Positions 1 to 64,000 of a stretch of 64,000 nucleotides of DNA are shown here, one piece after another. This DNA is from Spirochaetota bacterium (GTDB lineage Bacteria > Spirochaetota > Spirochaetia > Treponematales > Rectinemataceae), in contig JAPLSO010000051.1 of NCBI GenBank assembly GCA_026398595.1, forward strand, positions 170,198 through 234,197. The letters are read 5' to 3'. The position numbers and the translations under genes were made by a program. Under the pieces are notes generated by a model. The model did not search any database. It was not told the DNA's origin and worked only from the letters and a program-made list of their open reading frames with translations. Position 1 is the first letter of the stretch; each line of letters opens with the position of its first letter.

Positions 1-449
1 GGGATGGTCTCCTCGAAGATGCCGAGGAGGGCTCCTATGGTCATGAAGAAGAAAGTCACCGCCGCGAGAAGGAGATAGCGCCGGGAGGAGAACATCGTGG
101 CAATGATGGCCACGGCCTCCTTCAAGGCCTTAGCCGCGTCGAGGATGGCGAAGGATCCCCCGACGATCATAATAAACAGGATAATGACGATAGCCTGAAG
201 GCCGTCCTCTGAGAAGAGGACCTCGACGGGGGCGCTCAGCCATCTCCAGACAGGATACGTGGCTTTCTCTGTTTCGTGATAGGAGTCGGCCATGACTTGG
301 AGGCCGGAGCTGCCCGGAACTCTCTCGTAGCATCCCGAGGGCACGAGGATGCCGAGCAGACCCGATCCAGCCATGAGGGCGAGTAGGACGAGAAAGCTTG
401 TAAGAAAGGCCTTCTTGGATATCCGTATCCCTGCCCGTGCGTTTCCCAT
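1..449 (-). CDS. YfcC-family membrane transporter, N-terminal part (cut by window edge)
   Basis: The open frame runs off the left edge; only about the first 149 residues are present. The start ATG has GGAGGG six bases upstream. The protein begins with a basic stretch (GNARAGIRISKKAF) and a strong membrane helix (residues 15-37). An extracytoplasmic loop follows, then two more helices ending in a GALLGIFEETI motif. That loop and motif are typical of the YfcC/ArcD-like carriers (C4-dicarboxylate or basic amino acid transport at the inner membrane). The substrate cannot be told. The gene is divergent from the M20 peptidase next to it, so a peptide or amino acid role is possible but unproven. It is absent from the ORF track because it is partial. 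Confidence 0.7.
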   Translation of the reverse strand, partial: MGNARAGIRISKKAFLTSFLVLLALMAGSGLLGILVPSGCYERVPGSSGLQVMADSYHETEKATYPVWRWLSAPVEVLFSEDGLQAIVIILFIMIVGGSFAILDAAKALKEAVAIIATMFSSRRYLLLAAVTFFFMTIGALLGIFEETI

Positions 450-545
450 CTCGCCCTCCGTTTTCGGGTCCTGGCTTTGATTCCAGGCCATCGTTGACCT
501 GGGCCCCATGCTATTCCATACTCAGCCGAAAAGGAAGGAAATCCC

Positions 546-1901
546 ATGGAAGCCCAAAAGCCCCAGCCGGCCTACCCCGATCTGCCGCGCAAGCTGTCGG
601 CCCTCATTCGCCTGCCGACCATATCGGCCTTTAAGCCCGAGGAAGAGAACGAACAAGCCTTTTCCGACCTGAAGGATAAGCTGGCTGAGCTTTTCCCCAA
701 AGTCCACGCAACTATGGAAAAGGAAGAACCCTCGCCGCGAGCCCTGCTCTTTACGTGGAAGGGCATGGATCCAAGCCTCAAGCCAAGTCTCCTCTGTGCC
801 CATTTCGACGTCGTTCCGGCCAAGGATGACAATACCTGGAAGCATGGTCCCTTTTCGGGCGACATAGCCGAGGACGCAGTCTGGGGCCGAGGGGCCCAGG
901 ACATCAAGGTTCTCCTCAGCTCCATTCTCGAGGCGGCGGAGACGTTGATCTTAGAAGGTTTTAAACCAAAACGGACCATCTATTTAGCTTTCGGCGGCGA
1001 CGAGGAGGTCGGGGGCCTGCGGGGCGCTGGTGCGATCGGCGCCCTCCTCGCCTCAAAGGGAGTGAAAGCATCCTTCCTCATCGACGAGGGAGGACCGATC
1101 TCCCTGGGGATGCTCTCTTTCGTCCGACGAGACCTCGCCTTGGTCGGGGTCGCCGAAAAAGGTTATATCGACCTCGTCCTCAGGGCCAAGGGCGAAGGAG
1201 GCCACGCCTCCATGCCTCCCAAGCGGACAGCCCCAGGCAACCTCGCGAGAGCCATCGTCGCGCTAGAAGCCAAGCCTTCGAAGGCAAGGCTGACAAAGAC
1301 CCTGCGGTCTTTTCTCATCAAGCTCGCCCCCGAGTCAGCCCAACCCTACCGCTTCCTCTTCAGCAACCTCTGGCTCACCGCACCCCTCATCCTCACCGCT
1401 TTTGGGGCCGCGCCGACGACGAACGCTCTCATCCGCAGCACCAACGCCGTCACCATGCTCGCAGGCAGTCCTAAGGAGAATGTCCTCGCCGACTATGCCG
1501 AGGCTACGGTAAATGTCCGCATCCTGCCCGGGGAAAGTTCGGCATCGGTCATCGAGCGCATAGACTCCCTGGTGAGGCCTTTCGGCGTCGAAGCCAAGGC
1601 CAAGCGCGAAGGCCACGCAGTCGAACCCTCGGACGAATCAGGCACGGATCATGAGGGCTGGAGATTCATCGAAGCCGCGCTCGCGGCTTCCCATCCCGAG
1701 ACGGCCTGCGTCCCCTTCCTCTTCAGCGCAGGCACGGACACCAAGCACTACCGGAACGTGGTGGAAGCCATGTACCGCTTCACCTGCCTTCCCCAGACCA
1801 AGGAGGATCTGGCCGGCGTGCATGGGGACAACGAAAAAGTGAGGCTCTCCGATCTCGACCGCTGCGTGCTGTTCTACGTCAAGCTGATCGCCTCGCTCTG
1901 A
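546..1901 (+). CDS. M20 family metallopeptidase (carboxypeptidase S / PM20D1-like)
   Basis: A 451-residue zinc hydrolase that probably cleaves peptides or N-acyl amino acids. Expected metal ligands are visible: H86 and D88 in AHFDVVP, D119 in GRGAQDIK, the catalytic and metal acid pair in GGDEEVGG (residues 150-157), DEGG near 180, and a C-terminal histidine in SAGTDTKHYRN. The lid or dimerisation domain lies between about 200 and 330. There is no signal peptide, so it should be cytoplasmic. The start has AAGGAAGG upstream. It converges with glmS. Length and motif spacing fit the carboxypeptidase S/PM20D1 branch better than DapE or ArgE, but the substrate is not determined. Confidence 0.85.
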   Translation: MEAQKPQPAYPDLPRKLSALIRLPTISAFKPEEENEQAFSDLKDKLAELFPKVHATMEKEEPSPRALLFTWKGMDPSLKPSLLCAHFDVVPAKDDNTWKHGPFSGDIAEDAVWGRGAQDIKVLLSSILEAAETLILEGFKPKRTIYLAFGGDEEVGGLRGAGAIGALLASKGVKASFLIDEGGPISLGMLSFVRRDLALVGVAEKGYIDLVLRAKGEGGHASMPPKRTAPGNLARAIVALEAKPSKARLTKTLRSFLIKLAPESAQPYRFLFSNLWLTAPLILTAFGAAPTTNALIRSTNAVTMLAGSPKENVLADYAEATVNVRILPGESSASVIERIDSLVRPFGVEAKAKREGHAVEPSDESGTDHEGWRFIEAALAASHPETACVPFLFSAGTDTKHYRNVVEAMYRFTCLPQTKEDLAGVHGDNEKVRLSDLDRCVLFYVKLIASL

Positions 1902-1953
1902 AACTCCCCGAAGGTCTCTCGGAAACGGGCCCCGCAGCGCACTCCTGCGTCCA

Positions 1954-3777
1954 TCACTCCACGGTGACGCTCTTGGCGAGATTCCTGGGCTGGTCGACAT
2001 CGCGTCCCAGTTCGAGGGCGCAGAAATAGGCGAGGAGCTGGAGGGGTACAACCATCGTGAAGGGGTAGAAGCGCGGATCCGAATGCGGCACGGGTATGAA
2101 ATCGTCGGCTACCCGCCTTGCTTCCTCGTCCCCTTCGACGCCCACGGCGATGATGGGGCCGCCCCTTGCCTTGATCTCCCTTATGTTCGACAGGGTTTTC
2201 TCACGCAGATAGTCGTCGGAGATCAGGAAGACCGAAGGTACCTCGCCGCTGATAAGGGCGATAGGCCCATGCTTCATCTCGCCGGCCGAACAGCCCTCGG
2301 CGTGAATGTAGCTGATCTCCTTGAGTTTAAGCGCCCCCTCTAAGGCTATCGGATAGAGCATGCCCCGGCCGAGGAAGAGAAAGTCCTTGGCATGGCAGTA
2401 TTTCTTCGCGACCGCCTGAATGAGGTCCCTTTGCTTCAAGGCAGCCGCTACAAGGGAAGGCACGTTCTGAAGCTGAGCCAGGAAAGCCGCTCCATCCTCC
2501 CTGGCCATATGTCTCATTCGCGCCATGAGAAGGGAGAAGAGGTAGAAAGCGGCCAGTTGGCTCGTGAAGGCCTTGGTTGACGCGACGGCGATCTCGGGGC
2601 CGGAATGCACATAGATGCCGCCGTCCGACTCCCGCGCTATAGTCGATCCCACCACGTTGCAGATGCCCAGCACCGTGGCACCCTTGCGCTGTATCTCCCG
2701 CATGGCATAGAGAGAATCGGCCGTCTCCCCCGACTGGCTCACCGTGAACCAGAGACTGTCTTTTTCGACGACCGCGTTGCGGTAACGGATCTCGCTCGCG
2801 AGTTCGGCCTGGGATGGCAGCCGCGCCAGCCCCTCGAGAAGCTGGCAACCGATGAGGCCGGCGTGCCAGCTCGTCCCCGCGGCTATCACCTTGACCCTGC
2901 CCACGGCCGAGAGCTGTCTTCGGTCGAGGTTGAGGCCCCCCAGCTTGGCCGTAGCGTTCTCCGCGTCGAGTCGCCCGCTTAAGGCTCGCTCTATGGATTC
3001 GGGTTGCTCGAAGATCTCCTTCTCCATGTAACAGGGGTAGTCCCCTTTTTCGATCGATCCCAGCTCCCAGGTGATCTGGTCTATCTTCTTGTCGACCTTT
3101 CGCTCCTCCCTGTTGCTTATCGAGTAATGATCCACCCCCAAGTCGACGATCTCCCCATCGTTGAGATAGATGACCTTGTCGGTATAGGCGACCATGGCCG
3201 TAATGTCGGAAGCGAGGAACATCTCGCCCGAACCAACACCCACGACGAGGGGACTGCCATTCCGGGCTCCCACGATCCGCCCAGGCTCATCCGCGTGAAT
3301 GCAGGCGATGCCATAGGTTCCCTGGAGCTTAGGTAGGGCTTCCTTGACCGCTTCGAGGAGGTCACCCTTGTAATACTGGGCTATAAGATGGGGGATGACC
3401 TCAGTGTCCGTCTCGGAGACAAAGACGCAGCCCTTTTTCTCGAGCATAGCCCTGAGGGCATGGTGGTTTTCTATGATTCCGTTGTGAACGACGGCCAGCT
3501 TTCCGCTTCCGTCCATGTGAGGATGGGCATTGATCTGGGTCACGCCGCCGTGGGTCGCCCATCGTGTATGGCCAATGCCCCAGTTGCCTTCCAGGTCGGC
3601 TGGTATGGCCGCCTTAAGGGCGGCTATCTTGCCAACTGTCTTGACTATGCGGAGGGATTTGCCCGATCCCAAGGCGATGCCCGCCGAATCGTATCCCCGG
3701 TATTCAAGGCGCCTCAACCCTTCCAGGAGGATCGCCGTTGTTTTTCGCGGACCGGAATACCCAATGATACCGCACAT
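1954..3777 (-). CDS. glmS: Glutamine--fructose-6-phosphate aminotransferase (isomerizing)
   Basis: Makes glucosamine-6-phosphate from fructose-6-phosphate and glutamine, the entry step to UDP-GlcNAc. The 607-residue product starts MCGIIGYSG, so Cys2 becomes the N-terminal glutaminase nucleophile after Met removal. It has the class II amidotransferase domain (1-230) followed by two SIS sugar-isomerase domains (SQSGETADS near 350) and ends in LAKSVTVE. The ORF track extends it by over 220 residues, but the MCGIIGY start is fixed by homology and preceded by AAGGAG. Length matches the E. coli enzyme (609). nagA lies elsewhere in the window, so both directions of amino-sugar metabolism are present. 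Confidence 0.97.
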   Translation of the reverse strand: MCGIIGYSGPRKTTAILLEGLRRLEYRGYDSAGIALGSGKSLRIVKTVGKIAALKAAIPADLEGNWGIGHTRWATHGGVTQINAHPHMDGSGKLAVVHNGIIENHHALRAMLEKKGCVFVSETDTEVIPHLIAQYYKGDLLEAVKEALPKLQGTYGIACIHADEPGRIVGARNGSPLVVGVGSGEMFLASDITAMVAYTDKVIYLNDGEIVDLGVDHYSISNREERKVDKKIDQITWELGSIEKGDYPCYMEKEIFEQPESIERALSGRLDAENATAKLGGLNLDRRQLSAVGRVKVIAAGTSWHAGLIGCQLLEGLARLPSQAELASEIRYRNAVVEKDSLWFTVSQSGETADSLYAMREIQRKGATVLGICNVVGSTIARESDGGIYVHSGPEIAVASTKAFTSQLAAFYLFSLLMARMRHMAREDGAAFLAQLQNVPSLVAAALKQRDLIQAVAKKYCHAKDFLFLGRGMLYPIALEGALKLKEISYIHAEGCSAGEMKHGPIALISGEVPSVFLISDDYLREKTLSNIREIKARGGPIIAVGVEGDEEARRVADDFIPVPHSDPRFYPFTMVVPLQLLAYFCALELGRDVDQPRNLAKSVTVE

Positions 3778-3841
3778 GCTGGACTCCTTGGCGTTTCGGT
3801 TGGCGACCGGCGGCAAAGCGACAAAGCGGGTCGCTTCGTAC

Positions 3842-3869
3842 ATCATATACTCAGGCAAGGGGAAAGCAA
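3842..3869 (-). promoter_or_regulatory. Predicted sigma70 promoter of glmS
   Basis: On the minus strand TTGCTT and TATGAT are 16 bases apart, about 65 bases before the glmS start. The remaining leader (3778-3841) shows no structure that I recognise as the glmS ribozyme. Confidence 0.4.
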
Positions 3870-3961
3870 GCCGAAGACGCTTTTTGTCGTAGGCATTCTT
3901 GCCGAAAGCGCTCCGCTCGCCCGGGAGTTGACTCAGTTCCCCATAAGCCCCTTGGGCTTCC

Positions 3962-3990
3962 TTGCAAATCCCTCCACTCCCGGCTAGGGT
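3962..3990 (+). promoter_or_regulatory. Predicted leaderless-type promoter of birA
   Basis: TTGCAA (3962-3967), a 17-base spacer, then TAGGGT (3985-3990), which ends exactly six bases before the birA ATG. No Shine-Dalgarno sequence is present, so transcription would start at or next to the start codon. Confidence 0.5.
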
Positions 3991-3996
3991 TGAGCC

Positions 3997-4737
3997 ATGG
4001 AATTCACCTTTCATCACGTAGGCGAAACCGCGTCGACCATGGGTCTGGCCAGGGAGTCCGCGGCAGGCAGCCGAACGGGAGCGCTCATCGTCCTCGCCGA
4101 CAGCCAGATAGCCGGACGAGGAAGGATCGAAGGGAGGAGTTGGTCGGGAAGCCCAAGCGCATCCCTTCTCTTTACCCTTGGTCTGCGCGGCCTGGACCAA
4201 GGACTCCCCGCCCTCCCCCTGCGCGTGGGTCTCGCCGGGGCCTGCGCGCTCCGTTCGCGTTATCCTGGCCTCGATATACGGCTGAAATGGCCCAACGATC
4301 TCATGGCGCTGAATAAAAAAATGGGGGGTATTCTCTGCGAATTCTCGAATGAATGGTTTTTCGCCGGTATTGGCCTCAACCTGAGCCGAGCCGCTTACCC
4401 CGACCAGCTCGCCTGTAAGGCTACGAGCATCGACGAGGCCCTTGGCCGCGAGGAACGGCATGGCTATGGTTTAAAGGCGCGAAAGGAGTTGGCTTTTCTC
4501 ATCAGCCAGGCTCTTGTTTCTCTCCTGGCCGATGAAACGTGGAAAGAGGACTACGAAAAGCTGATGTGGGCCGTGGGCGAGGAAGTCGCCTTCACGGTCG
4601 GCCACCCCCTGCTCGGGCAGAGCGAGGGAGGCATTATACTTGGTGTCGCAAATTCAGGAGCCCTCCTCTTGAAGGACAAGAACGGCAAAACGAGGAGCTT
4701 CACATCAGGCGAAATAAGCGGATTGCGGCGAACCTAG
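3997..4737 (+). CDS. birA: Biotin--[acetyl-CoA-carboxylase] ligase
   Basis: Activates biotin as biotinyl-AMP and attaches it to the lysine of biotin carrier proteins. The 246-residue protein shows the BPL catalytic domain: the biotinyl-AMP loop QIAGRGRIEGRSW near 33-45, KWPNDL near 102, and a short C-terminal beta domain (EGGIILGVANSGALLL). There is no N-terminal helix-turn-helix, so this is a monofunctional ligase without the repressor function of E. coli BirA. The start has no ribosome-binding site but sits six bases after a TAGGGT box. It is divergent from glmS and convergent with hflX. Confidence 0.92.
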   Translation: MEFTFHHVGETASTMGLARESAAGSRTGALIVLADSQIAGRGRIEGRSWSGSPSASLLFTLGLRGLDQGLPALPLRVGLAGACALRSRYPGLDIRLKWPNDLMALNKKMGGILCEFSNEWFFAGIGLNLSRAAYPDQLACKATSIDEALGREERHGYGLKARKELAFLISQALVSLLADETWKEDYEKLMWAVGEEVAFTVGHPLLGQSEGGIILGVANSGALLLKDKNGKTRSFTSGEISGLRRT

Positions 4738-4773
4738 GCTCGGGCGGGGGAGAGTGCCGGCAGCCGGCCATTC

Positions 4774-6048
4774 TCAGGACTGGCGGTACTTGCCCAGCCT
4801 GTCCATAAGCCTCTCGGGAACCCTGCACCTCACAACAGTGCACTCATCCTCCGAACGTTCCTCTATCACCGATCCTTCCCTCCTGATGAGAGGCACAAGG
4901 GCGTATTCGGAATGGGGAATGGCGACGATGATTTCCTCCATGCCGGCGGTGAGCATCTTTTCGATCAGGGCGGTGAGGCCTTCGAGCCCCAGCTTCGTCT
5001 TGACCGAAATGGGCAGACCATCGGGATGGAGCCTTTGCCAGGTGTCGACAATTCCCCTTTCGGCGATATCGATCTTATTGAGTACGATTATCTTCGGCAG
5101 ATTCCCTGCCCCTATCTCCGAGAGAACCTTCTCAGTCGTCGCCATGCGTGATTCGACCTCAGGGTCCGATGCGTCGGCGACGTGGATAAGCAGGTCGGCG
5201 CTCGATGCTTCCTCTAGGGTTGCCTTGAAGGCGTCGACGAGACCGTGCGGCAGATTGCGCACGAAGCCCACCGTGTCGGTAAGGAGAAGGCTCGCGCCTG
5301 ACCTGAGGATGAGCCTCCGCGTCGTCGGGTCGAGGGTGGCGAAGAGCTTGTCCTCGGCCAGGACCTGGGCTTCGGTGAGGACGTTGAGAAGGCTCGATTT
5401 GCCGGTGTTGGTGTAGCCGACGATGGCCGCTCTCGGCACTTGTATCCTCTCGCGCTTCTTCCGCTGTACGTCCCTCGATTTGTGAACGTCCTTCATTTCT
5501 TCCTTGATCTCGTGGACCCTAAGCTCGATTTTCCGCCTGTCCAGCTCCAGCTTCTGCTCGCCCGAGCCTTTGGTGCCGTAGCGCCCTCCCCGCTGCCGGG
5601 AGAGACTTCCGTAGGAGTGGGTAAGGCGTGGCAGGGAGTATTCGAGCCGCGCGAGTTCGACCTGGAGGCTCGCCTCCCTGGTGAGAGCCCTTGAGGAAAA
5701 TATCTTGATGATGAGTTCGGCCCGGTCGTAGACCTTGAGGCCCGACAGATCCTCCCAGTTGCGCTGCTGGGAGGGAGTGAGCTGGTGATCGAAGACGATA
5801 GAGTCGGCGTTTTCGGCCTTGGCGGCGGCTACTATCTCATCGGCCTTGCCCGTGCCGACGAGGAGGCTCCCTGTTCTTTCCCTCAACTTGACGGGAAAAG
5901 AGCCGGCTATCTCAAGCCCGAGGCTTGTGGCCAATCCTCCCAGTTCACGAAGCAGACTCGCCGCCTCTTCCTTCTTGATGTCTTCGAACTCGATGCCTAT
6001 GAGGAAAGCGCGTTCAGCCTTGGGGCGGGGATCTACTGTTTCGCTCAC
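4774..6048 (-). CDS. hflX: Ribosome-associated GTPase HflX
   Basis: A 424-residue GTPase of the Obg-HflX class that binds the 50S subunit and helps rescue or split stalled ribosomes. Residues 1-200 form the HflX N-terminal and coiled-coil region with the family signatures RTGSLLVGTGKADEI and FDHQLTPSQQRNWE. The G domain follows with G1 GYTNTGKSS (211-219), G3 DTVG and G4 NKID, then a short C-terminal extension. The start codon is GTG. A TAGACT element lies upstream without a clear Shine-Dalgarno sequence. It is transcribed on the same strand as the beta-glucosidase but is more than 100 bases upstream of nothing related, so it is probably its own unit. Confidence 0.95.
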   Translation of the reverse strand: MSETVDPRPKAERAFLIGIEFEDIKKEEAASLLRELGGLATSLGLEIAGSFPVKLRERTGSLLVGTGKADEIVAAAKAENADSIVFDHQLTPSQQRNWEDLSGLKVYDRAELIIKIFSSRALTREASLQVELARLEYSLPRLTHSYGSLSRQRGGRYGTKGSGEQKLELDRRKIELRVHEIKEEMKDVHKSRDVQRKKRERIQVPRAAIVGYTNTGKSSLLNVLTEAQVLAEDKLFATLDPTTRRLILRSGASLLLTDTVGFVRNLPHGLVDAFKATLEEASSADLLIHVADASDPEVESRMATTEKVLSEIGAGNLPKIIVLNKIDIAERGIVDTWQRLHPDGLPISVKTKLGLEGLTALIEKMLTAGMEEIIVAIPHSEYALVPLIRREGSVIEERSEDECTVVRCRVPERLMDRLGKYRQS

Positions 6049-6166
6049 GTAAGGTACCTACTGTGACAAGTCTAGCACAGGAGGCCAGGATAATACAGCG
6101 CGTGGGGAACATATCGACCTAAGCCCTGCGGCGGCCCCGGCTCTTATTTGGCTCAGGCCTGTCCAT

Positions 6167-7519
6167 TCAGTCCAATCCGAAACCGGCGACGGCGTCCCGG
6201 TAGTAGTAGAAACTATCCTTGGGTTTCCGTGCGAAACTGCCGGGTTCGACCGCTGTGATCCCGAATTTGCGCGTGTAGCCCCAGGCCCACTCGAAGTTGT
6301 CCAGCAAGCTCCAGACGAAGTATCCGCGAAGAGGAACCCCGTCGACGATGGCTTCCCTGCAGGCGCCAAGATGGCTCTTCAGATAGTCGATCCTGCCCGG
6401 ATCGTGGATCCCGCCGTCCTTTGAGACTTCGTCCTTGAAAGCCGCCCCGTTCTCGGTCACGTAAATCGCTTTTGGCGAGTATTCCCTGGAGATATGTCGA
6501 AGCACCCTGCGCAGGCCCTGGGGCACTATGTACCAATCCATCTCCGTCTTTTCCTGCCAGCTCGGCACCTTGGCGTATCCCCAAGGTGCGTCAGGCGTTG
6601 GCTTGCATTCCGCGACGACGTTTTCGTCGTAATAATTGACACCTATGAAATCGACGGGACTGGCTATGAGGTCCATATCCCCGGTCTTTACGGGGAATTC
6701 GGCCGGAGCTGCATCTGTGTATTCCTTCGGGTATCCCCTGCCAAAAACAGGGTCCAGCCAGAGGGCCGTCCGCTCGAGAGACGCCCTGCGGGCGGCCGCC
6801 AGATCGCCAGGACACCCTGTCGCCGGCCTCGGGGTCGACGGATTGATGACGATGCCGAAAACACCGCCCTTACCGCTGTCCCTATGGGCCTGGGCACAGA
6901 GGCCATGGGCCAGAAGGAGATGATGGACGGCGGCGATGGCGGCCTTGGGGTCGTGCAAGCCCGGGGCGTGCTCGCCATATTGGTATCCCAGGAAGGCAGA
7001 GCACCAGGGCTCGTTTACGCTGGTCCAGCTCTTTACGCGGCCGCCGAGTTTTTCAAACATGATCGCCGTGTACTCAACGAAACGATATGATGTCTCGCGG
7101 TTAGTCCAGCCCCCGGCACGCTCCAAAGCGAGAGGCAGGTCCCAATGGTAGAGGGTAGCCCACGGCTCGATGCCCTTTTCCAAAAGCGCGTCGACCAGAC
7201 GGGAATAATAGTCGAGTCCCGGATTCAGCGGCTTTCCTCTGCCTTCGGGCTGTATTCGGGGCCAGGCTATGGAAAAACGATAGGCTCCGACGCCCAGGGT
7301 CTTAAGGAGTTCTATGTCCTCCATGTAGCGATGATAGGAATCGCAGGCCTGCGAACCATCGCTCCCGTCCAGTATTCTCCCCGAAAACGAGGCCTGCTCG
7401 TCCCAGATGGAAGGCCCTCTTCCGTCTTCTTTAGCCGCCCCCTCGATCTGATAGCTCGCGGTTCCGCAGCCCCAGATAAAATCGGAAGGAAAACCGTCAT
7501 TGCGCAGAGGACTTTTCAT
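6167..7519 (-). CDS. Glycoside hydrolase family 1 beta-glucosidase/beta-mannosidase-type enzyme
   Basis: Hydrolyses terminal beta-linked glucosides or related sugars in the cytoplasm. GH1 hallmarks: FIWGCGTASYQIEGA at the N terminus (FxWGxAT-S-YQxEG signature), the acid/base glutamate in TSVNEPW, and the nucleophile glutamate in YVTENGAAF, with WSLLDNFEWAWGY near the end. Length (450) is normal. The ORF track starts at TTG 7528, which overlaps the stop of the upstream permease; the ATG at 7519 has AAGGG nine bases upstream and is preferred. It is last in the ROK-SBP-permease operon, so it probably processes the imported disaccharide. No signal peptide. Confidence 0.93.
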   Translation of the reverse strand: MKSPLRNDGFPSDFIWGCGTASYQIEGAAKEDGRGPSIWDEQASFSGRILDGSDGSQACDSYHRYMEDIELLKTLGVGAYRFSIAWPRIQPEGRGKPLNPGLDYYSRLVDALLEKGIEPWATLYHWDLPLALERAGGWTNRETSYRFVEYTAIMFEKLGGRVKSWTSVNEPWCSAFLGYQYGEHAPGLHDPKAAIAAVHHLLLAHGLCAQAHRDSGKGGVFGIVINPSTPRPATGCPGDLAAARRASLERTALWLDPVFGRGYPKEYTDAAPAEFPVKTGDMDLIASPVDFIGVNYYDENVVAECKPTPDAPWGYAKVPSWQEKTEMDWYIVPQGLRRVLRHISREYSPKAIYVTENGAAFKDEVSKDGGIHDPGRIDYLKSHLGACREAIVDGVPLRGYFVWSLLDNFEWAWGYTRKFGITAVEPGSFARKPKDSFYYYRDAVAGFGLD

Positions 7520-7524
7520 GATGT

Positions 7525-8409
7525 TCAACCCTTCACCGCACCGGCGGCGACGCCTTTCGTTATCTGCTTCCTGAACACAATGTAGAAAGCCAGCATAGGA
7601 ATCATGCCTATGGTCAAGGCGGCGAATTGCTTTCCATAGTCCGTGGAGAGAGATCCCGAGAACTTGTAGATGCCCAGGGGGAGGGACTTCAGCTCTGTCT
7701 TGGATACGAGGATGTTGATGAGAGCGAACTCGTTCCAGATCGAACAGATATTGAGGATCGCCAGAGTCGTGGCGACCGGGATGCTCATGGGCACAATGAT
7801 CTTTCGCAGTATCGTGAAGAATCCGGCCCCGTCGATACGGGCGGATTCAACGATGGCGGTGGGAATGGATTTTATGTACTCGGTGGCGAGGTATATCCCG
7901 ATGGGCAGGCCTGCGCCGATATAGACAAGGAAGACCGATAACCGCGTGTTGTAGATATGGAGGAGGTTCACCTCAAGGAAGAGAGGAATCATCAGGGTCT
8001 GGGTAGTGAGAAGGATTCCAATGACGAAGGAGTTGTAGATGGGCTTCGTCGCCCGCGAATGGAGTTTTGCGAAGGCAAAGCCAGCCATCAGGGAGAGGAG
8101 AATGATGCCGAGCGTGGAACCGAAGGTGTAGAGGATGGAATTCGGGAAGAGCCTGCCAAATTCGCCCATCTTCCAGGCCTCGACGTAGTTGTTCAAAGTG
8201 GGATCGATAGGCAGCCGCATCTGGCTTACCTGAAATTCCCTCGTCGCCTTGAAGGAGTTCATGATGAGCCAAAGGATGGGATAGATGGTCATGACCATGA
8301 AGACGATCATGATGGAGTATGCTAAGATCTTGAAGAAGATCCTGCCGAAGTTTTCGAGCTTTTCGCCTGCGCCAGCCATGGTTCCACTGTCTAAATTGTT
8401 TGTGCCCAT
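7525..8409 (-). CDS. Carbohydrate ABC transporter permease (MalG type)
   Basis: A 294-residue inner-membrane permease of the CUT1 sugar importers. Six membrane segments are apparent, starting with ILAYSIMIVFMVMTIYPILWLIMNSF. The cytoplasmic EAA loop is seen as EYIKSIPTAIVESARIDGAG, which docks the ATPase. The gene starts two bases from the stop of the partner permease, with AAGGAGGAG before the ATG, so they are translationally coupled. No ATP-binding subunit is encoded in the operon; as in many CUT1 systems a shared MsmK-like ATPase elsewhere is presumed. The context implies transport of a beta-gluco- or beta-mannooligosaccharide. Confidence 0.92.
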   Translation of the reverse strand: MGTNNLDSGTMAGAGEKLENFGRIFFKILAYSIMIVFMVMTIYPILWLIMNSFKATREFQVSQMRLPIDPTLNNYVEAWKMGEFGRLFPNSILYTFGSTLGIILLSLMAGFAFAKLHSRATKPIYNSFVIGILLTTQTLMIPLFLEVNLLHIYNTRLSVFLVYIGAGLPIGIYLATEYIKSIPTAIVESARIDGAGFFTILRKIIVPMSIPVATTLAILNICSIWNEFALINILVSKTELKSLPLGIYKFSGSLSTDYGKQFAALTIGMIPMLAFYIVFRKQITKGVAAGAVKG

Positions 8410-8410
8410 C

Positions 8411-9535
8411 TCACTCCTCCTTTCCGCCGAAACGCTTCTCGACGACTTTGGTAAGCACGATAAGGAGGAAGCTGATCAGGACCATGATGAGGGAAATGGC
8501 ATTGGCGAGAGGGAAGTTGGACCTGCCCAGGAAGGCGTTGTTGTACATGTAGATGGCCAGATTCTCGGTCACCCGCGAGGGTCCTCCGCCCGTCATCGCG
8601 AATATGAGGGCAAAGCCCGAAAGGGAGCCGGAGATAGCCAGGATGGCCGAATTGACCAGTGTACCCGACAGGGCGGGGAGGATGATGTAGCCCATGATCT
8701 GCGATTCATTAGCACCGTCAATCTTTGCCGCCTCGATGATCTGCGCGTCGATCTTCTGCATGTTGGCGAGGAAAAGGATGAGGTACATCCCCGTGTACAT
8801 CCAGAGGATGACGAAGAGGATAGGGAGCATGGCCACATCGGGCTTTGTCAGGAAGGTGGGGCTCCATTTCTGGACGAAGAGGTTGGAGATGGCTCCGAGG
8901 ATCTCCTTCATAGGAGCTCCGGAATAGGAGGAAAGCAGATCCCTCAATTCCGGGATAGGATTGGTGAACATCCCCTTGCCCGCCGGTCCACCCAGGTCCA
9001 GGAGTTTGTGCAGGACATCATCCGACGTAGAGAATCCCCCGGCGCCGGTAAAGATGGCGCTTACCTGCTTCTGAAAGGCGGCGACGTGGATGTTGTTGAT
9101 CACCTCTGCTATAGGGCCGTGAGGTGAAAAGATGGTTTGCCAGAGCAGGGCGACGACGATGACCGAGATAATGTTGGGCACATAGAGGATGCCCTGCCAG
9201 AAGCCCGGCGCCTTGACCAGCTTGGCGTAGATGAAGTAGGCGAAAATGAAGCCCAGGGGAAGTTGACCTAACACGGAGATCAAAACGATATAGAGATTGT
9301 TTTTGAGCGCGTTCCAGAACCATGGATCCTTAAAGACCTGGATATAGGCGCTAAAGCCCGCAAAGCCCCATTTCTCACCGCCGAACATCTTTCCGCCCGA
9401 ATAGTTCGAGACGGAGAGAACGACGGAGAGGACAATGGGGAAAGCCATTACAAGCAAGTAGATGATGAAGGCAGGGAGGATAAAGGCCCAATAGGCCCGG
9501 CCCTCCTCTCGGTCGATTCGTCTCGTCTTTTTCAT
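8411..9535 (-). CDS. Carbohydrate ABC transporter permease (MalF type)
   Basis: The second CUT1 permease, 374 residues from the preferred ATG (MKKTRRIDREEG); the ORF track adds 19 unlikely residues. Six or more membrane segments are present, the first being YWAFILPAFIIYLLVMAFPIVLSVVLS. The EAA loop reads KIDAQIIEAAKIDGANESQI. It is longer than the usual 290-310 residues because of an insert of about 70 residues (roughly 140-220) between membrane segments, which should face outward and may touch the binding protein. A weak GGGA precedes the start. It lies 70 bases after the binding protein gene, separated by a perfect hairpin. Confidence 0.9.
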   Translation of the reverse strand: MKKTRRIDREEGRAYWAFILPAFIIYLLVMAFPIVLSVVLSVSNYSGGKMFGGEKWGFAGFSAYIQVFKDPWFWNALKNNLYIVLISVLGQLPLGFIFAYFIYAKLVKAPGFWQGILYVPNIISVIVVALLWQTIFSPHGPIAEVINNIHVAAFQKQVSAIFTGAGGFSTSDDVLHKLLDLGGPAGKGMFTNPIPELRDLLSSYSGAPMKEILGAISNLFVQKWSPTFLTKPDVAMLPILFVILWMYTGMYLILFLANMQKIDAQIIEAAKIDGANESQIMGYIILPALSGTLVNSAILAISGSLSGFALIFAMTGGGPSRVTENLAIYMYNNAFLGRSNFPLANAISLIMVLISFLLIVLTKVVEKRFGGKEE

Positions 9536-9560
9536 TGCGGTCCCATGGCAAAGCCTTTTA

Positions 9561-9590
9561 GGGCTGTCCACGTTGTCTTGTGGACAGCCC
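9561..9590 (-). promoter_or_regulatory. Intercistronic hairpin between binding-protein and permease genes
   Basis: GGGCTGTCCAC and GTGGACAGCCC form a perfect 11-base-pair stem with an 8-base loop, between the solute-binding protein stop and the first permease start. On the minus strand no U-run follows, so it fits an mRNA-stabilising or partial attenuating hairpin, of the kind that lets a binding protein exceed its permeases. A T-run follows on the plus strand, where no gene is transcribed. Confidence 0.6.
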
Positions 9591-9605
9591 ACGGCATTTT
9601 TTTAT

Positions 9606-10864
9606 CTATTTTTTATTTGCATTCCAGGTTTCGAAGGCCTTCTGCACATCGGCGGCCACCTTTTCGGGGGTGGAAGTGCCGAGGCCGATCGCGATGAGCC
9701 CGTCGTTCACGACGTTGTAGACCGCGAGGTCGAAGGCGCCGTCGAAGACATAGCAGGTCTTGGGATTGTCGGCATAGAATACCGGCACTTTCGCTACGAG
9801 CGGTTCGACATTAGCCTTGACGCCCTTGCGAGTAGGGACATAGGCGCCGGTGCCATAGCGGATCGCCTGGACCTCGTTGGAATAGAGGTATTTGATCAGG
9901 CGCGCCGCGGCTTTTTCCTTGGCTGATCCAACAGGGAGGGAAGCGGAGGCTGCCCAACCGGTTCCGGCGACGGCCGAAGGGCAAAATCGGATTCCTGGGC
10001 TGCGGGGGTTATAAGGGCCTTGCCCGAAGCCTTGTCCGTGATGTAGGCGCCTGCTCTCCAGTCGCCGTCGATGTAGATCGCGGCCTTTTCAGAAACGAAG
10101 AGTCCGGGTGCTTCGCCATAGCCGACCTGATTATCCTCACGGGCTATGATGCCGTCCTTGTAGAGATTAGCGATGACGGTCAGCGTATCAACGAAGGGTT
10201 TGTCGGTGAATTTGGCTTTGCCGGCGACGATGGCGTCGACGAAGGAATCGCCGGCCATGCGTCCAAGAACCGTGGAGAAGAGGCAGGACTGCATGGGCCA
10301 GCCGTCTTTATCCGGGAGCATGACGACATTGACACCTTTCGCCTTGAGCTTGGGCACCATCTTCTTCAGATCGTCATACGTCTTGGGCAGGGCGAAGCCG
10401 TTGTCGGCGAGTAGTTTCTTGTTGACGTACATAACCGAAGTGTAGGTGAAGGACTGGGGCAGCTCGACGAGGTACTTTCCCAGCTGGTTGTCGGGATTGG
10501 TGGCTGCTCCGGAGAAATCCTTGAGGAAATCGGCGCCGAGAAGCTTGTTCAGGTCCTTGGCCAATTTCTTCTCATGGATGACCGCGCTCCGGGCGCCTGG
10601 CCAAACGTAGAAAACGTCGGGGAGGGTCCCTGCGGCCGCATAGGCCTGGAGCTTCTGATGGTAGGGCTCGTTGAAGAGCACTTCCATGTTCAGGGTTATG
10701 TCGGGATTGTCGGCCTGGAATTTCTGCCAGATCGCCACGTCCTCCTGATAGCCGGCCTGGTCGGCCTGCTGGTAGTTGAGGACATTGAGAGTCACCTTCT
10801 CCTGCGCGGCGGCACCCGCCACGAGGAGGGCGATCGCCATCAGCGCGAGAATCGCCTTCTTCAT
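9606..10864 (-). pseudogene. Extracellular sugar-binding protein (SBP family 1), interrupted by a one-base frameshift
   Basis: The periplasmic binding protein of the sugar importer. The start has AAGGAGG, then a signal peptide (MKKAILALMAIALLVAGAAAQ, no lipobox). The normal family 1 fold reads well to about residue 290 (GDWRAGAYITDKASGK). It then shifts frame near 9981: the ORF-track protein ends in unrelated Pro/Arg-rich sequence, while another frame continues with GTGWAASASLPVGSAKEKAA through to FETWNANKK at 9606. Total length is 1259 bases, one short of a multiple of three, so one lost base explains it. Restored, it would be about 419 residues. It is either a real mutation or a sequencing error in the GGGC tract; the surrounding operon is intact. 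Confidence 0.85.
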
Positions 10865-10903
10865 AAAAACCTCCTTGGAGCGGGACCTTTGCCCGCTTGA
10901 TTC

Positions 10904-12067
10904 CTATGCTTTGGCCGCGGCAGTCTGCCTGCCGGCCGTAAAGCCAAATTGTGGGTCCAGGCCCAGAGGCCTGTGCTGGGCCATAAGCCTCTCGAAGACC
11001 ATACCCGCCGCCCCGTAGGCGACGGCCTTGTCCTTGAGGCTCGAATAATCGATGTCGACTTTCTTGGAGGTCGGATACATCCAGTTCTCCTCGAGTTTCC
11101 TACGCAGCATCGCTGGCAGATCGACGTCCAGACCTTCGATGTCGCCGCCTATGAAGACCTTGGGGAAGTCCATGGTGTTGATCAGCATCGCCATGTTCCG
11201 GGCGAGCTCCTCGATGGCCCGCTCAAGGATGACCTTGTCCGATCGCATCGCCTTGAGCTCCTCCTTGCCCAGGGAGAACTGGAGGTCGTTCTTCCCCTCG
11301 CAGAGGACGGATCGGAATTCACCCGCGTAGCCGTGGGAACCCGTATGGACCTTGCCGCCCAGGACGATGCCGAAGCCCACACCGATGCCTCCGTAGCAGC
11401 GCAGCGAGGTCTGGTCCTGCCTGCATTCGACGAGGGCGTAGAGAAAGTCCTTCAGCTCTTCCTTCCTGTTGAAGGCGAGCTCGCCCCAGGCACAGCAATT
11501 GGCGTCGTTGTCGATGCAGTGAGGTACCAATATCTTGCCCTCCGTCGCCGCGGCGAAGTCGAAGGGCTTGGCAATACCCAGAGGAACCGAGTATCGGATC
11601 CTGTTGCGATAGGTGTCGACGAGACCGGCTGTGCCGACCCCGACGCCGAGAAGGATGGAGTCGCCGCAGTATGCCGACTCGGTCTCCTCGACCATGTTGA
11701 CGATAGTGTCGGCGAAGTTATCGTACTCTATTTCGACGGGACTGCGTTCCGATGCAAGGACGGCGCCCGAGGCATCGACGACGACGGCCTCGCAGAGCCC
11801 GACCTGGACCTCGATGCCGATGAAACGACCGTATTCCTTCCTGACTGCGAGTCGGATGGGCTTGCGGCCGCCCTTGGAAGATGCCTCGCCCTCATCCTTC
11901 TCCTCGACGAGTCCGGCATCCATGAGGAAGCCAACCTGATTCGTCACCGTCGATTTATCGAGTTCCAGAAGCTTGGCGATGTCGATTCGGCTGATCCCGG
12001 GATTGCGCCAGATCGCGCGGAAAATGCGCGATGTCGTCCTCGTTCCCGAATCTCCGCCTCTCACCAT
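10904..12067 (-). CDS. ROK-family transcriptional repressor (XylR/NagC type)
   Basis: A 387-residue regulator. Residues 10-65 form a winged helix-turn-helix (RIFRAIWRNPGISRIDIAKLLELDKSTVTNQVGFL). The rest is a ROK sugar-kinase-like effector domain (LLGVGVGTAGLVD, GGIGVGFGIVLGGKVHTGSHGYAGEF, VFIGGDIEG). The canonical ROK zinc cluster (CxCGxxGC) is not obvious: only a lone CEGK is seen after the GEF segment. It is first in the beta-mannoside operon and divergent from the beta-mannosidase. A palindrome between the two genes is its likely operator, with a sugar or sugar phosphate as inducer. The start has GAGGAG upstream. Confidence 0.92.
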   Translation of the reverse strand: MVRGGDSGTRTTSRIFRAIWRNPGISRIDIAKLLELDKSTVTNQVGFLMDAGLVEEKDEGEASSKGGRKPIRLAVRKEYGRFIGIEVQVGLCEAVVVDASGAVLASERSPVEIEYDNFADTIVNMVEETESAYCGDSILLGVGVGTAGLVDTYRNRIRYSVPLGIAKPFDFAAATEGKILVPHCIDNDANCCAWGELAFNRKEELKDFLYALVECRQDQTSLRCYGGIGVGFGIVLGGKVHTGSHGYAGEFRSVLCEGKNDLQFSLGKEELKAMRSDKVILERAIEELARNMAMLINTMDFPKVFIGGDIEGLDVDLPAMLRRKLEENWMYPTSKKVDIDYSSLKDKAVAYGAAGMVFERLMAQHRPLGLDPQFGFTAGRQTAAAKA

Positions 12068-12096
12068 CGTTCCCTGCTCCTCTTGCGGGCCTGTCT

Positions 12097-12124
12097 ACCC
12101 TAATTGGTTGATTTAACCAATCAA
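12097..12124 (-). promoter_or_regulatory. Predicted promoter of the ROK-SBP-permease-GH1 operon
   Basis: On the minus strand TTGATT (12119-12124) and TAGGGT (12097-12102) are 16 bases apart. The palindromic operator occupies the spacer. Confidence 0.45.
12103..12121. promoter_or_regulatory. Predicted ROK operator (inverted repeat)
   Basis: ATTGGTT-GATTT-AACCAAT, seven-base perfect arms around a five-base spacer, in the divergent promoter region. A second overlapping inverted repeat (TTGATT/AATCAA) is interleaved with it. It overlaps the -35 of the beta-mannosidase promoter and the spacer of the opposite promoter, so one bound repressor could shut both. Confidence 0.6.
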
Positions 12125-12136
12125 TTATCATATACC
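12108..12136 (+). promoter_or_regulatory. Predicted promoter of the beta-mannosidase gene
   Basis: TTGATT (12108-12113), 17 bases, TATACC (12131-12136), about 54 bases before the start codon. The -35 hexamer lies inside the operator palindrome. Confidence 0.45.
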
Positions 12137-12189
12137 CCCATCTTACGGAACTGTCAAGAAGACTTTAGAATTACCCCCGGAGGTCGACG

Positions 12190-14730
12190 ATGAGAAAATT
12201 ATCCCTGGCCGGAATCTGGAATCTGCGCGAATCGGGAGCGCCTGAAAAAGTCCCCATCGAACTGCCCGGGGACATCGTCTCAGCCCTCCTCGCCGCGGGG
12301 CTGATATCCGACCCCTACGCAGGCGAGGATGAATCGGCCGTCCAATGGGTCGGACGCAAGGATTGGTTCCTCGAGAAGGAATTCTCCGTCGATGAGGAGT
12401 TCCTTTCGGCCGGAAGAGTCTTCCTCGATCTCGAGATCGTGGACACCATGGCTGATATAAGTCTCAATGGCACCAGCCTTGGTTCGAGCTCGGACATGTT
12501 CACGCGGTTCAGGCGCGAGGTAGCAGAATACCTGGTCCCCGGACTCAACAGACTTTCCGTCCTCATCCACTCGCCTGAACTCGCTGCGCAAGCCCTGGCG
12601 GAAGCCCTTCCCTACCCCATTCCTGCATCGACGTACCCGATCTCCTCTCCCCACAGAAATCTTGTCCGCAAGGCCCAGTGCATGGGAGGCTGGGATTGGG
12701 GCCCCTGTCTGATGACGGGAGGAATCTACGACTGGCTGGAACTGACCGCCGTCGACGGCCCCCGGATCGACTACCTCAAGGCCGAGGCTAAGCCCGTAGG
12801 CGAGATGGACGTCAAGCTGGGCGCCGAGCGCGGCCCTGACTTTGAACTCAAGGTTTCGATCGAGGTACATTGCATGAAAGCCGGTCCTGCCCTCGTCGGT
12901 ATCCGATTCGAAGAGAAGGAGATCCTGCGGCAGGTCAAGCTTGGAGTGGGGTCGAATCTCGTCTCGGAGACTTTCAAAGTCGAGAAACCCCGGCTCTGGT
13001 GGCCGAACGGCTGCGGTCAGAGGAAGCTCTACCGGCTCGAGGTCTCCCTCGGTCCGGTGGAAAGCCCTTCTGCCATAGGACCACATGTCGTTCAGACTGC
13101 CATAGGATTCCGATCCTTATTGGTACGGACTAAGGAGGACGCCATCGGCCGCGAGATGGTCCTCATGGTCAACGGACATAAAATCTTCGCCAAAGGCGCC
13201 AACTGGATACCCGCGGATGCCCTGCCCTCACGCTGGACACAGTCGAGGCTCCGCAGCCTCCTTACGTCGGCGGCGGAGGCGGGGATGAACTGCCTCCGCG
13301 TCTGGGGAGGGGGACGCTACGAGAGTGACTATTTCTATGCTATCTGCGATGAATTGGGCATTATGATCTGGCAGGATTGCATGTTCTCCTGCGCCCTCTA
13401 TCCCTCGTCTCTCGACTTCCTCGCCAAGGTTGAGGAGGAGGTACGCCATCAGGTCAAGCGCCTGGCCTCCCACCCCAGCCTCGCACTCTGGTGCGGCAAC
13501 AACGAAGCCCTGGGAGCGATCACCTGGTACGAGGAATCACGAAAAAGCCCGGCGCGTTACATCGTCGACTATGACAGGCTCACCGCAGGCGTACTGGGCA
13601 GGGTCATCCATGAACTCGACCCCGGTAGGCTTTTCTGGCCCTCCAGCCCCTCGGCGGGACCCGACGACTTTTCGGACAACTGGCATTCGGACGAGCGCGG
13701 CGACATGCACTTCTGGCAGGTATGGCACGAGGGCAGGCCTTTCTCCGACTACTTGAGCGTCCAACCCCGCTTCTGCTCGGAGTTTGGCTTCCAGTCCTTC
13801 CCCTCCTTAAGAACCATAAAGAACTTCGCTCCCGCCTCGGGGCTGAATGTCACGTCGCCGGCCATGGAAGGCCACCAGCGACATCCGAAAGGCAATTCTC
13901 TCATCATGGACACCATGTTGCGTTATTTCCGGATGCCCAAGGACTTCCCCTCCACCCTCTACCTCTCCCAGGTCCAGCAAGCGCTTGCCATTAAGACGGC
14001 GGTCGAGTACTGGAGGACAAATCGACCGCGCTGCTCGGGAGCTCTCTACTGGCAGCTAAACGATGTGTGGCCGGTCACGAGCTGGTCCAGTCTCGAGTAC
14101 GACGGGTCGTGGAAGCTCCTCCAGTACGAGGCCAAACGCTTCTACGACTCCCGGCTCCTCGCCTTTTGCGCCGTGAAGGAGGGCCTCGAGCTGCGGGCGG
14201 CAAACGATGCGGACCTTCCCTGGAAGGGGGAGTATAGGATCGGCTTCAGGGACTTCGATGGACGCCTCGTCTCGAGCCTGTCGGGCCCGGCCGTGGTCGA
14301 TGCCGAATCCTCGGCTCTCTTTTGCTCCATTCCCAAAGCCGAATTCCCCGGCTCCGCCCGGGGGCTCTTCGTCGAGGCGGAATTCCTGTCCATCGGAGAC
14401 TATAATAATCGCAGGGCGCTAGCCTTCCTCGCCGAACCCAAACGCTGCGAACTGGCCAATCCCGCCATCGACGCGAAAATCGGCGTCGCGACCGACGGAA
14501 GCCTCTGGCTGACGATCGAGGCCGTCCAGGCTCCAGCCTTCTACGTGGCGCCCGAGCTTCCGGCCCTCGAGGGCCGCTTCGAGGATTCGGGTTTCCATCT
14601 GCTAAAGGGTGAGAAGCGGCGGCTGAGGTTCATCCCCCGTGAGGAAGCGGCTTTCGAAGCCGGAGGCGCCGGACTCCAAGTCCTGTCGAAGGACATGGTC
14701 GTGCGCCACCTGCGTTCGAGTTACGAATAA
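12190..14730 (+). CDS. Beta-mannosidase, glycoside hydrolase family 2
   Basis: Removes terminal beta-mannose from mannooligosaccharides or N-glycan cores. The 846-residue protein has the GH2 order: N-terminal sugar-binding domain (GIWNLRES, then SLNGTSLGSSSDMFTRF), an immunoglobulin-like domain (to about 300), the TIM barrel with acid/base glutamate in LWCGNNEALG and nucleophile glutamate in RFCSEFGFQSFPS, and C-terminal beta domains. GGWDWGP and PRLWWPNG are typical of the beta-mannosidase branch. No signal peptide, so it is cytoplasmic and would act on imported sugar. A GGAGGT ribosome site precedes the ATG. It is divergent from, and probably co-repressed with, the ROK operon. Confidence 0.95.
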   Translation: MRKLSLAGIWNLRESGAPEKVPIELPGDIVSALLAAGLISDPYAGEDESAVQWVGRKDWFLEKEFSVDEEFLSAGRVFLDLEIVDTMADISLNGTSLGSSSDMFTRFRREVAEYLVPGLNRLSVLIHSPELAAQALAEALPYPIPASTYPISSPHRNLVRKAQCMGGWDWGPCLMTGGIYDWLELTAVDGPRIDYLKAEAKPVGEMDVKLGAERGPDFELKVSIEVHCMKAGPALVGIRFEEKEILRQVKLGVGSNLVSETFKVEKPRLWWPNGCGQRKLYRLEVSLGPVESPSAIGPHVVQTAIGFRSLLVRTKEDAIGREMVLMVNGHKIFAKGANWIPADALPSRWTQSRLRSLLTSAAEAGMNCLRVWGGGRYESDYFYAICDELGIMIWQDCMFSCALYPSSLDFLAKVEEEVRHQVKRLASHPSLALWCGNNEALGAITWYEESRKSPARYIVDYDRLTAGVLGRVIHELDPGRLFWPSSPSAGPDDFSDNWHSDERGDMHFWQVWHEGRPFSDYLSVQPRFCSEFGFQSFPSLRTIKNFAPASGLNVTSPAMEGHQRHPKGNSLIMDTMLRYFRMPKDFPSTLYLSQVQQALAIKTAVEYWRTNRPRCSGALYWQLNDVWPVTSWSSLEYDGSWKLLQYEAKRFYDSRLLAFCAVKEGLELRAANDADLPWKGEYRIGFRDFDGRLVSSLSGPAVVDAESSALFCSIPKAEFPGSARGLFVEAEFLSIGDYNNRRALAFLAEPKRCELANPAIDAKIGVATDGSLWLTIEAVQAPAFYVAPELPALEGRFEDSGFHLLKGEKRRLRFIPREEAAFEAGGAGLQVLSKDMVVRHLRSSYE

Positions 14731-14750
14731 GGACGGCTTTCCGTTATAAA

Positions 14751-14788
14751 AATGAGGGCGCCCGCCATTACCGGCAGGCGCCCTCATT
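14751..14788. terminator. Bidirectional terminator-like hairpin
   Basis: AATGAGGGCGCC and GGCGCCCTCATT pair over 12 bases, with a further GCC/GGC inside, between the convergent beta-mannosidase and ornithine carbamoyltransferase genes. Confidence 0.75.
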
Positions 14789-14805
14789 ATCCATCAGATT
14801 CTATA

Positions 14806-15807
14806 TCAAATATCCCCTATCGTGGCGACCATGACAGCCTTGATGGTGTGGAGCCTGTTCTCGGCCTGGTCGAAAGCAGCGGAGTGCCGCGATCGGAAGA
14901 CCTCGTCCGATACTTCCATTTCCTTGATGCCGTGCTTGGCCGCGATCTCGGCGCCCACAACCGTCTCGGTGTCGTGGAAGGCGGGAAGGCAGTGGAGGAA
15001 GACGCAGTCTGGATTCCCTGTTTTCAGGACGAAGTCCATGGTGACGCGGTACTTTTCGAGCTGGGCGATCCGTTCGGCGAACTTGGCTTCCTCACCCATC
15101 GATACCCAGACGTCGGTATAAAGAACATCGGCGCCGGCCAGAGCCTGGTCCACCTTGCCGATGTCGAAAAACTCGATCTTGCCGCCGGTCGACGCGGCTA
15201 TCTTGTTCATTTCGGCGGTTAGAGCCTCGTTGGGCCAGAGTTCCCTGGGTGCGAGGGCCACGAAGCTCATCCCCATCTTGGCGCATCCGATCATGAGGGC
15301 GTTGCCCATGTTGTTGCGGGCGTCGCCGCAATAGACGAGCTTCACCTTGTCAAGCGGTTTGGCGACATGCTCCTCGACCGTCAGAAGGTCGGCGAGAATC
15401 TGGGTGGGATGGTCCTCGTCGGTGAGGCCGTTCCATACAGGAACGCCTGAGTAACGGGCGAGGTCCTCGACAAGCTTCTGCGAAAATCCCCGGTACTGGA
15501 TGCCGTCATACATGCGGCCCAGAACCTTCGCTGTGTCCTCGACCGATTCCTTCTTGCCCATCTGGGAGTTGGTGAGGAAGGTCGCGTTGCCTCCCTCGTC
15601 CCAGCAGGCCGCCTCGAAGGCGCATCGCGTGCGGGTCGAAGTTTTATCGAAGATGAGAACGATGTTCTTCCTGTAGAGGGAATTCCCTTTCACGCCCGAA
15701 CGCTTTTTGGCCTTGAGATCGGCCGAAAGATCGAGGAGATAGCGGATCTCCTCGGGGCTGAAATCCTTCAGGGTCAGAAAACTGCGTCCTTTCAGATTGA
15801 CGGGCAT
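14806..15807 (-). CDS. argF: Ornithine carbamoyltransferase
   Basis: Transfers the carbamoyl group from carbamoyl phosphate to ornithine to give citrulline, or the reverse in arginine fermentation. The 333-residue product carries the carbamoyl-phosphate loop DKTSTRTRCAFE, HPTQ near 135, the ornithine loop VWVSMGEE and FLHCLPAFHD. The start at 15807 (MPVNLKGRS) is set by GGAGG seven bases upstream; the ORF track begins four codons earlier. Length and the NLKGRSFLTLKDFS opening resemble catabolic ArcB/ArgF enzymes. No arcA or arcC is adjacent, so anabolic or catabolic direction cannot be decided. Confidence 0.95.
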   Translation of the reverse strand: MPVNLKGRSFLTLKDFSPEEIRYLLDLSADLKAKKRSGVKGNSLYRKNIVLIFDKTSTRTRCAFEAACWDEGGNATFLTNSQMGKKESVEDTAKVLGRMYDGIQYRGFSQKLVEDLARYSGVPVWNGLTDEDHPTQILADLLTVEEHVAKPLDKVKLVYCGDARNNMGNALMIGCAKMGMSFVALAPRELWPNEALTAEMNKIAASTGGKIEFFDIGKVDQALAGADVLYTDVWVSMGEEAKFAERIAQLEKYRVTMDFVLKTGNPDCVFLHCLPAFHDTETVVGAEIAAKHGIKEMEVSDEVFRSRHSAAFDQAENRLHTIKAVMVATIGDI

Positions 15808-15861
15808 GAGAACCTCCACGGCGGAATCCGGACCGCTTAAAATCCGGCGGTATGGAATTGG

Positions 15862-15889
15862 TATATACTTGTCGCGGGGGCAAGGTCAA
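15862..15889 (-). promoter_or_regulatory. Predicted promoter of argF
   Basis: TTGACC and TATATA on the minus strand with a 16-base spacer, about 55 bases before the argF start. Confidence 0.45.
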
Positions 15890-15891
15890 GT

Positions 15892-15920
15892 TTGACTCGC
15901 ATCCCCTATTCGGCTATACT
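15892..15920 (+). promoter_or_regulatory. Predicted promoter of the alanine aminotransferase gene
   Basis: TTGACT, 17 bases, TATACT: a near-consensus sigma70 promoter giving a leader of about 40 bases. It lies back to back with the argF promoter. Confidence 0.6.
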
Positions 15921-15968
15921 CGATTTTCAACCCTATCCTTTGCGGGCATCCTACTTTAAGGAGCAGCT

Positions 15969-17339
15969 ATGCCACTGACCCTTTCCGAGCTTAGCGAAGC
16001 AGTCCTGGCGACACAATACGCGGTACGCGGCCCCATCGTCGCCAAAGCCCAGGAACTGGAGCGATCGGGCAGGAAGATCATCTACTGCAACATCGGCAAC
16101 CCCCAGTCCCTCGGGCAGAAGCCCTTGAGCTACATGCGCCAGGTTCTGGCCCTCGCTGAGTGCCCAAATCTCGCACAAAAGGCGCCCGGCGCCTTCCCCG
16201 ACGACGTCAAGGAAACGGTGAAGACCATATTGACGGGCTCCAAGTTCGGCCTCGGCGCCTATTCGGACTCCAAGGGTCTAAAATTCGTCCGGGAAGCCGT
16301 CGCTTCCTTCATAGCGAAGCGGGACTCCGATCCTGTCCTCAAGGTCGAGTCCGACCCGGAGCATATCTACCTAACGGACGGGGCTTCCAAGGGCGTCCAG
16401 GCCGCCTTGCGCCTGCTCATCGCCTCCGAGCGGGACGGGATCATGATCCCCATCCCCCAATACCCCCTCTACTCGGCCACGATCACCCTCTACGGTGGCC
16501 TCCAGGTGGGCTATTACCTCGACGAGTCCGCCGGTTGGAGCCTGTCGCGGAAGAATCTCGACGAAGCCTACAGGAGGGCCTCGACCTCGGGCACGCGAGT
16601 GAGGGCGCTCTGCGTTATCAATCCAGGCAACCCCACGGGTTCCCTCCTCTCAAGGGACAACATCGCCATGGTCATCGCGTTCGCCCGGGAACATAGCCTC
16701 TCAATCCTCGCCGACGAGGTGTACCAGGAGAATGTCTACAGTGAGGGCGATGCGTTCGTCTCCTTCGCCAGGGTCCTCGCCGAGCTGGACGAAAAGGAAG
16801 TGAGCCTTTTCAGTTTTCACTCCTGCTCCAAAGGCTTTCTCGGGGAATGCGGACAGCGCGGCGGCTACATGGAAGTCAGGAACATCCCTTCCGAGGTCCT
16901 GGCCCAGATTACCAAGCTCCAGTCCGTCTCGCTCTGCGCCAACCTTCCCGGCCAGATCCTCGTCTACCTCATGGTCAAGCCGCCCCGCCCCGGCGACCCT
17001 TCCTGGGAACCCTACGACAAGGAAAGAAGGGGTATCCTCGCCGAACTCGCGCGGCGGGCAAAATTCCTGGCCGAGGGCCTCAATCGCATCCCGGGCTACT
17101 CCTGCCAGCCCATCGCGGGTGCCATGTACGCCTTCCCGACCATCCAGCTTCCGGCGGGCAAGACGGATGAGAACTACTGCATGGCCCTTCTCGAGGACAC
17201 GGGCATCTGCGTCGTGCCGGGGACGGGCTTCGGCCAAGCCGCGGGGACAGCCCACTTCAGGACGACTATCCTGCCCCCGGCCGACCAGATCGAAGAAGTC
17301 GTAAAGAAAATCGCAGAATTCCACGGTGCGTGGAGATAG
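15969..17339 (+). CDS. PLP-dependent aminotransferase, alanine aminotransferase (eukaryote-like GPT type)
   Basis: A 456-residue fold-type I class I/II aminotransferase, probably interconverting alanine and pyruvate with glutamate. Features: NIGNPQSLGQKPLSYMRQV near 40-60, which is the hallmark of the eukaryotic ALT group, INPGNPTG near 219, the aspartate of ILADEVYQENVY, the PLP lysine in FHSCSKGFLGECGQRGGY, and the C-terminal arginine in HFRTTILP. AAGGAG precedes the ATG. It leads a short run with a parvulin and a diguanylate cyclase spaced by only a few bases. Confidence 0.9.
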   Translation: MPLTLSELSEAVLATQYAVRGPIVAKAQELERSGRKIIYCNIGNPQSLGQKPLSYMRQVLALAECPNLAQKAPGAFPDDVKETVKTILTGSKFGLGAYSDSKGLKFVREAVASFIAKRDSDPVLKVESDPEHIYLTDGASKGVQAALRLLIASERDGIMIPIPQYPLYSATITLYGGLQVGYYLDESAGWSLSRKNLDEAYRRASTSGTRVRALCVINPGNPTGSLLSRDNIAMVIAFAREHSLSILADEVYQENVYSEGDAFVSFARVLAELDEKEVSLFSFHSCSKGFLGECGQRGGYMEVRNIPSEVLAQITKLQSVSLCANLPGQILVYLMVKPPRPGDPSWEPYDKERRGILAELARRAKFLAEGLNRIPGYSCQPIAGAMYAFPTIQLPAGKTDENYCMALLEDTGICVVPGTGFGQAAGTAHFRTTILPPADQIEEVVKKIAEFHGAWR

Positions 17340-17348
17340 GAGAACGCT

Positions 17349-17621
17349 ATGGAATGGAGAGCCAACCATATTCTCGCCAAGAACAGGGCCCTCGCTCAGG
17401 AACGACAAAAGCGGCTCAAGACAGGGGCGAATTTCGAAAGCCTGGCGCGTGAACACTCCACCCTTCCCTCCCGCTCCTCAGGAGGCGACCTTGGCTGGTT
17501 CGGTCCAGGCAAGATAGTCCCTGCCTTCGGAGTGGTCTGTAAAGGCCTCGGCCTCGGATCGATCTCCGACGTCGTCCAGACCCAGTTCGGCTATCATCTG
17601 ATCAAACTCCCCGGGCGGTAA
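17349..17621 (+). CDS. Small parvulin-type peptidyl-prolyl cis-trans isomerase
   Basis: A 90-residue single-domain rotamase of the PpiC group. It has the parvulin signatures ANHILAKNRALA, FESLAREHSTLPS, GGDLGWFGPGKIVPAF and TQFGYHLIKL. There is no signal peptide or second domain, so it should act in the cytoplasm. Its length matches E. coli PpiC (93). AGGAG precedes the ATG. It is only nine bases downstream of the aminotransferase and two bases upstream of the diguanylate cyclase, so the three are probably one transcript. Confidence 0.93.
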   Translation: MEWRANHILAKNRALAQERQKRLKTGANFESLAREHSTLPSRSSGGDLGWFGPGKIVPAFGVVCKGLGLGSISDVVQTQFGYHLIKLPGR

Positions 17622-17623
17622 CA

Positions 17624-18553
17624 ATGGAAACACAACAACCTGAATTTAATGTAGACTCAGACTCCCTTAAAACCATCCTGAGAGTTCTCGGCGAGGGAGC
17701 GTACACGGTGGACAGGGACAGAAGAATCGTCTTCTGGAACCAGGCCGCGGAAAGACTGACAGGTTACCGAGCCGACGACATTGTTGGAAGGAAGTGTTCC
17801 GACAACCTCTTGCGACATGTGCTGGCCGATGGAACCGAGCTCTGCCTGCACGGCTGTCCCCTCCTGGCTACCATGGAAGACGGTAATTCTAGGGAAGCGC
17901 AAGTCTACCTGCACCACAGGGACGGGCACCGCCTTCCCGTCTTCGTCCGATCGGCCCCCTTGCGCGATAACGACGGAAGCATCGTGGGTTCCCTGGAGAT
18001 CTTTTCGGACCGAAGCGACGGAAACGCCCTGCTCGCCGAACTCGAAAGCCTGAAACGGGAGATCCTCACGGATCCCCTCACCGGGTTGGGCAATCGCCGC
18101 TACCTGGATATCATGTCCGAGACCCGATTCGCCGCCCTCAAGGAGGAAGGCCTGCATTTCGGCCTTATGCTCGCCGATATCGACCATTTTAAAAGGGTGA
18201 ACGACGACTACGGCCATCTGAACGGCGACAGGATTCTCACGATGACGGCCAAGACCATAGCCGGGGCCGTCGGTTCCCTGGACGCTGTCGTTCGATTCGG
18301 CGGCGAGGAATTCGTCGTCCTCTGCCCGAATTGCGGCGGCGCCGATCTGGCCAAGATCGCCGAACGCATCTGCACACTCTTGCGGCATGCATGGATAGAC
18401 ATCGGACCCGAGGAGAAACTCTCCGTCACGGTTTCGATAGGCGGCGCGATATCAGAGCGGGAAGACGATCTTAAAAGTCTGGTGGCCAGGGCCGACAAGC
18501 GAATGTACGAGTGCAAGAAAACCGGCCGCGACCGGTACCTCATAGGGGACTGA
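17624..18553 (+). CDS. PAS-GGDEF diguanylate cyclase
   Basis: A 309-residue predicted c-di-GMP synthase. The PAS domain (about 15-130) carries clustered cysteines and a histidine (GRKCSDN, then CLHGCPL near 74-80), suggesting redox, metal or cofactor sensing. The GGDEF domain (about 145-309) has DPLTGLGNRRYLD, the metal aspartate in LADIDHFKRVND, and the active site RFGGEEFVV (226-230). The inhibitory RxxD site five residues earlier reads GSLD, so product inhibition at that site is probably lost. No membrane segment, hence soluble. Convergent with the pseudouridine synthase. Confidence 0.93.
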   Translation: METQQPEFNVDSDSLKTILRVLGEGAYTVDRDRRIVFWNQAAERLTGYRADDIVGRKCSDNLLRHVLADGTELCLHGCPLLATMEDGNSREAQVYLHHRDGHRLPVFVRSAPLRDNDGSIVGSLEIFSDRSDGNALLAELESLKREILTDPLTGLGNRRYLDIMSETRFAALKEEGLHFGLMLADIDHFKRVNDDYGHLNGDRILTMTAKTIAGAVGSLDAVVRFGGEEFVVLCPNCGGADLAKIAERICTLLRHAWIDIGPEEKLSVTVSIGGAISEREDDLKSLVARADKRMYECKKTGRDRYLIGD

Positions 18554-18564
18554 GACTTACCGAC

Positions 18565-19281
18565 CTACAGTTTCCGGAGTTGCGCGAGGAGAGCCGCGAA
18601 GTCGCGGGGGGCTTCTGCCTCGAAAACCATGGGTCGGCGGTCGGCTGGATGCGCGAAGGCTATGCGCCGGGCGTGGAGGGCAGTCCGCGCGATAAGGGGT
18701 TTCTCTTCGAAGGGGTCACCTTTCCATTTTCGTTTCAGACTCGACAGAAGAATAGGCTTGCCGTCCCCATAAAGGGGATCAGCCACGATGGGGTAGCCCG
18801 TCGCGGTGAGATGGACGCGGATCTGGTGTGTCCTCCCCGTTTCAGGCAGAGCCCTGACGAGGCTGAACTCGCCGAAGCGCTCCATGGTCTCGAATCGGGT
18901 GAAGCAATCCTTTCCCCGCCTTTTGTCCACAATCGTCCGGTGGAGGTGATCGGCGTCGGCCCGCAGGGAAAGCCCGCAGTCCCAGCTATCCTCCATGGTT
19001 CTTCCCCTGACGATAGCCAGGTATTCCTTCTCGACCGCCCTTGTAAAGAAGAGCTCGCCCAAGGCTTTATGGGCCTCGGCCGATCGCGCGTACAGAAGGA
19101 GGCCCGAAGTGTCCTTGTCGATCCTGTGCACGACAAAGAGCCGGCCGAAGTCCTTCTCCAATTGATCGAGGGCGACGGGAGCCTCGGAATCGTAGCGGTC
19201 GGGGATGCAGAGGATGCCGGCGGGCTTGAAGACGACGATGAGTGATTCGTCTGAATAGAGGGTTTCCAAGGTACTCTTCAC
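18565..19281 (-). CDS. RluA-family pseudouridine synthase
   Basis: Isomerises specific uridines in rRNA or tRNA to pseudouridine. About 238 residues: the catalytic motif VVHRIDKDTSGLLLYARS contains the essential Asp. KPAGILCIPD, ALPETGRTHQIRVHL and GYPIVADPLYG are further RluA motifs. No S4 domain is present, as in RluA and RluC-minimal types. The ORF track extends it into the MarR gene; the start is better placed at GTG 19281, which has no ribosome site but lies seven bases after TAGAGT. An upstream in-frame GTG at 19290 is possible. Confidence 0.88.
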   Translation of the reverse strand: MKSTLETLYSDESLIVVFKPAGILCIPDRYDSEAPVALDQLEKDFGRLFVVHRIDKDTSGLLLYARSAEAHKALGELFFTRAVEKEYLAIVRGRTMEDSWDCGLSLRADADHLHRTIVDKRRGKDCFTRFETMERFGEFSLVRALPETGRTHQIRVHLTATGYPIVADPLYGDGKPILLSSLKRKWKGDPFEEKPLIARTALHARRIAFAHPADRRPMVFEAEAPRDFAALLAQLRKL

Positions 19282-19288
19282 GGTTACC

Positions 19289-19294
19289 ACTCTA
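19289..19294 (-). promoter_or_regulatory. TAnnnT box of the pseudouridine synthase gene (leaderless type)
   Basis: TAGAGT on the minus strand, seven bases before the preferred GTG start, with no Shine-Dalgarno sequence. Confidence 0.35.
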
Positions 19295-19330
19295 GCACGG
19301 GGGCGCTTGCCTTGTCTTGTCCGCCGATCC

Positions 19331-21544
<2,214 letters not shown>

Positions 21545-21580
21545 ATCCAGTTCAAAGCCGTTTATCGTAAAAGCACAGAG

Positions 21581-21607
21581 AGGCGCTCTGAAAGGAGCGC
21601 CTTTTTT
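21581..21607 (+). terminator. Rho-independent terminator of groEL
   Basis: AGGCGCTC-TGAAAG-GAGCGCCT followed by a run of six T. Confidence 0.9.
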
Positions 21608-21702
21608 GTCGTCTCGCCAGTTTTGACAGTTCGGTCAGCTGATGGTAAGCTCCGTTGATCGACGGTCGGCCAGCCTGCGGTCAGACCAAGGAGGGACACA
21701 GA

Positions 21703-22464
21703 ATGCGCGATACCGAAAACCCTGTTCGCCTGGGCGCAGGCGACATGCTCAAGCTCAAGCGCTGGAACAGTCCCACCGTCTACAACGGCTGGGAGGCGAT
21801 AACCCGGCGCGACCGCCTCGAGGGGCTGTGGAACAGGGATGAGGCGCAGGACTTCACGCCCTCCCTCGGCATCATGGTCGGCAGGGCAGTGACGGTGACG
21901 ATTGCTCCGGCCGATCCGTCGGGCCCCCGCGAACTGTCCGATGCCTGGGACCAATGGTACGAACATGTCGCCTCCATCGAAGGACCCAAGATCATCGTGA
22001 TGCGCGATCTCGGGAGTCCGCCCGGCCTCGGCTCTTTCTGGGGCGAGGTGAGCGCCAACACGCACCGCGCCCTGGGCTGCGTCGGTACCATCGTCGACGG
22101 AGCCGTCCGGGACATCGACGAGATGACCAATGCCGGCTTCAAGGCCCTGGCCCGCCGCCTCTGTGTGGGCCACCTCTACGCCTGGCCCCTCTCCTGGGGC
22201 GGGGAAGTCGAGGTCTTCGGCGTACGGATCGCCGAGGGCACGCTGATCCACGCCGACAAGCATGGATTCATCGGCATTCCGCCCGAGGACGAAGCCCCCC
22301 TTCTCGCTGCAGTCAGGGCGATGGACGAGGCCGAATGCGACACAATCATCCCCGCCGGGCGCTTCGGGGCGAATCAGGATGCAGGCGCAGTGCTCTCAAA
22401 GAGGCGCGCCGCGACTGCGGCCTATCACGCCCTCGCTGGAAAGGTGGGACAAGGCGAGTGGTAA
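21703..22464 (+). CDS. RraA-like family protein
   Basis: A 253-residue member of the RraA/HMG-aldolase-like fold (often misnamed demethylmenaquinone methyltransferase). The signature GCVGTIVDGAVRDIDEM near 130 carries the Arg and Asp that bind metal and substrate in aldolase members. GRAVTVTIAP and GTLIHADKHGFIGIP also fit. AGGAGGG precedes the ATG at 21703, so the 16-residue extension in the ORF track is rejected. It is longer than E. coli RraA (161), more like the 4-hydroxy-4-methyl-2-oxoglutarate aldolase-like group. Whether it binds RNase E or cleaves a small oxo-acid cannot be told. Transcribed alone between two terminators. Confidence 0.82.
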   Translation: MRDTENPVRLGAGDMLKLKRWNSPTVYNGWEAITRRDRLEGLWNRDEAQDFTPSLGIMVGRAVTVTIAPADPSGPRELSDAWDQWYEHVASIEGPKIIVMRDLGSPPGLGSFWGEVSANTHRALGCVGTIVDGAVRDIDEMTNAGFKALARRLCVGHLYAWPLSWGGEVEVFGVRIAEGTLIHADKHGFIGIPPEDEAPLLAAVRAMDEAECDTIIPAGRFGANQDAGAVLSKRRAATAAYHALAGKVGQGEW

Positions 22465-22504
22465 ACATTCAGCGAGGAATCTTTCTTCCAAAACGGGAAA
22501 AGAG

Positions 22505-22530
22505 AAAGGCGCGGCTAATGCCGCGCCTTT
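22505..22530. terminator. Bidirectional terminator hairpin
   Basis: AAAGGCGCGGC-TAAT-GCCGCGCCTTT, an 11-base-pair stem between the convergent RraA-like gene and ABC exporter operon; T-rich on both sides. Confidence 0.85.
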
Positions 22531-22576
22531 CCTATTTCAGACCGCAGGTCGAACCTGCGCCAGGACACGCCGTCCT

Positions 22577-24496
22577 TTACGCGATCTCCACGTTCTCGAA
22601 CTGGCTGTTGTACAGGCCTGCGTAGAAGCTTCCGGCGGCAATGAGGTCGTCATGGGTACCCTGCTCCACAATGTCGCCGTGATTCATGACGAAGATCCAG
22701 TCGGCGTCGCGTATGGTCGAGAGGCGGTGGGCGATGATGAAGCTGGTGCGGCCCTTCATGAGATTGTTCGTCGCCTTCTGGATCAGGACTTCCGTATGGG
22801 TGTCGACCGAGCTTGTCGCCTCGTCGAGGATGAGCATGGGCGGATTCGCGAGGATGGCCCTAGCTATGGTGAGGAGCTGCTTCTGGCCCTGGGAGATATT
22901 GCTTGTCTCCTCGTTCAGCTCGGTCTGGTAGCCCTGGGGCAGAGCTCGGATGAAGTGGTCGACGTGCGCCGCCTTGGCTGCTTCCATCACTTCCTCGTCC
23001 GTGGCGCCCAGTCGGCCATAGCGGATGTTCTCCATGATGCTGCCGTTAAAGAGCCAGGTGTCCTGGAGTACCATGCCGAAATGGCGCCGCAAAGCCGCTC
23101 GGGTGAAATCGCGGACGTCCACGCCATCGACGCGTATGGCCCCTGAGTTGACGTCGTAGAAGCGCATCAGGAGTTTGACCATGGTCGTCTTGCCCGCGCC
23201 CGTCGGTCCGACGATTGCAACGCGCCTGCCGGGCTCTATCCGGGCAGAAAAATCGTTGATGATCGTTTTATCGGCGAGATAACCGAAGTGGACATGGTCG
23301 AACTCGACCAGGCCCTTGATTGTGGCAGGATCGCACTCGCAGGTGCTTTCGGGCTTTTCCTCCTTCTCGGCCAGGAACTCGAAGACCCGCTCCGCGGCTG
23401 CGGCCGTTTGCTGGAGCACGTTGGAGATGTTCGCGATTTGGCTGATCGGCTGGGTGAAGGAGCGCACGTACTGGATGAATGCCTGGATGTCTCCCAAGGT
23501 GATCGCCTTCTTTGCGGCCAGGTAGCCGCCCAGTATGGTAACCCCGACGTAACCAAGGTTGCCGACGAAATTCATGATGGGCATCATGATCCCCGAGAGA
23601 AACTGGGATTTCCAGGCCGAAGAATACAACGAGCCGTTGATGCCCTCGAATTGCCTGATGTTCTTTTCCTCGCCGTTGAAGGCCTTCACCACGGCGTGGC
23701 TTCCGAACATCTCCTCGACGAGGCCGTTGGCGTGGCCAAGGTAGTCCTGCTGCTGTTTGAAGTACTTCTGCGACTGGCTGATGATGAGCTTTATAAAGAC
23801 CAAAGACAGGGGCAGGATGAGTACGGCCAAAAGGGTCATGGTCAAGCTGATTGAGAGCATCATGACGAGGATACCGAGGAGAGTGACCACCGAAGTGATC
23901 ATCTGGGTAAGGCTCTGACTCAAGGTCTGGTTGACCGTATCGACGTCGTTGGTCATCCGGGACAGGACTTCGCCGTGGTTAGTCCCGTCGAAGTACCGCA
24001 AGGGCATCCTGTCAATTTTCGCCAGTATGTCCTTCCGGAATTGATAGCTGATCTTGATCGAGACACCCGACATTATCCAGCCCTGGATATAATTGAAGAC
24101 GGCTGAAGTGACGTAGAGGCCGAGCACGGTCAGGAGAATCCCGCCGATATAGCCAAAATCAATGCCGCTTCCCGAGCCGGCAATCTTGGACATTACGCCC
24201 TCGAAAAGCTTGGTCGTTGCATTGCCGAGAATCTTGGGACCGGCGATTGAGAAGATCGTCGATCCGATGGCGAAGATGAATACTACGATTATCGAGGTGG
24301 TGAAGGGCTTCATGTAGGCAAGCAGCTTCTTCATGGTGCCCTTGAAGTCGCGTGCCTTCTCGCCTTTCATCATGGCCATGGGACCACCCCCGGGGCGCCC
24401 GCCCATGGGGCCCATCCCTCTGCCTCCCATGTGCCCAGGCCTGATCGCCGGCCTTCCAGTCCCTGAGGATCCTGATGTTTTATCGGCGTCGCTCAT
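22577..24496 (-). CDS. ABC exporter half-transporter, catalytic subunit (MdlB/TM288-like)
   Basis: A 639-residue fused membrane-ATPase subunit. The N terminus has an unusual Gly/Met-rich cytoplasmic tail (GGRGMGPMGGRPGGGPMAMM, about 20-45). Six membrane helices follow (about 65-350), then the ATPase domain: Walker A VGPTGAGKTT, Q-loop MVLQDTWLF, signature NISQGQKQL, Walker B MLILDEATSSVD with the catalytic Glu, and switch His in IAHRLSTI. Its start overlaps the partner gene stop by four bases, so the two form a heterodimer, with this subunit holding the intact catalytic Walker B. A drug or lipid export role is likely from the family and the MarR neighbour. Confidence 0.93.
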   Translation of the reverse strand: MSDADKTSGSSGTGRPAIRPGHMGGRGMGPMGGRPGGGPMAMMKGEKARDFKGTMKKLLAYMKPFTTSIIVVFIFAIGSTIFSIAGPKILGNATTKLFEGVMSKIAGSGSGIDFGYIGGILLTVLGLYVTSAVFNYIQGWIMSGVSIKISYQFRKDILAKIDRMPLRYFDGTNHGEVLSRMTNDVDTVNQTLSQSLTQMITSVVTLLGILVMMLSISLTMTLLAVLILPLSLVFIKLIISQSQKYFKQQQDYLGHANGLVEEMFGSHAVVKAFNGEEKNIRQFEGINGSLYSSAWKSQFLSGIMMPIMNFVGNLGYVGVTILGGYLAAKKAITLGDIQAFIQYVRSFTQPISQIANISNVLQQTAAAAERVFEFLAEKEEKPESTCECDPATIKGLVEFDHVHFGYLADKTIINDFSARIEPGRRVAIVGPTGAGKTTMVKLLMRFYDVNSGAIRVDGVDVRDFTRAALRRHFGMVLQDTWLFNGSIMENIRYGRLGATDEEVMEAAKAAHVDHFIRALPQGYQTELNEETSNISQGQKQLLTIARAILANPPMLILDEATSSVDTHTEVLIQKATNNLMKGRTSFIIAHRLSTIRDADWIFVMNHGDIVEQGTHDDLIAAGSFYAGLYNSQFENVEIA

Positions 24497-26733
24497 GCTA
24501 GTTCCTCCTGTTTCAGCTGGGACAGGGCAATGTCCTGGTAGACCTCGCAGGTCTCCATCAGATCGTGGTGCGTGCCTACGCCCACGAGCCTTCCCTCGTC
24601 CATTACCAGGATCTGGTCAGCTTGCTTGATGGCCGCCACACGCTGTGTGACGAGGAACACTACGCTGTTCCCTAGTTGGCTCTTCAGGGCCTGCCTCAGC
24701 TTCGTGTCTGTCTTGAAGTCCAGGGCCGAGAAGCTGTCGTCGAAGATGTTGATGGGGGCTTGCTTGACAAGAGCTCGCGCGATGGTCAGCCGCTGTCTCT
24801 GTCCGCCTGAGACGTTGATTCCGCCCTGGGCTATCTCGAGTCCTCTTCCCTCGGGCTTGGCATCCACGAACTCCTTTGCCTGGGAGATCTCGAGGGCCAG
24901 ATCCATCTCCCCGGAACTCGCTTTTTCGTTAGCGTAGAGGAGGTTCGACTCGATAGTCCCGGAAAAGAGCGAGACTTTTTGGGGCACGAAACCTATCTTC
25001 TTGCGGAGATCGGCCTGGGCAACCTTCCGGATGTCTATACCGCCCACTTCTATCGTTCCCTCGCTGACGTCGTAGAAGCGGGGAATGAGGCTGACGAGAG
25101 TGGATTTTCCCGAACCCGTCGTACCGATGATGGCCGTCGTCTGGCCTGGTTTCGCGGTGAAGTTTATTCCGTGGAGTACGTCCTCGGAGGCCCCCGGATA
25201 CCTGAAGCTGACGTTCTTGAATTCGACTTTTCCCGTGAAATCCTCACCGAGGCTCGCAGGCGCATGAGGGTCGACGATGCTTGGTTCCGTCTCCAGAACC
25301 TCGGCTATCCTGCCACCTGACACGGAGGCTCGGGGCAGAATGATGAACATTATCGACAACATGATGAAGGCGAAGAAGATCTGCATCGCATACTGCATGA
25401 AGGCCATCATGTCGCCGATGCGGATCTGGGACTGAGCAACCTCGTGGGCGCCCGTCCAGATGATGAGGAGGGAAACGAGGTTCATGATCAGCATCATAAG
25501 AGGCATCATGATGACCATGATGCGATTGATGAAGAGCATCGTGCCCGTGAGGTCCCTGTTCGACTTGTCGAAGCGCTTTTCCTCCTCGCCTTGCATCGAG
25601 AAGGCGCGGATGACCATCATACCCGAGAGGTTCTCCCTGACGACGAGGTTGAGCTTGTCGATGAGCTTCTGAATGCTCTTGAACCGGGGCAGGGCAAATA
25701 TAAAGACGGTAAGGATAACGGCGAGGATGATGGCGACCGCGAGGGCAATGATCCACCACATCGATGAAGCCTTGCCTGTCGCCCTGATGACGCCTCCTAT
25801 ACCGATGATGGGGGCGTAAAAGAACATGCGCAGGCCCATCACGGTCACCATCTGCATCTGCGTAATATCGTTCGTCGATCGCGTGATGAGTGAGGCTGTG
25901 GAGAATTTGTCGAATTCGGCGAAGGAGAAGCTTTCCACCTTCCTGAAGAAATTGGCGCGCAGGTCGCGAGCGAAGCCGGCGGCCGTTCGAGCGCCTAAAA
26001 AACCCACGGTGACCGTGGCCAGGGCCGAGAGGAGGGTCAGGAGGAGCATGAGTCCGCCCATCCTGAGGATGTAGCCTGTCTGGACTCTGGTGACATCGAG
26101 TCCGAGCCGCTCGTACTCGCGCTTAACCGCCTGTATGCCCATCTGTCCCGTGAGGGAGGGATCGATGCCTGTCACCCTGGTCTTGATCCCGGTCAGGATG
26201 GTTGAGCGCTGGGCCTCGGGCAACATCGGTAGCACCGAAAAGAGATCCATACCAGCAGGGATTCTGGACAGGTCCATGCCCAGGCCCTGGGCCATCGTCC
26301 CGGCCTTGACAGGATCGGAAGAGGCCGTCTCGATGAAGGCGACCGTCGTAAGGGCGGGCCCGAGGAGGCCGTCGAGAGTCTTCCGCGTCCCGTCATCAAT
26401 CTTCTTCAGGATATAGATGGTCTCGCCTTGTGCCTTGGAGTAGTCTTTGAGGAGATTCTGGTAGGCCTCGGTACTCGGCTCGACAGCCTCGTAGGCGGAA
26501 AGAACGATCTCCTTCTCTTCCGGAGAGAGGAAGAGCGTGAGCTTATCAAAGCTTTTTCCACCAATCGCCTGGGGAACCGAATCCGCAATACCGCTCTGCT
26601 GTATGCCCGTATTGACGATTTTTGACATATAGTCGGGCAGGGCCAGGTCGGCGTTGGCCTGGAGAAAGAGAAGCGCTACGACCAGGACGATGTATCCCAG
26701 GTAGGGTTTTAGATAGCGAAATAAACGAATCAT
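24493..26733 (-). CDS. ABC exporter half-transporter with degenerate ATPase site and large periplasmic insert
   Basis: A 746-residue partner of the preceding subunit. The first membrane helix (residues 12-30) is followed by an insert of about 200 residues (roughly 35-235) before the second helix, which should face the periplasm. The ATPase domain has Walker A IGTTGSGKST and signature NVSGGQRQRL. Walker B ends INIFDDSFSALD, with Asp in place of the catalytic Glu, and the switch residue is Gln (VTQRVAAI) rather than His. This is the pattern of heterodimeric exporters with one degenerate site (TM287/288, BmrCD). It overlaps the MarR gene stop by four bases. Confidence 0.92.
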   Translation of the reverse strand: MIRLFRYLKPYLGYIVLVVALLFLQANADLALPDYMSKIVNTGIQQSGIADSVPQAIGGKSFDKLTLFLSPEEKEIVLSAYEAVEPSTEAYQNLLKDYSKAQGETIYILKKIDDGTRKTLDGLLGPALTTVAFIETASSDPVKAGTMAQGLGMDLSRIPAGMDLFSVLPMLPEAQRSTILTGIKTRVTGIDPSLTGQMGIQAVKREYERLGLDVTRVQTGYILRMGGLMLLLTLLSALATVTVGFLGARTAAGFARDLRANFFRKVESFSFAEFDKFSTASLITRSTNDITQMQMVTVMGLRMFFYAPIIGIGGVIRATGKASSMWWIIALAVAIILAVILTVFIFALPRFKSIQKLIDKLNLVVRENLSGMMVIRAFSMQGEEEKRFDKSNRDLTGTMLFINRIMVIMMPLMMLIMNLVSLLIIWTGAHEVAQSQIRIGDMMAFMQYAMQIFFAFIMLSIMFIILPRASVSGGRIAEVLETEPSIVDPHAPASLGEDFTGKVEFKNVSFRYPGASEDVLHGINFTAKPGQTTAIIGTTGSGKSTLVSLIPRFYDVSEGTIEVGGIDIRKVAQADLRKKIGFVPQKVSLFSGTIESNLLYANEKASSGEMDLALEISQAKEFVDAKPEGRGLEIAQGGINVSGGQRQRLTIARALVKQAPINIFDDSFSALDFKTDTKLRQALKSQLGNSVVFLVTQRVAAIKQADQILVMDEGRLVGVGTHHDLMETCEVYQDIALSQLKQEELA

Positions 26734-27218
26734 GCTCTGTCCATTCCTTTACCGCCGCACTCGGAGCCTTGGATCTCCGAAGCGATGGATTTTGTCTTGC
26801 TTAGAAGCCAGGATATCGTCCTCGACGCGTCCGCCATCTCATCAGGGGAAAGCTCGCGCGCCAGTTCGTCGATCCAGAGCTGACGGGCCTCGGTGATTTG
26901 CTGGAGGATTTCCTGGCCCTTGTCGGTCAGGCTCAGGCATTTGCTTCGCCTGTCCTCGGGGTTCTCGCTCCGGCTTACGATGCCCTGCTGGACGAGTTTG
27001 TCCAGCATCTGGCTCGCTGCCGCGCTCGAGATGTGCAACTCTTCCCCCAAGTCCGTGACCCCGTTTTCCTTGTGGCGCTTGATGTTGAAGAGGGCGCTGG
27101 CCTGCGACATGGACAGGCCGCTGTCCTTGATATACCGAAAGAAGCCACGCATCGATTGGCGGGTCGTTTCCCTAACCCATTCGCGCATGACTAGCTGAAA
27201 TTCCGTTTCGGTTGACAT
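26730..27218 (-). CDS. MarR-family regulator of the ABC exporter operon
   Basis: A 162-residue regulator. The winged helix-turn-helix is at about 50-110 (VTDLGEELHISSAAASQMLDKLVQQGIVSRS, then wing NPEDRRSKCLSLTDKG). AAGGA precedes the ATG eight bases away. It is first in the operon and overlaps the exporter gene by four bases (ATGA), so it most likely represses its own operon and is relieved by a ligand that the exporter handles. The AT-rich region upstream (27219-27290, with GATAAGATAG) is the likely control site, but I see no convincing palindrome. Confidence 0.9.
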   Translation of the reverse strand: MSTETEFQLVMREWVRETTRQSMRGFFRYIKDSGLSMSQASALFNIKRHKENGVTDLGEELHISSAAASQMLDKLVQQGIVSRSENPEDRRSKCLSLTDKGQEILQQITEARQLWIDELARELSPDEMADASRTISWLLSKTKSIASEIQGSECGGKGMDRA

Positions 27219-27421
27219 ATATAAGATCCTTAAATAGATAAGATAGCTTAATAATAAAGATTGCTTGATATCTTGTCAATGTTTTTCCTGGAGTTTCAAG
27301 GTTCCGCGATCGACCGGAATGAAGGTTTTTCTCTTTCAGACAGGAATATCTCTCCTGGGTGCATTACCATGTACTCAGAAGATTCTCGAAAGAGGGTTGT
27401 GCCCCCTTATGGGAGGAAGTT

Positions 27422-28492
27422 ATGAGAAAAAGCATGGTCGCAGTCCTGGCTATCTTCGCCCTGTGCGTCCTGTCGCCAGGTGCCGCGTATGCCCAGGATC
27501 TCGTTTCGCTCAAGGCTGTACCAGGCTTGCTGCCGGGCTCGATTCTCGTTCTTTCCATGACGGGCAGCGCTGCCGGAGGCTCAATCTGGGGTTCGGGCAT
27601 CTATACGAGCGATTCCAGCCTGGCGGCTGCGGCTGTCCACGCCGGCGCCCTGGCCAACGGTGAAAAGGGACAGATCATCGTGGAAGTTCTGCCAAGTGAA
27701 TCCTCGTATAAGGGGAGTGTTTCAAACGGAGTTACAAGCGCGTCCTGGGGTTCATATGGTATGAGCTTCCGCTTTCTGCGTTTCTTGCCATCTTCGCAGG
27801 GCTTTTTCAGTTCCGAAGGCTCGAAAGCGAATATCCCTTCCGTTCCCGCGACGTCCGCCGTCGTCCGCGTCTATGGTTTCGAGGATCCGACAGTTCTGAC
27901 GAAGATCCGAACTGTACCTGGGGCGGTTATCTACTTCAGGGTCACTGGTTCGACAAGCGGAAGAGTTTGGGGCAATGACGTCTACACTATTGATTCCTCG
28001 TTAGCCACGGCGGCAGTGCACGCGGGTCTGCTGTCCCCCGGGCAGACGGGAATCGTAAAGCTGACCGTGCTGCCGGGAAGGTCGTCCTATGAAGGAAGCT
28101 CGCGCAACGGCGTGACAACGGCAAGTTACGGCCCCTACAGCGGCAGTTGCAGCCTTGAATCCTTTGCCGGCGCCAGTGAATTCAAGGCCATGATGCCCGA
28201 CCCTGGAAACCCTGCCTCCATCCCGGGCTCCGCTCCTGGCAAAAGCTATACTATCTGGCTCGTTGGCTCGGCCTCAGGCGGAACTATATGGGGCAGCGGC
28301 ATCTACACTGCCGATTCGTCCCTTGCCAGAGCCGTGGTACACGCCGGCCTCATCCCCGACGGGGGCTCGGGGGCCGTCCTCGTGCGGATACTGCCAGGAC
28401 AGTCCTCATACGCGGGGACCTTGAGCAATGGGGTGAGTTCAACGGCCTATGGGGCCTACGGCCTCAGCTACTCGCTGGAACCTGCGCGCTGA
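27422..28492 (+). CDS. Secreted protein with three tandem LCCL-like domains
   Basis: A 356-residue exported protein. It starts at ATG 27422 with GGGAGGAAG upstream and a signal peptide ending AYAQ; the ORF track extension is not supported. Three repeats of about 85 residues follow, each with the pattern WGxxxYTxDSSLAxAxVHAG, then LPGxSSYxGSxxNGVxxxxYGxY. That pattern matches the LCCL fold (Limulus factor C, Coch, Lgl1), where acidic YTDDSSICxAAxHAG and NGVxS are hallmarks. The conserved LCCL cysteines are absent here. Repeat 1 is at about 35-120, repeat 2 at 150-240, repeat 3 at 265-355. Function is unknown; extracellular or periplasmic binding of polysaccharide or lipid is plausible only by analogy. 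Confidence 0.75.
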   Translation: MRKSMVAVLAIFALCVLSPGAAYAQDLVSLKAVPGLLPGSILVLSMTGSAAGGSIWGSGIYTSDSSLAAAAVHAGALANGEKGQIIVEVLPSESSYKGSVSNGVTSASWGSYGMSFRFLRFLPSSQGFFSSEGSKANIPSVPATSAVVRVYGFEDPTVLTKIRTVPGAVIYFRVTGSTSGRVWGNDVYTIDSSLATAAVHAGLLSPGQTGIVKLTVLPGRSSYEGSSRNGVTTASYGPYSGSCSLESFAGASEFKAMMPDPGNPASIPGSAPGKSYTIWLVGSASGGTIWGSGIYTADSSLARAVVHAGLIPDGGSGAVLVRILPGQSSYAGTLSNGVSSTAYGAYGLSYSLEPAR

Positions 28493-28524
28493 AACGCCGG
28501 CTGAAGGATGCCAGGATCTGAGGT

Positions 28525-29552
28525 TCAGCGGGTGGAATAGCGGATCGAGAGACCGGCGCCCAGGCTCCCTTTTGGCGTGTCGCCCAGCCAGAGCTCCGTC
28601 CTGCCCCAGATCCCCAGATTCCGGGTCAGGCTCGCCTCAACGCCGAGTCCGAGCAGCAGGTTGCTGATCACGAGGTCGTGGAGAATGAACCAGTCGGCAG
28701 CGCCATCCGATGTGGAGTAGCCGCTGTCGATCGTGTTAGCCCCCTTCTGGAGCCAGGCGAGGCTCAAACTGGCCTTTAGCGCCCTGTCTACCCAATCGAG
28801 CTTGAGCAACTCCAGCCGCGTATCCGGTCCCCAGGGAAAGCCGAGGCAGAACGCGTTGGCCGTGAAGAGGTAGAAGGAAGAGGCGCTCACGAGCCTGTGG
28901 TCGGGGATGGTCCATTTGCCGGAATCGATTTCCCTGTTGTAGAGGTACGCCGTGGTCCGATAGTGCTCGAAGCTCAGGCTGAGACCGCCTTCCCTGCAAA
29001 ATCCTCTGTCCTTGAGTTTGTAGTCCTTCTCGCGCATCTCTCCGAAACCGTAGGCGGCGCCTTCCTTCAGGTTCCATTCGAAGCCGGCAAGGAACCCCAG
29101 GGCCGTAGGCCGGACAGTCGCGTTTTCCCAGAGCATGACGAGGTCGTCCATGACGAACTTGCCGTAGGCTCGGGCCGGGCCCAGCTTGGCCTCAGCCGAC
29201 GCCTCGAGCATGACGTTGGAGTAGGCGTCCTGATACATGTTGTGGAAGACGGCGAAAGGGGAGATATCGATGAGGCCGGGAACGATGTCGTGGACGAGGT
29301 TGAGCTCACCCACGGCTATACGCAAGGATTCGCCCTCCCAGCCTATCCGGGGAACTCGTAGTATCGGCTGTAATCGATCCTTTCGATCGCAAAAACTGTG
29401 GACCGGGGCGCTTCGCTCGTCCATGCAAAGGCGGGCGCCGATTGGACGAAGAACTGGGCCCCGGCCGATGCGGGGCTAAGGTCCGCGGCGAGGAATACAC
29501 AGGCGACGAACAACCGTACCGGGACAAGGACTCGCTCTATGAGCCTCTTCAT
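28525..29552 (-). pseudogene. Exported beta-rich (possibly outer-membrane) protein, interrupted by a one-base frameshift
   Basis: The ORF track splits this gene. The N-terminal part starts at 29552 (MKRLIERVLVPVRLFVACVF, a signal peptide) and runs to YYEFPG, where it stops at 29343. The rest continues in another frame from WEGESLRIAVGELNLVH to GLSIRYSTR. Adding one C to the CCCC tract at 29349-29352 (GGGG on the plus strand) joins them as YYEFPRIGWEGE. Total length 1028 bases is one short of a multiple of three. Restored length is about 342 residues. Alternating, aromatic-rich strands suggest a beta-barrel, but I recognise no family. It is nine bases downstream of the EF-hand membrane protein gene. 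Confidence 0.65.
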
Positions 29553-29560
29553 CCTGGTGT

Positions 29561-31678
29561 CTATCTTCCCAGGAGAGGATTGATCCAGCCCAGGAAGTAG
29601 GCCGCCACCGCCGCGCCGATCACGATGACGATAGCGAGGTAGAGCCCCCAGGGTTTCTTCTTCTCGGCGAAGGGGTCGACGACCAGCCGGATCGATCCTG
29701 CGGGCAGAGTCGACAGGTGGCTTAGGGTCGCGCCGAAGGGAACGTTGATCTTCAGCCTTCCATTGACCGCCCAGCCCTCGGCGTTGAGCAGGGGGCCGAT
29801 GTTGCGCTTCCTCAGCTTCATGTAGGCGAGAATCATCGAGGGACCAGATATAAGGAAGAGTACCCCCACGATCCCGATAGGCATCCACGCGCCCAAGCCG
29901 AAAAACAGACCCAGGATGCCAGTCACCATGGCGCCGATCGATCCCAGGGCGACGCCGATCGCGGCGACCGTTCCAACATCAATTTTCTTTGGGATGCCCG
30001 CGACCTCGGGTTTCCCCTGCGCCTTGTCGGCGTTGGCCGTTGTGGCCGCGGCTGTCTTCAACTTGTCCATGTTGGCGGCTTCGGCCGTGGCCGCCCGCTT
30101 CATCGCGAAGTCCTCGAGACTCTTGGCGAACCACTTGTAGGGACTGAAGAAGGCTTCCCTGATGCTTATGGGCTGGACGACGATCTTCGTGATCACGGCG
30201 TCCCAATCACCCCCCTCGGTGTCATAGAAGACGCCGTTCCTGCCAATGAAGATGTTATTGGCATCGCCCGCGGTCAAGGCAGCTACAATCGATTTCTGCT
30301 GGCCGGAGTGGCTCGTCAAATTGCAGTAGATCAGGTACATGGCCGAGAGCCCCGCCATGGACGCGTGGTTGGCCACATTCTTCACTTCAAGGCAGAGCTT
30401 GAGTTCCCTACCGTCGAGGAATAGCCGGCCGGCCCTAAAGAGCCCCTTGCCCTTGCTGTAGAAGTCGTCGAGGTTAACAAAGTTTTGTAGGACTGAGAGA
30501 AAGTCCCGTTTCATGACGATGAGCTTTCTCAAAGCCCTGAGTCCATCGGCTTTTAGGGCCATGGCCGCGTCCTTCTCGATGAGACCGCCGATCACCGCAA
30601 GCTCAGGTCCTGAGAGGATGGTCTCGAGGTTGTCTTTGTCGAAGCTGGCGAGGTTTGGGAAAGATTCGGCCTTGACCCATGCGCCATAATTCTCAAAGGA
30701 CTTTTTCACGGTCTCCCAGGCTGACTGGCCAATATTGGGGCCCAGGCTAAAGGGTTTGGAAACGAGAGCCATGAACGCGGAAAAGGCATTAGCATCGCGA
30801 GGGTTGATCGCCCCGCCCGACTCCAGGAGAGCCGAAACCCTGGGCATGGCTATCGGAAGTTTCTCGAGTTCAGCTCCCCCGTCCGCGTCAAGCCCGGCGG
30901 CTACAATGGCCGACAGTACTTTCCCAAGTTCGACGACGACTTCATCCGAACCAGACATCGCGAGTACCATACAGCGCTGGAAATAATCGTCCAGCCGGAG
31001 AGCAAGTCCCGAGAAGAGGGCATAGCCCCTGCCCCGTTCTTCCTTTGGAATAGGAAATTCCTGGCTTGAAGGTTCGACGGAGAGCCAGGCGAGCCTGGCC
31101 TTCGCCGCATCGATGAAATTAGCGAGCGATACGGCAGCCAAACCTTGCTTGCCCGCTGAATCGCCGGCCGAGAAGCCCGCAGCTATGATTCCCCTCGCAA
31201 GACCGGCGACTTCGCTGTCCTCGATGCAAGCCGGATCGACTACACCGTCCCCGTTGAAGGGCAGGGAGGAAAATATCTCGATCTCTTTATCCACTTCGGC
31301 AAGGCCGATCCGGTTGGAGGAGTTCGCCTGGGGATTGGCCTCGAGCAGATGGGCAACAGCCTCTTTGGCCGATGTATCCACAATCTGGTCGACCGGGAGG
31401 GAATCCCCTGAATCGAAAAGCTGGTCGAGACTGGCCAAGCCGGCCTGAAGTTCCTCGACGCTGCGAAGAATATCGGGAACCCTGACCTTGCCATCCTCGT
31501 CCATATCCATGATCTTGAGACACTCGCCAAACGCCGGCTGGCTGGTCGGCAAGGCTAGCACAGCCCAGAGTTTGTGGTCGAGATTCTTCAGATTCCCGAC
31601 ATCGTTCCCATCTCTGAGCACAACTTGATCAACGCCGCCTATCCTGGAAAAGGTCCATCTCGCCGCAGCAGCCTTCAT
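29561..31678 (-). CDS. Large membrane protein with EF-hand-like loop, unknown function
   Basis: A 705-residue protein that I do not recognise at family level. A canonical EF-hand loop stands at 58-69 (DMDEDGKVRVPD: D-x-D-x-DG-x-V-x-x-x-D), and a partial second one at about 143-149 (NGDGVVD). The middle is Ala/Leu-rich and helical. Near the C terminus are two or three hydrophobic helices (about 577-618) after an Ala-rich linker, and a last one at about 677-697 close to the end, with a soluble 55-residue stretch between. There is no N-terminal signal peptide, so the bulk is probably cytoplasmic with a C-terminal anchor. AAAGGGG lies upstream of the ATG. It probably shares a transcript with the frameshifted exported protein. 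Confidence 0.75.
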   Translation of the reverse strand: MKAAAARWTFSRIGGVDQVVLRDGNDVGNLKNLDHKLWAVLALPTSQPAFGECLKIMDMDEDGKVRVPDILRSVEELQAGLASLDQLFDSGDSLPVDQIVDTSAKEAVAHLLEANPQANSSNRIGLAEVDKEIEIFSSLPFNGDGVVDPACIEDSEVAGLARGIIAAGFSAGDSAGKQGLAAVSLANFIDAAKARLAWLSVEPSSQEFPIPKEERGRGYALFSGLALRLDDYFQRCMVLAMSGSDEVVVELGKVLSAIVAAGLDADGGAELEKLPIAMPRVSALLESGGAINPRDANAFSAFMALVSKPFSLGPNIGQSAWETVKKSFENYGAWVKAESFPNLASFDKDNLETILSGPELAVIGGLIEKDAAMALKADGLRALRKLIVMKRDFLSVLQNFVNLDDFYSKGKGLFRAGRLFLDGRELKLCLEVKNVANHASMAGLSAMYLIYCNLTSHSGQQKSIVAALTAGDANNIFIGRNGVFYDTEGGDWDAVITKIVVQPISIREAFFSPYKWFAKSLEDFAMKRAATAEAANMDKLKTAAATTANADKAQGKPEVAGIPKKIDVGTVAAIGVALGSIGAMVTGILGLFFGLGAWMPIGIVGVLFLISGPSMILAYMKLRKRNIGPLLNAEGWAVNGRLKINVPFGATLSHLSTLPAGSIRLVVDPFAEKKKPWGLYLAIVIVIGAAVAAYFLGWINPLLGR

Positions 31679-31772
31679 ATGATCATACCCCTTTCATCTT
31701 CTGCTTGGACGCTATGACTTTAGTATCCCTTTTTTTTCTGCCTTGCACAATACTTGATCGTTACCAAGGCAT

Positions 31773-31802
31773 TTGACCGGGACGGGAACTGTGGCATATA
31801 TT
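31773..31802 (+). promoter_or_regulatory. Predicted promoter of the thioredoxin gene
   Basis: TTGACC, 18 bases, TATATT, about 50 bases before the start codon. Confidence 0.5.
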
Positions 31803-31853
31803 CTATTTGTCAGAGAAAAACCAATACTGCTTCCGAAAGAGCAAGGAGCCCTC

Positions 31854-32177
31854 ATGAGCGCAGAAGTAACCATCACCTCCGAGAACTTCAAGAGCGAAGT
31901 TCTGGAATCCAGCCTCCCCGTCCTCGTAGATTTTTGGGCTGAGTGGTGTATGCCCTGCCGCATGATCTCCCCCTCGGTTGAACAATTAGCCGAAACTTAC
32001 AAAGGCAAGTTGAAAGTCGGCAAGGTTAATGTAGACGAGCAGAGCGAGATAGCCGCCCAGTTTGGCATTATTTCTATCCCCACCCTCTTCATCTTCAAAG
32101 GTGGACAGGTTGCCAGACAGAAAGTAGGCGCCTTACCCAAGCACGAGATAGAGAATCTTTTCAAGGATCTTCTGTAG
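31854..32177 (+). CDS. trxA: Thioredoxin
   Basis: A 107-residue dithiol-disulfide oxidoreductase. The start at 31854 (MSAEVTITSENF) follows AAGGAG; the ORF track adds 27 residues through the promoter. The active site is WCMPC rather than the usual WCGPC, which may alter redox potential. The buried Asp (LVDFWAEW), KVNVDEQ, and the cis-proline in IISIPTLFIFKGG are all present. No signal peptide, so cytoplasmic. It stops immediately next to the stop of a convergent lipoprotein gene. Confidence 0.95.
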   Translation: MSAEVTITSENFKSEVLESSLPVLVDFWAEWCMPCRMISPSVEQLAETYKGKLKVGKVNVDEQSEIAAQFGIISIPTLFIFKGGQVARQKVGALPKHEIENLFKDLL

Positions 32178-33221
32178 TCAGGGCTTTTTAGAAGTTTTTC
32201 TTTTACTCTTCGGTGACGACGAGGCCTTCGCTGGCGCCTTCGTTATGGCAGCCGCTCCCGGACTCTGGCTTCCCGCTTCTCCAATCCGCCAACCCTCTTT
32301 CCCTCCTTCTGCTTCTCTCAGAAGCGGCCGCGATGATGAGCTTTTCCAGAGAAAGGCATCCTCCCATCGCGGTGTCGGAGAACAAACCCACAGATCAGCC
32401 GAGGTGAGACTTTCCAGTTCCGAGCTTATTTTCTCCGAATCGATCTCCCCGGATTTGTCTTCGGCGGCATAAAAAAACCCATCCACGGGAGATGATTCCT
32501 CCCGCTCGCGCAGGGTGATGATTCCCGTCTCGTCCGGTATTCCCCCCGAGGAAGCCCAGAAGTCGCGTCCTCCGGGACTCGAGTCGACCCCGCCGGACAG
32601 CGTGAGATCGGCTCCCGTCTCATCCAGCTCGGCCGCCAGCCCTTCAGGGGCACAATGGAGGACGATGAAGTCCCCGGTTCGTACCTCGCACGAGGGAAAG
32701 CTGTACTCCATCGCCTTAGTCGAACTGGCCCATCTCACTTGGATCCCGCCCAAGGACCCGGCGCCCTCGGCCAGGAATTCCAGGTAGTCCCGATGGGTAT
32801 TGCTCGCCGAGCTGTTTTTCCCCGTCTGGACCTCGTTAAGCCTCAAGCGCGCGGGGCTGGCGTTGTAACCAACAAATTCGAAGATAAAACGTGTCGAGTT
32901 ACCCGAGCCATCCATTGCCTCGCCCGAGAGAAGGCATTTCGCCCCAGCCTTAACCTCAGGTGCGATGGCGACGAGGATGATGGTCCCTTGAACGCTGGGC
33001 GTTGCGATGGAAGTTTCGGGAGAGAATCCGAAACTCCCCTTCACGGGCGTAACAATCTCATCGAAGCCAATCTCGAAACAGCCAGTTGCCCTCTGACGAG
33101 CGGCCAGGATCGATGGCGGGCGGATATCCCCCGCAGGCATGAAGATATCGGCTGAATCGGGGCTGCATCCACAGACGAGGATAAGGGAAAGGCAGAGCAC
33201 GGAAAGAAGCTCGGATGACAT
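32178..33221 (-). CDS. Lipoprotein with lamin-tail-like domain, unknown function
   Basis: A 347-residue exported protein from the likely start MSSELLSVLCLSLILVCGC, where LVCGC is a lipobox, so it is probably anchored to a membrane by a lipidated Cys. After an Ig-like N-terminal part (to about 130), the stretch LRLNEVQTGKNSSASNTHRDYLEFLA with following GGIQVR resembles the lamin-tail (LTD) fold seen in many secreted bacterial proteins. The C terminus is a Ser/Lys-rich basic tail (SPKSKRKTSKKP). GAGGAGG lies 12 bases upstream of the start, rather far. No enzymatic motif is visible. Confidence 0.7.
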   Translation of the reverse strand: MSSELLSVLCLSLILVCGCSPDSADIFMPAGDIRPPSILAARQRATGCFEIGFDEIVTPVKGSFGFSPETSIATPSVQGTIILVAIAPEVKAGAKCLLSGEAMDGSGNSTRFIFEFVGYNASPARLRLNEVQTGKNSSASNTHRDYLEFLAEGAGSLGGIQVRWASSTKAMEYSFPSCEVRTGDFIVLHCAPEGLAAELDETGADLTLSGGVDSSPGGRDFWASSGGIPDETGIITLREREESSPVDGFFYAAEDKSGEIDSEKISSELESLTSADLWVCSPTPRWEDAFLWKSSSSRPLLREAEGGKEGWRIGEAGSQSPGAAAITKAPAKASSSPKSKRKTSKKP

Positions 33222-33303
33222 CGCGAATCTTCGCCTCCTCGCTAGGAGAACGCGCGCGAATCCCGCCGACGCTTCAAGCTTGCCCACAATCGCTGGCTCA
33301 CGA

Positions 33304-33309
33304 TAGAAT
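33304..33309 (+). promoter_or_regulatory. TAnnnT box of rpiB (leaderless type)
   Basis: TAGAAT ends six bases before the rpiB ATG; TTGCCC lies 18 bases upstream. No Shine-Dalgarno sequence. Confidence 0.5.
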
Positions 33310-33315
33310 CACGCC

Positions 33316-33747
33316 ATGAACGTACTGCTTGCAAACGATCACGGAGCCGTTGAGCTAAAGCTGCGTATCCTCGCCTGGCTCCTGGAAAAGGGACATAAGG
33401 TCACCAACCTGGGCGTCGATACCGAGGATAGGGTCGATTATCCAGACATAGCTGACAAGGCTGTCGCCGAGTTTCAAAAAGGCGGCTACGATTTCGGTAT
33501 CCTCTTCTGCGGCACGGGTATCGGTATTTCTATAGCCGCCAATCGGCACAAAGGTATACGCTGCGCCCTCGTCCACGACGCCTTTACGGCCCTGATGGCC
33601 AAGAAGCACAACAACGCCAATTTTCTGGCTTTCGGGGGCAGGGTGACCTACAGGGAATCACCGGAATCCCTGATCGATGTCTTCATGGGAGCAGAGTTCC
33701 AGGGCGAGCGGCACGCCACGAGGATCGAGAAACTCGATCGGAATTAA
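33316..33747 (+). CDS. rpiB: Ribose-5-phosphate isomerase B
   Basis: Interconverts ribose-5-phosphate and ribulose-5-phosphate in the pentose phosphate pathway. The 143-residue protein matches the RpiB/LacAB family: NDHGAVELK at the N terminus, YPDIADKAV, CGTGIGISIAANRHKGIRCALV with the catalytic Cys, and HNNANFLAFGGRV. The start is fixed by the MNVLLANDHG opening and has no ribosome site, but a TAGAAT box ends six bases before it. It is convergent with the ROK sugar kinase. Confidence 0.95.
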   Translation: MNVLLANDHGAVELKLRILAWLLEKGHKVTNLGVDTEDRVDYPDIADKAVAEFQKGGYDFGILFCGTGIGISIAANRHKGIRCALVHDAFTALMAKKHNNANFLAFGGRVTYRESPESLIDVFMGAEFQGERHATRIEKLDRN

Positions 33748-33764
33748 AGGCGGCTTGGGCCGCC
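33743..33764 (-). terminator. Terminator-like hairpin after the ROK kinase gene
   Basis: GGCGGC-CCAA-GCCGCC followed by TTTAATT on the minus strand; it overlaps the rpiB stop codon. Confidence 0.5.
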
Positions 33765-33772
33765 CATCCTGC

Positions 33773-34855
33773 TTAGGCTCGGTCCACGGCCGCCGCGGCG
33801 AGCCCAAGCGCAAAGTCCTTTCCGGCGGCCTGCGCGGCCCCATACCATGCGGCGCCCAGGAGCCCGGCCTTGTGGGATAGCATCGCCCGCTCGAAGCCGC
33901 AGCTTATCCAGGCGTCCCGATAGACGAGGTTCGGCACGAGGGATGCAACTTTAACGGGAATATGGGGCGCTCCTTTAATGACGCCGCCGCCGAAGACAAC
34001 AAGGTCGGGCGCCAAGAAGGCCAGAGCCGTGGCCGTCGTTCGGGCAAGAGATTCTATCATGATGGCGTCGGCGAAAACGCCCAGTTTATCGCCCGATGCG
34101 AATGCTTCATATACTTCCCGGGCATTTATGGACTCGCCAGCCTGGGCTCGGGCCGCCAGCGCCGATCCCTCGATGAAGGACGTGTAGTCGCGTTCAGTGG
34201 CTCGCCTGCCGAGCAGGGCTTCGGCGGCCGCGATGCCTATCGAGCCGAGCCTGGCATCCTCGCCCCTTGCCAACGCAGCGGCTATCCTTCCTACGGAGGG
34301 GCCCGAAGCGTAGGCTTCCGAACAGCCCTCTACCCCGCAGGCGCAATGGCGTCCCCGAGGTTCGATGATGAAGTGGCCCACTTCAGGGGCTCGATCGTCC
34401 CGGCCGCCCAGTATTCTTCCATCCTCGACGTAGCCGCCACCTATCCCCGTGCCCAGGCCGAGGAAAAGAAGGTTCTTTGTCCTCCCTCCTCGGACGGCCC
34501 ACTCTGCATAGGTGGCGATATTGCCGTCGTTGCGCACGCCGCAGGGAATGCCGCTGGCCATAGAGGATATCTCCCGGCCCAGTTCTGTACCGTACCAGCC
34601 TTTGATATTAGCTGCCATGCCAACGATGACTCCCTGAGGGTCGACGCCGCCCGGCGTTCCCACGCCCACGGATTTGAGTCGTCCGACCTCGGATAGTTCA
34701 CGGACGACCTCGGAAACCGCGGCCAGAACGGCCTTCGCCCCCGATGAAGCCGGCGTCGCCCGCGACGCCTCGGCTGCCACGACGCCACCGGCATCGACGA
34801 CGATTCCCTTAATGCTTTGTCCCCCGATGTCCAGTCCGGCGAAGAGATCGGTCAT
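33773..34855 (-). CDS. ROK-family sugar kinase (glucokinase-like)
   Basis: A 360-residue kinase, probably phosphorylating glucose or a related hexose with ATP. Phosphate-binding loop GLDIGGQSIKG at the N terminus, sugar-binding RNDGNIATYAEW near 113, GLGTGIGGGYV, the EVGHF catalytic-Asp/His region, and the ROK zinc motif CACGVEGCSEAYAS. VVFGGGVIKG is the adenine-site motif. There is no helix-turn-helix, so it is an enzyme rather than a regulator. It overlaps the beta-CASP nuclease gene by four bases (ATGA) and is transcribed with it. Confidence 0.92.
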   Translation of the reverse strand: MTDLFAGLDIGGQSIKGIVVDAGGVVAAEASRATPASSGAKAVLAAVSEVVRELSEVGRLKSVGVGTPGGVDPQGVIVGMAANIKGWYGTELGREISSMASGIPCGVRNDGNIATYAEWAVRGGRTKNLLFLGLGTGIGGGYVEDGRILGGRDDRAPEVGHFIIEPRGRHCACGVEGCSEAYASGPSVGRIAAALARGEDARLGSIGIAAAEALLGRRATERDYTSFIEGSALAARAQAGESINAREVYEAFASGDKLGVFADAIMIESLARTTATALAFLAPDLVVFGGGVIKGAPHIPVKVASLVPNLVYRDAWISCGFERAMLSHKAGLLGAAWYGAAQAAGKDFALGLAAAAVDRA

Positions 34856-36282
34856 TTTAAATCAGGCTCCAGGTAGTAGGTTTCACCCCGAACCACGATC
34901 GTCGCCTCGGGGATTCCCACTTCCAGCACCTTATCCTTGAGGAAGTTCAAGGCTTTTGTCTCGCCATGGACGAGGAAGACCCGCTTCAGGTTCGCCGGCT
35001 TTGAGCCTTCGAGCCATCCGATGGTCTCCTTCCAGTCGGCATGGGCGGAAAAGGCGCCGATCGACTCGACGGCGCAGTTCACCTTGTAGAAATCGCCGTG
35101 GATTCGGACTTCCTTGGCCCCGTCCTGGAGCCGCCTCCCCAGGGTCCCGTCGGCCATAAATCCGATGATAAGGAGACTGTTGGCCGGACTGCCCAGGTTA
35201 TGCATCAGGTGGTGTTGTATCCTGCCGACTTCGCACATTCCGTCGGCCGATATGATGATCATGCTCTCCTTGGCACCGTTGAGGGCCTTGGAATCCTCGA
35301 CGGACCGGGAAAAATGGAGGGAAGAGAAGCCGAAGGGATTCTTGGAATGGGCGATGAAAGCATCCCTCGTCTCGGCATCGTAGCACTCGGGATGGAGGCT
35401 GAAGATGGCCGTCGCGTCGATGGCCATGGGCGAGTCGACCCAGATGGGCAGGTCAGGGATCTTGCCCTGGTCCAGAAGGAGATGGAGGTCGAAGACGAGC
35501 TCCTGCGTGCGTTCTACAGCGAAAGCCGGTATGATGACCTTGCCCCCGCGTGCCCCTGTCCGCGAGATGATGTCGGCGAGCCTTTCGATGGCCCCCGATC
35601 GCTCCTCGTGGATCTTATCGCCGTAAGTGCTCTCGAGGACAAGGTAATCCAGGCCAGGAAGAAGCTCTGGATCCCGGATTATGGGCTTGCCCGCCCTGCC
35701 CAGGTCGCCCGAGAAGCCGATGATCAGCTCCTTGCCTCCCGGTCTCCTAATTCGGATCTTGACCAGCGCCGAGCCGAGGATATGGCCCGCGTCGAAGAAT
35801 TCGATCGATACAGTATCCGAAAGGAAGATCGGCCTGTGGTAATCAAAGGTGACGAATCTGCCTATGGTCTTGACTACATCGAGGTCGTCGTAGAGGGGCT
35901 TGAAATCGAAGACCTGGCCCTTCTGTTCGGCCTGCCGCGACAAGTAGTCGGCATCCCTGGCCTGGATGTGGGCCGAATCCATCATGACCAGGTTGGCGAG
36001 GTCCCGCGTCGCCGAAGTCGAATAGATATTCCCCGAAAACCCCTTTTTGACGAGAAGTGGAAGCAGTCCGCAATGGTCGAAGTGGGCATGGGTGAGGACG
36101 ACGGCGTCCAGGGACCCAGGAGCAATATCGCCGAGGAGGGCCCTGTTCTTGGCATCGGACTCGGCTCTCTTACCTTGGAAGGCTCCGCAGTCGATGAGGA
36201 TCTTCGTCCCATCCACGTCGAGAAGGTGTTTGGAACCCGTCACTTCGCCGGCAGCTCCCAGTGATCTCAAGGTTACGCTCAT
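34852..36282 (-). CDS. MBL-fold RNA nuclease, beta-CASP family
   Basis: A 476-residue metallo-beta-lactamase/beta-CASP protein like bacterial and archaeal CPSF73 homologues. Motifs: LIDCGAFQG, THAHFDHCG (HxHxDH zinc site, near 65), GFSGDLGR, the beta-CASP cap (about 200-340, AFAVERTQELVFDLHLLL), and HADWKETIGWL and LVHGE near the C terminus (RMMBL). It probably cleaves or trims RNA in the cytoplasm. The ORF track starts it 118 codons too early; MSVTLRSLGAAGEVTGSKH is the conserved opening. No ribosome site, but TATAAT ends six bases before this ATG. Confidence 0.92.
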   Translation of the reverse strand: MSVTLRSLGAAGEVTGSKHLLDVDGTKILIDCGAFQGKRAESDAKNRALLGDIAPGSLDAVVLTHAHFDHCGLLPLLVKKGFSGNIYSTSATRDLANLVMMDSAHIQARDADYLSRQAEQKGQVFDFKPLYDDLDVVKTIGRFVTFDYHRPIFLSDTVSIEFFDAGHILGSALVKIRIRRPGGKELIIGFSGDLGRAGKPIIRDPELLPGLDYLVLESTYGDKIHEERSGAIERLADIISRTGARGGKVIIPAFAVERTQELVFDLHLLLDQGKIPDLPIWVDSPMAIDATAIFSLHPECYDAETRDAFIAHSKNPFGFSSLHFSRSVEDSKALNGAKESMIIISADGMCEVGRIQHHLMHNLGSPANSLLIIGFMADGTLGRRLQDGAKEVRIHGDFYKVNCAVESIGAFSAHADWKETIGWLEGSKPANLKRVFLVHGETKALNFLKDKVLEVGIPEATIVVRGETYYLEPDLK

Positions 36283-36288
36283 GGTTCG

Positions 36289-36294
36289 ATTATA
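36289..36294 (-). promoter_or_regulatory. TATAAT box of the beta-CASP nuclease gene (leaderless type)
   Basis: Consensus TATAAT on the minus strand followed by CGAACC and the ATG: six bases between box and start codon, no Shine-Dalgarno sequence. Confidence 0.5.
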
Positions 36295-36373
36295 CATCGT
36301 CACCGGCTCTGGGCATAGGACAACCGGAAGGTCTGAAGGCACGCCATACTTGCGGAGGCTTCGGCAATCGGCG

Positions 36374-36379
36374 TAGTAT
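36374..36379 (+). promoter_or_regulatory. TAnnnT box of the RNA methyltransferase gene
   Basis: TAGTAT ends eight bases before the ATG; TTGCGG lies 18 bases upstream. No clear Shine-Dalgarno sequence. Confidence 0.35.
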
Positions 36380-36387
36380 GGCCAAGC

Positions 36388-37584
36388 ATGGTTGGAGAAA
36401 AGCTGGTCCTCGATGTCGAGAAACTCGCCTCGGGCGGGGACGGCATAGCTTTCTCGGGCGGCCAGGTCGTCTTCGTCCCCTATTCCATCCCCGGGGAGAA
36501 GATCAATGCAAGGGTCGTCCTCCAGGGCAAAGGTTACCTCAGGGCTGAAATTCTCTCCGTCCTCGAACCAGCGGCTTCCCGGATTCGTCCTCCCTGTCCA
36601 GTTTTCGGTTCCTGCGGCGGCTGCAAGCTTCAGCACATCGACTATCCCGCACAGCTCACCTTCAAGGTTGCCTCGATCAAGGAGACCTTCGAGCGTATAG
36701 GTGGATTCGTTCTGGACGAACTCCCCGTGGAGTCAGGCTCGCCCTACGCCTACAGGAACAGAATCCAGCTGCACGAGACTCGGGACGGAGGTCTTGGCTT
36801 CATGGGAGAGGGCTCGGAGCTGGCAATCAGGGCTCCGGGCTGCCCCATCACCGTTCCCACCCTCGATCAATGGCTGAGGAAACAGAACAGGAAAGCCAGA
36901 CCCTATAAGGAACTCCGAAGCCGGATTGGCGACCGGGATAGGTTCGTCGTATTCGCCCAGGGCGAAGAACTCTTTATCGAGGGAGAAACGGCCAAGGCTT
37001 CCGCCCGGATAGGCTCTTTGACCTACAGCTTCCCCCTTGCCCATTTCTTCCAGAGTAACCTCGCCATGGCCGAACGCCTCGTGGATAGGGCCGTAGCCGG
37101 GCTCTCGGGCGGCACGGCTCTCGACCTCTACAGCGGTGCGGGCCTCTTCGCCGCGCGGCTTGCCTCGAGCTTCGACCAGGTCATCTGCGTCGAAAGCGAC
37201 GCCGTTTCCCTCGAAGCAGCGCGAGGCAATGTCCCCCCCGGAAAAGGCCGATTCCACCCTCAGGATGGAGAGACCTGGACAGGAGCCCAGGGGAAGAAGG
37301 CCGAGGGCCTTGGTGGTACGCGCTTCGACTGGGCCTTCGTCGACCCGCCAAGAGAAGGTCTCTCGCCGAAGATGCGGACTTGGCTGAAGACAGCTCTCCT
37401 GGGCGGCCTAACCTACGTCTCCTGCGACCACGCGACTTTAGCCAGGGACCTGGGCGAACTGCGCGGCGCGGGCTGGAGGCTCGACTCCCTCGTCCTTTTC
37501 GATTTCTACCCACAGACAGGCCGCATCGAAGCGCTGGCGCGGCTCTTGCCGCCCTACGCAGTCAGAAGCAAGGAGGCTGTATGA
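36388..37584 (+). CDS. TrmA/RlmCD-family RNA (uracil-5-)-methyltransferase
   Basis: A 398-residue SAM-dependent enzyme that methylates C5 of uridine in rRNA or tRNA. N-terminal TRAM domain (1-60, GGDGIAF, VPYSIPGEKINARV), then the 4Fe-4S motif CPVFGSCGGCKLQH (about 71-84). The Rossmann methyltransferase domain has DLYSGAGLFA, FVDPPREGLSPK and the nucleophile region YVSCDHATLARDL. FQSNLAMAE is the usual FxQxN variant. RlmD and RlmCD-type proteins share this layout and the exact uridine cannot be told. Its stop overlaps the pyrBI start by four bases. Confidence 0.92.
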   Translation: MVGEKLVLDVEKLASGGDGIAFSGGQVVFVPYSIPGEKINARVVLQGKGYLRAEILSVLEPAASRIRPPCPVFGSCGGCKLQHIDYPAQLTFKVASIKETFERIGGFVLDELPVESGSPYAYRNRIQLHETRDGGLGFMGEGSELAIRAPGCPITVPTLDQWLRKQNRKARPYKELRSRIGDRDRFVVFAQGEELFIEGETAKASARIGSLTYSFPLAHFFQSNLAMAERLVDRAVAGLSGGTALDLYSGAGLFAARLASSFDQVICVESDAVSLEAARGNVPPGKGRFHPQDGETWTGAQGKKAEGLGGTRFDWAFVDPPREGLSPKMRTWLKTALLGGLTYVSCDHATLARDLGELRGAGWRLDSLVLFDFYPQTGRIEALARLLPPYAVRSKEAV

Positions 37585-39161
37585 ATCGCGACGGACCATT
37601 CAAGGGACGGACGATAGCCGTGGTGAACGATCTTTCTCTCGATGAGCAAAAATATCTCTACCGCAAGACAAGGAAGCTGAAGACCCTGGTACGCGAAGGC
37701 GGAAGCGTAAAGCCCTTCAAGATCGACGACAGGGACTACCAGGTCTACCTCATCTTCATGGAGGACTCGACGCGGACGCGTGAGTCCTTCCGCAATGCCG
37801 CCAAGTTCCTTGGTTGCAGGACGAATATCTTCGATGCCGCAACCAGTTCCTTCAACAAGAACGAGTCCATCACCGACGCGATAAAGATGCTGTACGGCTA
37901 CTCCTCCGACTCCTGCTTCATCCTGAGGACGAAGCTAGAAGGGACCTGCCGCTGGCTCCAGGGTGCCCTGGCCCAGTACGCCGAAACCTCAGGAGGCCCC
38001 CGCCCCGGCTTCATCAACGCGGGCGATGGCAAGCACGAGCATCCGACCCAGGAATTCCTCGACGAGTTCTCCTTCCTCGAGCAGCTCGACTGGAACGAGG
38101 ACCACATCCACATCGCCCTGACTGGCGACCTCTACCACGGCCGGACCGTACATTCCAAGGCCGACGGTCTGCGGATCTTCCGTCAGGTCGAAGTCGACCT
38201 GATCGCCCCCGAACTCCTGTCCATGCCGCCCTACTATATCGAGAAGATGAAAGCCAACGGCTACGAAGTCAGAGTCTACGAATCCCTGGACGAATATCTC
38301 GCCTCCGGCAAGGTCGCGTCGCTCTGGTACTTCACCCGCCTCCAGCTCGAGCGGATGGGCGAGGCCATCCTCGAAAGGGCACCCTCCCTGCGGAAGAGCG
38401 TCACCTTCAGGAAGGACATGCTGGGTCTGCTTCCCGACGACGCGCGATTCTACCATCCCCTCCCCCGCGACCGTCTGGCGCCCACCAACCCCACCTTCCT
38501 CGACGCCCTGCCTTTAAACCGATGGGACGCTCAGTCGGCCAACGGCTACTGGAGTCGTATCGTCGAGATCGGCATGGTTTCGGGCCTCCTTGGCCATGAC
38601 TTCGATGGATCCTTCGCCATGGAGCCCGAAATTGTCGAGGATTTTATCCTTGAAGCTCCGGCCTCAGAACACAGCAAGCCCGAGTACAAGGTGGGCATCA
38701 AGCCCGTCGAGGAAGGCATCGTCATCGACCACATCGCCACTGGTGAATCGATCGAAGCGATCTGGAGCAACATCGAGGCAGTGCGGAAAATTCTCAAACT
38801 CAATGTGCGCTCGAGCCAGGGCGTCTACCATTCCTTCAAGGGGCTCGAGGTCTATAAAGGCATCATCTCACTGCCCGACATCATCAGTTTCGGTGAAAAG
38901 GATCTGAAGAAGCTCGCGGCCATCGCCCCGGGCTGCACCCTAAATCTGATCCGAGATTCCAAGGTGGCCAAGAAGTACAGGCTCTCGATGCCGCCCCGTA
39001 TTTACGGCTTCGAAGAGATATCCTGCAAGAACGAGAACTGCATTTCCAACCCCAGCCACAACGAAGGAGTGACCACCGAATTCCTGAGAAAATCAGGATC
39101 GACCTTTGTCTGCAGGTACTGCGAAAAGGAGCACCCCTTCAGAAAAATCTGGGACATCTGA
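37581..39161 (+). CDS. pyrBI: Fused aspartate carbamoyltransferase catalytic and regulatory subunits
   Basis: Second step of pyrimidine synthesis, N-carbamoyl-aspartate from carbamoyl phosphate and aspartate. The 526-residue protein joins two E. coli subunits. Residues 1-350 are PyrB-like: FMEDSTRTRESFRNAAKFLG, the STFNK-like loop SSFNKNESI, HPTQEF and FYHPLPRD. Residues 370-526 are PyrI-like with the allosteric domain (VIDHIATG, VRKILKL) and the zinc site CKNENC with CRYC. The start is ATG 37581 after AAGGAGG, overlapping the previous stop by four bases; the longer ORF in the track is rejected. Fusions of this kind are known in Treponema and Thermotoga relatives. Confidence 0.96.
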   Translation: MNRDGPFKGRTIAVVNDLSLDEQKYLYRKTRKLKTLVREGGSVKPFKIDDRDYQVYLIFMEDSTRTRESFRNAAKFLGCRTNIFDAATSSFNKNESITDAIKMLYGYSSDSCFILRTKLEGTCRWLQGALAQYAETSGGPRPGFINAGDGKHEHPTQEFLDEFSFLEQLDWNEDHIHIALTGDLYHGRTVHSKADGLRIFRQVEVDLIAPELLSMPPYYIEKMKANGYEVRVYESLDEYLASGKVASLWYFTRLQLERMGEAILERAPSLRKSVTFRKDMLGLLPDDARFYHPLPRDRLAPTNPTFLDALPLNRWDAQSANGYWSRIVEIGMVSGLLGHDFDGSFAMEPEIVEDFILEAPASEHSKPEYKVGIKPVEEGIVIDHIATGESIEAIWSNIEAVRKILKLNVRSSQGVYHSFKGLEVYKGIISLPDIISFGEKDLKKLAAIAPGCTLNLIRDSKVAKKYRLSMPPRIYGFEEISCKNENCISNPSHNEGVTTEFLRKSGSTFVCRYCEKEHPFRKIWDI

Positions 39162-39188
39162 GGAAGGATCACGATACGATGACGAGAG

Positions 39189-39214
39189 GGGCGGCTTGGA
39201 TACCGCCCTTTTTT
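39189..39214 (+). terminator. Rho-independent terminator of pyrBI
   Basis: GGGCGG-CTTGGATA-CCGCCC followed by six T. It reaches into the stop codon of the convergent RNA methyltransferase gene. Confidence 0.8.
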
Positions 39215-39944
39215 ATCCTTGGTAGATTCTCCTGTATTCATACATGCAGAGGGCGGCGGCCACCGAAACGTTGAGGGAATCCACGTGGCCTAGCATGGGT
39301 ATGGACAGAGCCTGGTCCGCTTTTTCCAGGAGGAGCCTGGAGACGCCGTCCCCTTCGTTGCCCAGGATAAAGCAGGTTCGGGGAGGAAAGGCAAAACCCG
39401 GAAGGGGCGAACCGCTCATGTCGGCCGCGTAGACCCAGAATCCGGCATTCTGGATCTTCCTAAGGGCATCGGCGAGATTCTGGACGAAGGCCGTGGGTAT
39501 CCAGGCGGCTGCCCCGGCGCTCGTCCGGGCAGCCGCGTCCCCCAAAGGTGAGGCCCTTCTCAAGGGTGCCACCACGAGGCCGACGCCGAAGGCGTCGGCC
39601 GACCTTAAGATGGCTCCAAAGTTCTGGGGATCCTCGATGTGATCGAGGACGATGATCATGGCTTGTTCCGGCGCAGAGGCCAGGAATTCTTCGAGGGAGA
39701 GGCTCTGCTTGGCATCCCCATCCAGGAGAGCCAGGATGATGCCCTTGTTATCTGGATCTATCCGATCGAGGAGGGTTGCATCCACCTGTTCCACGGGGAT
39801 GCCGGTCTTCTTCGCCGTCTCCAGGATCTCCCTGACCCTTGGCCCCTTTTTCGCCCCCATGCTCCCCGCGATGAGAAGCTTGGCTTGGCTAGGTTTGGAA
39901 CGTAGGGTTTCGAGAATGCCGTGAAAGCTTGTCAGGTAGTCCAC
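39213..39944 (-). CDS. rlmB: TrmH/SpoU-family RNA 2'-O-methyltransferase (RlmB-like)
   Basis: A 243-residue SPOUT enzyme, likely methylating the ribose of a 23S rRNA guanosine. The N-terminal L30e-like substrate-binding domain covers about 1-75. The knot domain has motif 1 DHIEDPQNFGAILRSADAFG, motif 2 FILGNEGDGVSR and motif 3 IPMLGHVDSLNVSVAAALCMYE. FHGILETL at the start is typical of RlmB. The start codon is GTG with no ribosome site; TATGAT ends six bases before it. RlmB versus another SpoU specificity is not certain. Confidence 0.88.
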   Translation of the reverse strand: MDYLTSFHGILETLRSKPSQAKLLIAGSMGAKKGPRVREILETAKKTGIPVEQVDATLLDRIDPDNKGIILALLDGDAKQSLSLEEFLASAPEQAMIIVLDHIEDPQNFGAILRSADAFGVGLVVAPLRRASPLGDAAARTSAGAAAWIPTAFVQNLADALRKIQNAGFWVYAADMSGSPLPGFAFPPRTCFILGNEGDGVSRLLLEKADQALSIPMLGHVDSLNVSVAAALCMYEYRRIYQG

Positions 39945-39950
39945 GCCCGG

Positions 39951-39956
39951 ATCATA
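39951..39956 (-). promoter_or_regulatory. TAnnnT box of rlmB (leaderless type)
   Basis: TATGAT on the minus strand, CCGGGC, then the GTG start: six bases between. TTTTCA lies 17 bases further upstream. Confidence 0.45.
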
Positions 39957-39975
39957 GCAGAGCCACGCCCCTATG

Positions 39976-40014
39976 AAAAGCGCGCCCCGGAAGAATTTTG
40001 GAGCGCGCTTTATT
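39976..40014 (-). terminator. Terminator of the cytidylate-kinase-like gene
   Basis: AAAGCGCGC and GCGCGCTTTT pair around a 17-base loop, with a T-run on the minus-strand side, between two minus-strand genes. Confidence 0.65.
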
Positions 40015-40034
40015 TTACTTGATCCAGCCTATTT

Positions 40035-40856
40035 TCAGGGCATGACAGTAAATTCCTGCACCAGCTGTATAGCGCTTTCCGCCTGTTTGACGCCCGAAAC
40101 CTCGTGCGCGGCCGCAAGGGCCGTGTCGATAGATGTCTGGGAATTGGCCACGCCGTGGAGGACGACAGCGCCCTTCTCCACCGTCGCCTCGAGGAAATGC
40201 ACGAGTACCTTCCTCTTGTAGACGATCTCGGTCACTACCTTCTGGGCAAGAACGAGATCGGACACCTTCTGCACGCCCGTATCCTCTTTCGCCTTGTCGA
40301 CAAAAACCTTGACCAAGGCTGAGATGGCGACGGCGGCATGGGCGGGGTCGGTGCCCGCCGTGTTGATTGTCAGGTCGTACTCGCGCGCGTCCGACCAGTT
40401 GGTCGAGAAAAAGTACTTGTGGAAACCGCTCCTGTCGTGGTCGCTCTGCTCGAGTATCTGAAGGGCCCGCTTGTTGTCGCAGGAGTAGAGTTTCTTGACC
40501 CGCTCCAGGCGCAGAGAGAGAGGAGCGGTGATCTTGACCGAAAGCATGTGCGGCACGCCCCGCAGAATGGCGCAGCCTCCCCGGCCCATGATAATGCAGC
40601 TATTCCCCTGCGCGGCCTCGAGAATGGCCGATTTCAGGTAGTGGAGATAGTCGTCCCTCTGTTGGGAGAGAGATGCCCAGAACCCGGGATTCTTCTCGTC
40701 GTACTTTTCCCTCTTCTCGGCGCTGATGCCGATCGACATGAGGCTCTTTTCCAGGTATTCCTTGTCTATGAGCTTATAGCCTGTGATGCCGGCAAGCTCC
40801 TGAGCGGTCTCTTCGCCGAGGGATGCGAGCTCTCGCGCAATAGTGATTATTGCCAT
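40035..40856 (-). CDS. Cytidylate-kinase-like protein fused to a BON domain
   Basis: A 273-residue two-domain protein. Residues 1-200 match the cytidylate kinase 2 family: MAIITIARELASLGEETAQELA, GYKLIDKEYLEKS, CIIMGRGGCAIL, VKITAPLSLRLERV and the DHDRSGFHKYFF segment. The P-loop is weak (LASLGEETA instead of GSGGRxIA), so kinase activity is doubtful. Residues about 205-273 resemble a BON domain (VEKGAVVLHGVANSQTSIDTALAAAHEVSGV), usually a lipid- or protein-binding module. AAGGAGG precedes the ATG. No signal peptide, which is unusual for a BON protein. Cellular role unknown. Confidence 0.8.
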   Translation of the reverse strand: MAIITIARELASLGEETAQELAGITGYKLIDKEYLEKSLMSIGISAEKREKYDEKNPGFWASLSQQRDDYLHYLKSAILEAAQGNSCIIMGRGGCAILRGVPHMLSVKITAPLSLRLERVKKLYSCDNKRALQILEQSDHDRSGFHKYFFSTNWSDAREYDLTINTAGTDPAHAAVAISALVKVFVDKAKEDTGVQKVSDLVLAQKVVTEIVYKRKVLVHFLEATVEKGAVVLHGVANSQTSIDTALAAAHEVSGVKQAESAIQLVQEFTVMP

Positions 40857-40939
40857 ATTGTCCCTCCTTAAATCTCACTGTATGACCAGATTCGCGCAAA
40901 GTCAAATAATTTCCGCTATTCACGCGCCTAGACCTTTGG

Positions 40940-40945
40940 TAATAT
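40940..40945 (+). promoter_or_regulatory. -10 box of the EamA transporter gene
   Basis: TAATAT ends ten bases before the ATG; no Shine-Dalgarno sequence, so the mRNA leader would be only a few bases. Confidence 0.3.
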
Positions 40946-40955
40946 TTCGGCGTAC

Positions 40956-41858
40956 ATGGAAAAGCTTGGAGTCCTTGCCGCTTTAACTACGGCGTGCTTC
41001 TGGTCCCTGGCAGCCATCTTCTTTGAGAACGTCACACATCGGGCTGGCCCCCTCGCGGTCAATTTCTGGAAAGTAACCTTCGCCTTATTCTTCCTCACGA
41101 TCAGCGCGGCCTTCGGCAGAGGTCTGCCTTTCCCGACGGACGCATCGCTCCATGCGTGGGTCTACCTTTCCATCTCAGGCCTTCTAGGATTCGTGATAGC
41201 CGACTATTTTCTCCTGAACGCCTATCTTCTCATCGGATCGCGGACCACCGTGGTATTTCAAGCCATCACGCCTCTCTTTACGGCTTTCTTCGCCCTGATA
41301 TTCCTCGGCGAGCGGATGAATCCCCTCTCCCTTCTGGGCATGGCCGTCGTCATCGCCGGCATCCTTATCGTCGTTCTTTCTCACAGGAAAGGCCGGGAAG
41401 CGGCCAATTCCAACTCCCCCTCCACCCTGAAGGGCTACCTTTTTGCCTTTCTCTCAACCCTTTTTCAGGCCTTTAGCATGATCTTCTCCAAGGCGGGCCT
41501 GGGCGATTATTCGGCCATCTCGGGAACCCAGATCAGGATCATCACCGCCATTCTTGGTTTCGGGCTGCAGGCGCTCATTCTGCGCCAGGGAAAGCAGGTA
41601 TTCGTCAAGCCTCTCAAGGAAGGCAAGGTTCTTAAGTTTCTTCTGCTCGGCTCGATAGTCGGCCCCTTCCTCGGCGTAACCTGTTCCCTCTTCGCCCTGC
41701 AGAACACCGCGGCTGGGACGGCTTCCACACTCATCGCCCTCACTCCCGTCTTCATCATTCCGCCATCCATCATTATCCTCAAGCAGAAGGTCAAACCGGT
41801 CGAAATCGCCGGGGCAGCGATAGCCGTCTGCGGGGTCGCACTCTTCTTTCTTCTCTGA
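40956..41858 (+). CDS. EamA-family (DMT) transporter
   Basis: A 300-residue inner-membrane protein with about ten membrane helices in two EamA repeats. The first covers about 1-140 (LAALTTACFWSLAAIFFENVTHRAGPLAVNFWK to AGILIVVLS). The second covers about 155-300 (GYLFAFLSTLFQAFSMIFSKAGL to AVCGVALFFLL). Proline and glycine in GERMNPLSLLGMAVVIAGI are typical. Such proteins export amino acids or other small metabolites, but the substrate cannot be inferred. It stands alone on the plus strand upstream of tdh. Confidence 0.92.
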   Translation: MEKLGVLAALTTACFWSLAAIFFENVTHRAGPLAVNFWKVTFALFFLTISAAFGRGLPFPTDASLHAWVYLSISGLLGFVIADYFLLNAYLLIGSRTTVVFQAITPLFTAFFALIFLGERMNPLSLLGMAVVIAGILIVVLSHRKGREAANSNSPSTLKGYLFAFLSTLFQAFSMIFSKAGLGDYSAISGTQIRIITAILGFGLQALILRQGKQVFVKPLKEGKVLKFLLLGSIVGPFLGVTCSLFALQNTAAGTASTLIALTPVFIIPPSIIILKQKVKPVEIAGAAIAVCGVALFFLL

Positions 41859-41928
41859 TGATGGATCGGAAGTGAAACAGCGCTTCGCTTAAGCCTGAAG
41901 CGGTGTATACTGAAGCCAAGGAGTCGCG

Positions 41929-42954
41929 ATGAAAGCTCTTGTTAAAAGCAAGGCCGAGCCTGGCCTCTGGATGGAAGAAGTTCCTCTCCCCACGATTGGA
42001 GACAACGATTTATTGATAAAAGTGAAAAAAACGGCCATCTGCGGCACGGACGTCCATATATGGAAATGGAATCCCTGGGCACAGAAAACCATCAGGATAG
42101 GTCAGACTGCCGGCCACGAATTCGTCGGCGAGATCGTGAAAATGGGCAGGTCGGTATCGGGCTACAAGATAGGCGAACGCGTCTCGGCCGAAGGCCACAT
42201 CGTCTGCGGCGTCTGCCGGGCCTGCAGGGCAGGCAAACGCCACCTCTGCCCCAACACCATCGGCATCGGCGTGAACAGGAACGGCTGCTTCGCCGAGTAT
42301 ATCTCCGTACCCTCGAGCAACGCCTGGCACGTGCATGAGTCCATCCCCGACGACATCGCCGCCATCTTCGACCCCTATGGCAACGCGACCCACACGGCCC
42401 TCTCCTTCGACATGATCGGAGAGGATGTCCTCATCACGGGCGCGGGGCCCATCGGCTGCATGGCTGCGGCCATAGCCAAACACGTGGGGGCGCGGAACGT
42501 CGTCGTCACCGACATCAACCCCTGGAGGCTCAACCTCGCGATGAAACTCGGGGCGACACGAACGGTCGACGTGTCCAGAGAGTCGCTGAAGGACATCCAG
42601 AAGGAACTCGGCATGGTGGGAGGCTTCGACATTGGCTTGGAAATGTCCGGAAGCCCCCAGGCTCTCGAACAGATGATCGAGAATATGTACAACGGCGGCC
42701 GGATGGCTCTTCTCGGCCTTCTGCCCGACGGTGCTGGAATAGAATGGAGCAGGGTCATCTTCAAGGGTCTCTTCATAAAGGGGATTTATGGCCGCGAGAT
42801 CTTCGAAACCTGGTACAAGATGCAGGCGATGCTCCGTTCCGGACTCGATATCAGCCCGGTCATCACCCATCGCTACGCCTTCGACGATTTCGAGAAAGGT
42901 TTTGCCGTCATGCTTTCGGGCGAGTCGGGCAAGGTCGTCCTAAGCTTCGACTGA
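41929..42954 (+). CDS. tdh: L-threonine 3-dehydrogenase
   Basis: A 341-residue zinc-dependent medium-chain dehydrogenase oxidising L-threonine to 2-amino-3-ketobutyrate with NAD+. The catalytic zinc ligand is in [20 protein letters not shown], a TDH hallmark. GHEFVGEI and the structural zinc site [15 protein letters not shown] follow, then the NAD-binding [28 protein letters not shown] precedes the ATG, and TATACT lies about 20 bases upstream. kbl is not adjacent, so threonine catabolism is not wholly encoded here. Confidence 0.95.
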
Positions 42955-42992
42955 TCAGGCGTACTGAGGCTGATTTAGCTTGCCTCGACTGG

Positions 42993-43793
42993 TCAGGCCT
43001 GCTTTGTCTGAGCCTCGATGAGGCCCAGACAATCGTAGACTGTTCGGCCTCCCGAATAGGTGGAGCTGTTCCTGCGCACGAGGCGCCAGGTATCGCTTCC
43101 GAAACTCCCCTCGGTCTCGAGTCTCTCGGCCAGGCCCACGGCTGATTCCACCCAGGAGAGAAGTGCGCCGTTCTGTGTCAGGGCGAGGGTCTTCATCCCC
43201 GGTCCCACGACGACGGTGACCGGCTCGATGGTCAGACGAGCCAGGTCGGGCGAAGCCGCCGCCGCGGCGAGCCCAGCCGTCTTGGTCTGAAGCCTGATCA
43301 TACGTGCCCGGGCGTCGGGGCCCCCGCTCTCCTTGCTTGCCGCAATCAGGTCGAGAAGGTAGTTGCGTACCTCGTTCAAGTCGTGGATCGAGGGAAGCTT
43401 GTCCGGGATGACGGCGCTTCTCAGCACCTTGGCCAGTATGGATATCTCGCGGAGATAATGATTCCGCTGGTTGGAGGGTACGAGATACATGACGATGATC
43501 TGTATCGGCCTTCCGTCGGCGGCACCGTAGTCTATGCCGCCGGGGCTCCATCCCACCACGCACATCAAGTCCTCTTCGAACTCGACGCGGGCATGGGGAC
43601 AAGCCCAGCCTTTACCCAGAGCCGTGTTCGTCGCCTTTTCCCGCTCCTCGACGTTGCCGACGATATCGGTTCCCGTGGGGATCTGGGGAAATGCCTCTAT
43701 TACATGGGCCAGGAACTGGAGAGCGTGAGTCTTATCGTTTTCGGGAAGCTCGAAAAGCCGGCCTTCCTGAAGGGCGTCGAGAACAGTATCCAT
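42993..43793 (-). CDS. PTS EIIA type 2-like protein with extra C-terminal domain
   Basis: A 266-residue cytoplasmic protein. Residues about 5-155 match the fructose/nitrogen-type EIIA fold, with the phospho-acceptor region REKATNTALGKGWACPHARVEF containing the expected His. The C-terminal 110 residues (about 160-266) are unlike EIIA and unrecognised. GGGAGG precedes ATG 43793; the TTG start of the ORF track is rejected. It begins two bases after the stop of the Mg2+ ATPase gene and so is translationally coupled to it. EIIA(Ntr)-type proteins are known to control ion transport in proteobacteria, so a regulatory role over the pump is a reasonable inference. No sugar permease is nearby. Confidence 0.8.
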   Translation of the reverse strand: MDTVLDALQEGRLFELPENDKTHALQFLAHVIEAFPQIPTGTDIVGNVEEREKATNTALGKGWACPHARVEFEEDLMCVVGWSPGGIDYGAADGRPIQIIVMYLVPSNQRNHYLREISILAKVLRSAVIPDKLPSIHDLNEVRNYLLDLIAASKESGGPDARARMIRLQTKTAGLAAAAASPDLARLTIEPVTVVVGPGMKTLALTQNGALLSWVESAVGLAERLETEGSFGSDTWRLVRRNSSTYSGGRTVYDCLGLIEAQTKQA

Positions 43794-43795
43794 GA

Positions 43796-46450
43796 TCAAC
43801 CTCCCTCTGACTTACGCAGAACTCTCAACTTCATAAAATGGGCGAGTATCGAATAGAGGACCAGGAAGCCCCCTATCCAGAGCCAGTAGACCGCGGGCAG
43901 AGGCACGAGGCCGAGGACGGGCGCGAAGAAGGAGTAGGGAAGCCAGATCCCTATTCCGGCGATGATGAGGGTTGTGGCCATCAAGGGAGCCGAGGCCCTG
44001 CTCCGCAGGAAGGGTATCCTTCGCGTCCTGATGATATGGACGATGAGGGTCTGGGTGAGGAGGGACTCCACAAACCAGCCTGTCTGGAAAAGCCGAATGA
44101 GGTAGTCCCTGTTCACCTGGGAGAGGTTCGGATCGAGAACCCTTTGCGCCCCAAAGAAAAACCACATGAGGGCGAAAGTAGCGTAGTCAAAGAGCGAGCT
44201 GACCGGACCCACCCCCACCATGAAGCGCTTGATGCTCTTGATGTCCCAGGATATGGGCTTGGCGATGAGTTCGGAATCGACTTTATCCATCGGTATTCCC
44301 GTCTGGGACAGGTCGTAGAGAAAGTTGTTGGCGAGGATCTGGATGGGCTTCATCGGCAGGAAGGGCAGAAGGACGCTTGCTCCCAGCATACTGAACATGT
44401 TACCGAAGTTGGAGCTGGAACCCATTCTGATGTACTTGATGATGTTGGCGAAGATCCGCCTGCCCTCCATGATCCCCTCCTCGAGGGCGAGGAGGCTCTT
44501 CTCCAGAAGGATAATATCGGCCGATTCCTTGGCTACGTCGACGGCCGAGTCTACCGAAATGCCCACATCGGCCGCCTTGAGGGCCGACGTGTCGTTGATG
44601 CCATCGCCCATGAAGCCGACAATGTGGCCCTGCCGCTTGAGCTCCTTGACAATGCCTTCCTTCTGGCTTGGGGTCAGCTTGTAAAAAAGGTCGCAGGATA
44701 CGGCCTTGGCGGCCAGCTCCTCGGGGGAGAGGCGCGCAAGCTCCTCGCCTGAGACAGCCGATTCCACGGCTATCCCCACCTCCTGGCAGACCTTTCGCGA
44801 CACGAGGCCGTTGTCTCCCGTCAGGACCTTGACCCGGACGCCTGCAGCCCCGAGGAGCTGTATGGCCTCGGCCGCCGAGTCTTTTGGGGGGTCCATGAAG
44901 GCAATGTAACCCAGGAGGACAAGCTGGCTTTCGTCGTCCACCACGAAGACCTTCCTGTCCTTCGGGAATTCACGGTAGGCGATACCCAGGACCCTGAAAC
45001 CCTCGCGGTTGAGTTTCTCCACTTCCTCGAAGAGATCAGCCTGCATCATGTCGAGAAGAGGATAGATGTCCTCGTCAATCTGGTAGTATGTGCAGCAGCG
45101 GAAGATTTCCTCGACGGCGCCTTTGCAGATGAGGACGTTGTCACCCTCGTATTCGACGACCACCGACATACGGCGCCGCTGGAAATCGAAAGGCAGCTCG
45201 TCGATGAGGCGGCAGGTGCCGGCGTCGAGGTCGACGTATTCCAGGACTGCTCTGTCGAGAAGGTTCTTCAAGCCGGTCTGGAAATGACTGTTCAGATAGG
45301 CGTAGTTGAGGACTTCCTCGCTCTCGTGTCCGATGATGTCCACATGGTGCTCGAGCATGACCTTGTCCTGGGTCAGAGTGCCCGTTTTGTCCGTGCAGAG
45401 GATATCAACCGCTCCGAGGTTCTGGATCGAAGGAAGACGTTTGACAATCACCTTCTTCTTCGCCATGGAAAGGGCTCCCTTGGCGAGGTTGACCGTGACG
45501 ATCATGGGCAGCATCTCGGGCGTCAGGCCGACGGCTACCGAAAGGGCGAAGAGAAGCGCTTCGATCCAATTGCCCTTGGAGAGGCCTACGATCAGGAAGA
45601 CGGCGGCGACCATGACGACCATGGTGCGGATCATGAGCCAGGTAAAGGAGCTCAGCCCCTTGTCGAAGCTTGTCGTCTCCCTTTTTCCCAGGAGGGCCGC
45701 GGCCAAGGCGCCATAGAGGGTCTGAGCGCCTGTGTTGACGACGAGGGCCTTGGCCGTACCGCTGGTCGCCGAGGTGCCCATGAAGCAGGCGTCGGTAAGG
45801 TGGAGGGCTGAAGCTGGTGTCCCGCCCTGGATGGCGGATGTCTTTTCAACCGGCATGGATTCGCCCGTGAGGGCGGCCTCGCCAAGGAAGAAGTCCTTGG
45901 CAGCGATGAGGCGCAGGTCGGCCGGCACGCTCGAGCCGGCCTGGAGAAGTACAATGTCCCCCGGAACCACCTCCGAGGTCTTAATCTCCTGCTCCGTGCC
46001 ATCACGAAGCACGTAAGTCCGCGATTGGACACGCTTGCCGAGGGCTTCAATTTCCCCGGCCGACCGGCGGTCGAGGATGAAGGAAAGCCCCACGCTGAGG
46101 AGAATCATGGCGCCGACGATGATGGCCGACCGGTATTCCCCCACTAAGGTGGATATGGTGGTTATCGCAAGGAGTTGGACGACAAGAGGGCTTCGCAGAC
46201 GTTCAAGCATGTCAGCCCAGAAGCCCAGCTTGCCCGGCTTGGTCAGCTCATTGGGTCCATAATGGCCCAGCCGGGTCGATGCCTCCTCCGACGACAGGCC
46301 GCCCTGGCTTGAAGCCATGGCCGCCAGCCCTTCTTCGGGCGTGCATAAACAGATCTTTATAAGTTTCTTTTCGTTGTCGCGCAGGGCTTTATCCTGCGGA
46401 GAGGACATCTTCTCCCGAATGGAAAGTATCTGCCCTGAAAGTTTAGCCAT
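43796..46450 (-). CDS. mgtA: Magnesium-importing P-type ATPase
   Basis: An 884-residue P3B-type ATPase of the MgtA/MgtB family. Ordered motifs: N-terminal domain (GYGPNEL-like HYGPNELTKP), actuator loop SSVPADLRLI and ALTGESMPVEK, phosphorylation site DILCTDKTGTLTQDK, nucleotide domain (FDFQRRRMSVVVEYEG), hinge GDGINDTSALKAADVGISVDSAVDVAKESADIILLEKSL, and about ten membrane helices. GGAGG lies seven bases before ATG 46450, so the 33-residue extension in the ORF track is rejected. A leader of about 235 bases with a short SD-equipped ORF precedes it. It is followed by an EIIA-like gene two bases away. Confidence 0.95.
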   Translation of the reverse strand: MAKLSGQILSIREKMSSPQDKALRDNEKKLIKICLCTPEEGLAAMASSQGGLSSEEASTRLGHYGPNELTKPGKLGFWADMLERLRSPLVVQLLAITTISTLVGEYRSAIIVGAMILLSVGLSFILDRRSAGEIEALGKRVQSRTYVLRDGTEQEIKTSEVVPGDIVLLQAGSSVPADLRLIAAKDFFLGEAALTGESMPVEKTSAIQGGTPASALHLTDACFMGTSATSGTAKALVVNTGAQTLYGALAAALLGKRETTSFDKGLSSFTWLMIRTMVVMVAAVFLIVGLSKGNWIEALLFALSVAVGLTPEMLPMIVTVNLAKGALSMAKKKVIVKRLPSIQNLGAVDILCTDKTGTLTQDKVMLEHHVDIIGHESEEVLNYAYLNSHFQTGLKNLLDRAVLEYVDLDAGTCRLIDELPFDFQRRRMSVVVEYEGDNVLICKGAVEEIFRCCTYYQIDEDIYPLLDMMQADLFEEVEKLNREGFRVLGIAYREFPKDRKVFVVDDESQLVLLGYIAFMDPPKDSAAEAIQLLGAAGVRVKVLTGDNGLVSRKVCQEVGIAVESAVSGEELARLSPEELAAKAVSCDLFYKLTPSQKEGIVKELKRQGHIVGFMGDGINDTSALKAADVGISVDSAVDVAKESADIILLEKSLLALEEGIMEGRRIFANIIKYIRMGSSSNFGNMFSMLGASVLLPFLPMKPIQILANNFLYDLSQTGIPMDKVDSELIAKPISWDIKSIKRFMVGVGPVSSLFDYATFALMWFFFGAQRVLDPNLSQVNRDYLIRLFQTGWFVESLLTQTLIVHIIRTRRIPFLRSRASAPLMATTLIIAGIGIWLPYSFFAPVLGLVPLPAVYWLWIGGFLVLYSILAHFMKLRVLRKSEGG

Positions 46451-46720
46451 TGCTCGCCTCCGCATTGCCACGCCACGTGACCGGTCGGAGGGAGGAGAAG
46501 CGACGCTATCGAGCCTGCCGCCATCTCCAGGGGCCGAAACCGGCGACATGAAGAATGCTACATGGGAATGGATCTTCGGAATCGGTGCGTGCTTCGCAGC
46601 TTATCGCTGAAACGCGACTATAACTGCCATCCGCATCGTTCATGCATGTTCTCCTTTCGTCGTGTGGGGATCGACCTCATGGTCTTCAGGTAGTATGAAC
46701 GATCGAGAGCCTTCGGGCAA
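46451..46720 (-). promoter_or_regulatory. mgtA leader region with promoter and short upstream ORF
   Basis: The 361 bases between mgtA and the Rsm22 gene hold no ordinary gene. On the minus strand there is a promoter (TTGCCC 46715-46720, 17 bases, CATACT 46692-46697). Then comes AAAGGAG and two overlapping starts. ATG 46647 gives the nine-residue MHERCGWQL (46618-46647). ATG 46643 gives a 45-residue ORF to 46506 rich in Ser, Asp and Arg. This resembles the arrangement of Salmonella mgtA, where a leader peptide helps sense Mg2+. I did not recognise an M-box or other known riboswitch. Confidence 0.45.
46618..46647 (-). CDS. Possible nine-residue mgtA leader peptide
   Basis: MHERCGWQL followed by TAG, with AAAGGAG at ideal spacing upstream. 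It is too short for homology. The alternative 45-residue ORF from 46643 uses the same ribosome site. Translation of either could couple charge or Mg2+ state to mgtA readthrough. Confidence 0.3.
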   Translation of the reverse strand: MHERCGWQL

Positions 46721-46799
46721 GTTCCCCGAGACCTGTTACCGTGAGAAAGGTCGAAAAATTGCCTGGGCCGGATGGCTCGATACCCTTCCCTCTTCCTGG

Positions 46800-46805
46800 T
46801 ATAAT
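46800..46805 (+). promoter_or_regulatory. TATAAT box of the Rsm22 gene (leaderless type)
   Basis: Consensus TATAAT, then CAAGCC, then the ATG at 46812: a six-base gap and no Shine-Dalgarno sequence. Confidence 0.5.
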
Positions 46806-46811
46806 CAAGCC

Positions 46812-48203
46812 ATGAGCGAACATCACGGCAAATCGCGCCGACCGCATTCAGGCGACAGGCCCAGGCCACGGCCCGGCCTAAAAACCCAACCAAGCGTTTA
46901 TAGCCAATCCGGCCGCTCGACCCACGCTCAGGAGCCTCCCAGAACCGAAGTGCCCAGGCTCGAGCCCCTTCAATCCTTCAAGCTCGGTGAGGACTGCCTC
47001 AAAGCCCTGACTGAACTTCCCTCTATCCTCGACGAAATCGCGCCCATGACGCCCAGGCAAAAGCATGAACTCGGACGAAGCGTCCGATCCCTCTGGGAAG
47101 ACCTCACCTCGGAAAAGGAACACAGGACAGCCGAATACCTGAGTTCACCTGCCGACGCATCGGCGTACATGCGCTATTTCCTGCCATGGAACCTGATCCG
47201 TCTGGCCTCCATCTTCTCCTCCCTCCCCCTGCAGCTGGACGATGGAGCCTCGGTGATGGACATCGGTTCGGGCCCCTTGACCCTTCCCATCGCCCTCTAT
47301 CTCTCCAGATCCGACCTCCGCTCCAAACGACTGACCTTCTATTGTGCCGACAAGACGGAACGAATCCTCAAACAGGGACAGAACCTCTTCGAAAGCATCT
47401 GCGCCAGGGTTTCGGGCGCCCTCTCCCCCTGGAAAATTGTCCTCCTCCACCAGCAGTTTGGAGATTACCCGCCTGAAAAAGTCGATCTGGTGACAGCGGC
47501 CAACGTCTTCAACGAATTCTTCTGGAAGAGCAAGGCTCCTCTCGGCATGCGGGCATCCCTCACTGCCAGACAGCTTCTAGGCTATCTCAAAGGCTTGGGC
47601 TCGGTCTTCCTCATGGAGCCGGGCGATCCGAGATCGGGTTCCTTCATCAGCGCGATCCGAGCGGCTCTCTCCACCTTCGGTGCCCTGCCTGCCGCCCCTT
47701 GCCCCCACGTCTTCGCCTGTCCCCTTCCCGGCATTTTCCGCAGCCTCGAAACACCAGGGAACGAGAGCCCGACTGTTCTGGGAGCCAAGCATTTCCGTGA
47801 ACTCGTCATGCCGAAACGGCGCGAGAAATATCCTTGGTGTCATTTCACGATTGGCACCGGGGCCACGCCGCCATGGCTTAAAGCCCTCTCGGACGAGGCG
47901 GGATTATCCAAGGAGAAGCTGGTTTTTTCGTATCTGTTGTCCACCGTGCCCGCCGAACTTCCCCAGCCGGGGAACCAGAAATCCAAGCCGGGCGGACAAT
48001 CCTTCACCCGCGTCGTGTCGGAGGAGTTCCCCCTGCCGGGCAGGCTTCTCGGCCGTTATGCCTGTTCGGCAGAAGGCTACTCGCTGGTGCAGTATCCCCC
48101 CTCGGGCCGAAAGCCTTCGAGCGGAGATCTTTTACGCACGCCTTTTACGTCCAAGGACCACGTCATCGATGAAAAATCCGGGGCGATAATCGTTTCCTAT
48201 TGA
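46812..48203 (+). CDS. Rsm22-type small-subunit ribosomal methyltransferase-like protein
   Basis: A 463-residue putative SAM-dependent methyltransferase of the Rsm22/METTL17 family, which acts in small ribosomal subunit assembly. After a basic disordered tail (1-45) and a helical domain, the Rossmann motif VMDIGSGPLTLPIALYLS appears near 155, then LVTAANVFNEFFW and VFLMEPGDPRSG. The family's Cys motifs follow: APCPHVFACPL and KYPWCHFTIG, which in METTL17 bind an iron-sulfur cluster. GLSKEKLVFSYLL matches the conserved EKFSYL end. The start is set by the TATAAT box six bases upstream; the ORF track start is 50 codons too early. The stop overlaps the tRNA-Asp promoter. Confidence 0.75.
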   Translation: MSEHHGKSRRPHSGDRPRPRPGLKTQPSVYSQSGRSTHAQEPPRTEVPRLEPLQSFKLGEDCLKALTELPSILDEIAPMTPRQKHELGRSVRSLWEDLTSEKEHRTAEYLSSPADASAYMRYFLPWNLIRLASIFSSLPLQLDDGASVMDIGSGPLTLPIALYLSRSDLRSKRLTFYCADKTERILKQGQNLFESICARVSGALSPWKIVLLHQQFGDYPPEKVDLVTAANVFNEFFWKSKAPLGMRASLTARQLLGYLKGLGSVFLMEPGDPRSGSFISAIRAALSTFGALPAAPCPHVFACPLPGIFRSLETPGNESPTVLGAKHFRELVMPKRREKYPWCHFTIGTGATPPWLKALSDEAGLSKEKLVFSYLLSTVPAELPQPGNQKSKPGGQSFTRVVSEEFPLPGRLLGRYACSAEGYSLVQYPPSGRKPSSGDLLRTPFTSKDHVIDEKSGAIIVSY

Positions 48204-48228
48204 CAGCACAGGATGTTCCCGGTATAGT
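48200..48228 (+). promoter_or_regulatory. Promoter of tRNA-Asp
   Basis: Consensus TTGACA (overlapping the Rsm22 stop codon), 17 bases, TATAGT; the tRNA begins 22 bases further on. Confidence 0.7.
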
Positions 48229-48250
48229 CGATTTTCGTCAGCGATAACAC

Positions 48251-48325
48251 GGGGGCGTAGCGAAGCTGGTTTATCGCGCTGGCCTGTCAAGCCGGAGATC
48301 ACGGGTTCGAGCCCCGTCGCTCCCG
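48251..48325 (+). tRNA. tRNA-Asp (GTC)
   Basis: Cloverleaf with acceptor stem GGGGGCG/CGCTCCC (one G-T pair), anticodon loop CTGTCAA giving GTC, T arm ACGGGTTCGAGCCCCGT, discriminator G. CCA is not encoded. Confidence 0.95.
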
Positions 48326-48356
48326 ATTCGCCTTCGGGCGTCGCCTTTGGGCGTTG

Positions 48357-48382
48357 AACCCGTCAATTCTGACGGGTTTTTT
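48357..48382 (+). terminator. Terminator between tRNA-Asp and tRNA-Pro
   Basis: AACCCGTCA-ATTC-TGACGGGTT with a run of T continuing from the stem. It would end the tRNA-Asp transcript only five bases before tRNA-Pro. Confidence 0.75.
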
Positions 48383-48386
48383 ATTA

Positions 48387-48459
48387 CGGGCTGTAGCGCA
48401 GGGGCTAGCGCGCTTGGTTCGGGACCAAGATGTCGGAGGTTCAAATCCTCTCAGCCCGA
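48387..48459 (+). tRNA. tRNA-Pro (CGG)
   Basis: Acceptor stem CGGGCTG/CAGCCCG with discriminator A, anticodon stem CTTGG/CCAAG around loop TTCGGGA giving CGG, T arm GGAGGTTCAAATCCTC. CCA is not encoded. Because a terminator lies just before it, it must rely on readthrough or an internal promoter that I could not place. Confidence 0.95.
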
Positions 48460-48472
48460 CAAGGAACGAAAG

Positions 48473-48510
48473 ACGATTGCCCGGCAAAAATGCCGGGCAT
48501 CGTTGTTTTT
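48473..48510 (+). terminator. Terminator after tRNA-Pro
   Basis: ACGATTGCCCGGCA pairs with TGCCGGGCATCGT around AAAA, followed by TGTTTTT. Confidence 0.85.
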
Positions 48511-48546
48511 AAGGACATTCTCCTTCTCATCGACCTGACAAGTTGA

Positions 48547-48552
48547 TATAGT
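48547..48552 (+). promoter_or_regulatory. TAnnnT box of the polysaccharide deacetylase gene
   Basis: TATAGT ends eight bases before the ATG, no Shine-Dalgarno sequence; TTCTCA lies 17 bases upstream. Confidence 0.4.
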
Positions 48553-48560
48553 CTCTCCCA

Positions 48561-49676
48561 ATGCGTGATTTCCTGTGTGCGATGCTCATCGCCATCCTCG
48601 GCGGCGCGACGCTTTCGGCAGCTCCTTCTTCCCATGAAACGGGCTTGCCTCCTTCGAAAAGTATCCTGACCGTTTTATGTTACCACAACATAGACATCAG
48701 GTCGCCGAAGAATTCCCCGTATTCGGTGACCTCGGCCCAATTGACCGATGAGCTGAATGCGCTCAAGGCAGCGGGCTTCGATTTTGTCTCACTGGAACAG
48801 GTACAGGCTTTCTACGCATCGGGCAAGCCGCTTCCCTCCAAATCTGCCCTTATCACCTTCGACGACGGACATGAGAATATCTATGAACATGCCTACCCGA
48901 TCCTCAAAAAAATGAATATTCCCTGGCTCTTGTTCGTCTTTCCTACCGCTATCGGAGGCGGCCACGAGAAAGGGTTCATGAACTGGGATGAGGTGCAACA
49001 GCTCAACAAAGAAGGAGTCGCGATCGGGAGCCATTCCTTTGATCATCCCTATCTGACACGTCCCGGAAAAGAGATATCGACTCCTGAGGCTTATGACGCA
49101 TGGCTCGATAAGGAACTCATCCGTTCCAAACGGCTGATCGAAGATAAGCTTGGTTCCCCAGTAAACGCGTTCGCTTCGCCTTTCGGAGCGCTCAACAATG
49201 TTGTGCAGCAACATATCAAAAACGCAGGGTATTCACTCGCGTTCAACATATTCGGCTCGAACAACGACGCACTGAACAATCCCCTTGAATTGAACCGGAT
49301 TATCGTGCTCAGCACCCATTCTCCCGAGATGGTCGTGAAGAAGGCTGAAGAGCGGCCCCTGCATTTCACTAAGGAGTTCCCAGGATCGCTGCAAGTATAT
49401 ACTGGGATGCTTGCGACGGCAGGTTTTTCCCTCGAGGGGATCGATGACTACATTCCTGGCTCGATTCAGGTGCTCATCAATGGAACCAGGATCGAAACAT
49501 TGAAAGAGAACGGTTCGTCCTTCATGTTCGATGTTCCCGCTCCTGGTCGTTCGAAAGGCTATATCGTTACAGTATATGCTCGAGGCAGGTCAGGCGAGAT
49601 CTTTTCGCAGAGCTACTATTTTATCTATGCCACAAAAAAACCGGATTTCCTCAAGCTGGCGCCGGCCAAAACGTAG
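48561..49676 (+). CDS. Exported polysaccharide deacetylase (NodB/CE4 family, PgaB-like)
   Basis: A 371-residue exported enzyme that probably removes acetyl groups from N-acetylglucosamine-containing polysaccharide or peptidoglycan. The signal peptide is MRDFLCAMLIAILGGATLSAAP. NodB motif 1 TFDDGHENIYEHAYPIL carries the catalytic Asp and metal Asp. Motif 2 GSHSFDHPYL carries the metal His residues. ASPFGALNN is the motif 3 variant, where the usual Arg is replaced. LCYHNIDIRSPKNSPYSVT resembles PgaB. A C-terminal beta domain of about 90 residues follows. From its 3' half the sequence becomes visibly AT-richer, leading into the secreted-protein array. Confidence 0.88.
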   Translation: MRDFLCAMLIAILGGATLSAAPSSHETGLPPSKSILTVLCYHNIDIRSPKNSPYSVTSAQLTDELNALKAAGFDFVSLEQVQAFYASGKPLPSKSALITFDDGHENIYEHAYPILKKMNIPWLLFVFPTAIGGGHEKGFMNWDEVQQLNKEGVAIGSHSFDHPYLTRPGKEISTPEAYDAWLDKELIRSKRLIEDKLGSPVNAFASPFGALNNVVQQHIKNAGYSLAFNIFGSNNDALNNPLELNRIIVLSTHSPEMVVKKAEERPLHFTKEFPGSLQVYTGMLATAGFSLEGIDDYIPGSIQVLINGTRIETLKENGSSFMFDVPAPGRSKGYIVTVYARGRSGEIFSQSYYFIYATKKPDFLKLAPAKT

Positions 49677-49761
49677 TCCCAGGCCGAATGAAGCACAGCG
49701 AGCTGAACGTAGAAGTTTTAAGGCAATCGGCCTGCGTGGATTAATCTTCAAAGGCAGACCC

Positions 49762-49796
49762 AAAAAAAGCCCACTGCGGGAAATCCGCAGCAGGCT
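49762..49796 (-). terminator. Terminator of the secreted-protein array
   Basis: On the minus strand GCCTGCTGCGG-ATTT-CCCGCAGTGGGC followed by seven T, just downstream of the last array gene. Confidence 0.8.
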
Positions 49797-49819
49797 CCAA
49801 TAGCTAAAAGTTGCAGAAT

Positions 49820-50281
49820 TTAGTGTGAATAAAGCGAAACGGTCAACGTATCCTGATATACACCAGCAGGAAGGCTCAGGCTCGACGCGGTTGCATAGGT
49901 TGCGGAGACCGCCAAGGTTGTTACAGGCTGTGTTCCGGTTGGTGCCAATGAATATGCAGTAGCTAGGTTAATGGCTGTTACAGATCCAACATTTAGCTTA
50001 TAGGGATACGCATTCGTACCATACATCATCTTGCCGCCATTCGCGGAAGTAATAGTGAGAGTATATCCATTAAGGTTCGAAGATATAACAATATTGCCCA
50101 AGCTTTTGCTTGTTTCCGTTGGATCAAGTGTGGAGGGTGAAGGTATAGTCGAACTCAGAGTAAGCGTATAATCCACACTCGCACTCAAGGTAATGTTCGA
50201 TGAACTGACCAATGTGTCGGTGGCAAACACTGGTACGCCGATAAGCGCGATCAAGAGAGCGATAATCAAAGGCTTTTTCAT
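49820..50281 (-). CDS. Small secreted beta-rich protein, array member 1
   Basis: A 153-residue protein with signal peptide MKKPLIIALLIALIGVPVFA. The mature part is Ser/Thr-rich, lacks cysteine, and follows the array pattern. A central SLGNIVISSNLNGYTLTITSANGGKM is followed by an AYPYKL strand, and it ends GVYQDTLTVSLYSH. The SN-x-x-x-W/Y-x-L/I-x-I-x-S and final Y-x-DT-x-TV-x segments recur in the other members. The C-terminal strand resembles that of fimbrial or spore-coat-U subunits, but no chaperone or usher is nearby. GAGGAG precedes the ATG. Function unknown; a surface or periplasmic structural role is inferred. Confidence 0.8.
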   Translation of the reverse strand: MKKPLIIALLIALIGVPVFATDTLVSSSNITLSASVDYTLTLSSTIPSPSTLDPTETSKSLGNIVISSNLNGYTLTITSANGGKMMYGTNAYPYKLNVGSVTAINLATAYSLAPTGTQPVTTLAVSATYATASSLSLPAGVYQDTLTVSLYSH

Positions 50282-50361
50282 TTCTTTCTCCTCATAAAAA
50301 CTTTAAAACATAATACTTGGATAGACTTTTACAATACACATAGCTTCATGTCAATACACCA

Positions 50362-50853
50362 TCAATCACCTAATAGTGATATTGTAATTGTATCGTGGTA
50401 GATGCCCATGGGCCAAATAATCCCAACATGCGGAAGAAAAGTAAGGTATAAGGTCAATAATTCCCCGCTGGAGGCGGTTTTCTGCTGGGCAGCACTCTGG
50501 ATCGCAAACCGGGACACAACCACCGTATCCCCATCTTTTATGGCAAATAAATAAGGAATATAGGTTTCCCCATCGTCAAGCTTGAGCCTTCCGGTATCTT
50601 GATTCTGTGCGTAGCTGGAACTGATGCTCATTTTCCACGCTGCTTGGTTACTGATGACAAGTGCGTTGCTGACTGCCTTGGTGGTTATCACATCATCGTT
50701 TTCGTTCAGCAAATCAATAGTCTCGGGATCAGCCATTGTGATATGCAGAATTGATGGAACATCACCTATCACGACAAGACGATTGTTGTCTTGGGCAAGA
50801 ATAGATAATTGAATAAAGAAAAAAGCAATCAAGAAAGATACTATCTTTTTCAT
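50362..50853 (-). CDS. Small secreted beta-rich protein, array member 2 (divergent)
   Basis: A 163-residue protein with signal peptide MKKIVSFLIAFFFIQLSILAQ. It is the most divergent array member: acidic (ADPETIDLLNENDDVITT), with the shared segment ALVISNQAAWKMSISSS, a YIPYLFAI strand, and the C-terminal GIYHDTITISLLGD. No good Shine-Dalgarno sequence precedes the ATG. A short CCAAAACTTTTTGG palindrome lies 12 bases upstream. No cysteine. Function unknown. Confidence 0.75.
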   Translation of the reverse strand: MKKIVSFLIAFFFIQLSILAQDNNRLVVIGDVPSILHITMADPETIDLLNENDDVITTKAVSNALVISNQAAWKMSISSSYAQNQDTGRLKLDDGETYIPYLFAIKDGDTVVVSRFAIQSAAQQKTASSGELLTLYLTFLPHVGIIWPMGIYHDTITISLLGD

Positions 50854-50865
50854 TTACTTATTCAA

Positions 50866-50879
50866 CCAAAACTTTTTGG
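50866..50879 (-). promoter_or_regulatory. Hairpin upstream of array member 2
   Basis: CCAAA-AAGT-TTTGG on the minus strand, 12 bases before the start codon. The weakest of the four leader hairpins. Confidence 0.3.
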
Positions 50880-50939
50880 AAATCGGACATATAGCAAGGC
50901 GACAATCAATTGATCAACGCCTTGCTGCTTAATAATCAC

Positions 50940-51476
50940 TCAGGTTGTAGCTGTAATAGTGATAGTGATTGTATCAGTGTAAGCAGTACTGGCTTGGTAA
51001 AGCAATGCGCTGTCGTCCTGGTTGCTGGCTGCAACAGTAAGTACATAATCGACACCAGTTTTAGTCGTTCTGCCGCCATCGGTAATCGTAACATCCTTAG
51101 CCGCAGTAAGCTGAACGGCGGTTAGGACGGTTCCGGTTGGAGTAGTACCAGCTGCAGTGCTGACCGCAAGCGTGTAAGGGATTGCCACGCCACTAATAGC
51201 AGGGTCCTTCAGAGTACCAAGATTCGTAGAAGTGAAAGAAAGCTTGTACGCCTTTTTATTTGAGATGACCGTAAGCGTTCCATTCTTGTCTGCACTGGGG
51301 TTTGTCGAAGCATTGTTGAAGTTGTCGGGAAACGTAATACTGATCGGCGTATTGGTCACATTAACATACAAAACCGGGCTGACGGTAGCGTTTACCACGA
51401 GATCGGGATTGGATGCCGCCGAAACGGAGCCGACTGCCACAAGGGCAGCGATCAGAAGAACCGCAAACTTTTTCAT
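50940..51476 (-). CDS. Small secreted beta-rich protein, array member 3
   Basis: A 178-residue protein from MKKFAVLLIAALVAVGSVSAA (signal peptide), with GAGGTG before ATG 51476; the ORF-track extension is rejected. Pattern: VSPVLYVNVTNTPISITFP, then GTLTVISNKKAYKLSFTSTNLGTL, IPYTLAV, the segment KTGVDYVLTVAAS and the C-terminal TAYTDTITITITATT. Thr-rich and without cysteine. Related to the flanking genes. Function unknown. Confidence 0.8.
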   Translation of the reverse strand: MKKFAVLLIAALVAVGSVSAASNPDLVVNATVSPVLYVNVTNTPISITFPDNFNNASTNPSADKNGTLTVISNKKAYKLSFTSTNLGTLKDPAISGVAIPYTLAVSTAAGTTPTGTVLTAVQLTAAKDVTITDGGRTTKTGVDYVLTVAASNQDDSALLYQASTAYTDTITITITATT

Positions 51477-51497
51477 ATACACCTCACAATTCTTTAC

Positions 51498-51511
51498 CCT
51501 GCTCAAGCAGG
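51498..51511 (-). promoter_or_regulatory. 5' leader hairpin of array member 3
   Basis: CCTGC-TTGA-GCAGG on the minus strand, 21 bases before the start codon and just upstream of the ribosome site. A T-run flanks it only on the plus strand, so it is not a minus-strand terminator. Confidence 0.45.
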
Positions 51512-51645
51512 ATTTTTTATCGTGTGGAAAAAGACAGAAGGCAGAACACAGAAGCAGATCATCTGTACTTTCTCACAATCACAACTTTGATCAACTTAAT
51601 TGTACCAACAACACTAAAAGCATGTCAATTACTTCCTATAGTTCC

Positions 51646-52164
51646 TCAAGCACCGATAACCGTAACGGTGATGGTATCAGCGTAATCTGTGGCGGTTTGC
51701 CAGAGTGTATCAGTCACATTCTGAGCAGGAATGGAAATCGTCAGCAGATAACCGACACCCTGCTTGGGAGTTTTGCCGCCCGCGGTTGCCTGGATGGTTT
51801 TACTCGCGCCCATCAGAACGGTGCTCGACATAGAATTCGTTACGGTACCAGTGAAAGTTCCCTGGAGGGCAGCCTGGATATAATAAGGAATACTCGTTGT
51901 GGTAGCAGTGCTGTAAAGGCTCCCCGATTTGGCTGAAGTAAGCGTAACAGTCCAGGCAGTAGTATTGGCAAAAACCGTTAAAAGGGATGTAGAGGCTGCA
52001 GCGGTTCCAGCGCTTCCATCACCCGTGAAAGAAAATGCCATAGAGGAAGTGCCAAGTGTTACATTTGTGTAATTCGCAACGCTTCCAGTGAGTCCGAGAG
52101 TCGCGGCTGAAGCCGAACTCACGGCGATGAGCGTGGCAACCAGAAGAAGAACCAACTTTTTCAT
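51646..52164 (-). CDS. Small secreted beta-rich protein, array member 4
   Basis: A 172-residue protein with signal peptide MKKLVLLLVATLIAVSSASAA and GGAGG before the ATG. It shows the array pattern: SLLTVFANTTAWTVTLTSAKSGSLY, SIPYYIQA, the Lys-Thr-Pro-Lys-containing GGKTPKQGVGYLLTISI (also found in member 5 as NKTPKAGTTYALSIAF), and the end ATDYADTITVTVIGA. No cysteine. Closest to members 3 and 5. Function unknown. Confidence 0.8.
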   Translation of the reverse strand: MKKLVLLLVATLIAVSSASAATLGLTGSVANYTNVTLGTSSMAFSFTGDGSAGTAAASTSLLTVFANTTAWTVTLTSAKSGSLYSTATTTSIPYYIQAALQGTFTGTVTNSMSSTVLMGASKTIQATAGGKTPKQGVGYLLTISIPAQNVTDTLWQTATDYADTITVTVIGA

Positions 52165-52184
52165 ATAGGCCTCCGAGAACTTTT

Positions 52185-52199
52185 CCTGTCAGCGACAGG
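52185..52199 (-). promoter_or_regulatory. 5' leader hairpin of array member 4
   Basis: CCTGTC-GCT-GACAGG on the minus strand, 20 bases before the start codon, immediately upstream of the ribosome site. Confidence 0.45.
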
Positions 52200-52442
52200 T
52201 TTTAAATATGTTGATTGGAAGAAAGATGCCTGACAAACAGAAGTTGTACTTTTTTTATGCCCGATGTAGAACTTTTTCCTTCTCAATCAGTTGAAAAGAT
52301 TGTCTTCATTTATAAGAAATAAGTCAATGGGTCTAGATTATATTTCACTCCATAATTACCGATGCGTACCGATTTTAAAATTCTTTTGGAAATCAACGGT
52401 GAACGCGATCTATTAAAGCGGAAAAGCAAAAGACGGCATTTT
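52200..52442. other. AT-rich intergenic stretch between array members 4 and 5
   Basis: About 240 bases without a convincing gene. It should hold the promoter of member 4. A 14-base segment CGGTGAACGCGATC (52397-52410) is repeated inside member 5 (52564-52577), which suggests a small duplication or an eroded gene end. Nothing else was recognised. Confidence 0.4.
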
Positions 52443-52471
52443 AAAAAACCGACGGGATTTCTCCCGCCGGT
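52443..52471 (-). terminator. Terminator of array member 5
   Basis: On the minus strand ACCGGCGGGA-GAAA-TCCCGTCGGT followed by a T-run. Confidence 0.85.
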
Positions 52472-52492
52472 CAGTGCCCTGGTCCGCCTCCG

Positions 52493-52969
52493 TCAAGATC
52501 CGGAGATCGTCACCGTAAGCGTATCGCTGTAGGTTCCAGTCTGCCAGAACGTTGTCGTGCTGGCGGTGAACGCGATCGACAACGCGTAGGTGGTGCCCGC
52601 CTTCGGCGTCTTGTTCTGAGCCGTACTGGTCCACGTGGTGTTCAGACTCTTGGCCGAAGCCAAGGATCCAAGCGTCATCGTGTACGTGGCCGTCTCGCTG
52701 GCATCGGCGGTATTCTTCAAATAGCCGCCGTTAACAGACGAAATCGCTATGGTCCAGCTGTTATAGTTGCTCGTCACACCTATATTGCCAATGCTCCAGG
52801 TGTTGGCCGCTCCGGACGTATCATCCATCACAGCAGTAAAAGAACCCGGGAGCGTCAGCGCGAGCTGGGGAGCCACCGTTCCAGTCATGCCAACCGTACC
52901 AGTCGTAGCCGCAGACGCAAAACCCAACATGGCAAGCGCGAACAGAGACACGAAAGCAAACTTTTTCAT
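52493..52969 (-). CDS. Small secreted beta-rich protein, array member 5
   Basis: A 158-residue protein from MKKFAFVSLFALAMLGFASAA (signal peptide); AGGAG precedes ATG 52969, and the 34-residue extension in the ORF track is rejected. Pattern: VAPQLALTLPGSF, WSIGNIGVTSNYNSWTIAISSVNGGYL, ATYTMTLG, NKTPKAGTTYALSIAF and the end GTYSDTLTVTISGS. No cysteine. It is first of the five in transcription order and more GC-rich than members 1-3. It has its own terminator, so members are probably expressed separately. Confidence 0.82.
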   Translation of the reverse strand: MKKFAFVSLFALAMLGFASAATTGTVGMTGTVAPQLALTLPGSFTAVMDDTSGAANTWSIGNIGVTSNYNSWTIAISSVNGGYLKNTADASETATYTMTLGSLASAKSLNTTWTSTAQNKTPKAGTTYALSIAFTASTTTFWQTGTYSDTLTVTISGS

Positions 52970-52982
52970 GAGAGACTCCTGA

Positions 52983-52999
52983 GCCATGTATGCCATGGC
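52983..52999 (-). promoter_or_regulatory. 5' leader hairpin of array member 5
   Basis: GCCATG-GCATA-CATGGC on the minus strand, 13 bases before the start codon, just upstream of AGGAG. Confidence 0.45.
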
Positions 53000-53117
53000 A
53001 ACTTTTGTAAATTTGCGCCTCTGCGCCATAGGGGCGTGAGACGCATACTTTGAAAAAAGTATATGCGGCATTAAAACCTAATGTCAATAGTTGGCAGAAT
53101 AGACAAGCGCTTCGATT

Positions 53118-54410
53118 TCAGCTTTCCCTGATCACGAGATCCTCGTAGTTCTCCCGTCGGACGGAAAGTCTGTACCCTCCGCCTCGGGTCATGACTACGG
53201 CTGGCCTCGGGATGCGGTTGTAATTCGAGGCCATGGAGTGGTTATACGCCCCCGTCGAGAATACGGCGAGGATATCACCCGTTTCAGGATCGGGAAGCCC
53301 GAGGTCGCGAATGAGGATGTCGCCCATTTCGCAGCATTTTCCCGCTATAGTCACGGTCTTGGAGGGCTCAAGGCCGGCTTTATTGGCTAAAAGTCCATAG
53401 TATTTTGCCTCGTAAAGCGCCGGTCGGATGTTGTCAGCCATGCCTCCGTCGACGCCTACGTAGGTTCGGATCCCCGGGATGGTTTTTACCGATCGGATGG
53501 TGTAGAGAGTCAGGCCGGCCTCGCCAATGATCCACCGGCCCGGTTCTATCGCCACCCACGGCATGGGGAGCCCGGCCTCGGCTGTCTTTTCGGCAATGAG
53601 GGCCATCATAGGGTCGAGGAAGTAGGAAAGGCCTGGCGCATTGTCGGATGGCAGGTACTTGATGCCAAAGCCGCCGCCCAGGATAAGTTCCTTCGTCTCG
53701 AAGCCGTATGAAGCTTTGACGTCAGCCATGAGCTTCAGGGCTATGCCTGTGGCAGCCAGATGGGAGAAATTGTCGTAGAGCTGGGAGCCGATGTGGAAGT
53801 GAAAGCCCCTGAAATCGATATGGGCCGCGTCGAGGACTGCCCGCATGTAGAGGTCACATACGGAAGGGTCGAGAGGGATCCCGAATTTGGAGTCGAGGCT
53901 CCCTGTCGATATGAATCGATGCGTGTGACTGTCCACACCCGGGGTTATCCGGTACAGCAGGGCTTGGCGCCTTCCCAGGCCGGCGGCAATCCGTTCGATC
54001 TCGGCCACCTCGGCCAGATTGTCGGAGACGATCCTCCCGACGCCAACCCGTAGAGCGTAATCCAGCTCATCGGTCGACTTGGCGTTGCCGTGGAAGGTGA
54101 TTCGACGGGGATCGACTCCAGCCTTGAGGGCCGCAAAGAGCTCGCCGCCAGACACGGCATCCATGCCCAGGCCTTCCTGGATGACGATCCTGCACATGTC
54201 GAGAGTCTGGAAAGCCTTGCTGGCGTAATAAGCAGCCGTATTGGGGTATTTTTCGAGAAAGGCCGAGCGGATTTCCGCGCAGCGTTCCCTGACCAGGGAT
54301 TCCGAGACAACGTAGAGGGGAGTGCCCTGTTCGGCGGCAAGCTGGACAAGGTCGACGCCGTCGAGAAAGAGTCTGCCGTCTTTTACGGATGCGTGGGAGT
54401 TCGGTACCAT
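53118..54410 (-). CDS. lysA: Diaminopimelate decarboxylase
   Basis: Last step of lysine synthesis, decarboxylation of meso-diaminopimelate by a PLP enzyme of fold type III. The 430-residue product has the PLP lysine in AYYASKAFQTLDM, HGNAKSTDELDYAL, the glycine loop ILGGGFGIKY, EPGRWIIGEAG, and the catalytic Cys region GKCCEMGDILIRD. The ORF track starts 42 codons too early; ATG 54410 fits the family N terminus, has no ribosome site, and follows TACTAT by seven bases. Divergent from the C26 amidohydrolase. Strict specificity for meso-DAP is assumed from the family. Confidence 0.93.
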   Translation of the reverse strand: MVPNSHASVKDGRLFLDGVDLVQLAAEQGTPLYVVSESLVRERCAEIRSAFLEKYPNTAAYYASKAFQTLDMCRIVIQEGLGMDAVSGGELFAALKAGVDPRRITFHGNAKSTDELDYALRVGVGRIVSDNLAEVAEIERIAAGLGRRQALLYRITPGVDSHTHRFISTGSLDSKFGIPLDPSVCDLYMRAVLDAAHIDFRGFHFHIGSQLYDNFSHLAATGIALKLMADVKASYGFETKELILGGGFGIKYLPSDNAPGLSYFLDPMMALIAEKTAEAGLPMPWVAIEPGRWIIGEAGLTLYTIRSVKTIPGIRTYVGVDGGMADNIRPALYEAKYYGLLANKAGLEPSKTVTIAGKCCEMGDILIRDLGLPDPETGDILAVFSTGAYNHSMASNYNRIPRPAVVMTRGGGYRLSVRRENYEDLVIRES

Positions 54411-54417
54411 AGCGAGG

Positions 54418-54423
54418 ATAGTA
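54418..54423 (-). promoter_or_regulatory. TAnnnT box of lysA (leaderless type)
   Basis: TACTAT on the minus strand, seven bases before the lysA ATG, no Shine-Dalgarno sequence. Confidence 0.4.
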
Positions 54424-54491
54424 CACGATTCATCCGCGGTAATAAAGAGAGAAAATGATCCGCCCCGGTGGAACGCGAAGGACGGGTCGTA

Positions 54492-54497
54492 TAGAAT
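54492..54497 (+). promoter_or_regulatory. TAnnnT box of the C26 amidohydrolase gene (leaderless type)
   Basis: TAGAAT ends seven bases before ATG 54505; no Shine-Dalgarno sequence. Confidence 0.4.
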
Positions 54498-54504
54498 GTG
54501 CTGT

Positions 54505-55227
54505 ATGAAACCGCTTATCGGAGTATCGACATTCAATGAAAAACAGCCAAGGTCCGTATACTGCTCGGTCAGCGTCCGCTACCTGCAATCGGTCTCAGAC
54601 GCGGGGGGCCTCGCCGTCACTCTGCCAGTGAGCTCCCCCGGCGAAGCTGAAGCCTTCATCGTCAGGATCGACGGACTCATCCTCACTGGCGGCAAAGATA
54701 CCGATCCCGAGTTCTACGGACAAGAACCGGCCAGGGGCCTGCGAACTTTCGACTCCCAGCGCGATGAATGGGAATTGGCCCTCTTCCGGGCAGCCCTCGA
54801 GAGAGGAATCCCCGTGCTAGGCATCTGCAGGGGACATCAACTCATCAACATAGCCCTGGGTGGAAACGTATACCAGGACCTTTTAATCCACCGTCCCGGC
54901 ACGAACCTCCACAATCCTGAGGAATTCCCCGTCGATCGTCCATTTCATGGCATTTCCATCATCGAAGGTTCATTGCTCCACAAGGTTTTAGGGGAAACCT
55001 TGACGAGGGTGAACAGCTTCCACCACCAGGCCGTGAAGGATCTGGGCCAAGGCCTGACGGTTACCGCCCTGGCCGCGGATGGGGTCGTGGAAGCCATCGA
55101 GTCGACCGATCCGGATCGATTCATCCTGGGTGTACAATTCCACCCCGAGGGGCTCACCAGGATTTCCCCTAAGTTCCTGGGCATCTTTTCAGCCTTTGTG
55201 AACGAAGCGAGCAAGCCGAAAGCCTGA
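54505..55227 (+). CDS. Class I glutamine amidotransferase-like hydrolase (peptidase C26)
   Basis: A 240-residue gamma-glutamyl hydrolase of the PuuD type. The nucleophile Cys sits in VLGICRGHQLINIALGG, LILTGGKDTDPEFYG is the oxyanion and substrate region, and VNSFHHQAVKDLG and VQFHPEG supply the catalytic His and Glu. Such enzymes cleave gamma-glutamyl amides such as gamma-glutamyl-GABA. The ORF track start is 61 codons early and runs through the lysA promoter. No polyamine genes adjoin, so the true substrate is open. Convergent with the LD-carboxypeptidase. Confidence 0.9.
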   Translation: MKPLIGVSTFNEKQPRSVYCSVSVRYLQSVSDAGGLAVTLPVSSPGEAEAFIVRIDGLILTGGKDTDPEFYGQEPARGLRTFDSQRDEWELALFRAALERGIPVLGICRGHQLINIALGGNVYQDLLIHRPGTNLHNPEEFPVDRPFHGISIIEGSLLHKVLGETLTRVNSFHHQAVKDLGQGLTVTALAADGVVEAIESTDPDRFILGVQFHPEGLTRISPKFLGIFSAFVNEASKPKA

Positions 55228-55239
55228 GGTTCCGGATAT

Positions 55240-56214
55240 TCAATCCGAAAAAGGCGACTCGAGCAGGCAGAAATCCCCGGCAGTGGCGTCGAGAAGGTAT
55301 CGTACACCCAGCGCCAGTGTGAGGCTCGGCTTCCCGTGGCCTGCCTGCAGTCCGGCGAGGATGGGTTTGCCGGCGGATACCAAAAGATCCTCAAGGATCT
55401 GCCGTATCGCAAGCGATCTTTTTTCCTTCGGAGCCTCGCAGCGGGTCCAGGAACCGATGAGAATCCCTTCGCATGCCTCGAAGACGCCGGCCAGTCTCAG
55501 CTGGTTCAGCATGCGATCGATCCTGTAGGGCGCCTCGTCCACATCCTCGATGAAGAGGATCTTTCCCCCGGCGTCTATCTGCCAGGGCGTGCCCATGGTC
55601 GCGGCCAGAAGGGAGAGGTTCCCGCCCGTGAGTTCGCCCTCCGCGATGCCCGCCGCGATGGTTTCCAGCGCCAAGCCATCAGGGTTAGCCAGGAAACGGG
55701 GAAATTGCTCCCCGAAGAGAGTCTCTTCAAGAGATGATCGGGAGACCGGGTCGAGCTCGGGCACCATGTCCGAGGAGGGCATTGGACCGTGGATCGTGAC
55801 AAGACCGGCGACCTGCCTGAAAGCCGTGTGGAGGGCCGTGATGTCACTGTAGCCGAGGAAGAGCTTGGGGTGGGCTGCCATGATGCCATAGTCAATGCGG
55901 TCGAGGATCCGGGGCGTGCCGTAGCCCCCCTTCAGGCAGATGACGGCATTCGTATCGGGATCGAGGAAGGCCCTCTCCAGTTCAGCAGCCCGTGTTTCGT
56001 CGCTTCCGGCGAGATAGCCATAGACGTCGGCGCAATGGGGCGAAGCCGATACCTCGAATCCCAGGGATTCGAGAGCGTGGATCGAAGCCTCGACCCTGGC
56101 TGAGTCGAAGGCCGAGCCCGAGGGTGCGACGAGGAATACCCTATCGCCCTTGTGGAGCCGCCGGGGCTTGATGCGCAGGCGGGCTTTAGGCGCGCCGCCA
56201 GATCCGCGGTTCAT
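55240..56214 (-). CDS. LD-carboxypeptidase (peptidase S66)
   Basis: A 324-residue muropeptide LD-carboxypeptidase that removes the terminal D-Ala from tetrapeptides during peptidoglycan recycling. The S66 signatures are VFLVAPSG at the N terminus, CLKGGYGTPRILDRIDY, the nucleophile Ser in LFLGYSDITALH, and later GGNLSLLAATMGTPW, LFIEDVDE and HGKPSLTLALGV, with Glu and His of the triad. No signal peptide is present, so it is cytoplasmic. ATG 56214 overlaps the stop of the M20D gene by four bases; the ORF-track extension is rejected. MccF-like immunity enzymes share the fold and cannot be excluded. Confidence 0.9.
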   Translation of the reverse strand: MNRGSGGAPKARLRIKPRRLHKGDRVFLVAPSGSAFDSARVEASIHALESLGFEVSASPHCADVYGYLAGSDETRAAELERAFLDPDTNAVICLKGGYGTPRILDRIDYGIMAAHPKLFLGYSDITALHTAFRQVAGLVTIHGPMPSSDMVPELDPVSRSSLEETLFGEQFPRFLANPDGLALETIAAGIAEGELTGGNLSLLAATMGTPWQIDAGGKILFIEDVDEAPYRIDRMLNQLRLAGVFEACEGILIGSWTRCEAPKEKRSLAIRQILEDLLVSAGKPILAGLQAGHGKPSLTLALGVRYLLDATAGDFCLLESPFSD

Positions 56215-57398
56215 GGCTTTTTCCCGAGAAGGGCCAGGGTCGTCGCGACATGCATGGCGACACCCACGGGCAGACAGGCTTCGTCGATGTCGAAGTCCCT
56301 GGAGTGCAGGGCAGCCGTGATTCCTCTTCCGGGATTGCCGCAGCCCAGGTGATAGAAGGCTCCTGGGCGCTCCTGGAGGAAAAAGGAGAAGTCCTCGACC
56401 CCGAGACTCGGCTTTTCCTTCCAATGAATGGAGTCGGATCCCAGGATTTCCCTCGCCTTTTCGGCCATGAGATCGACGACCCAGTCATGGTTGATCAAGG
56501 CTGTATAGCCGGGGATTATCTCGGCTTCCCCCGTGCCGCCGAGAGCTTCCGGGATACCGGAGACAATAGAGCGGACCCGTGCGCCCACAACGGCCCGCAC
56601 CGCTGGATCGGTTGTTCGGATCGTCCCAGTCATCTCGACCCTATCGGCGATGATATTGTTCCTCGTGCCCCCGTTGATCGTCCCCAAGGTAATGACTGCT
56701 TCCGAGAGCGGCGATACGTATCGCGATACGACCGCATGGAGGGCGTCCACGACCTTGGCCGCTATCATGATGGCATCGATCCCCAGATCCGGGTAAGCGG
56801 CGTGGCCACCCTTCCCTTTCACCACGAGACGCAGGACATCGGAGGCGCCGTTGAATGCTCCATGCTTGAGTTCGACCATGCCGACAGGGACGCTGGGCTG
56901 GACGTGGCAGCCGATGATATAGTCGACATGGGGATTCTCGAGGCATCCCGCCGCTATCATATCGGCGGCGCCACCTGTCGTCTCCTCAGCCGGCTGGAAG
57001 AGTAGTTTGACGGAACCCTTAAGCCCTTGTTTCCGGGCGGCGAAGTATCTGGCCGCGCCAAGGGCTACCGTCATATGGGCATCGTGGCCGCAGGCATGCA
57101 TGTAGCCTTCGTGCCGGGATCTATTGGGCCTGTTCTCCGGCTCGACGACAGGCAGGGCGTCCATGTCGGCTCGCATGCCCACGACGGGCCCTGGCTTTCC
57201 GCCCTCGACGAGAGCTACCACAGAGGTTTTGCGTTTTTCGTAAGGCAGGCCCAACCCATCGAGGATCCTGCAGAGTTCCCTTTGCGTCTCGTATTCCTCA
57301 TCCCCGCCTTCCGGTATCCTGTGCAGGGATCGCCGCGTATCCACGAGCCAATCCATCATGGCCCAGGTCTCGCCGAGTAGGCTGTCCTTAGTCATCAT
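56211..57398 (-). CDS. M20D amidohydrolase (N-acyl amino acid / hippurate hydrolase type)
   Basis: A 395-residue metallo-amidohydrolase starting at ATG 57398 with AAGGAG upstream. Metal-site motifs are MRADMDALPV, YMHACGHDAHMTV, QPAEETTGGAADMI with the catalytic Glu pair, GCHVQP, and HSRDFDIDEACLPVGV near the end; the dimerisation domain holds VVKGKGGHAAYPDLGIDAI. Family members hydrolyse hippurate, N-acetyl-amino acids, N-acetyl-diaminopimelate or amidated peptides. Because it overlaps an LD-carboxypeptidase and follows dapF and alr, a role in muropeptide or DAP-derivative turnover is plausible, but this is inference. Confidence 0.9.
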   Translation of the reverse strand: MMTKDSLLGETWAMMDWLVDTRRSLHRIPEGGDEEYETQRELCRILDGLGLPYEKRKTSVVALVEGGKPGPVVGMRADMDALPVVEPENRPNRSRHEGYMHACGHDAHMTVALGAARYFAARKQGLKGSVKLLFQPAEETTGGAADMIAAGCLENPHVDYIIGCHVQPSVPVGMVELKHGAFNGASDVLRLVVKGKGGHAAYPDLGIDAIMIAAKVVDALHAVVSRYVSPLSEAVITLGTINGGTRNNIIADRVEMTGTIRTTDPAVRAVVGARVRSIVSGIPEALGGTGEAEIIPGYTALINHDWVVDLMAEKAREILGSDSIHWKEKPSLGVEDFSFFLQERPGAFYHLGCGNPGRGITAALHSRDFDIDEACLPVGVAMHVATTLALLGKKP

Positions 57399-57454
57399 CG
57401 ACACTCCTTGCGACTCAGGGCGGACCCAGGTGGGCCACCCACCCCTTTTATGTT

Positions 57455-57733
57455 CTACAGAAACCTCAGTGTAGATCCCCAAAGCCTGTCATCCATCGCT
57501 ACGGGCTTTCCGCCTCTGAGATAGAGAAGAGACACCCTTCTTCCAATCCCGCAGAGGATTTCGTTCCTGTTCGTTGTTCCCCAGGCCGCAGCAAGGAGGT
57601 AGTCGGGCGTATGGCCCATAACGAGGAATTCGGCGTCCTTGAAACGCGAACGCAATTCCATGGCCTCGGAGAGGGTGGCGACGGCGAAGCAGGTCTGGCA
57701 TCTCAAATCCGTGAGGATGGATGCATCGATCAT
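57455..57733 (-). pseudogene. Short alanine-racemase-like fragment
   Basis: A 92-residue ORF starting inside the dapF stop (ATGA overlap). Residues 12-46, CQTCFAVATLSEAMELRSRFKDAEFLVMGHTPDYL, resemble the alanine racemase segment FAVAxLxEAxxLRxxG-xILVLGxTP. Neither the N-terminal PLP lysine region nor the rest of the barrel is present, and the C-terminal half (GIGRRVSLLYLRGGKPVAMDDR) is unmatched. A full alr gene lies one gene upstream. It may be the decayed remnant of a second racemase copy or a small protein of its own. It continues the operon toward M20D. Confidence 0.45.
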
Positions 57734-58656
57734 CGTCTAATACCCGGAGATATCGCGCCTGCTTCGGCGAGTATGGAGAGCATGACTGGGGAGAAAACGC
57801 CGCCGTAGATCCTCACGGCCGGCCCTGTCATCCGAATCGAGGGAAAGGAAAGGTCGAGGTGCAGAGTGCCGCCCGGCATTTGCATCTCAACCTTGCCCGA
57901 GACGTAGCCGAGCCGTCGAGCAGCCGCGGCGGCGGCACAGGAGGAGGAGCCGCTTGAGAGCGTGTAGCCTGCCCCTCGCTCCCAGATCTCAATCCTCATG
58001 CGGTGAGGCCCGAGAACCTTGGCGAACTGTACGTTCGTCCTCCTCGGAAAGAGGGCGTTGTTTTCGACAAGAGGACCGAGCCGTTTCGCGAGTTCGGGGC
58101 TGGGATCATCCACGAAAAGAACACAGTGGGGGTTGCCCATGGACACGAAGATCGCGGGAAGTCGCTCGCCTCCGAGTTCGAGTTCTCCGAGAATGAATTC
58201 GGCCGCATCGCATGCCAGTCCTCCGTCTCGCGCGGAAAAGGAGGGCTCGCCCATATCCACACGTATCCTGGGCGGATCGAGGCTCTCGACTTTCGAGCGC
58301 ACAACGCCGCCCAAGGTTCCTACGGCAAACTCCTCGCCGCCTACATAGCCGGCCTCAGCCAGATACAGGGAGAAAATCCTCAAGCCGTTGCCGCTTTTCT
58401 CGGCCTCCGATCCGTCGGGATTGAATATCCTCAGCCAGGGGGTCACCTCCGCCGCGAGCCGTCCGATCGTCGGAAAACCCTGGAGATCGCCGGCTCCGGC
58501 CAGGGGACCCAGAAGGATGCCATCGGAGCCGGCTCCCCTGTTCCTTTCGCAGATAGCCTTGATCGCATCTGGTTTGGGGACGAAAGGGAATTCGCGCGGA
58601 TCGATCACGATGTAGTCGTTGCCGAGACCGTGGTACTTCAGGAAATCCAATCGCAT
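57730..58656 (-). CDS. dapF: DapF-like epimerase family protein with both catalytic cysteines replaced by serine
   Basis: A 308-residue protein with the diaminopimelate epimerase fold and motifs: KYHGLGNDYIVID, RNRGAGSDGILL, RIFNPDGSEAEKSGNGLR, VSMGNPHCVLFV, RRTNVQF, WERGAGYTLSSGSSSCAAAA. In family members the first catalytic Cys lies in xCGNGxR and the second in xACGTGxCA; here they read KSGNGLR and LSSGSSSCA, so both are serine. The rest of the substrate-binding frame is kept. It may be an altered epimerase, an isomerase with different chemistry, or a non-catalytic homologue. GAGGAG, inside the end of alr, precedes the ATG. Confidence 0.85.
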   Translation of the reverse strand: MRLDFLKYHGLGNDYIVIDPREFPFVPKPDAIKAICERNRGAGSDGILLGPLAGAGDLQGFPTIGRLAAEVTPWLRIFNPDGSEAEKSGNGLRIFSLYLAEAGYVGGEEFAVGTLGGVVRSKVESLDPPRIRVDMGEPSFSARDGGLACDAAEFILGELELGGERLPAIFVSMGNPHCVLFVDDPSPELAKRLGPLVENNALFPRRTNVQFAKVLGPHRMRIEIWERGAGYTLSSGSSSCAAAAAARRLGYVSGKVEMQMPGGTLHLDLSFPSIRMTGPAVRIYGGVFSPVMLSILAEAGAISPGIRR

Positions 58657-58662
58657 CGAGAT

Positions 58663-59769
58663 TCACTCCTCGTAGATTCTTGGCACCCTTTGCGAGATGC
58701 CGCAGGTGATCTCGTAATCGATCGTGTCCGCAATTCGGGACAGTTCGCCGACAGGCAGTTCGGGAGTGCCAAAAAGGATAACCTCGTCGCCAATGCCCGC
58801 CCCGGGGATATCCGTGAGGTCGATCAGCGTCTGGTCCATGCACACCCTGCCCAGGACGGACACCCTCTTTCCCCCCACCAGGACTTTGGCCCTGTTGGAG
58901 AAGGTCCGCCAATAGCCATCCGCGTACCCCAACTGGAGGAGGCCGACCCGGGTATCTCGGGCCGCCGTGAAAATCCTTCCATAGCTCAATCCGTCACCCC
59001 TTGGGACGATCCTCAGATTGGCGATTCTGGATCGCAGGCTCATGACCGGTTTTAATCCTTCCGGCAGCGTCATCTCACCCCCCGGCGACAGGCCATAGAG
59101 TATGATTCCCGGCCTTACCATATCGAACCGCGCCTCGGGAAGGTCCAGGATGGCGGCGCTGTTGGCGATATGGGCAATCTCGGGCGGAGTGCCCGCTGCT
59201 CTCATCGCCTCGAGCGCCTCTTCGAAGCGCCTTATCTGGAGGAGGCTGAAACTCTTGTCCGGACTGTCCGATTCGGTGAAATGCGAATAGGCGCCCTCCA
59301 GGGATAGGCCTTTTAAACCGGCCAGGACCCCAGCGAAGCGCCTCGCCTCCTCGTATCCGATGCCCTGCCGGTGCATGCCCGTATCGATTTTGACATGTAT
59401 TTTGGCTCTCTTGCCCAGGCGGACGGCCGCCTCCGAAAGCGCCCGCGCCAGCTCCTCGGTATAGACCGTCTGGCTGATGCCCTTCGCCACGACGATCTCG
59501 GCGTTCTCGGGATCTGTCGTGCCCAGGACGAGAATAGGCGTCCCGATGCCTTCCTTCCTCAAATCCAGGGCTTCCTCGATGAAGGCCACGGCCAGGAAGT
59601 CCACTTTAGCCTTTTCCAGGGCGCGCGCCACAGCGATGGCCCCATGGCCGTACGCGTCGGCCTTGACGATGGCGCAGATCCTGGCTCCAGGCGACAGGCG
59701 CCGTATTTCCCGGTAGTTCCCGATGAGCTTTCCCAGATCGACGAGAGCCCAGGTAGACCGTCCTTTCAC
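58663..59769 (-). CDS. alr: Alanine racemase
   Basis: Makes D-alanine for peptidoglycan. The 368-residue PLP fold type III enzyme has the PLP lysine in ICAIVKADAYGHGAIAV (near 35), FLAVAFIEEALDLRKEG, VHIKIDTGMHRQGI, the phosphate-binding SNSAAILDLPEARFDMVRPGIILYG, and the catalytic Tyr plus VLGRVCMDQTLIDLTDIP near 300. It overlaps nagA by four bases and is followed six bases later by dapF. Translation of nagA, alr and dapF is coupled. All main residues appear intact. Confidence 0.95.
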   Translation of the reverse strand: MKGRSTWALVDLGKLIGNYREIRRLSPGARICAIVKADAYGHGAIAVARALEKAKVDFLAVAFIEEALDLRKEGIGTPILVLGTTDPENAEIVVAKGISQTVYTEELARALSEAAVRLGKRAKIHVKIDTGMHRQGIGYEEARRFAGVLAGLKGLSLEGAYSHFTESDSPDKSFSLLQIRRFEEALEAMRAAGTPPEIAHIANSAAILDLPEARFDMVRPGIILYGLSPGGEMTLPEGLKPVMSLRSRIANLRIVPRGDGLSYGRIFTAARDTRVGLLQLGYADGYWRTFSNRAKVLVGGKRVSVLGRVCMDQTLIDLTDIPGAGIGDEVILFGTPELPVGELSRIADTIDYEITCGISQRVPRIYEE

Positions 59770-60938
59770 GATTCACCCCCCGCGAGCTCCCGCAAGGAAC
59801 GGCAGGCTTTAAGATCCCTGTCCCAAGCGTAGAGATCGTCGGATGCCCCGATTTCGATGCTGCCGCCAGCCTCTGCCGGATCAAGGCCCAGGGCCTCGCC
59901 GGGTGTTTTCGACATCGAGACTATGGAAGCCGCTAGAGAGGAGCCGGTCGCCTTCGAAAACGAGAGGACAATTTCAATTCCTAGCTTGTTGGATCCTATC
60001 AGTGTACCCAAATCCTCATACCTGACCCCTCTCGAGTCCGATACGACGGCCTTGCCGAAGTAGGAGTACTTCCCATAGGACAATCCCGCCGCGGCGATCG
60101 CGTCGCTCGTCAGGATGAGGGACCGAAGGGGGATGCATTGAGAGACCACCTTCATCGCGCCGGCGTTGACGTGGATGCCGTCCGCGTTGAGTTCGGCCCA
60201 TCTTGCCCGCCCCGAGAGCGCGACAGTCGCAAGCCCGCCCTCGCGGTGGTCGAGGCCCGTCATGGCGTTGAAGAGGTGGGTAACCGAGAAAGAGGGGCTG
60301 GGCAGAGCGGTCGCCCCAGAGGCGGCGCTGTGTCCCAGGGAGATGAGCACCCCTGCTTCTCTCAGCATCGGGTAGAGCGCCTCAATCCCCTCCAATTCCG
60401 GGGCAAGGGTCATCACCTTGAGCAAGCCCTTCGTCAATTCGAGTATTCGCGCCAGGAAAAGCGGATCGGGTTCGTGGATCTGCTCGAGGCCAATGCCGCC
60501 GCGTTTTTTCGGATTTATGAAGGGACCTTCTAAATATATGCCCGGAATGACCGTCCGCGGTAGTCCCGAGTCCTCGATGGCCGACACGAGGGAAGTCACG
60601 GCGGTCTCGTCCCAGAGTATGGTCGGCAGAAAGCAGCCAATTCCCCTCTTTCGCAAGGCTCCGGCCAAGAAGCGGAGCTCCTCTTTTCCCCTCAAGGCTT
60701 CGAAGCCGATGCCGAAGGCTCCGTGGATATGCATTTCGGTCAGTCGAGGCAGGACGACGGAATCGCAAAGATCGATGAATCTGCGGCCTCGGTAGCGGGG
60801 ATCTTCCGCGGCCAAGGCGTTCCGATCCTTCGCGCCGACATAGTCGATGATGCCCCTTTGCACCCCCAGGGTTCCGCTTTCCAGCATAGTCCCGGGCAGA
60901 GCGAGCGCGCCGGCCTTCAGAATATAGGAATCAGCCAT
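59766..60938 (-). CDS. nagA: N-acetylglucosamine-6-phosphate deacetylase
   Basis: Converts GlcNAc-6-phosphate to glucosamine-6-phosphate in amino-sugar and peptidoglycan recycling. The 390-residue amidohydrolase barrel has TEMHIHGAFGIGFEA, YLEGPFINPKKRGG with the metal Glu, SLGHSAASG, THLFNAMTGLDHREGG, ADGIHVNAG and the catalytic Asp in LTSDAIAAAGL. It is first in the run nagA-alr-dapF-(fragment)-M20D-ldcA, linking amino-sugar return to D-amino acid and muropeptide enzymes. Product feeds the pool made by glmS, encoded earlier in the window. Confidence 0.9.
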   Translation of the reverse strand: MADSYILKAGALALPGTMLESGTLGVQRGIIDYVGAKDRNALAAEDPRYRGRRFIDLCDSVVLPRLTEMHIHGAFGIGFEALRGKEELRFLAGALRKRGIGCFLPTILWDETAVTSLVSAIEDSGLPRTVIPGIYLEGPFINPKKRGGIGLEQIHEPDPLFLARILELTKGLLKVMTLAPELEGIEALYPMLREAGVLISLGHSAASGATALPSPSFSVTHLFNAMTGLDHREGGLATVALSGRARWAELNADGIHVNAGAMKVVSQCIPLRSLILTSDAIAAAGLSYGKYSYFGKAVVSDSRGVRYEDLGTLIGSNKLGIEIVLSFSKATGSSLAASIVSMSKTPGEALGLDPAEAGGSIEIGASDDLYAWDRDLKACRSLRELAGGES

Positions 60939-61096
60939 GGTTTTTGTATTGTGTGCATTCGAGGCCTCGATGTAAAGACGAATCGGGCCGCTGGGCTACC
61001 TGACACAGCGCCGCCCAGCACGAACAACCCGACATCGTTGGCAAGGTCCGCCCTTCCGCGCTACTATGTTCCCATACCTTCGCCCAAGGAATGAAG

Positions 61097-61897
61097 ATGG
61101 CTCACGACGAAATCCGATACATCGCCATGGATATGGACGGCACCATCCTGAACAAGGACTATGTCCTTTCCCCCAAAGTCGCCTGGATCCTCGGTATCTG
61201 CAGGAAGCAGGGAAAGAAGATCATCATCTCCACGGGCAGGGTCTATTCATCAGCGGCCAAGCATGTCGAAGCCATGGGCGGAGCGGATGGTTTCGTCTGC
61301 TCGAACGGGGCCGATGTTTACGCGGATGGGGATACGCCGATCTTCGAGAAGCACATGGATGAGGCTCTTTCCCGGACGATCGTCGATATATCGCGACGTT
61401 ACGACTCCCATTTCCATGCCTTTATCGGTGAGAACTGGTACTACGAAAGGGAAAAATCCTATACAGACTTCTATACACGCCGGACAGGTCTTTCTGGCCA
61501 TCACGGCGACTTCGACACCTTCAAAACCCTCAAATTCACGAAATGCATGTTTCTGGATGATCATGACAGACTCGAATTCATTGCCCGGGAACTGAGGAAG
61601 GAACTGGAAGGCAAGGTGCAGATCATGTACTCGAATCCCATCATGCTCGAAGTCGTGGTTAACGGCGTGAACAAGGCCGCAGGCCTCTCCGCCTGTGTCG
61701 GGTACTGGGGCGGCAGCCTCGGTCAGACGATAGCCTTCGGGGACGCCAACAACGATGAGGAAATGCTCCTCGCCGCTGGAGTCGGCGTGGCCATGGGCAA
61801 CGCCGACGATGACCTCAAGGCCAAGATCGGCAATGTCGCCCCGAGCGTAGACGATGATGGGGTGGCGGTCTTTCTCCAGAACTTCTTCCAACTCTGA
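61097..61897 (+). CDS. Cof-type HAD-IIB sugar phosphatase
   Basis: A 266-residue HAD hydrolase. Motif I AMDMDGTILNKDY carries the nucleophile Asp, motif II is IIISTGRVYSS, and motif IV is IAFGDANNDEEMLLAAGVGVAMGNADDDLK. A Lys-containing NGVNKAAGLSACV segment supplies motif III. The cap is of type C2B, as in Cof and YidA phosphatases. The substrate is probably a sugar phosphate. AAGGA lies five bases upstream of ATG 61097, so the two-codon longer start in the ORF track is less likely. It stands alone on the plus strand. Confidence 0.92.
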   Translation: MAHDEIRYIAMDMDGTILNKDYVLSPKVAWILGICRKQGKKIIISTGRVYSSAAKHVEAMGGADGFVCSNGADVYADGDTPIFEKHMDEALSRTIVDISRRYDSHFHAFIGENWYYEREKSYTDFYTRRTGLSGHHGDFDTFKTLKFTKCMFLDDHDRLEFIARELRKELEGKVQIMYSNPIMLEVVVNGVNKAAGLSACVGYWGGSLGQTIAFGDANNDEEMLLAAGVGVAMGNADDDLKAKIGNVAPSVDDDGVAVFLQNFFQL

Positions 61898-61922
61898 CCG
61901 GCGCTGCCAGATGCGCCTATCC

Positions 61923-61952
61923 TTGACCCACCTCCGTATCGGCGGCTAGTAT
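61923..61952 (+). promoter_or_regulatory. Promoter of tRNA-Leu
   Basis: TTGACC, 18 bases, TAGTAT, 15 bases before the tRNA gene. Confidence 0.55.
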
Positions 61953-61967
61953 TATAAAGGTTTGAAC

Positions 61968-62053
61968 GCCGGGGTGGTGGAATCGGTAGACACCAGGGAC
62001 TTAAAATCCCTTGCGCCGCAAGGCGTGTGCGGGTTCGATGCCCGTCCCCGGCA
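61968..62053 (+). tRNA. tRNA-Leu (TAA)
   Basis: An 86-base class II tRNA. Acceptor stem GCCGGGG/CCCCGGC with discriminator A, anticodon stem AGGGA/TCCCT around loop CTTAAAA giving TAA, long variable arm TTGCGCCGCAAGGCG, T arm GCGGGTTCGATGCCCGT. CCA is not encoded. Confidence 0.96.
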
Positions 62054-62066
62054 ATCCTTTTAATTT

Positions 62067-63533
62067 CTAGATTTGTCTCCAGGCAGCTTCCAGCTTGGCC
62101 TCGGTCTCACTCTGGCGGCTGCTAAAAATTGCCAGCCTTTCATTTAACGACTTTATTATTATGTCTACGCGTCTGTAGACGGGCCTCATACCCTCTGGGG
62201 CTGGACCGCCTAAGGTCTTTCGGGCTCGGATGAACCGCCAGGGGGAGAGAACTTCTTCTATTTCGGTATCGGACCAGGAAAGAGATTTCCCCGTGGTTTT
62301 AAGGAAAGCCTCCCGAAGGATGGTGACTTTCCCGCCCGATCGCGCGAAGGCGGCGGCAATCCCGTGGGCGGCCCTGAAGCCCATGCCAAAGTCCCTGACC
62401 ATGGTGTCGGCGAGTTCGGTCGTTGTCACGCCGAATTCGGAACAGATTTGGGCGGCGCGCTCTTCGTCGGCTTCCATTTTGTCCGCCGTCTCGGCAAGAA
62501 GATCCAGAACGGAATTAGTTTGTCCTATCGTATTCAGGAAGGAACAGACTGGGGCGTCGGCGTTTTCGTTGACATCCTGGAAGGGCACGTTTCTGAAAAT
62601 CACACCTATCCCGGCGCAGGCGTTTGCGACTGATCCCGCCTGGATCCTCAGGTGCTCGATGATGACCGGATTCCTTTTCTGGGGCATGATCGATGAGACT
62701 TGGACGAGTCCGTCCGGGAAGAAATAGAGTCCCACCTCGCAGGAAGCCTTATGTAAAAGGTCGGCTGCGAAGCGGCCAATGTCGCCCATCAATGATTGCA
62801 GAGCCTGGGCTGGTTCCTCGAGCCAATGGGAAGAACAGATGGCCTCGTAGGTATTCGTTATGACGCCGCCGAAGCCCAGTAGTTCGGCGACTCGTTCCCT
62901 GTCGATGTCGAAACCAGTGCCCGTTATGGCGCAGGCGCCCATGAGACAGCTATCGACCGTGTCGATCGCTGCTAAAAGCCTCGCGCAGTCGTCGAGCAAC
63001 TCGAGCAGGAGCGCCGAAAGGTAGTGGGCTGTGGTCGATGGGTTGGCCGGCTGGCCGTGCGTATAGAGAACGATGAGTTCGTTTTCGCCCTTTCCGCACC
63101 GGACCAAGAGGCTTGCGCAGACCTCGAGGAGATGACAGGAAAGATCAAGAAGCATTGCCTTGAGGACCATCCTGAAGATGGTCCCGTCCATGTCGTTGCG
63201 GCTTCGGGCCGTATGGAGCCAGGCCGCGTTTTCATGACCGATTCGCTCGCCCAAGGCTTTTTCGTAGAGGAAATAGAGGTCCTCGACCCGTTCGGCCCCG
63301 GCCGCCTTATCGCGCCAGCCGGGCAGGTGTTCGGGCATTTCAAGCTTGTCCAGCTCCTCGATGCCCTTCTTTATCCTCGCGGCGATCTTTCCTGGCACGA
63401 TCCCCCGTTCGGCAAGCATGCAGAGGTGGGCACGGTGAACTTTTACGGAAGCGTCGAAAAATAGGCTTTTCCAGTTGCGGTAGGAAGGATCGAGGACTCT
63501 CTCGATGTAGACAGGGGAAAAAGGAGTTCCCAT
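62067..63533 (-). CDS. Argininosuccinate lyase-family protein (divergent)
   Basis: A 488-residue member of the fumarase/aspartase/ArgH superfamily. It has the three conserved regions: ARSRNDMDGTIFRM, LYTHGQPANPSTTAHYLSAL with the catalytic His pair, and the signature SSIMPQKRNPV with the catalytic Ser loop. It lacks the usual ArgH opening (WGGRF-type) and reads GTPFSPVYIERVLDPSYRNWKSLFFD instead. The gene directly follows an amidohydrolase with one base between, not argG. It may be a true ArgH or a related C-N lyase for another substrate. The start is ATG 63533; an ATG at 63542 is possible. Confidence 0.8.
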   Translation of the reverse strand: MGTPFSPVYIERVLDPSYRNWKSLFFDASVKVHRAHLCMLAERGIVPGKIAARIKKGIEELDKLEMPEHLPGWRDKAAGAERVEDLYFLYEKALGERIGHENAAWLHTARSRNDMDGTIFRMVLKAMLLDLSCHLLEVCASLLVRCGKGENELIVLYTHGQPANPSTTAHYLSALLLELLDDCARLLAAIDTVDSCLMGACAITGTGFDIDRERVAELLGFGGVITNTYEAICSSHWLEEPAQALQSLMGDIGRFAADLLHKASCEVGLYFFPDGLVQVSSIMPQKRNPVIIEHLRIQAGSVANACAGIGVIFRNVPFQDVNENADAPVCSFLNTIGQTNSVLDLLAETADKMEADEERAAQICSEFGVTTTELADTMVRDFGMGFRAAHGIAAAFARSGGKVTILREAFLKTTGKSLSWSDTEIEEVLSPWRFIRARKTLGGPAPEGMRPVYRRVDIIIKSLNERLAIFSSRQSETEAKLEAAWRQI

Positions 63534-63534
63534 A

Positions 63535-64000
63535 TTAGGCATTCCCGGATGAAGGGTCGATGCCGAGAAGCCAGGCTGCGTTCCTGTACAGGACCTGATC
63601 CTTCTCATCCTCGGTATAGCCGACATCGCCCATGGCCCTCAGCTGTGCGTCGAGATAGGCCTTGGTGAAGCCTCTCGGAAACCAGGAGGAGTCGGTTCCG
63701 AAGAGGATCCGTGAAGTCCCGGTGGTCTCCCTGAATTTCCTGAAGAGCGATTCCAGGGTGACTTCGAAGGGCATCCAGCGCATCCACTGGTTGGAGCCCG
63801 ACGTGTCGATGAAGACGTTGGGACAGGCCCAGCAGAGGTTGAGCAGTTCGAAGAGATAGCCGGTGCCGAAATGGGGAACGATGAAGGGCAGACGGGGGAA
63901 GCGTTTGGCCGCGTCATGAATAGCCATGGGGCTCATGTTCACGTGGGAAGCTATGCCGCCCGCCGCTCCCATGATGCCGAAATGGATGAGGACGGGGATG
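63535..64000 (-). CDS. Amidohydrolase family 2 protein, C-terminal part (cut by window edge)
   Basis: About 154 C-terminal residues of a TIM-barrel metal hydrolase or decarboxylase. The visible part reads IPVLIHFG, FIVPHFGTGYLFELL with a metal-type His, NVFIDTSGSNQW, RILFGTDSSWFPRGF with the catalytic Asp, and VLYRNAAWLLGI, all typical of the amidohydrolase 2 (PF04909) family. The N-terminal half lies outside the window. It is coupled to the downstream lyase gene, which suggests a shared pathway, but the substrate is unknown. Confidence 0.85.
   Translation of the reverse strand, partial: IPVLIHFGIMGAAGGIASHVNMSPMAIHDAAKRFPRLPFIVPHFGTGYLFELLNLCWACPNVFIDTSGSNQWMRWMPFEVTLESLFRKFRETTGTSRILFGTDSSWFPRGFTKAYLDAQLRAMGDVGYTEDEKDQVLYRNAAWLLGIDPSSGNA

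Follow-up and report, generated by a model that had tools for sequence, protein, structure and literature searches.

Diaminopimelate (DAP) epimerase, DapF, is the model cofactor-independent racemase, in which a cysteine thiolate takes a proton with a pKa of ~29 and a second cysteine returns one. The enzyme is also an antibacterial target via its catalytic cysteines (aziridino-DAP type inhibitors, thiol oxidation), and a redox switch has been described for the DapF of Corynebacterium glutamicum. A dapF-like gene of a Spirochaetota bacterium (Rectinemataceae), located in the 64,000-nucleotide stretch of contig JAPLSO010000051.1 analysed here (the window), encodes serine at both catalytic positions, thereby raising the question of what a DapF without these thiols does. 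A natural, widespread Ser/Ser class is a test of whether thiols are needed at all: gene content suggests a normal DapF job in many bacteria, an outcome not predicted by textbook chemistry. On the basis of sequence comparison and genome content, we estimate a probability of roughly two in three that the window gene encodes the host's only DapF-type LL-DAP epimerase and belongs to a large Ser/Ser DapF class.

The gene and its neighbours are arranged as follows, in the direction of transcription:

58663-59769, minus strand: alr, alanine racemase (TIGR00492, 374.7 bits), upstream of dapF
57730-58656, minus strand: Ser/Ser DapF homologue, 308 aa, ATG start (TIGR00652, PF01678, AlphaFold2 model)
57455-57733, minus strand: remnant ORF of 92 aa, an internally deleted second alanine-racemase-like gene
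56211-57482, minus strand: M20 amidohydrolase (TIGR01891, 347 bits), true start probably further in
55240-56424, minus strand: S66 LD-carboxypeptidase (PF02016 and PF17676), true start probably inside the ORF
53118-54536, minus strand: lysA, diaminopimelate decarboxylase (TIGR01048, 423 bits; cut-off 298), true start probably inside the ORF

The dapF reading frame is intact, with 308 codons and no internal stops. Its product scored 210.5 bits against the NCBIfam DapF equivalog TIGR00652 (cut-off 114.65) and 165.6 bits against Pfam PF01678 (DAP_epimerase), which was its sole Pfam match; the proline racemase family PF05544 did not match. The bifunctional DapF/glutamate racemase model of Chlamydia, NF038284, gave 55 bits against a cut-off of 350, and the Ala_racemase domain is absent, so the protein does not belong to the PLP-dependent DapF2 type. 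By sequence family the protein is a DapF; lacking the Cys/Cys pair that defines the canonical enzyme, it does not count as one of that kind. Score-based annotation would miss this change, because the NCBIfam model scores the protein far above its cut-off. The codons concerned are the following:

58396-58398, minus strand: Lys87, a clade signature residue
58393-58395, minus strand: Ser88 (AGC), at the first catalytic cysteine position (C73 in Haemophilus influenzae, C83 in C. glutamicum)
57952-57954, minus strand: Ser235 (AGC), at the second catalytic cysteine position (C217 in H. influenzae, C221 in C. glutamicum)
57943-57948, minus strand: Ser237-Ser238, Thr-Gly in Cys/Cys DapF

The first active-site motif reads EAEKSGNGLRIF and the second ERGAGYTLSSGSSSCA (context TLSSGSSSCA). 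In pairwise alignments to solved DapFs, Ser88 and Ser235 fall exactly on the catalytic cysteines, and the canonical Cys/Cys acid-base pair is therefore missing. In C. glutamicum DapF, the residue aligned with Ser237 is Thr223, which binds a carboxylate (residue roles from PMC5296763). An AlphaFold2 model, computed with an alignment of locus-encoded relatives, reached a mean pLDDT of 94.3 and a pTM of 0.92; in this model, helix 89-101 begins right behind Ser88 and helix 236-248 right behind Ser235. The top PDB matches to the model were DAP epimerases, 9MRO first (E 2.9e-33, TM 0.82/0.91), and the proline racemase superfamily gave distant structural matches only; a DapF fold is thus predicted. 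A natural Ser/Ser enzyme was not apparent among solved structures in a sequence search with two Ser/Ser queries, whose only hits, at the 35% identity level, were DapFs already known and two engineered single mutants, 2Q9H and 2Q9J. The original prediction had described a double cysteine-to-serine change at both active-site motifs, in a gene that was no obvious pseudogene and whose fold was conserved. The alignments, the intact frame and the predicted fold bear this description out, and its placement of the gene was also correct: alr lies upstream, the remnant ORF, M20 amidohydrolase and S66 LD-carboxypeptidase lie downstream, and lysA is present as stated.

Errors in the sequence of two codons of an otherwise ordinary DapF, or decay of the gene, were considered as an account of the two serines, and nothing was found in their favour. 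Relatives were taken as the best 80 from a scan of ~85,000 genomes, a query-biased set that provides no prevalence estimate; they comprised 58 Ser/Ser, 18 Cys/Cys and 2 Cys/Ser proteins, together with 2 truncated after a KSGNG first motif. The presence of the same serines in 58 of the 80, in independent assemblies, excludes chance and sequencing error, the latter having been named in the original prediction as a possible cause of its failure. The recurrence extends to dozens of separately assembled genomes, complete chromosomes among them, and with the frame intact we regard error or decay as negligible. According to the genome records, in which titles of metagenome-assembled genomes (MAGs) can be wrong, the Ser/Ser relatives come from ~17 phyla: Spirochaetota, Bacillota, Chloroflexota, Verrucomicrobiota, Desulfobacterota, Myxococcota, Acidobacteriota, Cyanobacteria, Nitrospirota, Aquificota, Atribacterota, Fibrobacterota, Actinomycetota, Pseudomonadota, Dadabacteria, Rokubacteria and Latescibacterota. 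Ser88 is encoded by 59 AGY and 12 TCN codons and Ser235 by 20 AGY and 51 TCN codons in the Ser/Ser rows; both codon families are used at both sites, indicating that serine was kept through codon-family switches.

Trees were built without the motif columns. In the careful tree of 104 rows, the Ser/Ser and Cys/Ser proteins fell on one side of a branch with 100/100 support (bootstrap/SH-aLRT), and the same branch received an SH-aLRT of 99 in the quick tree. The single Ser/Ser clade whose existence the original prediction had asked about was thus recovered, with two Cys/Ser members inside it; the window protein lies within this clade and carries its K-S-G-N-G and S-G-[ST]-S motifs. Lys87, Ser88, Ser235 and Ser238 were present in 72/72 Ser/Ser rows and in 0/37 Cys/Cys rows, in which position 87 is mostly Met or Gln and never Lys; one later Ser/Ser exception (L248) has Val for Lys87. 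Further class-specific positions are I94, Q210, E223, I224, Y231 and M260. The two Cys/Ser proteins (L041 and L080) are nested within the Ser/Ser clade and therefore look like reversions at the first site. Lys87 is replaced in both (by N and M), which ties this residue to Ser88. A described Ser/Ser DapF was not found in the open-access literature, a coverage that mostly leaves out subscription journals, and this suggests that the Ser/Ser DapFs form a large branch previously unremarked in that literature.

The substrate site was compared with that of C. glutamicum DapF, in which DAP is contacted by N15, N74, N85, N159, N194, E212, R213 and T223 and alanine mutants of these eight residues almost abolished activity (PMC5296763). 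The equivalents in the window protein are N13, N79, N90, N175, N208, E226, R227 and S237, and all DAP contacts are thus represented. They were found in 66/66 Ser/Ser rows, with the exception of R227 (65/66, one R227L) and of position 237, which is Ser or Thr. His177, present in the window protein as H177, is likewise invariant across the 66 rows.

Genome content was then considered. The PF01678 protein is single, and is the Ser/Ser one, in 32 of 48 genomes with a Ser/Ser relative, a count drawn largely from MAGs. LL-DAP aminotransferase, DapL (TIGR03542), was above cut-off in 12 of these 32 sole-copy genomes (G065, G066, G074, G082, G085, G086, G088, G090, G095, G096, G098 and G102), and DAP dehydrogenase (Ddh) in none of the 12; among all 61 genomes searched, Ddh was above cut-off in one (G081). 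These 12 genomes, with DapL present and Ddh absent, would produce LL-DAP while lacking any further known DapF. Gene neighbourhoods point the same way. In a Ruminiclostridium MAG (L046, 7377-10098), the Ser/Ser dapF has lysA on one side and on the other a gene for an LL-DAP aminotransferase, apparently broken in two by a frameshift; in a cyanobacterium the Ser/Ser dapF adjoins lysA. In one relative (L004), in-frame TGA was considered as recoding and rejected: both TGAs are C-terminal, outside the domain, and read as ordinary stops.

Two different roles for the protein can be weighed at this point. In the first, the protein would not be the DAP epimerase; it would descend from DapF and racemise or epimerise some other amino acid, or be an enzyme of the lyase type. 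Substrate shifts do occur in related folds (HisR, O-ureidoserine racemase, the proline racemase superfamily), about a dozen positions are class-specific, and in some genomes the Ser/Ser protein occurs beside a Cys/Cys DapF. Several Bacillota genomes have both forms; in one of them (G064) the Cys/Cys copy adjoins dapL, so that the Ser/Ser protein could have another job in two-form genomes. Where a genome has two copies, the neighbouring families (nitroreductase, chemotaxis receptor, PhzF, adenine deaminase) revealed no consistent alternative pathway. Among 393 Spirochaetota genomes, 16 showed the strict Ser pattern and 77 the strict Cys pattern, with both present in 3. Since the DAP contacts are as invariant as in Cys/Cys DapF, 12 genomes combine DapL with neither Ddh nor another DapF homologue, lysA and DapL genes are neighbours, and the two forms replace each other one for one in one family (below), we consider another substrate unlikely. 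The second is a catalytically dead protein, kept for example as a scaffold or regulator. Both catalytic thiols are lost, and moonlighting is known for DapF, the E. coli enzyme stimulating RppH (PMC4227774). A dead protein would not need an invariant DAP pocket, the serines and the substrate site are invariant over ~17 phyla and through both codon families, and the sole-copy genomes would be left without a known DAP epimerase; this second role is accordingly very improbable.

The clearest comparison of the two forms was obtained in a verrucomicrobial family (Ca. Didemnitutus; Opitutaceae). Among 61 Opitutaceae-group genomes, 46 have the Ser/Ser form, 8 the Cys/Cys form, none both and 6 neither, with 1 undetermined; the mutual exclusion is significant in Fisher's exact test with kinship uncorrected (p = 1.2e-6). 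The 46/8/0 split is the pattern of one-for-one displacement by an iso-functional enzyme. The eight Cys/Cys DapFs (L217, L221, L233, L242, L245, L246, L252 and L254) form one separate clade (100/99). In the same alignment, eight Cys/Cys rows have Val for the DAP-contacting Asn175; these rows are probably the eight Opitutaceae-group proteins, and a change to Val (V145) is likewise seen in the pocket of Chlamydia trachomatis DapF. The only PF01678 protein of genome G469 is the Ser/Ser form. DAP has been detected by GC/MS, in low amounts and with LL- and meso-DAP not resolved, in Opitutus terrae and Lacunisphaera, the latter having a DapL-pathway gene set (PMC5303756). The original prediction had expected a weakened, relaxed or redirected enzyme. 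This expectation is not supported, given the invariant DAP-binding residues, the frequent status as sole DapF homologue and the one-for-one replacement in this family, and the Ser/Ser DapFs are probably a widespread, thiol-free and functional class.

In the host, the pathway search covered asd, lysC, dapB, dapD, lysA, Ddh and DapL. An asd-lysC-dapB-dapD operon was found (L197, 9344-5244), its dapB match of 112 bits being just under the cut-off of 122, and the retention of this operon implies that an epimerase is still needed for lysine. A second PF01678 gene, and with it the Cys/Cys DapF whose possible presence had been raised in the original prediction, was not found in the host assembly (93% complete). 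Ddh as a bypass had no match above cut-off in the host (best 22 bits), and for DapL the host had nothing beyond weak matches to aminotransferases, the best of them scoring 93.6 bits where the cut-off is 364.7. Host MurE (L180, G000:C29) has EDPR at the DAP-discriminating motif, as have three spirochaete relatives, whereas the MurE proteins of Nitrospira, Desulfococcus and Didemnitutus have DNPR, the DAP-type motif. The EDPR motif suggests that the third residue of the host peptidoglycan is ornithine instead of DAP, and Spirochaetaceae have been described with L-ornithine peptidoglycan (PMC3726837); the need for meso-DAP thus probably comes from lysine synthesis and not from the wall. The original prediction had suggested that ornithine in the wall could have relaxed or redirected the enzyme. 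The wall may indeed use ornithine, as the host MurE suggests, but a tie to the Ser/Ser change is not supported: the clade extends over ~17 phyla and takes in organisms with DNPR-type MurE and with DapL, and a spirochaete-specific relaxation was rejected on these grounds.

The alr genes around dapF bring in another candidate, a PLP-dependent alanine-racemase homologue that epimerises DAP, with the Ser/Ser protein auxiliary or non-catalytic. Gene order in the relatives is HAD, nagA, alr, dapF, (alr2), M20 amidohydrolase, (S66), lysA; in the window, as at two related loci (L005 and L008), dapF is flanked by alr genes, and a PLP-type 'DapF2' has been proposed for staphylococci (PMC9026213). The second alanine-racemase-like gene is intact after dapF at both related loci. 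In the host it is deleted, the halves of the remnant matching two parts, residues 88-118 and residues 387-430, of a 432-aa protein encoded after dapF in L008, whereas dapF is intact. Apart from the remaining alr (58663-59769), no Ala_racemase_C gene was found in the genome; at 374.7 bits this alr has the score of a genuine one, and D-alanine supply presumably depends on it. Outside spirochaetes, no alr neighbour was present at the Ser/Ser loci compared, and a PLP-dependent substitute is therefore improbable, leaving the Ser/Ser protein as the favoured epimerase. In several spirochaete relatives an M20 gene follows dapF, directly or one gene on; the M20 amidohydrolase may be an N-acyl-LL-DAP deacylase. 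About five small, secreted-looking, Ser/Thr-rich paralogues in tandem (49820-53071, minus strand) adjoin lysA in the window.

With the Ser/Ser protein as the epimerase, we infer that it would most likely convert LL-DAP to meso-DAP for LysA-dependent lysine synthesis. The two-base geometry would be kept, with Ser88 and Ser235 transferring the proton in place of the thiols, and Lys87 beside Ser88 and the extra hydroxyls of Ser237-Ser238 beside Ser235 could tune or relay the proton; in a variant of this mechanism, Lys87 itself would be one of the two bases. Against this mechanism, the textbook pKa of serine makes it less suited than cysteine to act as a base (PMC8142540), and engineered single Cys-to-Ser changes slow catalysis in the DapF fold, as with C67S and C209S in HisR (PMC11602996) and as remarked in general terms elsewhere (PMC12039745). 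The co-evolved signature would set the natural Ser/Ser class apart from such engineered mutants. We lean, if only slightly, towards a thiol-free, cofactor-free two-serine epimerase with a co-evolved lysine and extra serine being the sole DAP epimerase of many bacteria in many phyla. If this is true, the rule of an obligatory cysteine thiolate pair for DAP racemisation in the DapF fold is wrong, and enzymes of the class would resist thiol-directed inhibitors and a redox switch of the C. glutamicum type.

The window protein resembles canonical DapF (H. influenzae, E. coli, C. glutamicum) in fold, length, DAP contacts, place in the DAP/lysine pathway and the siting of the active-site residues, which are found where two central helices have their N-termini. 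It differs in the serines for both cysteines, in Lys87 and Ser238, and in belonging to a separate clade (100/100). A working precedent from the sister proline racemase superfamily is the 4-hydroxyproline 2-epimerase B9JQV3, which shares the overall type of fold, works with two bases and has a Ser93/Cys pair with serine for the first catalytic cysteine; a crystal structure is available (PMC4113996). This enzyme keeps the second cysteine, belongs to another superfamily branch and acts on another substrate. No precedent for serine at both sites in a working epimerase was found in the open-access literature. A comparison dehydratase has, like the window protein, a catalytic serine and cysteine at neither site, but it is no epimerase and its second residue is a non-catalytic Thr. 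DcsC (O-ureidoserine racemase, 7VDY) and the histidine racemases HisR/CntK share the DapF fold and cofactor-independent racemisation, whereas they have a Cys/Cys pair and act on other amino acids; they were not among the rows of the tree built here. The staphylococcal 'DapF2' (PMC9026213) is likewise a proposed substitute for a missing Cys/Cys DapF, but with an alanine-racemase fold, PLP dependence and an unrelated sequence. A further active-site change was observed in four same-order relatives (L103, L105, L106 and L107), in which the first catalytic position is occupied by Ala or Gly (MAGN, GGN) while the second cysteine is kept; this DapF-like group lies within very long open frames of ~1350-1440 aa and is possibly a fused, altered enzyme.
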